A stretch of 24,191 nt of DNA from the IMG/VR virus record IMGVR_UViG_3300050010_000091, positions 1 through 24,191 of that record. One strand, 5' to 3'. The position numbers and the translations under genes are program-made. The stretch comes from a virus. Numbering within the stretch: the first letter of the stretch is position 1; every line of letters begins with the position of its first letter. The notes below the pieces were generated by a model. It did no database searches. It was not told the origin of the DNA and saw only the letters and a program-made list of their open reading frames with translations. Of the stretch, positions 1-24,191 are shown one piece after another.

Positions 1-903
1 CTCTTCCATCGAGGCCCAAAGATTTGTCACGGGGTCTAGTGGCTTTCCACCGCCGAACCCACTCATCACATTGCCCGCTTCAGTGATCGGATTTTCAATG
101 GAATTGGCAATATCGCCTTGCGGCGCGGTCCCGCCAGCCATCACCTTATCGGAGATGCGCTGCCCGACGTTAGGAATTGCGTCCTCCAGCTTCATCGCTG
201 CGGAATGGCGGCTCAAGGCTGGGAGAATCCCCTCCTCATAAGCTCCCCGCGCCGGGTTAGCACCATACTTAAACGGCTTCGGGCCTCGTGCGCCGAGAAC
301 ACTGTTACCAAGTTCCAAGCCGCCCCGCCCTATCGCCTCAAGTGCGCTACTCGCCAAAGATGCCACCGGCTTCATCGACGCGCCGCCGAGTTCTCCAGTG
401 GCCCACATTCCGGTTCCGGTTCCGGCTCCATGCAGAATGGCTTTCGATGCGCCGCCAGTCTGGTAGTCATTTACGCCCTGCTCTACCAGCGGTTTAACGG
501 CAAAGTCACCAAGCGCACCTGTCAAACTCCCTGGATTGTCTGCAACCGCTTGACCGCCGCGCTGGAGAATCCCGCCGATAGACTTGATCGGATGCGAAAT
601 CAGCGGCAACACGTTTTCAGCCACGCCACGGGCAAAAGTATCGGCTCCGTTCCTCACTGGACTCTGCCACTCTTCCCGGCGTGGGTCTGGAGTGGTCAGG
701 TTGTCAAGCGTGCGCTGGAAGCTGTTGCGCGTGTCGCCGGTGGCTGGTTCTCCGGTAGGAGTGCGAGTGCCAGGATCGGTAGAAGGCGCAGGTGGGGGCT
801 GCGTTGACAGCGGCTTCCCCTCAGCATCGTACTCGACGCCCTGCGGAGTTGGGGGAAGCGGCTTGCCTTGCGCGTCGTACTCTACTGCTTGGGCGGCTGC
901 CAT
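1..903 (-). CDS. Putative internal virion/ejection protein, C-terminus cut by the window edge
   Basis: The frame is open from an ATG at 903 down to base 1, so 301 codons are visible and the C-terminus lies outside the window. A GGAGG motif sits 9 nt upstream of the ATG, and the gene overlaps the end of the preceding gene by 22 nt. The N-terminus carries a 16-residue tandem repeat (VEYDAQGKPL at residues 7-16, VEYDAEGKPL at 23-32), then a Pro/Thr-rich linker. From about residue 75 the protein is Gly/Ala-rich with predicted helical stretches and a GTGTGM run. No signal peptide or catalytic motif is visible. I do not recognise the family. Its place as the third protein after the GNAT-fold gene corresponds to the large ejection proteins of T7-like phages, which is inference from position only. 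A tail-fibre or membrane-active role is not excluded. Confidence 0.75.
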   Translation of the reverse strand, partial: MAAAQAVEYDAQGKPLPPTPQGVEYDAEGKPLSTQPPPAPSTDPGTRTPTGEPATGDTRNSFQRTLDNLTTPDPRREEWQSPVRNGADTFARGVAENVLPLISHPIKSIGGILQRGGQAVADNPGSLTGALGDFAVKPLVEQGVNDYQTGGASKAILHGAGTGTGMWATGELGGASMKPVASLASSALEAIGRGGLELGNSVLGARGPKPFKYGANPARGAYEEGILPALSRHSAAMKLEDAIPNVGQRISDKVMAGGTAPQGDIANSIENPITEAGNVMSGFGGGKPLDPVTNLWASMEE

Positions 904-2417
904 GATCCCTTACCTCCGTTCCCTTGAGGATTCCAGTTGTATCCATCCGGCACACCGGCGGGGCGCTGCGGCTGATTCCCGCCGCCCTGCTGGTTCCCTT
1001 CGTCGATTGCGTTCAGCGCCAGCCGCGCTTTCTGAGTGATCATGCGATGCTCTTTCGGGTCGTCTGTGTTGACCAGATCGCCAGCCGCCTGGTTCAGAAT
1101 CTCTTGCTTGGCGTTCAGCTTCTCGCCAACCGTTTTGACCAGCGCGCGAATCTGTTGCCGCTGGTCAGGTGTGATGCTGTTGGCCGTCTCCGGATTCAGC
1201 GACCACTTGTTGATGTTGGCCTTGAGGGTTTCCCAGTTGGAACGCCCGCCGACGACGCGCGCGATTTCCGCTTCGTTCATGCGCAATCCAGAACCTTGAC
1301 CACCCGCCATGACGGTAAGCAGTTCGGGGCCAACGAGCGCATCGGCTTGCGGCGATCCCTGATTGAGTGTGTCCTGCATCCTGCCCATGCGCATTGTCAG
1401 TTGCGAGATGGGATTGGTCAGTTTGTCCAGTTCCCCCTGGTTATACTGGAAGCTCTTATCGGCGCGCGCGTCCCCGCCTTTGTTGGCGGCTTCCTGCTTG
1501 ATGGTGATAGACTGCGCACCCTGACCCCGGCTAATGACATTGTTCATCGACCCAGCAAGCTGTGCGGCATCCGCAGACGGCATCCCGGCCTTGAATTGTC
1601 CGGTAGGTAGGTGATACTGAGAAGCGATCCTATCCCAAACGGCATTACGTGAATCGGCTTCATCTTGCGTTAAAGGCTTGGCTAGCATCGCCTGGAAATC
1701 CTGAGCGGTTCCGGTCGGATTGTCCTGCCGCCAAAGTTCAAAATCGGTCTTCGGCTTAGGATTTTTATACGATTCCGCTTGCGCCCCCTGCAACCCTTCC
1801 TCGCTGGCAGCCTTCGCTGGCATCTCCGATGTCTCTTCCGCAGTGTGCGCAGTTGTCGCTTGCTCTAACGGAACATCCGCCTGCGTTTTCGCGGTCGTGG
1901 CCTGCTTCTGCTCATTGCCGAGATCGGTAGCCGTCTGCTTCGTATTCTGGCCGAGCAGGAAGTTATGGTGCGCGGTCGTGCCGGGAATCTGGGAAGCTGG
2001 GCCGGGAAGCAGGTTGGACAAAAGATAGTCGCCAATTCCCGCCGCCGCTTTGAGTACCGGATGATCTTGAATCTGATGAACTCCGGTGCCCGTATTGAGC
2101 AATCGCGCGCGTTCGGAAATATCGCCCGTACTGGTGCCGAGCGGGGCTTTGACTTGCGGCTGAGGCGAACTCAAACCGATCGAAGGAACGGTGGACTCTT
2201 GCGATGGAGGAAGCAGTCTGTCGGTCGATGGCGGAGGACCGACCGGCTGCGCAGATTGACGCGCGGCGGCAAAGCCCGGATTAGGGGGAGCAAGTGTCGG
2301 CATGGCTGGCGCGGTAGCTTGCGAAGTTCCAGCATTGTGCGCCGATTGCAGCGCAGCCTTGGCACCGGGACTCAGGCCGTTGATTTCGTCGAGAAGTGGA
2401 TTCGTCAAGCCGCCCAT
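882..2417 (-). CDS. Putative internal virion protein, 511 aa, unknown family
   Basis: This is a complete 511-aa frame whose ATG (2415-2417) follows directly on the TAA of the upstream gene (TAAATG, no gap), with a G-rich stretch just before it. The first 110 residues are Pro/Ala/Ser-rich and probably disordered. Residues about 110-230 are Gln/Thr/Ala-rich and look helical. The middle and C-terminal part (about 230-470) is charged and helical, including SQLTMRMGRMQDTL. The end is a Gly/Gln/Pro/Asn tail finishing in SWQPPKQ. No enzyme motif is visible, including no lysozyme or transglycosylase signature. Position after the GNAT gene and a 185-aa Ala/Gly-rich gene suggests an ejection protein like those in T7 gp14-gp16 clusters; this rests on gene order, not on recognisable homology. 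Confidence 0.8.
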   Translation of the reverse strand: MGGLTNPLLDEINGLSPGAKAALQSAHNAGTSQATAPAMPTLAPPNPGFAAARQSAQPVGPPPSTDRLLPPSQESTVPSIGLSSPQPQVKAPLGTSTGDISERARLLNTGTGVHQIQDHPVLKAAAGIGDYLLSNLLPGPASQIPGTTAHHNFLLGQNTKQTATDLGNEQKQATTAKTQADVPLEQATTAHTAEETSEMPAKAASEEGLQGAQAESYKNPKPKTDFELWRQDNPTGTAQDFQAMLAKPLTQDEADSRNAVWDRIASQYHLPTGQFKAGMPSADAAQLAGSMNNVISRGQGAQSITIKQEAANKGGDARADKSFQYNQGELDKLTNPISQLTMRMGRMQDTLNQGSPQADALVGPELLTVMAGGQGSGLRMNEAEIARVVGGRSNWETLKANINKWSLNPETANSITPDQRQQIRALVKTVGEKLNAKQEILNQAAGDLVNTDDPKEHRMITQKARLALNAIDEGNQQGGGNQPQRPAGVPDGYNWNPQGNGGKGSWQPPKQ

Positions 2418-2975
2418 TTATCCGCCCCCCGTTGCGCCGGTAATCAGTGCGTTTATGCCTTGAGTGGCTAATCCCTGCCCTGTTTTGCGCCAGTAAGATT
2501 GAGGGGCTGCCTCCTCAAGTTTCAACGCCTCATCGCTCAAACCGAGCGCATTCTCGCCTTCGCCTAATTCTGTGCTTCCAACTTTGCTCAATTCGCCTTG
2601 AGCGGTCCTCTGATTGTTTTGTGCAAGATTGGCGCTATTGGTTTCCGTGCCGACCGCATTCTTCGATAGCCCCGCACCCGCACTCCGCACCGCATTACCG
2701 ATTGCCGAGCTTCCAGCGCCCGCGTTGCGCGTCCGGGCAGCGTAGAGGCCACCTTGCCCTACGGCAGCCGCTGTAGAGCCGCCAGCGGACTGCTGCGCCG
2801 CCGTGTTCTGTATGGCTTTTTGCGCCGGGGTGTATCCGGCGGGATGCGCGGCTTCGGCGGCAAGCGTAGGTTCCAATCCGCCGTAGACGTTCGCCGCATT
2901 CGCGGTTAGATTCTTCGAGAGGTTGGAGGCTGCTCCCTCGTTTGCGAATAGGTCTTTTTGTGCGCCGGTACTCAC
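2418..2975 (-). CDS. Small Ala/Gly/Asn-rich putative internal virion protein (T7 gp14-like position)
   Basis: I place the start at a GTG (2973-2975) that overlaps the stop of the upstream GNAT gene as GTGA, with AAAGGCGA a few bases before it. This gives 185 aa. An ATG at 3026 in the same frame would add 17 residues but would overlap the upstream gene by 55 nt without a better ribosome site. The protein begins STGAQKDLFANEGAASNL, is rich in Ala, Gly, Asn and Gln with almost no aromatic residues, and ends with a weakly hydrophobic Gly-rich tail (GINALITGATGGG). T7 gp14, an ejected core protein of about 196 aa with a hydrophobic C-terminal part, has the same place and size. The similarity is positional and compositional only. 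Confidence 0.75.
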   Translation of the reverse strand: MSTGAQKDLFANEGAASNLSKNLTANAANVYGGLEPTLAAEAAHPAGYTPAQKAIQNTAAQQSAGGSTAAAVGQGGLYAARTRNAGAGSSAIGNAVRSAGAGLSKNAVGTETNSANLAQNNQRTAQGELSKVGSTELGEGENALGLSDEALKLEEAAPQSYWRKTGQGLATQGINALITGATGGG

Positions 2976-3367
2976 TTTTCGCCTTTCGTGTCCAGGAGCC
3001 TGTACGTCGTCCCGAACGACTTCCATCCGAAATGGCGTTGCAGGTGCCGCCCATACGCTGCAAGATGAGGCGCAATGTCGATAATGGCCTCGTGAAACCC
3101 CTTCGCCCTAAGTGTATCCCTTAACTTCTCATGGAGCAAAGATAAACCCTTCAATTTCACCAGCGCATGAGTCGAACCGCCCGGAGCGCAGATCAAACCG
3201 ACCTCTGGGACCATCCTCGCCCCTGCCGCCATGAGTGGGAAACCTGCGGCATCCTCCACAACCCAGTAATCGGCCAGATCGTCCGGGAACGCATCGCCAT
3301 GATTCCCGCGCTCGTGAATCTCCTTGAGCACGGGCCAATCCTCGATCCTGAACGGGCGCACGTTCAT
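2972..3367 (-). CDS. GNAT-fold (acetyltransferase-like) protein in the virion gene cluster
   Basis: 131 aa, starting at an ATG that overlaps the preceding gene's stop as ATGA, with GAGG 6 nt upstream. The N-terminus MNVRPFRIEDWPVLKEIHER is the typical first strand and helix of GNAT proteins. The middle has the VVEDAAGFPLMAAGARMV strand pair, and the end (residues about 105-127, HLQRHFGWKSFGTTYRLL) matches the last helix and strand of the fold. The canonical acetyl-CoA P-loop Q/RxxGxG/A is not evident, so catalysis is uncertain. As far as I know, T7 gp13 and relatives fall in the acetyltransferase-like clan and occupy the same slot between the nozzle and the ejection proteins. A structural or assembly role is therefore as likely as an enzymatic one. 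Confidence 0.8.
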   Translation of the reverse strand: MNVRPFRIEDWPVLKEIHERGNHGDAFPDDLADYWVVEDAAGFPLMAAGARMVPEVGLICAPGGSTHALVKLKGLSLLHEKLRDTLRAKGFHEAIIDIAPHLAAYGRHLQRHFGWKSFGTTYRLLDTKGEK

Positions 3368-3903
3368 GAAGACCTCACTGGCGGCGTATTACCGCGATAA
3401 GGACCGCCAAATCCCGGCGGCTGCCCTGCCCTGGTTGTGCCCGCGCCCTGCGATGGCAAAAGCGCCGCTGTGCCACTTCCGCCCGTCACCGTCTTGGGGT
3501 AGCGCACCGCGGCGGTAGATGCTCCACTCGGGTAAGTGGCCCGCACCTGGTAATTGGCTTTCAGGTTGCCCACCGGCAGAATCCCGTTGCGCGATGCCCC
3601 CACATCGTATGTGTGCGTCACGCCGCCGGCCGTCGCGTCGATGCGGTAGCTGATGCCTTTGTAGAAGTCCGACTTGTGCGTGATTGCGAATTGCACGCCA
3701 GCCGGATGCGGGACGATGTGAAGCGCGTCGGGCTGCGTTGGCGCGGTTGGCGTTCCGGCGGCATTGCTGTTGGTCTGCTGCTCGATTGTCGAGACGCTAT
3801 TCTTGAGGTCCGTCACAAGTTCATGCAGCCGCGCCCCGAATTCAGGATGCCCGTCGAGCTTGAGGGAGCGCAGCCAGTCGAGATTGCGAATATTTACCGT
3901 CAT
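3364..3903 (-). CDS. Predicted virion protein with a fibronectin-III-like domain
   Basis: 179 aa; its ATG overlaps the stop of the 1291-aa gene as ATGA, and AGGAACGC with an earlier GGAGG precedes it. Residues 1-50 look helical (DWLRSLKL, then LHELVTDLKNSVSTIEQQ), possibly a short coiled coil. Residues about 60-140 look like an Fn3 or Ig-like beta sandwich: ALHIVPHPAGVQFAI, YKGISYRIDA, THTYDVG and NYQVRATYP resemble the strand pattern of Fn3 modules. The C-terminus is Gly/Pro/Thr-rich and probably flexible. Fn3-like modules are common on phage surfaces. Placement directly after the tail gene suggests a tail-associated accessory protein; the exact role is unknown. Confidence 0.75.
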   Translation of the reverse strand: MTVNIRNLDWLRSLKLDGHPEFGARLHELVTDLKNSVSTIEQQTNSNAAGTPTAPTQPDALHIVPHPAGVQFAITHKSDFYKGISYRIDATAGGVTHTYDVGASRNGILPVGNLKANYQVRATYPSGASTAAVRYPKTVTGGSGTAALLPSQGAGTTRAGQPPGFGGPYRGNTPPVRSS

Positions 3904-6900
3904 GCGTTCCTGCCTCCGATCAATAGGCGAGCATTCTTGATGAACGCGGAGAGCCGAGTCAGCTTGAAGCCGTTGTCAGTTCCCGTTACCGGCGAACTGG
4001 CAATCTGGATGAAAATCCTATTCCCGGTTACCGCACCGCCGCCAAACTCAATATCGAAGTTCGCGCTTCCGCTGCCGGAACGAGTCGTGCTCAGAGGCCA
4101 CAGGTTCGTGATCTTCTCAGGGAAATAGCTTGCCGTCACCTGCCCAGTATATTGCAGCGCCGCCATCAGGTACGCCAGAGAGATTCTCCCGCCTTTGAGT
4201 TGGAGTGCCTGCGCCTTCTCCGGGTCCAGGAACGCATAGGTCGTGTAGTACGGGAAAATCTGACCATAATCGTCGTCGGTGAATTTCGCCGGATTGAGCG
4301 TATAGATACTGCCAAACCCAGCCGCCGCGCCAAGTGTCTGACCGTTTCCTCCAAAGAACACGTTGCTCAACTGGCCAGCCGAACGGTACATGCGAGCCGC
4401 ACCGTTCATAGGGCGCAGCCAGTGCGTCCACTTGCGCGAATTGTCTGTGGCAATCAGCTTTCCGGCAAAGGACGGATGGAATGGCGGTGAGCTTGCGATG
4501 GCCTGCGAACTGCCCAGGTGCTCGTAATTCAGCACGTAGACCTGGTTGGGAGCGGTTGCGGAACCAATGGGAATGCCGAACATCAGCAAGCGCGCCACCG
4601 GATCATTGAGCGCCCAAACGGTTGCAGCCGCCGCCATGTTGATCTGCACAGCCGTATTCGAGCGCGTCGGTTCATTCCAATTCGGCTGGATTTCCTGACT
4701 GATCTTTTCAGGCAGACCACCGCCGTATATGATGGCCCCTACATCACTAGCCCATGCCATCCAATCGTCTCCGCCTGCCTCGCTGGAATCGTCCGCTTGC
4801 GAAGTGGTCAGGCAGAATGCCGAGAGCGCGCCGCAATTGCCCTGTACCGGCTCCACTTCCCATCCTGACGGCTCTGCTACCTTGCTTCCATTGGTGGAGT
4901 GCAGCTTGCCTCCTGGCGCTTGCGTGACAACGTGCAGCGTCCCGCGCACGATCCCCATGTCCATGATCTTCGCGGTATCGTCCGGCCCCCAGTCTCCTGT
5001 GTCTCCGTCCATGCCCTCGGGGTTGGTTACGTAGCTGGCGAAAGAACGATTGTCGAGATAAGGCGTCAGGACAGGGATAATGGAAAGCTCATCAATCCAT
5101 ATTTGACCAGCGCCGCCGCCGTTGTAGAGCGAAACCTGCAATTGAAGATTGGCCGGAATTGTCAGCGGAGTTTTCGCGGAGAACGTGACTTCCACCCAGC
5201 CGGTAAACGTGGCCTGCGTGGTGACAGGGAAGAAGCCATTTGCAATGAGGCCGGTTCCTGTGGACCAAAGAATAACTTCGACCCAACCGCTGCTTATAGG
5301 TCCACCCGTAATCTGAATCCATGCGCGGGCCTTGTATTGAGTGTTAGGTTGCAGAATCGGATTGCCGTATGCGTCCAGATACGCGCCCTGCTGGATCGTC
5401 ACTACGTTGAAATTATTGTTCTGGAATTGGCCTCCGGCGGGGCGGCTGGTCAGCGCCGTAATGTTGCCCGCGCCCGTCACCAATTGCCATCCCTGCGGGG
5501 CGCTGAGAGTAAAGTTCCCGGCAAAAGTAAACGGAGCATCAGCATCGAACCCCATGTTCAGGAAGTTATCGACCGTGTTCCGCTGGCCAAACGTCAATAG
5601 CCGGTCAAGGTATGTCCTGAATCCAAGCGCCCCTTCAACCACAATCTGCGAGGCGAGATTGTTGCCGGGTATGCTGATTCCAATGGCCGCATAGAGAGTA
5701 TTGTCTGAGAAGTCGAGTAGCGCCGTCGTGGTCGTATTGTCATTGATCTGCGTGGCTGTCGAGACAACTTGCCCCTCTAACTGCGCCGGAACGGGAATGT
5801 AGAAGAACGGCGGCAATTCTCCAGGAACGTCCGGTTGCGCTCCTGTGAAGGCAAGAATCCTTGCAATCACATTGGACGGTCCTTTAGGAATATTGCTCAC
5901 GCTCACATACTGCCCACCATTCAGAATGACCGTCATGGGCGGACTCGGTGCGGTGATGGCTCCCTGCCGCGTCAGGTAGAGAACCTGGCAAAGATGCAAT
6001 CCCGGCGCAGCCTGACCAAAAGGCGTAACGGTGCCCACAGCCGACGTGGACCCGTCCGGCCCCGGTTGATAGTAGTAGAAGTGGGTCGAGTCCACCACCT
6101 GCGTAACATAGAAGGTGCCCTCCCACGCGAATCCCACCGTGCCGCTTGTCCATGTGCCATCCGCATAAGTCACCGCGATGTAAAATGTGGTTGCGGTTGG
6201 GCAGGAATCAACCTCGAAATAGGTTGGCGTGGGCGTATTGTCCGGGATCGGCCACGACACGGAGAGCGTTCCTGTATTAGCCGTGGCATTGATAACGTCG
6301 GGGTCATTTGCCGTGATCGGAGTCTGAAAGTAGGAAATCTGATTCGGCGAGGGGACCGATTCTACCGTCACGCTGTTGCTGTTGAAGCTGAACGAAGTGC
6401 TGACCGTCGCAGTCGTTACCCCGGAAACTTGAAGCACGGCTCCCGGTTGCAGGTTGTGACTATTTGTCGTCGTTATTGTGGTTTTGCCAGCGGTCCACTG
6501 CGCCGCAGAGATTGTGGAAACAGTCGCCGGTTGCACGCCGACAAGAGAAATATCGATCCCTGGAATCAAACCATGCGGCTGTGTTGTGGTCACCAAGGCC
6601 AACCCCGGCGCGATTTCGTTGTTGATGACGATAGAGGACACAATCGCTACCGTGCGCGAACCGGAGAGCGTGTAGTAGATCTGAATCGTATAGGGACCAT
6701 TCAGAAAGTCTCGCACCGAATCCGCCGCGATGGAAATGGCGAATCCAAAGGTGGGATCATTGACCACGGTCGGCGTAAGAGACGCGCCCCATGTGTCAGC
6801 AGCGCCGCCATAGGAATTCTGGGTAACTGTGGTCGTGATAGCCGTTCCCGGCGTCTTGGCTGTGCCTACCTGTCCAGAACTATTCCAGAGCGCCACTTGA

Positions 6901-7775
6901 GCGACCGTGCCCGTTGTGGAGGATTGCGAGTTGATTCCGAAACTTACAGTTACACCTAAGATGATGGCAGTCGATGGAATCGAGAAACCCGGAACGGGTA
7001 CCGCGATAAACCCGGAGAGAGGAGATGTCCCCGGATTGAAATTCGATCTCCACTGACTGCCGACATACGACCATCCACCATAGGCCGTTTGTCCATATGG
7101 ACTGGGAGAAGTGATGGACTGGTTTACCGTGGTCGCATTCGAGTCCGGAACGTTGGCAATCTGCGCCTGGTACCCAACCTTCAATCCGTGGGGCGTAGCC
7201 GTTGCCGCTAACACCTGATCGTTGATGCGCGTGAGCGTATTGCCGGATGCGGCCATATTGACTGCTGGAAGGGCTACGCTGGTCACCGTGGGAGGCGTAG
7301 CGGGTCCATTCTGCGTTACCCTGTCCAGATACGTTCCGTCGTACTGTAGGGGCATCTCCTGCCCATGCAGGCCATCTGAGATAGCTATATACTCGCGCCC
7401 AAACTTGGTGATGGAGCGGCAGTAACTTCCCGGCGTGGATTGCAGCAACAGCGTCAATGTTCCCGGAGAAACACTCAAATCCTCGACCCACAACCGCCCA
7501 GCGGAATCGAGATAGAGATTCTTGATGTCCCCGGTGGGGGTAACAAAGCTCTTTCCGTAAACGCCGGTGGGAATCACGCCGCCAACCGCCGGAAACGTGA
7601 TTCCCGCTACTTTCTGGAATGCAGGCCGGGAGGCGAAGAAACCGGCCCCGTAGATGCCCTCTTGGTTATCTGGCGAGACGTTCTCCGGCAGCGCGTCCGG
7701 AGACACGTCCGTAACCCAGCTTCCGAAGACAGCCAGGGGGACGGGCACCGCGCCTGATGGGTTATAACGGCCCAC
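3900..7775 (-). CDS. Large tail protein, nozzle-like (T7 gp12 position) with Ig-like and jelly-roll insertions
   Basis: 1291 aa from a GTG start (7773-7775), with AGGGG 8-9 nt upstream and a 10-nt gap from the previous gene. Residues 25-150 have the typical opening of short-tail nozzle or tubular-B proteins: a gene-order-type header (LPENVSPDNQEG), an SRP motif (FFASRPAFQKV), then blade-like strands (NLYLDSAGRLWVEDL; EYIAISDG). Residues about 175-560 carry repeated beta modules with HGL/HNL signatures at 196, 401 and 440. Residues about 745-900 look like a carbohydrate-binding jelly roll (NTQYKARAWIQI; WVEVTFS; GQIWIDELSI). The last 390 residues return to propeller-like strands (DWMAWASDVGAIIYGG). 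T7 gp12 is about 794 aa, so this protein carries roughly 500 extra residues. It follows the adaptor candidate and precedes the GNAT gene, as gp12 does in T7. Confidence 0.75.
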   Translation of the reverse strand: MGRYNPSGAVPVPLAVFGSWVTDVSPDALPENVSPDNQEGIYGAGFFASRPAFQKVAGITFPAVGGVIPTGVYGKSFVTPTGDIKNLYLDSAGRLWVEDLSVSPGTLTLLLQSTPGSYCRSITKFGREYIAISDGLHGQEMPLQYDGTYLDRVTQNGPATPPTVTSVALPAVNMAASGNTLTRINDQVLAATATPHGLKVGYQAQIANVPDSNATTVNQSITSPSPYGQTAYGGWSYVGSQWRSNFNPGTSPLSGFIAVPVPGFSIPSTAIILGVTVSFGINSQSSTTGTVAQVALWNSSGQVGTAKTPGTAITTTVTQNSYGGAADTWGASLTPTVVNDPTFGFAISIAADSVRDFLNGPYTIQIYYTLSGSRTVAIVSSIVINNEIAPGLALVTTTQPHGLIPGIDISLVGVQPATVSTISAAQWTAGKTTITTTNSHNLQPGAVLQVSGVTTATVSTSFSFNSNSVTVESVPSPNQISYFQTPITANDPDVINATANTGTLSVSWPIPDNTPTPTYFEVDSCPTATTFYIAVTYADGTWTSGTVGFAWEGTFYVTQVVDSTHFYYYQPGPDGSTSAVGTVTPFGQAAPGLHLCQVLYLTRQGAITAPSPPMTVILNGGQYVSVSNIPKGPSNVIARILAFTGAQPDVPGELPPFFYIPVPAQLEGQVVSTATQINDNTTTTALLDFSDNTLYAAIGISIPGNNLASQIVVEGALGFRTYLDRLLTFGQRNTVDNFLNMGFDADAPFTFAGNFTLSAPQGWQLVTGAGNITALTSRPAGGQFQNNNFNVVTIQQGAYLDAYGNPILQPNTQYKARAWIQITGGPISSGWVEVILWSTGTGLIANGFFPVTTQATFTGWVEVTFSAKTPLTIPANLQLQVSLYNGGGAGQIWIDELSIIPVLTPYLDNRSFASYVTNPEGMDGDTGDWGPDDTAKIMDMGIVRGTLHVVTQAPGGKLHSTNGSKVAEPSGWEVEPVQGNCGALSAFCLTTSQADDSSEAGGDDWMAWASDVGAIIYGGGLPEKISQEIQPNWNEPTRSNTAVQINMAAAATVWALNDPVARLLMFGIPIGSATAPNQVYVLNYEHLGSSQAIASSPPFHPSFAGKLIATDNSRKWTHWLRPMNGAARMYRSAGQLSNVFFGGNGQTLGAAAGFGSIYTLNPAKFTDDDYGQIFPYYTTYAFLDPEKAQALQLKGGRISLAYLMAALQYTGQVTASYFPEKITNLWPLSTTRSGSGSANFDIEFGGGAVTGNRIFIQIASSPVTGTDNGFKLTRLSAFIKNARLLIGGRNA

Positions 7776-7785
7776 TGGTCAACCC

Positions 7786-8166
7786 CTAGACAAATGCCGG
7801 GAACCACGCCTCGCCATAAAGCACGACGCCGAGCAAAGCGTTGCTGTAGGCCGAACCTTGCGTGTATTCCGAGGCTACTCCGCTCATGATGTTGATGACC
7901 CCATTGGTCTGATTCGTTCCAGGGCAGAATGTCCAGATATAGCCGGTCGTAGCCGTTCCCGCCGGCGGCGCTTCGTAAAGGTCAATGTGGACCGGAACCG
8001 ATTTGCTCTGAATGCCGTAAACGGTCGAAAGGTTCACAGTATCGCCATGGGTTGCCGCGCCGCCGTAGTTGCCGGTGAGCACAAACTTGAGGCGAACGAT
8101 CTGATATTGCTGACTTGCATCGTTTTGTCCAAGAAACGTTTTGACGACTGAAACTGCGATTGCCAT
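7786..8166 (-). CDS. Small beta-rich virion protein, unknown family
   Basis: I choose the ATG at 8164-8166 because AAGGAGAG lies 5 nt upstream. The longer frame to 8217 would overlap the preceding gene and lacks a ribosome site. This gives 126 aa beginning MAIAVSVVKTFLGQNDAS. The sequence alternates hydrophobic and polar residues through most of its length (QIVRLKFVLTGNY, VPVHIDLYEAP, GYIWTFCPG, NALLGVVLYGEAWFPAFV), which suggests an all-beta fold. There is no signal peptide or enzyme motif. It lies between the adaptor candidate and the nozzle-like gene, so it may be a connector, head-completion or decoration protein. I do not recognise the family. Confidence 0.8.
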   Translation of the reverse strand: MAIAVSVVKTFLGQNDASQQYQIVRLKFVLTGNYGGAATHGDTVNLSTVYGIQSKSVPVHIDLYEAPPAGTATTGYIWTFCPGTNQTNGVINIMSGVASEYTQGSAYSNALLGVVLYGEAWFPAFV

Positions 8167-8176
8167 GATGCTCTCC

Positions 8177-9031
8177 TTAATACTGATTTCCGTACACGCT
8201 TCCACGTCCCCGGCCACGCGACGAATAAGCGCCGCGCTGCACCGGAGTCCTCTGTTTCAATTTGACCTCGTTGTTCATCACGAGCTTGGCATCTTCTTTG
8301 GCTTCCGTAACACATCCGGCCGCCGCGCTCGTAGCCCCATCCTCATCCCGGCCAATCAGAGCCTCGGCGCACAGAAAGTTAGTAAATGCCGATTGGCAGC
8401 GCATGATTGGTACATACATATTAGCCGGAGTCAGGACCGGAAACGCGCTTGGATTACCGAGGATATTGTTGGTGGTGACAAAATCCGCATCGTAGGCCGC
8501 ATACTCGACTTCCAGATCGACCGAGGTTGTGGTCCCAGGCAAATAGATGCCGTTGTTCTTCCACTCCCACTGGCGGTTCCACGGATATTTTCGCGTTTCG
8601 ATCAGCCCGTCAACCATGTACTTCATGGGGATGAAGCGCGAATTGCTGCCCGTCTGCCGCTCACGCAGGTACAGCGGGCAGATCAAGTCGAAGGGCAACA
8701 CGTTGATTTGCGGGGTTGACCAGTAACTCGTGCCATCGAAGTAGGCGGTCCATGTCCAGATATTCGGCTGCGATGGGTCGAAAGTCGCCGTCACGGGCAT
8801 GGCGATTGCCCAGAACTTTCGCTTGTAATTCGAGTACCCGAGGTTGGCAAGATACGCCTGCAACTTGCGCCATGCCAAATTGGTCATGGTGCCGGTGAAA
8901 GGCTGTGTATCGGTGAGGATGTCGCCGCCCAGTGAGGCAATGGCATCATTCAGGCGGGTACGCGCTCCGTTCAACACGCTCTCCAGCGTATCGAACGGAG
9001 CAATAACCGCAGGAGGCGGAATCGGACTCAT
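8177..9031 (-). CDS. Head-tail adaptor candidate (T7 gp11 position)
   Basis: 284 aa. The start at 9031 is set by a near-perfect GGAAAGGAGG 8 nt upstream, just after the previous gene's stop; the frame upstream to 9232 is antisense-like, Cys/Arg-rich and has no support. Residues 10-60 look helical (FDTLESVLNGARTRLNDAIA; NLAWRKLQAYLANLG), followed by beta-rich sequence (TWTAYFDGTSYW, PFDLICPLYLRERQ, GIYLPGTTTSVDLEVEYAAY). Two helices follow near the end (RCQSAFTNFLCAEALIGR; TEAKEDAKLVMNNE), and the tail is Arg/Gly/Ser-rich. A helical N-terminus, a central beta domain and its position after the capsid and before the nozzle-like gene fit an adaptor or gatekeeper ring protein. T7 gp11 is about 196 aa, so this one is larger. 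The call is by context and fold impression. Confidence 0.7.
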   Translation of the reverse strand: MSPIPPPAVIAPFDTLESVLNGARTRLNDAIASLGGDILTDTQPFTGTMTNLAWRKLQAYLANLGYSNYKRKFWAIAMPVTATFDPSQPNIWTWTAYFDGTSYWSTPQINVLPFDLICPLYLRERQTGSNSRFIPMKYMVDGLIETRKYPWNRQWEWKNNGIYLPGTTTSVDLEVEYAAYDADFVTTNNILGNPSAFPVLTPANMYVPIMRCQSAFTNFLCAEALIGRDEDGATSAAAGCVTEAKEDAKLVMNNEVKLKQRTPVQRGAYSSRGRGRGSVYGNQY

Positions 9032-9051
9032 TGATCGCGCCTCCTTTCCGG

Positions 9052-9885
9052 TTACTTGCTCTTTGTTGGGGCAGCCGCGGCAGCGAGAGCCTGGCGTTTC
9101 GCTTCGAGTGCCAGCCATGCATCCTCGTTGACGACTCCCTTGCAGTTGTGGCAGATCGGGGCATCGGATTCGACCGAAGCGCGGCAGGCAGGGCACTTGA
9201 TGTTCGTGGATGGTTCGCCGCTCGATTGCCACGGCTTTCCGTTCATATTGAGAACCCGCGCCGCCTTACCGAATGTCTCAGGATTGAACACGTCGTAGGC
9301 CAGCTTGCGATCCCGATCCCATAGCCGGTCCATGTAATCGCACATCTGCTGGCAAGTGGGAAGCAGATTGCGCTTTGCTTCCGCGATCTCCGCCGCCGTT
9401 GGAATCTCGCCCTCGGCAATGAATACACCAGCATTGCGCCGCGATTGCTTGCGATCCTGATTGCGTCCCTCGCCTAGAATCTCGATGGCCATCTTGCGGC
9501 CATCTTCCTGAAGGCGCTTGTATTCCTTCTTGTCACGCGAGGGGTAAAGCTCCTCTTCAAGTTCATGCAGCTCGGTCAGCATCTCGACATAAGGCTTGTC
9601 TTCAGGACACGCCGGTATGTAGACCGTTCCAACAGAGCCAAGCGGGACAATATGCGCCCAGGGGCCGACGTTGAAAATGCGGACGCGCATCTTCTTGTAC
9701 TTCTTGTTGATTTCCAACTCGGGAGGCAGATTCGGACCGCCGCGCTTCTTGCGTGTAGCGTCGTAATAGCCCTTGGTCTGCACGAATCCCGGTGAATCGG
9801 GCGCGTGGCCGGAACCGTTCAGAGCGTCCTGGGGCAGCGTTGCCGCCACCTTGTCAGCCGTCATTGTCGGGTCAAATACCGCCAT
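9052..9885 (-). CDS. Virion-cluster protein with C-terminal zinc ribbon, 277 aa
   Basis: Complete 277-aa frame; ATG at 9883-9885 overlaps the upstream gene by 14 nt and has AAAGGTGA 5 nt before it. Residues 60-95 have beta character (KMRVRIFNVGPWAHIVPL; GTVYIPACPED). Residues 98-180 are strongly charged and helical (LTELHELEEELYPSRDKKEYKRL) and may form a coiled coil. Residues 231-248 form a clear four-cysteine zinc ribbon, CPAC-x10-CHNC, followed by an Ala-rich end. Zinc ribbons often bind nucleic acid or stabilise small domains, but the ligand here is not known. The gene sits between the capsid and the adaptor candidate, where head-completion proteins are usual. Family not recognised. Confidence 0.8.
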   Translation of the reverse strand: MAVFDPTMTADKVAATLPQDALNGSGHAPDSPGFVQTKGYYDATRKKRGGPNLPPELEINKKYKKMRVRIFNVGPWAHIVPLGSVGTVYIPACPEDKPYVEMLTELHELEEELYPSRDKKEYKRLQEDGRKMAIEILGEGRNQDRKQSRRNAGVFIAEGEIPTAAEIAEAKRNLLPTCQQMCDYMDRLWDRDRKLAYDVFNPETFGKAARVLNMNGKPWQSSGEPSTNIKCPACRASVESDAPICHNCKGVVNEDAWLALEAKRQALAAAAAPTKSK

Positions 9886-10567
9886 TGATGTTCACCTTTG
9901 GTCCTCTCATTGAAACCACCGAACCCCGGCGCGTGGGCATTCCAAGATCGTTCGCCGCTATTGGTGTCTTCACGGTTTTATGGTTGACCGCCTTCGGAGT
10001 ACCAGCAAAGTTTGCCGACCGCACCCCATAAAGCGGTTCTGTTTCCCGGCATCGTTGGAAGCGCCTATCGGACTCTTCCCTCTCCGCCTTGGCGTCGAGT
10101 TCTGCATTCCCCGCCTTGATCTGCGCGGCAGAACGCATTGCGCCCCTGTGAATCAGGCCGATGATGTGATCCACTCCGGAAATGTCCTCGATTGCATCGA
10201 AGGTCCAGCAGTGCTCGTAAATCCCATCGTGCGGATATGGCCCTTCCAGCAACATGCCTGATTGCGGATCGCGCGGCCCCCAACGCTCGTACTCGGCAGG
10301 AGACATTTTGCAGGCTTCCCATCCGCTGATCCACTTTTCCAGAATCCACTTGTTTCCACAAGGACCATGCTTTGCCCGCACATGCGCTCCGACTACACCA
10401 TGCGAATCCATTCCGAAGATGAGCTTCTTGCAGGTCGGCGCAAAGACAATCCGATAGATTGGTTCGCCCTTGAGCCGGCCATTCGGAACCACCCCAAACC
10501 GGGCCATCGGTATAGGCCATTGGCTCGGCTTGGGGATTTCCAGCGTGTTGGAGATCGTCAGCGTCAA
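9872..10567 (-). CDS. Conserved-looking virion-cluster protein, 231 aa, unknown
   Basis: The start is probably the TTG at 10565-10567 with AAGGA 7 nt upstream; no ATG upstream fits, and an internal Met at residue 21 lacks a clear ribosome site. The protein is 231 aa. It has three Cys in its first half (APTCKK, GPCGNKW, WEACKM) with several Trp, and a mixed alpha/beta pattern around YRIVFAPTCKKLIFGMDSHG and DGIYEHCWTFDAIEDI. A charged helix follows (residues about 160-190, AELDAKAEREESDRRFQRC), then a basic Gly-rich tail. I do not recognise a family. It follows the capsid gene by 28 nt and overlaps the zinc-ribbon gene by 14 nt, so it is very likely co-translated with them and related to head or connector assembly. 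Confidence 0.75.
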   Translation of the reverse strand: MTLTISNTLEIPKPSQWPIPMARFGVVPNGRLKGEPIYRIVFAPTCKKLIFGMDSHGVVGAHVRAKHGPCGNKWILEKWISGWEACKMSPAEYERWGPRDPQSGMLLEGPYPHDGIYEHCWTFDAIEDISGVDHIIGLIHRGAMRSAAQIKAGNAELDAKAEREESDRRFQRCRETEPLYGVRSANFAGTPKAVNHKTVKTPIAANDLGMPTRRGSVVSMRGPKVNINGGI

Positions 10568-10595
10568 GTTACATTCCTTACGGGCTACCTTGATC

Positions 10596-11873
10596 CTAAT
10601 GACCGAACAAACCTGTCGGAATTGTGATCCCGCTCAAAAAGGCTCCCTCTCGACTTTGCACCACAGCCAGTTGCCCCTGCCAGATCATATAAAACACTAG
10701 ACTGGCAGCAATACCGCCCGACTGTCCGTACAGCGGAAAGAGGGTTTGCCCTGCCACATCGTAGAAGTCCGTGGGAACTGTTTCGATGCGGAACAGGTTC
10801 TTCTCCTTGAGGATGTCGAGGTAGCCGGGGAGCGCACGCGGATTGACAAGCAACTCGCGGCCACCGATGGTTGTCGCGGCCTTGCGCTTGAGCATATCCT
10901 CGCTGGTGTCGCCCTTGGCTGCGTTGTAGTCAATGCGCTGCACCAGCAGAGCATTCTGCTCCCATGCGTCGCGGACATCCACATTGCAGTGTCCGAACAT
11001 GCCCTCGCCCTCGATCACTTCCTCACCCTTGGAAAGTTCCACGAGAGAGAAGATGGCGCGAACAACCTGCGGAGTCAGGGCACCATTGACTGCCAGGGTG
11101 GGCACAAGGTACTTCCCCGGCCATGCGCTGCGCTGGATGCCAAGGTAGTTGCCGGTGTTGGTGCCAACCTGGTAGTAGCGGAGGCCGAAGACGCCGGTGT
11201 TGGCCTGCCCAGGTGAATTGCTCACAAGCAGCAGATAGCCGGCGGTGATGCCGAGGGAGGTCGGAATAGGGTTCGCCAGCCAGATGGTGTTATTCAGGAT
11301 GTCGGTGGATTCGATGGTGATGGAGGCAACCGGACTAGTGGTTCCCAGCGCGCTCCAAATGTCCAAGTCCTGATCGTCGAGGAAGAAGTTGGCATTGTTG
11401 ACGACAAAGCCGGTGATGTTTGAGCCGGTAACCACGGTCGAAACGATGGTGTCGAGAGTGTTCGAGCCGTTTCCCTGAATCACGGTGTCCATGAAGTCCG
11501 CGAACGCCTTTGGAGCAATCGAGCGGGTCAGGGTAGCAAAATCCTCAATCGCCTTTTCGTCGGAATCGGTCGCGTACTCGGCTTCCTTGGTATAGCTCCA
11601 CGCCATGATGAGGGTAGTGGTGGTCACCTGCCCTGGGATGGTGGTGGGTGCGCTGCCAAGGCCGAGATCGCCGCCGTCAAGGTTGGCGACACGGGGCTTG
11701 CCGCCACGAGACGGCATGGTGGGAACGCGGGCGAGACGCCCGGAAACATCTTTCTTTTGGGTGGATTTGAACCGCTTCCAGAGGACGGAAGCACTAAGGG
11801 CGAGGTCTTCTACTTCGGGCCTTACCCACTCCTGCTGTAATGCTAACGATTGGTCTACGGACGCGATGCCCAT
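10596..11873 (-). CDS. Major capsid protein candidate (HK97-type fold expected)
   Basis: 425 aa from an ATG with AGGAGA 6 nt upstream. It lies directly after the scaffold candidate and two genes before the adaptor-like region, the standard place for a major capsid protein. Features in keeping with HK97-fold coat proteins are: an extended, charged N-terminal arm (residues 1-70, LWKRFKSTQKKDVSGRL); a long helix-containing central region (EKAIEDFATLTRSIAPKAFADF, about 105-127) like the spine helix; beta-rich insertions (about 140-250); and a closing domain with GEEVIEGEGMFGHCNVDVRDAW and GGRELLVNPRALPGYLD. T7 gp10A is about 345 aa. The 204-nt untranslated leader before this gene is the longest gap inside the left-hand block, which suggests its own regulation. 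Assignment is from order, size and pattern. Confidence 0.8.
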   Translation of the reverse strand: MGIASVDQSLALQQEWVRPEVEDLALSASVLWKRFKSTQKKDVSGRLARVPTMPSRGGKPRVANLDGGDLGLGSAPTTIPGQVTTTTLIMAWSYTKEAEYATDSDEKAIEDFATLTRSIAPKAFADFMDTVIQGNGSNTLDTIVSTVVTGSNITGFVVNNANFFLDDQDLDIWSALGTTSPVASITIESTDILNNTIWLANPIPTSLGITAGYLLLVSNSPGQANTGVFGLRYYQVGTNTGNYLGIQRSAWPGKYLVPTLAVNGALTPQVVRAIFSLVELSKGEEVIEGEGMFGHCNVDVRDAWEQNALLVQRIDYNAAKGDTSEDMLKRKAATTIGGRELLVNPRALPGYLDILKEKNLFRIETVPTDFYDVAGQTLFPLYGQSGGIAASLVFYMIWQGQLAVVQSREGAFLSGITIPTGLFGH

Positions 11874-12037
11874 ACGATTCTCCTGATAAGGAAATTCGCT
11901 GTAGGTCGCGCCCTTTGCAGCGGGCTGCTGTGTCTTGGCGACTGCCAGTGTGGTGCTGTGCGGTAGTTTCAGGCTCCGTTTAATCGGGCGGTGCCGTTAT
12001 GCCTGTCGATGCCGGTGAAACTTTGTTACATTACTGC

Positions 12038-12068
12038 TATTTACGCACTTCTCAGCGCGTAAAGTCAA
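12038..12068 (-). promoter_or_regulatory. Possible sigma70-like promoter for the capsid gene
   Basis: On the minus strand TTGACT (12063-12068) is followed after 19 bases by TAAATA (12038-12043), just downstream of the scaffold stop and about 165 nt before the capsid ATG. The spacing is longer than the optimal 17, so this is a weak candidate. The spacer holds a perfect hairpin, which could instead mean the element acts in RNA. Confidence 0.25.
12043..12060 (-). other. Stem-loop with GAGA tetraloop in the capsid gene leader
   Basis: The minus-strand RNA reads ACGCGCU-GAGA-AGUGCGU: a 7-bp stem (one G-U pair) closed by a GNRA-type loop. No U-tract follows, so it is not a standard intrinsic terminator. 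It could be an RNA processing or stabilising element between scaffold and capsid coding regions, where expression levels must differ strongly. Confidence 0.45.
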
Positions 12069-12077
12069 TAAAATCCG

Positions 12078-13445
12078 TCATGCTGTCTTCGGACGCCACT
12101 TGTACAGCCCCTTTTCGCCAACAAGATATGCTTCCTGCCGCGCCAGCATCCCGTTTGTCGTGCGCCGCAGATCTACTTGCTTGCCCAGCGTCTTCGGATG
12201 GCCGGAGAGCCATTGAATCAGGTTTCCTGCTCCATCTTTGGTTGGCTGCGCGTTCTGGACCGTCTTCCGGCCGTTCACATTGCCATTCTGAGCCGTCTTC
12301 GATGCGCCAGCGGCCTTCTTTGCGTCGATCACGGCTTGCGTATGCCGCTGCGTGATCCCAGCAACGATCTTCTGCTGCTCTGAGGTCGCTCGGTCCACAT
12401 ATGCCTTGCGGTTGCCTTTCAAAAGGTATTCCCGCATGGCCTGTTTGTACCTTACGTTGACTTCGAGCCGGGTATTGACCTCTTCATTCACCGCAACGCG
12501 GATTTTCTCGCGGTCAGCATCGTCCAGCGTCACTTGTTGATGTGCGGCAACGCGATTCATCTCCGCAGTGCGGATCTTGATGCCCTCGGCCTCCGCCGCC
12601 GGCTGCCACTCCGCCCGGTTCGCGCGAATCGTAAGCCCCTCGGTAGTATCTTGGACCTGGTGCATCGTTCCCGGCTGTTCTGTCTGCCCCTCTGCCTTTT
12701 TCGGCGTGATTGGATTCTTTGCCATCTTGTCCAGGCCGTCGAAGGCACCATAAATGGCCTGAATCGCTTCCACGACGCGGTCTTTTCCGGGGAAGTCGGG
12801 CATGGAGGGCAGAAATGTCTCCAGAATGGCGAACTTGAGAGGAATCTGTTTGCCGTCGAGATACCCTTTGGCGCTCCGGGCAACGTATCCGCTGAATGCT
12901 TCGGGATTGACCTGCGCAAACTCATCCATCGCCATCGGAGCGAGTTTCTGGAAGCTCTCGGAGTTGGCCGCAACCATGTCCTTGATGATCTGACCGTCTG
13001 CCTTGTGGAAGTTGCTGTCGAAATCGCGCCAGAACTTGCGCTCCTCAAGGGTATTCTGGACAATCTGCTCCGGCGTGTAACCCGCGTCTGGATCGTCGGA
13101 GAGCTTGGCGAGGATGCCACGTTCAGTCTCAAACGCCTCAAGGTTGCCGCCAGAGAGCTTGTCGGCTTTGTCGGCAATGTGAATCGCGTTGCGGATACTG
13201 CGCTGTTCGGCGGCGCTCAGGCCGCTGGCTTTGAGCTTTTCTTTGACCGATTTGTAGAGTTCCGCCCCGCGTAGATGCCCAGATTCGCCCGCAACGGGGG
13301 TATCTGAATTGTCAATAGCATCCGTAGTTCCTGTTCCGCTTGAATTTGTAGTATCGGTTGAGGTATCGGTTGTTGTGCTGCTTTCGACCAACCCCGAATC
13401 TACCGCCGGGGATTCCAGCGTTGCGGCCGCGCCTTCATCTGGCAT
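12078..13445 (-). CDS. Scaffolding protein candidate
   Basis: 455 aa; ATG at 13443-13445 with TAGGAGAG 5 nt upstream, 9 nt after the portal stop. It sits between portal and capsid, the usual scaffold slot. The N-terminal 55 residues are Ser/Thr/Asp-rich and acidic (SSTTTDTSTDTTNSSGTGTT). Residues 60-330 are highly charged and helical with little predicted beta (RGAELYKSVKEKLKASGLSAAEQRSIRNA; DDADREKIRVAVNEEVNTRLE). The C-terminus is basic (LSGHPKTLGKQVDLRRTTNG; WRPKTA), as in scaffolds that bind the coat protein through a basic C-terminal segment. T7 gp9 is about 307 aa and P22 gp8 about 303 aa, so this one is longer. No protease motif is visible, so a fused maturation protease is not supported. 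Confidence 0.75.
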   Translation of the reverse strand: MPDEGAAATLESPAVDSGLVESSTTTDTSTDTTNSSGTGTTDAIDNSDTPVAGESGHLRGAELYKSVKEKLKASGLSAAEQRSIRNAIHIADKADKLSGGNLEAFETERGILAKLSDDPDAGYTPEQIVQNTLEERKFWRDFDSNFHKADGQIIKDMVAANSESFQKLAPMAMDEFAQVNPEAFSGYVARSAKGYLDGKQIPLKFAILETFLPSMPDFPGKDRVVEAIQAIYGAFDGLDKMAKNPITPKKAEGQTEQPGTMHQVQDTTEGLTIRANRAEWQPAAEAEGIKIRTAEMNRVAAHQQVTLDDADREKIRVAVNEEVNTRLEVNVRYKQAMREYLLKGNRKAYVDRATSEQQKIVAGITQRHTQAVIDAKKAAGASKTAQNGNVNGRKTVQNAQPTKDGAGNLIQWLSGHPKTLGKQVDLRRTTNGMLARQEAYLVGEKGLYKWRPKTA

Positions 13446-13454
13446 ACCACTCTC

Positions 13455-15917
13455 CTACATCGTCGGTTGGCCAGGCGCGCCCGGAGGTTGGGCATTGGCC
13501 TGTACTTGTGGATGGGCTTGGGGCGACTGTGTTCCAGGCGCTCCCTTTGGGGCTGGCGGTGGGGGCATCATTGCCTGTTGCGCCATCTCCTGTTGCTGCA
13601 AAAACTGTTCGTGCATATCGGCGTGCAGTTCCACGTTGCGCACATGCGGATTATCGGAATATCCGGGCATCGGTGGCAATGGCGGTTGTGCGGGTGCCGT
13701 TTCTACTTCGAGATCGCCTTGCACTTCTAGCCGCCAGCAGGCATCGCTCGATAGCCATCTCTGGCATTGAGCAAGCTCCCATTTGTGGTAATCGCGCTTC
13801 TTTGGCTGAATCGACGGCAATTCATCCGGCGGAGGCTGATAGGGTGGCTCGGGCAAGCCCGCCTGTTGCGCCTGGATAGCCAGCGCCGCGTGTTGCTGCT
13901 GATAGAGTGCGACCGCAGGATTCGGGACCGGAGCCTCGCGGATGAGAATGTCGATCTCGCGTATCTGCTTGCGCGCCGCCTCGGCCGGGATGACCGAGAA
14001 ATCCTCAGCCAAACCCTCAATCCGCATGACCTCTTCCCAGTTCTCTGGATCGTTGATGAACTCGGCCCCGATTGGCGAGGTTGCAATCTGCGGGAGCAGC
14101 GTGCCCAGCGTAGCCCGCTTTGCCGCCGTCGATTCTGGAAAAGTGGAATCGGTATCCGGCTTGCAGTGGAACGAGCCGCGAGATAGTCTCTGCAACTGAA
14201 TCGTGGCTGTCTGCTTGTTGCCCAGCGCAACCGTGATCTCTTTGGCGTGGTCAGGGTTCTTCGATGCGGCCAAGGCGGCTTTCTTGTAAATCCCGGCGAA
14301 GACAAGTTGCACGCGGCTCCATGTCGGACCCAGAATGCCCATCGATTGAGCCTTGTCCATTGCCCGCTGGCTGGCAGTTTCATCGTGTGGGCCAGCTACT
14401 CCTTCAAGCGCCGGGGAAGCGCCCGTAATATCCTGCGAGAGCGGCCCGCGATAGTCCTCCATGCACTGCACGAACGTCTCAGGTGCGGTCATGTCAGGCT
14501 CTTTGTAAAACTGATTCTCGACTGGAAGCTCAGGACCGCCCAGCGGATTCTTCAATAGAGCGAATTGCGCTGGTCTTGCCTGTTGAGCAATGAACGCATC
14601 GTAATCCGTCTGATCGCCCTTGAACCAGGTGACCGGCCAGCCCTTTTCGTAGAACTCGCGTTCGGCATTCTTGAAGTCGTTGAAGCCATCTTGAATGGGA
14701 ATCATCGGCTCCATAAGCGCGCCGCCGGTCAGTGAATCCCTCTTCTCGCTCATCACTATGTCGATACAATCGTCCATCGAATCCGGGGTTGACTCGCTGT
14801 AAACCTTGCCGATGTAGACTACATGCGCGCCCTCGGGATAGAGCTTGCGCAGCATGTCGCCCACCTTCATCGGCTCGCCATCCTCATTCGTGGCTGGCTC
14901 GCGCACGTAATCCTCTGCCTGCTCATCCCAACCGGATGCCCCGGTGTAGACCTTATCGCAGCATGTGGCGCGGAAAGCGGCGGGCCGGATGAAGGCGTGC
15001 AGTTCTGTCACTAGATGATTCAGCGCATTGGAAATCTGGATATTGCCCTTCTTGGTCTGGCGCACTCCCAGGCGCGCATAACGCTCCCAGTCCGTCTCGC
15101 CAATGCTGCCCTCACCCTCGGCAATCTTCCATGTTCCATTCTCATCCTGGAGCCACGGGTTCTCATCGCGGGCGGTCAGGATATTCGGATCTTTGAAGAG
15201 GAAGCAATAAAGAGCGCCATCCTGATTCCGGCATATGATCGGAACCTTCGATTCAAGAGTCCCGAAAATCTCCGTCGTCTCCATGCGCCGCGGCTGGCCT
15301 TGATCGTTCAAGCCCCATTTTTGCTGATTAGCCGCAGTGTATGTCCACGCCACCACACGGCCGGAAAGCTCAAAAAATCGGGTGATCGACTGCTGAATGT
15401 CGGCTACATCGTTCTTCTGGTCGAAGAGATGCCGGTAGCCCTCCGCTGTTTCAGACGCTTGAATATCGGGATCGTAATCCGGCTTGTCAGGCTCGAAAAT
15501 GATTCCCGGAGGGCTTTGCGTCAGAACCGCATCGATGGTGCGGCGGCGCGCGCGCGCGATGTTGTAGGTATCGAGATACTCTGAGCACTCAACCTGCTCA
15601 CCGCCAATATCAATCGAACCGCCGGCCTCGCCGATCTGATAAACTCCGGTGCCATTGTTGCCGTAGAAGTGCTGTACACCGTCGTCGTAGCAGCGCAGTT
15701 TGCGGTCAAGAAGGAATTCATAGATGCGGTCGAACTTCTCCTGCTGCTGAAAGTCTTTGATGAGGCTTTCGAGAACCTCTTTCAACTCGTCAGGCAGCTT
15801 GCGGTTGTTCTTGCCGAACGACATAGGCTCGGATGGCTGAGGCTGCTGCGTGACTGGAGCGCCGCCCGTGTCGGCATTCTGCTCGGTGGGTGCGGGCATG
15901 ATTGCAGGACTTGCCAT
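13455..15917 (-). CDS. Portal protein
   Basis: 820 aa; the ATG overlaps the stop of the upstream gene as TGATG. This is the largest head gene, placed before scaffold and capsid. Residues 40-180 contain helices and strands typical of the portal wing (ELKEVLESLIKDFQQQEKFD; RRRTIDAVLTQSPPGIIFEP). Residues about 390-500 hold the segment leading to the stem (MEPMIPIQDGFNDFKNAERE; EFYEKGWPVTWFKGDQ). Residues 500-620 hold the PxxLEGVAGPHDETASQRAM region and long helices characteristic of portals that form the clip and crown. The last 170 residues are Pro/Gln/Ala-rich with barrel-like helices (YQQQHAALAIQAQQAG). P22 gp1 is 725 aa and T7 gp8 about 536 aa, so this is a large portal of the P22/T7-type short-tailed phages. 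It forms the DNA entry ring and docks the terminase. Confidence 0.85.
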   Translation of the reverse strand: MASPAIMPAPTEQNADTGGAPVTQQPQPSEPMSFGKNNRKLPDELKEVLESLIKDFQQQEKFDRIYEFLLDRKLRCYDDGVQHFYGNNGTGVYQIGEAGGSIDIGGEQVECSEYLDTYNIARARRRTIDAVLTQSPPGIIFEPDKPDYDPDIQASETAEGYRHLFDQKNDVADIQQSITRFFELSGRVVAWTYTAANQQKWGLNDQGQPRRMETTEIFGTLESKVPIICRNQDGALYCFLFKDPNILTARDENPWLQDENGTWKIAEGEGSIGETDWERYARLGVRQTKKGNIQISNALNHLVTELHAFIRPAAFRATCCDKVYTGASGWDEQAEDYVREPATNEDGEPMKVGDMLRKLYPEGAHVVYIGKVYSESTPDSMDDCIDIVMSEKRDSLTGGALMEPMIPIQDGFNDFKNAEREFYEKGWPVTWFKGDQTDYDAFIAQQARPAQFALLKNPLGGPELPVENQFYKEPDMTAPETFVQCMEDYRGPLSQDITGASPALEGVAGPHDETASQRAMDKAQSMGILGPTWSRVQLVFAGIYKKAALAASKNPDHAKEITVALGNKQTATIQLQRLSRGSFHCKPDTDSTFPESTAAKRATLGTLLPQIATSPIGAEFINDPENWEEVMRIEGLAEDFSVIPAEAARKQIREIDILIREAPVPNPAVALYQQQHAALAIQAQQAGLPEPPYQPPPDELPSIQPKKRDYHKWELAQCQRWLSSDACWRLEVQGDLEVETAPAQPPLPPMPGYSDNPHVRNVELHADMHEQFLQQQEMAQQAMMPPPPAPKGAPGTQSPQAHPQVQANAQPPGAPGQPTM

Positions 15918-16258
15918 CAGTTCTTCGCCGCCATTTCCGCAATCCGCACGATGGTCTTCGCCGGGTTCTGCGCCCGGTCCACTGCATCCTGCCGGTCGAG
16001 AATCGCTTTCAGCGCCTTAGCGAACATAACGCAGCACAGCTTCACACTTCCGGGGAAGTTCCGCATCCGCTTGTCTTCCGTGCAGTAAGGGCAGCGCATG
16101 TACCGCTGGGCATTGTTGCGGTTGCGGACGCGCCAATATTCCCTTTGCAGAAACTCCAGATTGGCGAGCGCCTTCTGCTTGTCCGTGAGAATGTCGGCAA
16201 CGTCGAGAGCTTGCTCGATAGCGGCATCGGCCTGCTGGTTGAGGTTCTCTTCGCTCAT
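15917..16258 (-). CDS. Small protein with CPYC and CC cysteine pairs
   Basis: 113 aa. The ATG overlaps the upstream stop as ATGA, and AGGTGG precedes it. Residues 1-52 are an acidic-to-basic helix rich in Glu, Gln and Ala, probably a coiled coil (QADAAIEQALDVADIL; LEFLQREYWRVRNRN). C56 and C59 (CPYC) with C75 and C76 could hold one zinc ion. The last third is helical again. It overlaps the portal start by 1 nt, so it is translationally coupled to the portal. The family is not recognised; a portal-associated or DNA-binding role is possible but unproven. Confidence 0.75.
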   Translation of the reverse strand: MSEENLNQQADAAIEQALDVADILTDKQKALANLEFLQREYWRVRNRNNAQRYMRCPYCTEDKRMRNFPGSVKLCCVMFAKALKAILDRQDAVDRAQNPAKTIVRIAEMAAKN

Positions 16259-16464
16259 CTTCCACCTGAATACAACTTGCCGCGCGCTTTTGCTTTGATC
16301 TTTTCAGCCTCGGATGCGGAGATGTTGCCCGCCCGCTCCGAGCGTGTCGCCCCGCCGATAGCCAAGCGCGCATGGTTCGCGTCATTTATGGGAAAGGATG
16401 TTCCCTTCCCCGCAAACTCGCTCTTGGGCATCTTATCGCGCTTTGCCTGATAGAGATTGGCCAT
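16255..16464 (-). CDS. Small phage protein with HAR-type motif, 69 aa
   Basis: 69 aa, ATG with AAGAGG 6 nt upstream and a 3-nt gap from the previous stop. The stretch SEFAGKGTSFPINDANHARL followed by SASEAEKIKAKARGKL matches a short module often seen in phage head and structural gene clusters, where a phenylalanine/proline strand is followed by a D-x-x-HAR-x-A helix and a closing basic helix. It occurs alone or at the end of larger head-related proteins. Its biochemical role is not known to me. The four-base overlap with the CPYC gene shows it belongs to the same operon. Confidence 0.75.
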   Translation of the reverse strand: MANLYQAKRDKMPKSEFAGKGTSFPINDANHARLAIGGATRSERAGNISASEAEKIKAKARGKLYSGGR

Positions 16465-16467
16465 CGC

Positions 16468-16755
16468 TTACCTCTTCAACCATTTCTTCTTCTGAAGTCT
16501 GATATTGAACACCGCCCATCTATAGCAGAACAGTGTGGGATATTTTCCGTTAGCTATCCGCCGATTTTCGCTCCTCAGCAGGAAATCCCTGAATGGAGCC
16601 TTGATGTACCACTGAATCCAGAATCGAAGCATCCGAAACATTGACTTCTTTTCGATCACGAACACGGTTTTGCCGTCTATCACGCGAGGAACTTGCAACT
16701 CGCAAAAGCGCAAGTCCCTGCGATAGAACGGAGTGGATGAAATCAACTGGCGCAT
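16468..16755 (-). CDS. Basic, aromatic-rich small protein, 95 aa, unknown
   Basis: 95 aa from ATG at 16753-16755, separated by 3 nt from the previous stop; the ribosome site is weak (AAGGAAGAAG further upstream). The protein is strongly basic and aromatic: FYRRDLRFCELQVPRV, a long Trp/Phe-rich segment (MLRFWIQWYIKAPFRDFLL, about 42-60) and a Lys-rich end (LQKKKWLKR). The aromatic segment is amphipathic rather than a clean membrane helix. The DNA here is more AT-rich than its neighbours. No family is recognised; the tight spacing on both sides is the best evidence that it is translated. Confidence 0.6.
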   Translation of the reverse strand: MRQLISSTPFYRRDLRFCELQVPRVIDGKTVFVIEKKSMFRMLRFWIQWYIKAPFRDFLLRSENRRIANGKYPTLFCYRWAVFNIRLQKKKWLKR

Positions 16756-16758
16756 CGC

Positions 16759-16923
16759 TCACTTCTTCCTTGCGGCATACAACCCTTTACGTTCCGGTTT
16801 CTTTTCTGGCAACTTCAATCCCTTGCTTGCTTGATCCCATTCTTTGACGCCAGACTCCCCAAGGGCTTTGTGGCCGCTTGGGGAGTTAACCCATCTCAAC
16901 TGAGCTAGGCTCTTGGCTGGCAT
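16759..16923 (-). CDS. Short protein of the MPxKSxAQ type, 54 aa
   Basis: A 54-aa gene that fills the space between the 507-aa gene and the aromatic-rich gene: ATG at 16921-16923 begins 2 nt after the upstream TAA, and its TGA lies 3 nt before the next ATG. The protein starts MPAKSLAQLRWVNSPSGHKA and ends with LPEKKPERKGLYAARKK. The opening MPxKSxAQxRxM/W, followed by an LPE segment, is shared by many very small phage and bacterial proteins of unknown function (DUF3008-like in style). It is Lys-rich and probably soluble. Function unknown; position before portal suggests a packaging or head accessory role at most. Confidence 0.7.
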   Translation of the reverse strand: MPAKSLAQLRWVNSPSGHKALGESGVKEWDQASKGLKLPEKKPERKGLYAARKK

Positions 16924-16925
16924 CG

Positions 16926-18449
16926 TTACTTGAGAACCTCCACCGTCAACTGCCGCAACTGAGACACCGAAGTACCAAGCGTGGTATTAAGATGGGCAAC
17001 CGACAGGTTAAGCTGTTTGGTTAGATCGACGGTTGAAGACACCGTGATAACGCTGTCCTGTGCCACCGAAGAAACCGCGGTTCCGGCCACGTTGTAAGCC
17101 ACAAATCCATGGCATTCCAGCGTGCCGCTCGTGCCCGTTGCCGCTGTCACGAACAGCGCCTCGAAAAGACCGTTGACCGTCAGAACCGATCCTCCGATGG
17201 AAGGCGAGACGACGGTGAACGGCATAATCGAAGTGACTCCAACGATGGACGACAGGATCAATTCGGTCGTAACCGTTCCTCCTGTTCCGTTGGTCGTCAC
17301 ATAATACATTCCCTTGACGCGAATAGTCTTGCCAAGGGTGTTCAGAAACCCAGCCGGAAGGTTCACGCTGCCCAGCGTGCCGGTAGCAGCAGCAGCGATA
17401 GTGCCCAGCGCGGCAAACGGTGGATAGCTGGCCACTGGAGCCGGTACAGTCGAAATCGTACCGCTTGCGTATGCCGTGTTCGCCGCCGGAATCTTGGCAG
17501 TTCCGGTGATGATCGCGGTGATCGTTACGGGGGTTCCGATTGCGAAACTCGGCAGACCATAAGCGCCCAATGTAGCAGCGCTGGCAGCAGTTCCCGTGAT
17601 GGCCGCGTTTCCGACCGGATACAGGATTTCCGAGAGTGAAGCGCCGCCGGCGGCGGTCATGTAAACGCGATAGCCAACCGCTCCTGTCAACGCCGCAGGA
17701 CTGGTGAGCGAAATCGTATTGGTTGAACCAGCCGATACAGCGATTGTCGCCAGTGAGTTGGTATCGGTCGAGATCGAAGTCTCACCGCCGAACGCATCCA
17801 CGTAAGTCAGCGCCAGGCGATAGGTGCCCGAAGCCGGAATGGAGCCGCCAGTGGTTCCGGCGGTCAGCAGGCCATAGGTGGCCGCAGAGGTCGAAACAGC
17901 AGTCGGGGCCGCAAGCTGCGAAACCGACCCGAAAGTGTTGCTCGCCGTAGCGTACAAGCCATTGCGTATATCCGCAATAGTGACGTTCGGAGGAACCACT
18001 ACGGAGGCAATCATGGCGCTCGTTCCGCCAAACATCGCCCACCGCGCGTCCACGAAAACCGTTCCGCCTCCGTACACGTTGTAGCAGTAGTTGATCGCTT
18101 CTTGCAGGCCCACGGTTCCGGAGCGGATTTCATCGCCATTGCCGTGCAGATAGGTGAATGATGTTGCAGTGACGGTCGGGGAGCCATAGATTCCCGGCGT
18201 ACTGTTCGATACGGCGCTGGGCGTTACAGTTTCCGGCTGAGTCAAGCCAACGGTAATCGGCGCGTTGGTATTCAGTGGGTAGTTGACTACCGTTCCGTCT
18301 TGGGTGGTGAAATAGCCGTAAGCGAGCGTGAGCGTTCCGGCTCCAGTTGCGGCTGGACCGTTGATCGCCAGAAGAGGCGCAACGGCTGGATTGATTCCAT
18401 ACGCGAACTCGAAGGCGCTGAATTCTCCTGAAAACCTGCTAAGTGCCAT
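16926..18449 (-). CDS. Beta-rich virion appendage or decoration candidate, 507 aa
   Basis: 507 aa; ATG with AAAGGAG 7 nt upstream, after a 72-nt gap. The sequence is dominated by Ala, Gly, Ser, Thr and Val with few charges, as in fibres and decoration proteins. Residues 1-90 are strand-rich (GTLTLAYGYFTTQDGTVVNY). Residues about 105-165 (HGNGDEIRSGTVGLQEAINYCYNVYGGG, then VVVPPNVTIADI) resemble the turn-rich start of parallel beta-helix fibres. Residues about 205-290 look like an Fn3-type module (GTYRLALTYVDAFGGETSIS; GAVGYRVYMTAAGG). The last 190 residues form further strands and end in a short helix (VDLTKQLNLSVAHLNTTLG; SQLRQLTVEVLK). Location between terminase and portal is unusual for a receptor-binding protein, so a head fibre or capsid decoration is favoured. 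Confidence 0.7.
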   Translation of the reverse strand: MALSRFSGEFSAFEFAYGINPAVAPLLAINGPAATGAGTLTLAYGYFTTQDGTVVNYPLNTNAPITVGLTQPETVTPSAVSNSTPGIYGSPTVTATSFTYLHGNGDEIRSGTVGLQEAINYCYNVYGGGTVFVDARWAMFGGTSAMIASVVVPPNVTIADIRNGLYATASNTFGSVSQLAAPTAVSTSAATYGLLTAGTTGGSIPASGTYRLALTYVDAFGGETSISTDTNSLATIAVSAGSTNTISLTSPAALTGAVGYRVYMTAAGGASLSEILYPVGNAAITGTAASAATLGAYGLPSFAIGTPVTITAIITGTAKIPAANTAYASGTISTVPAPVASYPPFAALGTIAAAATGTLGSVNLPAGFLNTLGKTIRVKGMYYVTTNGTGGTVTTELILSSIVGVTSIMPFTVVSPSIGGSVLTVNGLFEALFVTAATGTSGTLECHGFVAYNVAGTAVSSVAQDSVITVSSTVDLTKQLNLSVAHLNTTLGTSVSQLRQLTVEVLK

Positions 18450-18521
18450 GGTGAGACTCCTTTACCGATGACTCGTTATATGCACTGCAACCGTGCTCTG
18501 GTTCCGAGATCGACCAGCGCC

Positions 18522-19022
18522 TTAACCCTGCATTCCGCCATACTGCGGTTCAGCTTCCGATTCCTCTTCTTCTCCGCCGCCATGCTGATGCTCCGGCTCC
18601 TCAGCCTCTTCCCCAAGGAACTTGTCCAGCGCACCTTTGGCATCCTCTGCGGAATTCGATTCGGCGTGATCGTCGTGCTGTCCATCCTCGCCAATCGAGT
18701 GGCTGTGCGCGCTCATCCCGTCGTGGTGGACGATGTGGTGCTTATCTCCGCCCGTGACCTTGTGACCGATGTGCGCCAGCATGTGAAGATGGTCGGGGTG
18801 CTCCTCGCGTGTTCCGTCCTGGTGCTCGGATGTATGCGTGCCATCCGCATGATGGGTGATGGTGGTCTGGGTTTCCCCGCCATCCCCGTCAACCTTCCCC
18901 TTTTCGGCCTTCTCGGGATCGCGCTTGCCTTTGTCTTCATCGCGCAGGTTCGGCTTCTCGGCCTTGGTGAACTCGCCGCCCATCTTGCCTAAACCGCCCA
19001 TACCTTTCATCTTTTCAGCCAT
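18522..19022 (-). CDS. Histidine-rich acidic protein, 166 aa
   Basis: I choose the ATG at 19020-19022 (GGAAAGG 8 nt upstream, 8-nt overlap with the previous gene) rather than the longer frame to 19082, whose Arg-rich extension has no support. The protein has three parts: a Met/Gly/Lys-rich start (MAEKMKGMGGLGKMGG); a central region, residues 57-119, with 17 His plus many Asp, Glu and Gly (HHADGTHTSEHQDG; DKHHIVHHDG); and a Glu-rich end with HQHGGGEEEESEAE. In all 19 His fall between residues 57 and 147. Metal binding is the obvious possibility; a pH-sensitive virion component is another. Family not recognised. It lies four genes before portal. Confidence 0.75.
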   Translation of the reverse strand: MAEKMKGMGGLGKMGGEFTKAEKPNLRDEDKGKRDPEKAEKGKVDGDGGETQTTITHHADGTHTSEHQDGTREEHPDHLHMLAHIGHKVTGGDKHHIVHHDGMSAHSHSIGEDGQHDDHAESNSAEDAKGALDKFLGEEAEEPEHQHGGGEEEESEAEPQYGGMQG

Positions 19023-19269
19023 TTGCCAGCCTTTCCGCCTGTGTCGGCATCGGTACCGTGATGTTCTGTCGAGCCGCCGCAATACGCAACTGTGCGCCGC
19101 TAAGAGGCTTCCTGTGAGAATCTTGCGCTTCCGGGGCGGGGCGTGTCAATGATTTTAACTGGTGCGCCTTGACTTCCTGCGAAAATGCTCTGATTGCATC
19201 TCGGTCATCCGCTGCCTGTTCTTCCATCGCTTCGATGCCTAACCATGCTCTAAGCCAGCGTCTAATCAC
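19015..19269 (-). CDS. Small basic/helical protein, 84 aa, unknown
   Basis: 84 aa from a GTG (19267-19269) that overlaps the stop of the preceding small gene by 8 nt, with GAGGAGAA about 9 nt upstream. The N-terminus is amphipathic and Trp-rich (MIRRWLRAWLGIEAMEEQAA), followed by a charged helix (DDRDAIRAFSQEVKAHQL) and a loop rich in Pro, Ser and Arg. The N-terminal helix could associate with membranes or with another protein. No family is recognised. It is part of a chain of three overlapping small genes after the large terminase. Confidence 0.65.
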   Translation of the reverse strand: MIRRWLRAWLGIEAMEEQAADDRDAIRAFSQEVKAHQLKSLTRPAPEAQDSHRKPLSGAQLRIAAARQNITVPMPTQAERLANG

Positions 19270-19435
19270 GGTAATCGTTCTCCTCTCGCGGGCCGCGCTT
19301 CACGTTCTTGAGTATCTCACGCTTGCGCCGGGTTGCCTGCTCCTGGGTCTCCATACGAGCCTTAGCGGTTTCCTCGCGCTGCTCGCGCACCCAGGTTTCG
19401 CGCTCGGATAAGGTTGTCCCTGTCACCTCGCCCAT
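19262..19435 (-). CDS. Small charged coiled-coil-like protein, 57 aa
   Basis: The ATG at 19433-19435 is preferred: it has GGGGAGGA ending 6 nt upstream and overlaps the large terminase end by 13 nt. The longer frame to 19534 would bury 112 nt in the terminase gene. The protein (begins MGEVTGTTLSERETWVREQR) is almost entirely Glu, Arg, Lys and Gln, consistent with one long helix (residues about 9-48). It ends NDYRD. No family is recognised. A short helical protein right after the large terminase could be a packaging accessory factor, but nothing in the sequence proves it. Confidence 0.65.
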   Translation of the reverse strand: MGEVTGTTLSERETWVREQREETAKARMETQEQATRRKREILKNVKRGPREENDYRD

Positions 19436-21174
19436 CTCGACTTCCTCCCCTTCGCGCTCTGCTGCGCCTCGTGCTCCATCTTCTTCATCTGGATCGCTTT
19501 GACCGTGTGATCCGCCGCGCCCATCTCCTGCCACTTCTCCTGCATCCGGACCGGCAATGGCGCTTTCTCCTTTGGATTCAGCACGCTCATTAAACCGTAA
19601 CGCATCCGGTCGAGAATGTCATCACTCATTGTCGGCATCTTCAAAACATCCTCCGCCCGGCCCGGATGCTTGTCATCCCGGATCGCCATCGGAACCGCTT
19701 CAATCGTCTCCTGACAGTCGCCAGAGATAAAAAACAGCGGCGTATTCAAAGAGTAACCCCCACCCTCGCGCTCGTAGTCGTCGTCCTCGCGGCTCGGATT
19801 CATGCACCCATCAAGCACATCGCAGGTCTTCTTCATCATGGCGTACATATAGCGCCAGCCGCCAATCCTCGCATTCGTCGCCTGCTCGGGATAGGGGAAT
19901 GTCACCTGCAACTCGCGGTCCTTGTAAGGCACCTTCTCAACCCGCAATAGTTCCCGGCTGATCTCATCGGCTACGCTATGACCCTTGGAGTCCTTCTCCC
20001 AGGCATCCACGCTCAGGAAATAGCGCATCATCGTCTTCGACTCTTCAAGCGTCGTCTGCCGCCGTGCCATGCGGATCAACTCTCCCGGCTCCGTCTCGGC
20101 AAGGTTAAGCTCCCGATACAGCACCACCACATTGACCGCATCGCTTATCTTGACGCCAAACACATCCTCGAACTGCTTTGGGGTTACCTTGCCACTCGTG
20201 AACCAGCCAATAGAAGCATGATGCACGAACCCATCATCGTGAGCCATCCAGCGCGTCCACCATGCCTGAACCAGCCGCTCTTGCTGGTGCGCCGACAGAA
20301 TCAGCTTGCTCTCATCCCACACTCCCGCAAAGTATTGGCCGGCGAATGAGTCGAAGCTGCCAAGCAGATGACCGGCGCGCAGGCTCGGAGGCAGCGTGTC
20401 CAGCTTCCTGCCCTCAGCCGTGCGATTGATGAACAAGTGGAACCGGCAGCACATGAACTCAGGACCATCGCCCGCTGCTCCGCACGGACACTCCTCACCG
20501 CTTCTCAATCCATCCGGCAACGCATAGAAGTCCTTTGCGCTGATCCCAAGCGGCTCAAACCACACATAGTTATCCCAGCCGAACAGGTGCACGAACGCGA
20601 AATCCTGCGCGCGCTCTCGTTCATGGAATCGCTTTTGATGGAATACCCGGCGCAGGAACTCTGTACCGATCCCGCCTGGATTGAAGAACAGGCCCGTTTT
20701 GCAGTCGTTCACCGGCGCGCCTGGCCAGCGGTTTGCGCTCTTGATGATCGTTAGCTCGCGTTCCGTGAACTGCTCCGCCTGGTCAACGAAGATGTCGTAC
20801 CACTCCGGTCCCCAGAACGATTGATCGACCGCCTGCTGATTCTCGGCATACCGGAAGCACAGCCTCGACTTGTTGGGGAGCCTGAACTCCTGATCGGTTG
20901 CGCGCCAGTAAGGCAGCAACTCGGGATATTCGGCGAAATACTTTTGGATGTGGTTTTCGTTCACATCTTTATAGATGCGCCTGAGAATGACTCCCGGCGT
21001 CCCCGGCCGCTGCAACCGCCTGTCCAGCATGATGCGCCTGAGTCCGCCCGACTTGCCGCCAGCTCTCGCTCCACCCCCACCGATCCACGTTGCCGCATCG
21101 GGGCCGGTGCGGTACATCAGCTTACCGATCTCAAGCTGCTTCGGCTGGAGGAGAAGCTCTACTTCCTTTGCCAT
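19423..21174 (-). CDS. terL: Terminase large subunit
   Basis: 583 aa from the ATG at 21172-21174, which overlaps the upstream stop as TAATG; a GTG at 21234 would add 20 residues inside the preceding gene. The protein pumps DNA into the prohead at the portal and cuts concatemers. ATPase domain: Walker A GARAGGKS at 35-42; Walker B region DIFVDQAEQF with D131, Q132 and E134; an NPGG-type coupling segment at about 165-168. Nuclease domain: strand HHASIGWFTSG (about 318-328), YRELNLAETEPGELIRMA, VDAWEKDSKGHSVADEI with D390, and DDILDRMRYGLMSV with D518, D519 and D522. The first nuclease strand has Gly where many relatives have Asp, and the Walker B carries DQAE rather than DEA. A Cys cluster (C229, C231, C242, C243, then H246) forms an insertion between the two domains. 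Confidence 0.92.
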   Translation of the reverse strand: MAKEVELLLQPKQLEIGKLMYRTGPDAATWIGGGGARAGGKSGGLRRIMLDRRLQRPGTPGVILRRIYKDVNENHIQKYFAEYPELLPYWRATDQEFRLPNKSRLCFRYAENQQAVDQSFWGPEWYDIFVDQAEQFTERELTIIKSANRWPGAPVNDCKTGLFFNPGGIGTEFLRRVFHQKRFHERERAQDFAFVHLFGWDNYVWFEPLGISAKDFYALPDGLRSGEECPCGAAGDGPEFMCCRFHLFINRTAEGRKLDTLPPSLRAGHLLGSFDSFAGQYFAGVWDESKLILSAHQQERLVQAWWTRWMAHDDGFVHHASIGWFTSGKVTPKQFEDVFGVKISDAVNVVVLYRELNLAETEPGELIRMARRQTTLEESKTMMRYFLSVDAWEKDSKGHSVADEISRELLRVEKVPYKDRELQVTFPYPEQATNARIGGWRYMYAMMKKTCDVLDGCMNPSREDDDYEREGGGYSLNTPLFFISGDCQETIEAVPMAIRDDKHPGRAEDVLKMPTMSDDILDRMRYGLMSVLNPKEKAPLPVRMQEKWQEMGAADHTVKAIQMKKMEHEAQQSAKGRKSRWAR

Positions 21175-21524
21175 TACCGGCTGAGAATCAAGTTGCCGCT
21201 GCTCGGAGCCGTCGAAAACGTGCAGCGCAACCACACACTAGGCACGATGGGAAAGCCGACGCTGGTATTCGCCGCCGCTGTGATTGCCGAGCCGAGATAC
21301 GTATACGGCTGATAAAGGCTGGGCGTGTCCGAAGGCGCAATCTGCACTGTAGCCGTTTGGTTTGTGGTGTTTGTGAGGATCAGGGCAGTCTGCCCGCCTG
21401 GGTCTGGCCCCATACTGCACTGTTGCGTCGTTGTCACACTGCTGTCAGTTGCCGCGCTGTTTACAAGAGCGATCTCATTGCCGGGATATATTGCTCTCGG
21501 TGTGGCTGCGTTGTAGCTGGGCAT
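21174..21524 (-). CDS. Small beta-rich protein between the terminase subunits, 116 aa
   Basis: 116 aa; ATG at 21522-21524 with AAAGGAG 6 nt upstream, placed inside the last codons of the small terminase, and a 1-nt overlap (TAATG) with terL. The sequence is Thr/Ser/Ala/Pro-rich with alternating strands (NEIALVNSAATDSSVTTTQQ; TALILTNTTNQTATVQIAP; SVWLRCTFSTAPSSGNLILS) and suggests a beta sandwich like those of capsid decoration or other virion surface proteins. It has no HTH or charge pattern expected of a packaging factor. The strong ribosome site implies higher production than terL. Family not recognised. Confidence 0.75.
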   Translation of the reverse strand: MPSYNAATPRAIYPGNEIALVNSAATDSSVTTTQQCSMGPDPGGQTALILTNTTNQTATVQIAPSDTPSLYQPYTYLGSAITAAANTSVGFPIVPSVWLRCTFSTAPSSGNLILSR

Positions 21525-21527
21525 GGC

Positions 21528-21989
21528 TTACTCCTTTGCATCCAATATACTACGCGTCACGAATTGCAGCGGACCACCATCGGGACCGCTGTGCTCCTGC
21601 TGCACGCGATCACCGTACACTTTCGGCAACAGCTTCGCAGCAAGCCATTTCCGCGACTCAATACGCAGTTTGCGATGCTCAAGCATATCGGCGCGCTTGA
21701 TCTCGACTGAGCCATCAGCTTTCTTGGTGGTAATCACGCCTTCTTGTGTGGTATCAGCAATTTGCGTGATCTCATCCGCCATGACCTGAGCTTGATCTGC
21801 CCTGGCGCGCGCATATCTCTTGCAGAGATCGTCATCTTGCTGCAACCAGCGATAGAAAGTGCTTGGATTGATTGGGTTTCCAAGTTCTTCGAGGATTGCT
21901 CCCATTCCGCGCGGCTGTGTGGAAATGGCGTCGCAGATTGCATCTTGAAGCGCGCTCTCTTCCGGAGTCCACTGAATCGCAGATGGCAT
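21528..21989 (-). CDS. terS: Terminase small subunit
   Basis: 153 aa from the ATG at 21987-21989; a TTG at 22013 would add 8 residues and likewise lacks a ribosome site. Residues about 29-55 (GMGAILEELGNPINPSTFYR, then WLQQDDDLCKRYARAR) form the HTH that recognises DNA, with the Phe-Tyr-Arg-Trp helix typical of this family. Residues 60-118 are the helical oligomer-forming region (ADQAQVMADEITQIAD; DMLEHRKLRIESRKWLAAKL), and LLPKVYGDRVQQEHSGPDGG (120-139) is the signature end seen in many small terminases. It forms a ring that selects phage DNA and regulates TerL. The first base of the ATG lies 6 nt after a TACAAT box, so its transcript may be leaderless. Confidence 0.9.
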   Translation of the reverse strand: MPSAIQWTPEESALQDAICDAISTQPRGMGAILEELGNPINPSTFYRWLQQDDDLCKRYARARADQAQVMADEITQIADTTQEGVITTKKADGSVEIKRADMLEHRKLRIESRKWLAAKLLPKVYGDRVQQEHSGPDGGPLQFVTRSILDAKE

Positions 21990-21995
21990 ATTTGC

Positions 21996-22001
21996 ATTGT
22001 A
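21996..22001 (-). promoter_or_regulatory. -10-like box TACAAT upstream of terS
   Basis: TACAAT on the minus strand ends 6 nt before the terS ATG, so transcription would begin at or next to the start codon. CTGACA, a five-of-six match to the -35 consensus, lies 19 bases further upstream (22021-22026). There is no Shine-Dalgarno motif before the ATG, which fits a leaderless start. It could also be chance in an AT-rich spot. Confidence 0.35.
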
Positions 22002-22010
22002 GCGCAGTGT

Positions 22011-22022
22011 CAAGCGTGCTTG
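22011..22022. repeat. Interrupted palindrome CAAGC-GT-GCTTG upstream of terS
   Basis: Twelve bases form a 5-bp inverted repeat around a 2-bp centre, between the stop of the CxxC gene and the TACAAT box. A related short inverted repeat, CACACGCTTGTG, lies at 22059-22070 inside the CxxC gene. Such a site could be an operator for a dimeric repressor, but no regulator in this window is tied to it. Confidence 0.35.
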
Positions 22023-22214
22023 TCAGTTTTGTTCTGGAGCCTTGAATTTCGATGCTATCACACGCTTGTGCATCCGAAGGTGTAGCATCGAATCATTCCT
22101 GACTGAGACGCTTTGCTTGGAAGATCGCTGTTCCGCCTGGTTGCGATGTTCGGCGCAGAATCCTTGCGATTGCACGCGGTAGAGCGCCATCTTTCCGCAG
22201 ATAGCACACTTCAT
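22023..22214 (-). CDS. Small CxxC/CxxH zinc-finger-like protein, 63 aa
   Basis: 63 aa from ATG at 22212-22214. The first 23 residues hold C3, C6, C20 and H23 (MKCAICGKMALYRVQSQGFC, then AEHR), a C-x2-C-x13-C-x2-H arrangement suited to one zinc ion. The rest is basic and Ser/Arg-rich (SSKQSVSVRNDSM; MHKRVIASKFKAPEQN). It may bind nucleic acid, which would suit a small regulator, but this is inference. No Shine-Dalgarno motif is present; TATAAT lies 7 nt upstream of the ATG. It stands alone between a GC-rich hairpin region and the terS promoter candidate. Confidence 0.65.
   Translation of the reverse strand: MKCAICGKMALYRVQSQGFCAEHRNQAEQRSSKQSVSVRNDSMLHLRMHKRVIASKFKAPEQN
22051..22089. repeat. 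Inverted repeat GATGCTA / TAGCATC inside the CxxC gene
   Basis: Perfect 7-bp arms at 22051-22057 and 22083-22089 enclose 25 bases; allowing one bulged T the stem extends to about 10 bp. It lies in the coding end of the CxxC gene, upstream of terS. It may be an RNA structure or chance. Confidence 0.25.
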
Positions 22215-22221
22215 GTCGATG

Positions 22222-22227
22222 ATTATA
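22222..22227 (-). promoter_or_regulatory. Consensus -10 box TATAAT upstream of the CxxC gene
   Basis: TATAAT ends 7 nt before the ATG at 22214, the distance expected when transcription starts on the start codon itself. No good -35 is present in the GC-rich sequence 16-18 bases upstream, and the gene has no Shine-Dalgarno motif. The surrounding GATTATAATC is itself palindromic, so a plus-strand role cannot be excluded. Confidence 0.4.
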
Positions 22228-22231
22228 ATCG

Positions 22232-22270
22232 CGCGGCGGGTGGCGCATGCATCAGGCGCTTCCCGCCGCG
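22232..22270 (-). terminator. GC-rich stem-loop after the Ig-like gene, terminator candidate
   Basis: Perfect 9-bp arms CGCGGCGGG and CCCGCCGCG (22232-22240 and 22262-22270) enclose 21 bases that can pair further. On the minus strand it follows the stop of the Ig-like gene and is followed by CGATTATAATC rather than a long T-run, so termination may be weak or factor-assisted. It separates that gene from the CxxC gene. Confidence 0.4.
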
Positions 22271-22272
22271 TG

Positions 22273-22287
22273 TCCCCGGTTAGGGGA
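22273..22287 (-). other. Second short stem-loop directly after the Ig-like gene
   Basis: TCCCC-GGTTA-GGGGA forms a perfect 5-bp stem with a 5-base loop, 5 bases beyond the Ig-like gene's stop. It is stacked next to the larger GC-rich hairpin; together they would form a stable 3' end or an RNA processing site. Confidence 0.4.
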
Positions 22288-22292
22288 TGTGG

Positions 22293-22796
22293 TTACGGCG
22301 TTGGGGTGCTGAACTGCACCGCAATCGACTGGGTGAGCTGCTCAGGCGGGGGAGGGGTCACGCCGATGGTCTGGATCGTGAAAGCCTGCGACCAGGCAGA
22401 AACCACGCCATCGGTGTCGGTCACGGTAGCCGATGCGATGCCCTGCACGGCATTTCCGGCAGAGTCGGCCACCCCGGTGACGGTAGCGGTGGCGCTGTCC
22501 GAGTTGAGGACCACGGTCGCCGAGGGATCGGCAAAGCTGTACGAGACGTTTGAGAGAACGCCACCGGAAGGGGTGACGCCATCGGCCAGAAACGGCTGAA
22601 TCGAAGCGGTTGAAGTCTGTCCGACGTTCAAAACCAGAGCGTTGTCCATTGTGAAATCTCCTGTGAAAAGCACCGCGACGGCGCGGGTGAGTTGTTTGGG
22701 GTGCAATAGGCGCTCGATCTGCCTCTCGATGCGCTCAGCCAATTTCTCGATATGTTCCAGACGGCGCTCGATCTCGTGCTCGTGATGCCGTGACAT
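22293..22796 (-). CDS. Ig-like domain protein with helical N-terminus, 167 aa
   Basis: 167 aa from ATG at 22794-22796, with AGGAGG 7 nt upstream. Residues 1-33 (MSRHHEHEIERRLEHIEKLA, then ERIERQIERLLH) form a strongly charged amphipathic helix, likely a coiled coil. Residues about 50-145 look like one bacterial Ig-like (Big-type) domain: NALVLNVGQTSTASIQPFLA, VSYSFADPSATVVLNSD, TATVTGVADSAGN, IASATVTDTDG. The end is Pro-rich and finishes QLTQSIAVQFSTPTP, echoing QLTRAVAVLF at 35-44. A second ATG at 22647-22649 (Met50) has its own AGGAGA 8 nt upstream, so a 118-aa form containing only the Ig-like part may also be made. Ig-like proteins decorate capsids and tails in many phages; a decoration role is likely but unproven. 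Confidence 0.75.
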   Translation of the reverse strand: MSRHHEHEIERRLEHIEKLAERIERQIERLLHPKQLTRAVAVLFTGDFTMDNALVLNVGQTSTASIQPFLADGVTPSGGVLSNVSYSFADPSATVVLNSDSATATVTGVADSAGNAVQGIASATVTDTDGVVSAWSQAFTIQTIGVTPPPPEQLTQSIAVQFSTPTP

Positions 22797-22810
22797 TGCC
22801 GTCCTCCTGC

Positions 22811-22969
22811 TTAGATTCTATGCACTTTCAAGCGCATGTCGGTGCAAGATTGCACCCGCGGCACCGGCGGGATGATGAGCACGCGCTCGGAGCGCAGGCC
22901 GTCGATGTCCGTGTGCAGGATGAGTTGCACGCGGATTGCGGGCTTGCGAGTTGTTTTCAGGGCGTCCAC
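22811..22969 (-). CDS. Small protein, 52 aa, first gene of the left-hand block
   Basis: A GTG-started frame of 52 aa (opening DALKTTRKPAIRVQLILHTD after the initiator; ending RVQSCTDMRLKVHRI) closes with TAA 14 nt before the Ig-like gene. Strand-like pattern RVQLILHTDIDG, then ERVLIIPPVPRV suggests a small alpha/beta or beta protein. An in-frame TAA lies four codons upstream, so the GTG at 22967-22969 is the only plausible start. It has no spaced Shine-Dalgarno motif (AGGA lies 1 nt from the GTG), but TAAAAT ends 6 nt upstream. Codon composition is like the neighbours. Family not recognised; small size keeps the confidence moderate. Confidence 0.55.
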   Translation of the reverse strand: MDALKTTRKPAIRVQLILHTDIDGLRSERVLIIPPVPRVQSCTDMRLKVHRI

Positions 22970-23179
22970 GTCCTGATTTTACCATAATGCGGGATTTCAC
23001 GAATTATTTCACTTATTTGCGTTAAATATCTCTTGAGACGTTTGCGGAATAGGCGCAGGCTTATATCAGTAAGTGAGAAGCACCTGGTCATAGAACGCTT
23101 GACGTCTGGTCCACATTCGCCGTGGGGAACTCGATTAAGGCAGGCATAACCGCAGTACAGCGCATGGAGGCGCAGGAAT
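22970..23179. promoter_or_regulatory. Divergent intergenic region between the minus- and plus-strand blocks
   Basis: About 210 bases without a convincing gene, AT-rich at its left half. It must hold the promoters for both blocks. On the minus strand TAAAAT (22976-22981) ends 6 nt before the first start codon. Repeats ATTTCAC occur at 22994-23000 and 23006-23012, with ATTTGCG at 23015-23021. TTGACG at 23099-23104 is a possible plus-strand -35 but no good -10 follows at the right distance, so the plus-strand promoter is not identified. Confidence 0.5.
22976..22981 (-). promoter_or_regulatory. -10-like box TAAAAT upstream of the 52-aa gene
   Basis: TAAAAT on the minus strand is separated by 6 bases (CAGGAC) from the GTG at 22967-22969, so transcription could begin on the start codon. 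No convincing -35 is seen. It is the first of three similar boxes in front of minus-strand genes in this area. Confidence 0.3.
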
Positions 23180-23359
23180 ATGACCTTCTGGGTTTTAACT
23201 GAGGATGAACGCGAGCGCCGAAACGTGATGCGCGCCGAAGAAAACAGGCTCGTAAACGCGCTGTTCGCTATCCGCCGGGAACTGGCCGATTTCGAGCAAG
23301 AGATCGCAGCCAAGCGCCCTCCGAGCACGCTCGTTGCCATTCGTACGGTGACCCTATGA
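23180..23359 (+). CDS. Small charged helical protein, 59 aa, first plus-strand gene
   Basis: 59 aa from ATG at 23180 with GGAGG and AGGA upstream (4-10 nt away). The protein begins MTFWVLTEDERERRNVMRAE and is mostly charged helix (NRLVNALFAIRRELADFEQE), ending in a short Thr/Val strand. Its stop overlaps the ATG of the next gene as ATGA, so the two are translationally coupled. No family is recognised. A coiled-coil partner of the downstream recombinase-domain-like protein is conceivable, but this is speculation from the overlap. Confidence 0.65.
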   Translation: MTFWVLTEDERERRNVMRAEENRLVNALFAIRRELADFEQEIAAKRPPSTLVAIRTVTL

Positions 23360-23661
23360 TCCTCTGCCCACGTTGCGGCCTGGAACTGACCTCGGAGATG
23401 CTCAACCGGCGCGGCGGAAAGAAGGCATTCGGCACCATGCCCGGTGAAGCTGAGACGCTGGCGTGGATGCGAGAAATGCGCGCAGTCAGGGGCGTTACCT
23501 TCGACAGCATAGCCAAGGCTCTAAATGCCTTCCACCATCCCACGCGCACCGGCAAGCCCTGGCGCATCTCCACGGTGGCCGGCATTCTCTCTCGTGTCAC
23601 AGCACCTGGTGATGACAGTCATAGACACGCGGCGGACGGAAGCCATACCGTGAAGGAATGA
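23356..23661 (+). CDS. Small protein with CPRC motif and recombinase-type accessory domain, 101 aa
   Basis: 101 aa starting at an ATG that overlaps the previous stop. Residues 1-8 hold MILCPRCG, half of a zinc ribbon. Residues about 35-80 (LAWMREMRAVRGVTFDSIAK, then ALNAFHHPTRTGKPWRIS and TVAGILSR) match the helical 'Recombinase' domain that follows the catalytic domain in large serine recombinases, including the Ln...G..tr.GkpW....V..IL pattern. The catalytic N-terminal domain with its active-site Ser and Arg residues is absent, so this is not an active recombinase. It is more likely a DNA-binding regulator built from that domain. Its stop overlaps the next gene's ATG. Confidence 0.7.
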   Translation: MILCPRCGLELTSEMLNRRGGKKAFGTMPGEAETLAWMREMRAVRGVTFDSIAKALNAFHHPTRTGKPWRISTVAGILSRVTAPGDDSHRHAADGSHTVKE

Positions 23662-24191
23662 GCAAGCAAGTACAGGCCGTGCCGCTCGCGGTACTCAGGC
23701 GCATGGCGCGGCTGGCATTGGCACGGCTGGAGAATTTGAAGAAGGAGCGCGGAGGCGCAATCATGTGCAACTTTTTTAGTGCGGTACTTACCAAAGATGG
23801 CGAGTTTTGGCACGAGTCCGACTCGCATGAGACCATCATCCGCGAGTTCGGTTTGCACGCGGATGGGGCGAAGGGTACGAACATCCTGCGCGTTGAACTT
23901 GTGCCATCGGCCAATACTCGCACGCTTGAGGATTTTGCATCTTATGATTTTAAGATCAACCAAGATTTAAAGCCGGAATGGTTTGATGCAGCAGACGCCG
24001 AACTGCGTAGTCGGGAGGCTTTGGCGCGTAGGTTTGGAGCGGCCAAGGTAGAGCGCGTAGGAAACCTTGTGATCCCCACGAAGTCTCACATCCTCTGCGA
24101 CGCGCTGACCAGCGTGGGCGGCTACCTCGACATCCGCGCCGATGCCAAGCTCGACGCGCTGACCAGCGTGGGCGGCTCCCTCGAAATCCGC
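23658..24191 (+). CDS. Repeat protein with 18-residue leucine-rich-like repeats, C-terminus outside the window
   Basis: The frame is open from an ATG overlapping the previous stop (ATGA) through the window edge, 178 codons visible. A second in-frame ATG at 23763 has GGAGG 8 nt upstream and begins MCNFFSAVLTKDGEFWHESD, which is where related phage proteins usually start; the 35-residue basic helix before it (LAVLRRMARLALARLENLKK) may be an extra domain or not translated. The conserved N-terminal domain (to about residue 125) has HETIIREFGL, ILRVELVPS and LKPEWFDAADAEL, a pattern common in phage and mobile-element repeat proteins. From residue 148 the unit LDALTSVGGxLxIRADAK repeats every 18 residues. 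Such repeats form a solenoid that binds a partner. The role is not known. Confidence 0.75.
   Translation, partial: MSKQVQAVPLAVLRRMARLALARLENLKKERGGAIMCNFFSAVLTKDGEFWHESDSHETIIREFGLHADGAKGTNILRVELVPSANTRTLEDFASYDFKINQDLKPEWFDAADAELRSREALARRFGAAKVERVGNLVIPTKSHILCDALTSVGGYLDIRADAKLDALTSVGGSLEIR
24099..24191 (+). repeat. 54-bp tandem repeat coding for the 18-residue unit
   Basis: The 25-bp stretch beginning GACGCGCTGACCAGCG occurs identically at 24099-24123 and 24153-24177, period 54 bases, and the bases after it (CCTCGAxATCCGC) are nearly identical too. The array continues past the window edge, so the repeat number is unknown. High DNA identity between units points to recent duplication. Confidence 0.85.

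Follow-up and report, generated by a model that had tools for sequence, protein, structure and literature searches.

Candidate leaderless promoters at the head of a phage packaging operon and a recurring TANNNT box before start codons in related phages

Three minus-strand genes of an uncultivated phage, namely a 52-aa ORF, a gene for a small CxxC protein and the terminase gene terS, each carry a TANAAT box directly before the start codon, and we consider it likely (probability about 0.78) that these boxes are the -10 elements of leaderless promoters read by a housekeeping-type sigma factor of the host. This placement of the box is very probably real, because it recurs in many related phages. 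In the proposed mechanism, RNA polymerase would start at, or about 0-3 nt from, the three start codons, the resulting mRNAs would carry no Shine-Dalgarno (SD) leader, and ribosomes would initiate on the 5'-terminal start codon; terS would lead the packaging and structural series, with the downstream genes using SD motifs or translational overlap, and the host would be an acidobacterium whose own genes share the box arrangement. Leaderless transcription of these genes had been suggested by a sequence-only reading, and it is supported here by the position and conservation of the boxes, by enrichment of -35 elements across the family, by SD depletion and by the base at -1, but the need for a phage or alternative sigma factor, which that reading had raised as a possibility, found no support.

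The window, that is, the whole stretch of DNA analysed, is a virus record of 24,191 bases with a G+C content of about 57-58%, presumably of soil origin given the kind of collection. Its minus-strand structural series runs, from the right, through the 52-aa ORF, a 167-aa gene, the CxxC gene, terS, a 116-aa gene and terL onward, with terS heading the terS-116aa-terL series. The features are as follows (L013 and L014 are related loci).

22976..22981, minus strand: candidate -10 box TAAAAT of the 52-aa gene, N6 to the GTG at 22969-22967, with TGG directly 5' (extended -10 form TATGGTAAAAT)
22811..22969, minus strand: 52-aa ORF with GTG start; the L013/L014 homologue is about 51-53% identical
22815..22820, minus strand: TAGAAT box upstream of the SD-led 167-aa gene (AGGAGG, ATG 22796)
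22293..22796, minus strand: 167-aa gene, SD-led
22231..22272, minus strand: strong G+C-rich hairpin GCGGCGGG..CCCGCCGC, directly upstream of the CxxC box; z -4.75 (72-nt stretch)
22222..22227, minus strand: candidate -10 box TATAAT of the CxxC gene, N7 to the ATG at 22214-22212
22023..22214, minus strand: CxxC gene, 63 aa; the L013/L014 homologue is 61% identical
22048..22092, minus strand: inverted repeat TTCGATGCTA..TAGCATCGAA in the CxxC coding sequence, about 60-100 nt upstream of the terS start
21996..22001, minus strand: candidate -10 box TACAAT of terS, N6 to the ATG at 21989-21987
21528..21989, minus strand: terS, Sf6-type small terminase subunit (PF20901 1e-27; phrog_1482 2e-32)
21174..21524, minus strand: 116-aa gene, SD-led (AAGGAG), without a box
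19423..21174, minus strand: terL (large terminase subunit), with an ATG that overlaps the 116-aa gene at its end

The boxes lie 6, 7 and 6 nt before the 52-aa, CxxC and terS starts, in agreement to the base with the sequence-only reading, so that the first T of TANNNT falls at -12, -13 and -12, respectively (the terS start being taken as ATG 21989 and not as the upstream in-frame TTG 22013). The absence of a properly spaced SD motif also held, given that none of AGGA, GGAG, GAGG or AAGG occurs at proper spacing before the three starts; an AGGA 1 nt before the 52-aa GTG is too close to serve as SD. Among the 27 minus-strand starts, listed by hand, 16 have an SD-like tetramer at proper spacing. 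TANAAT occurs only seven times on the minus strand of the window, and four of these copies fall within 21,996-22,981; three precede starts by 6-7 nt, and the fourth lies at 22,820, where it is possibly a leadered promoter of the 167-aa gene. At -12/-13 the motif is found at 3 of the 27 starts against 0.016 expected (Poisson P 6e-7), a post hoc value, as the motif was picked after being seen and terS was counted from ATG 21989; relatives were therefore examined as an independent test.

In close relatives the boxes are identical, and those of terS and CxxC persist in diverged ones, so that loss of the boxes in close relatives that keep the genes, which would have argued against leaderless transcription, was not observed; the one exception is a diverged homologue of the 52-aa gene, which lacks its box. 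The terS box of locus L002 is identical to that of the window; L003 and L007, whose terS proteins are 96% identical, keep TGCGCTACAATGCAAATATG with a different sequence directly upstream, and the terS of L008 (52% identity) has TAGAAT-N6-ATG. When terS starts were chosen by eye from N-terminal homology, TANNNT was present at -12 to -18 in 19 of 28 genes and no box was found there in the other nine; six of the 28 have an SD tetramer, and box and SD occur together in one. This table leaves out 14 of the 41 loci with terS matches: near copies (L002, L009, L010, L014, L031, L048 and L054), genes cut at the contig end (L027 and L065) and those with an uncertain start or of another type (L004, L005, L006, L069 and L070). 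The objective count, with blindly chosen starts, gave a box at -15 to -12 in 9 of 38 dereplicated terS genes.

The CxxC homologue of L013/L014 is preceded by TAATCT-N6-GTG in an unrelated flank, and the TAA of this box doubles as the stop codon of the 52-aa homologue before it; CxxC matches in L136 and L137 were rejected, as only a short stretch was shared, in an unrelated frame. The box of the 52-aa gene is kept in the close relatives L002 and L008, and no box was found at the corresponding place of the diverged L013/L014 homologue. The 52-aa ORF had no PHROGs or Pfam match at E 0.001, both it and the CxxC ORF were missed by the coding-score caller, and of the three cases, that of the 52-aa gene is the weakest. 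Within the CxxC gene, both arms of the inverted repeat are nucleotide-identical in L013 (1711-1764) and L014 (431-484), with loops that differ in length and sequence. Because the arms are identical at 61% protein identity and the loop is divergent, this comparison suggests that the repeat may be under selection as an RNA hairpin or operator.

For the family-wide survey, relatives were found by scanning viral contigs with terL, at identities of 31-99%. The set comprised 1,147 genes with 70 upstream bases from 84 loci, the window included, or 836 genes after clustering at 85%; left out were L001, which copies the window, L003, which copies L007, and the genome contigs L040 and L041. Genes were called by dicodon score, blind to upstream signals, an earlier greedy caller having been dropped for its many spurious calls. 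Counting boxes in related phages, a check that the sequence-only reading had proposed, revealed a clear peak: TANNNT starts at -12 in 25 of the 836 genes and at -13 in 13, against a positional background at -60 to -20 with a mean of 6.85 per position and a maximum of 12 (P 7e-8 for the -12 peak). When all 64 gapped patterns of the form ab...c were ranked at 14 positions in the 439 genes without an SD tetramer, TA...T at -12 came first (8.7e-10) and TA...T at -13 second (6.5e-5).

Several properties distinguish the boxed genes. An SD is present in only 5 of 38 boxed genes versus 392 of 798 unboxed ones (P 7e-6), and a -35 element matching TTGACA in at least 5 of 6 positions, at spacers of 16-19, precedes 14 of the 38 boxes at -12/-13 versus 10 of 194 boxes at -44 to -17 (P 6e-7). 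Boxed SD-less genes are operon heads in 28 of 33 cases (480/836 for all genes). The base at -1 is C in 24 of these 33 genes versus 225 of 798 unboxed genes (P 3e-7), and a pyrimidine in 29 of 33 versus 348 of 798; in the window it is T for terS and C for both the CxxC and 52-aa genes. Transcription start sites prefer a pyrimidine at -1 and a purine at +1, and the bias therefore fits a +1 at the A of the ATG. A promoter-first count, independent of gene calling and using the first ATG or GTG opening at least 35 codons, gave the same spacing: of 46 distinct perfect TTGACA-N16-18-TANNNT promoters, 14 have the start codon at N6 (10) or N7 (4), and at most three have it at any other spacing. The TGn extended -10 form was found at 9 of 38 boxes at -12/-13 versus 21 of 194 elsewhere (P 0.06).

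On the host side, a related terL was found in one of 396 Acidobacteriota genomes, the Bryobacterales MAG G001, on a contig of 44,234 bases, with terL at 38% and capsid at 45% identity; capsid matches occurred in three of the 396 genomes, two of them weak. A scan of genome contigs found only this contig and one from a Patescibacteria MAG, and the terS model found no terS in the searched stretches of the G001 phage contig. The own genes of G001 (n=532) show TANNNT at -12 in 20 cases versus a background of 3.34 (P 5e-10), and none of its 34 leaderless boxes has a consensus -35. No -12 peak was seen in the 444 genes of another member of the Acidobacteriota, G011 (5 versus 6.02), and the gene samples of G007 and G010 were too small for such a count. 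Three proteobacterial control phages, pooled (140 genes), had 3 boxes at -12 versus 0.61, with a -35 in 0/4, and the other controls, an Arthrobacter phage and 50 kb of E. coli, had one each at -12. The phage family may have an acidobacterial host.

The -35 elements of the window boxes had been described as weak or absent, and this was borne out: at spacers 16-18 the best match to TTGACA is 2/6 for each of the three boxes, and a CTGACA (5/6) upstream of terS is present only at spacer 19. A TGn precedes the box of the 52-aa gene and is absent from those of CxxC and terS. Thus the TTGACA-like -35 at 16-18 nt of a sigma-70-type promoter is lacking at the three window boxes, in contrast to many boxed genes of the family. 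Because many boxes in related phages follow a perfect TTGACA, a housekeeping sigma factor is indicated, and since -10-only leaderless boxes prevail in G001, a special phage or alternative sigma factor is not needed.

Within the family there nevertheless seem to be two leaderless classes, given that a -35 of at least 5/6 precedes none of the 19 terS boxes picked by eye but 10 of 16 boxed SD-less genes of at most 100 aa (P 4e-5). This contrast and the 2/6 matches of the window favour an alternative in which the boxes are true leaderless promoters and the late ones (terS, perhaps CxxC) lack a -35 and need a phage activator or altered polymerase, unlike the early regulators with a full TTGACA. The late class may have an auxiliary activator, but an obligatory one appears rather unlikely, as -10-only boxes may be ordinary in a genome such as G001, a TGn extended -10 at the 52-aa box and at some terS boxes could replace the -35, and no activator gene was identified. 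Similarly tentative is the broader proposal of a widespread uncultivated soil phage family, perhaps living on acidobacteria, in which early regulators form a TTGACA class and a phage factor switches on a -35-less terS class, so that late packaging mRNAs would be translated leaderless.

A second alternative is that the boxes are not promoters but unstructured A/T-rich starts that permit SD-less initiation on a long transcript made upstream. SD-poor starts are indeed common in these phages (439 of 836 genes have no SD tetramer), and the genes are closely spaced on a single strand. We regard this as improbable, because what stands out is not general A/T richness but a spaced TA...T confined to one or two exact positions, linked to a TTGACA lying 16-19 nt upstream of it and accompanied by a pyrimidine at -1. 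Finally, that three TANAAT copies fell near starts by coincidence, as the post hoc notice of the motif and the uncertain 52-aa gene might suggest, is very improbable in view of the 0.016 matches expected, the conservation of boxes in homologues with different flanks and the family-wide -12 peak.

Leaderless genes, phage ones included, are already known; lambda cI is a leaderless phage gene, and discussion of such phage genes usually centres on repressors. Gene 90 of mycobacteriophage Adephagia is predicted to be leaderless as well. Like these regulatory or toxin-antitoxin genes, the boxed small genes found here include LexA-type and HicB/RHH-type members; unlike them, the leaderless candidate of the window is a late gene, terS, without a -35. 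Zheng et al. 2011 (PMC3160421), who credit lambda phage for the discovery of leaderless genes, describe TA-led leaderless genes with TANNNT some 12 bp upstream of the start codon and no SD, found in all three Acidobacteria genomes that they list (9.7-19.4% of genes, mean 13.3%) and also in Actinobacteria and Deinococcus-Thermus. The boxes of the window and its family match these genes in position, SD absence and excess over the positional background, but the TA-led genes are cellular, whereas the genes here belong to an uncultivated phage family and a series of three heads the packaging operon. In Deinococcus-Thermus, experiments showed that the ORF-adjacent TANNNT is the -10 element of leaderless genes (PMC12340547), the same element adjoining ORFs as here but in a different phylum, and with no phage mentioned in the main text of that study. 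In searches of the open-licence literature, no title or abstract opening among the papers listed described late genes of such phages as leaderless.

If the late packaging operon does start with leaderless mRNAs, late genes could use the leaderless-mRNA ribosome pathway, and gene callers that expect an SD will misplace these starts. A TANNNT 6-7 nt before an ATG also offers a testable promoter rule for phages without a cultured host.

Ten boxed genes were compared with Pfam. The best matches were to a LexA DNA-binding domain, to an RHH protein of the HicB type and, weakly, to HTH_3; one further gene matched YdaS below the threshold, and the remaining six matched nothing. In L012 (279-505) and L025 (3170-3406), a small gene with its own -12 box is divergent from terS; that of L025 is of the HicB/RHH type by Pfam, and that of L012 is RHH-like by eye, without a Pfam match. 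GATAATC/GATTATC repeats lie between the divergent small-gene and terS starts of L012. Such pairs could possibly switch the late operon by autoregulation.

Boxed genes showed no enrichment of upstream hairpins (z below -2 in 4/28 versus 12/120, P 0.55), so that a terminator followed by a leaderless promoter is not a family rule, though the CxxC gene shows this order. A terminator-like hairpin lies closely before TAATAT-N6-ATG in L033 (upstream of 561), and another closely before TACAAT-N6-ATG in L015 (upstream of the minus-strand gene 6099-6230). Elsewhere in the window, a 101-aa ORF on the plus strand (23356-23661) matches the serine integrase recombinase domain (PF07508 1e-6, phrog_95 9e-7) and is apparently a fragment of such a recombinase, and a repeated peptide motif, LDALTSVGGxLxIR, begins at the end of the record (24115-24191, plus strand) in an ORF that opens at 23658.
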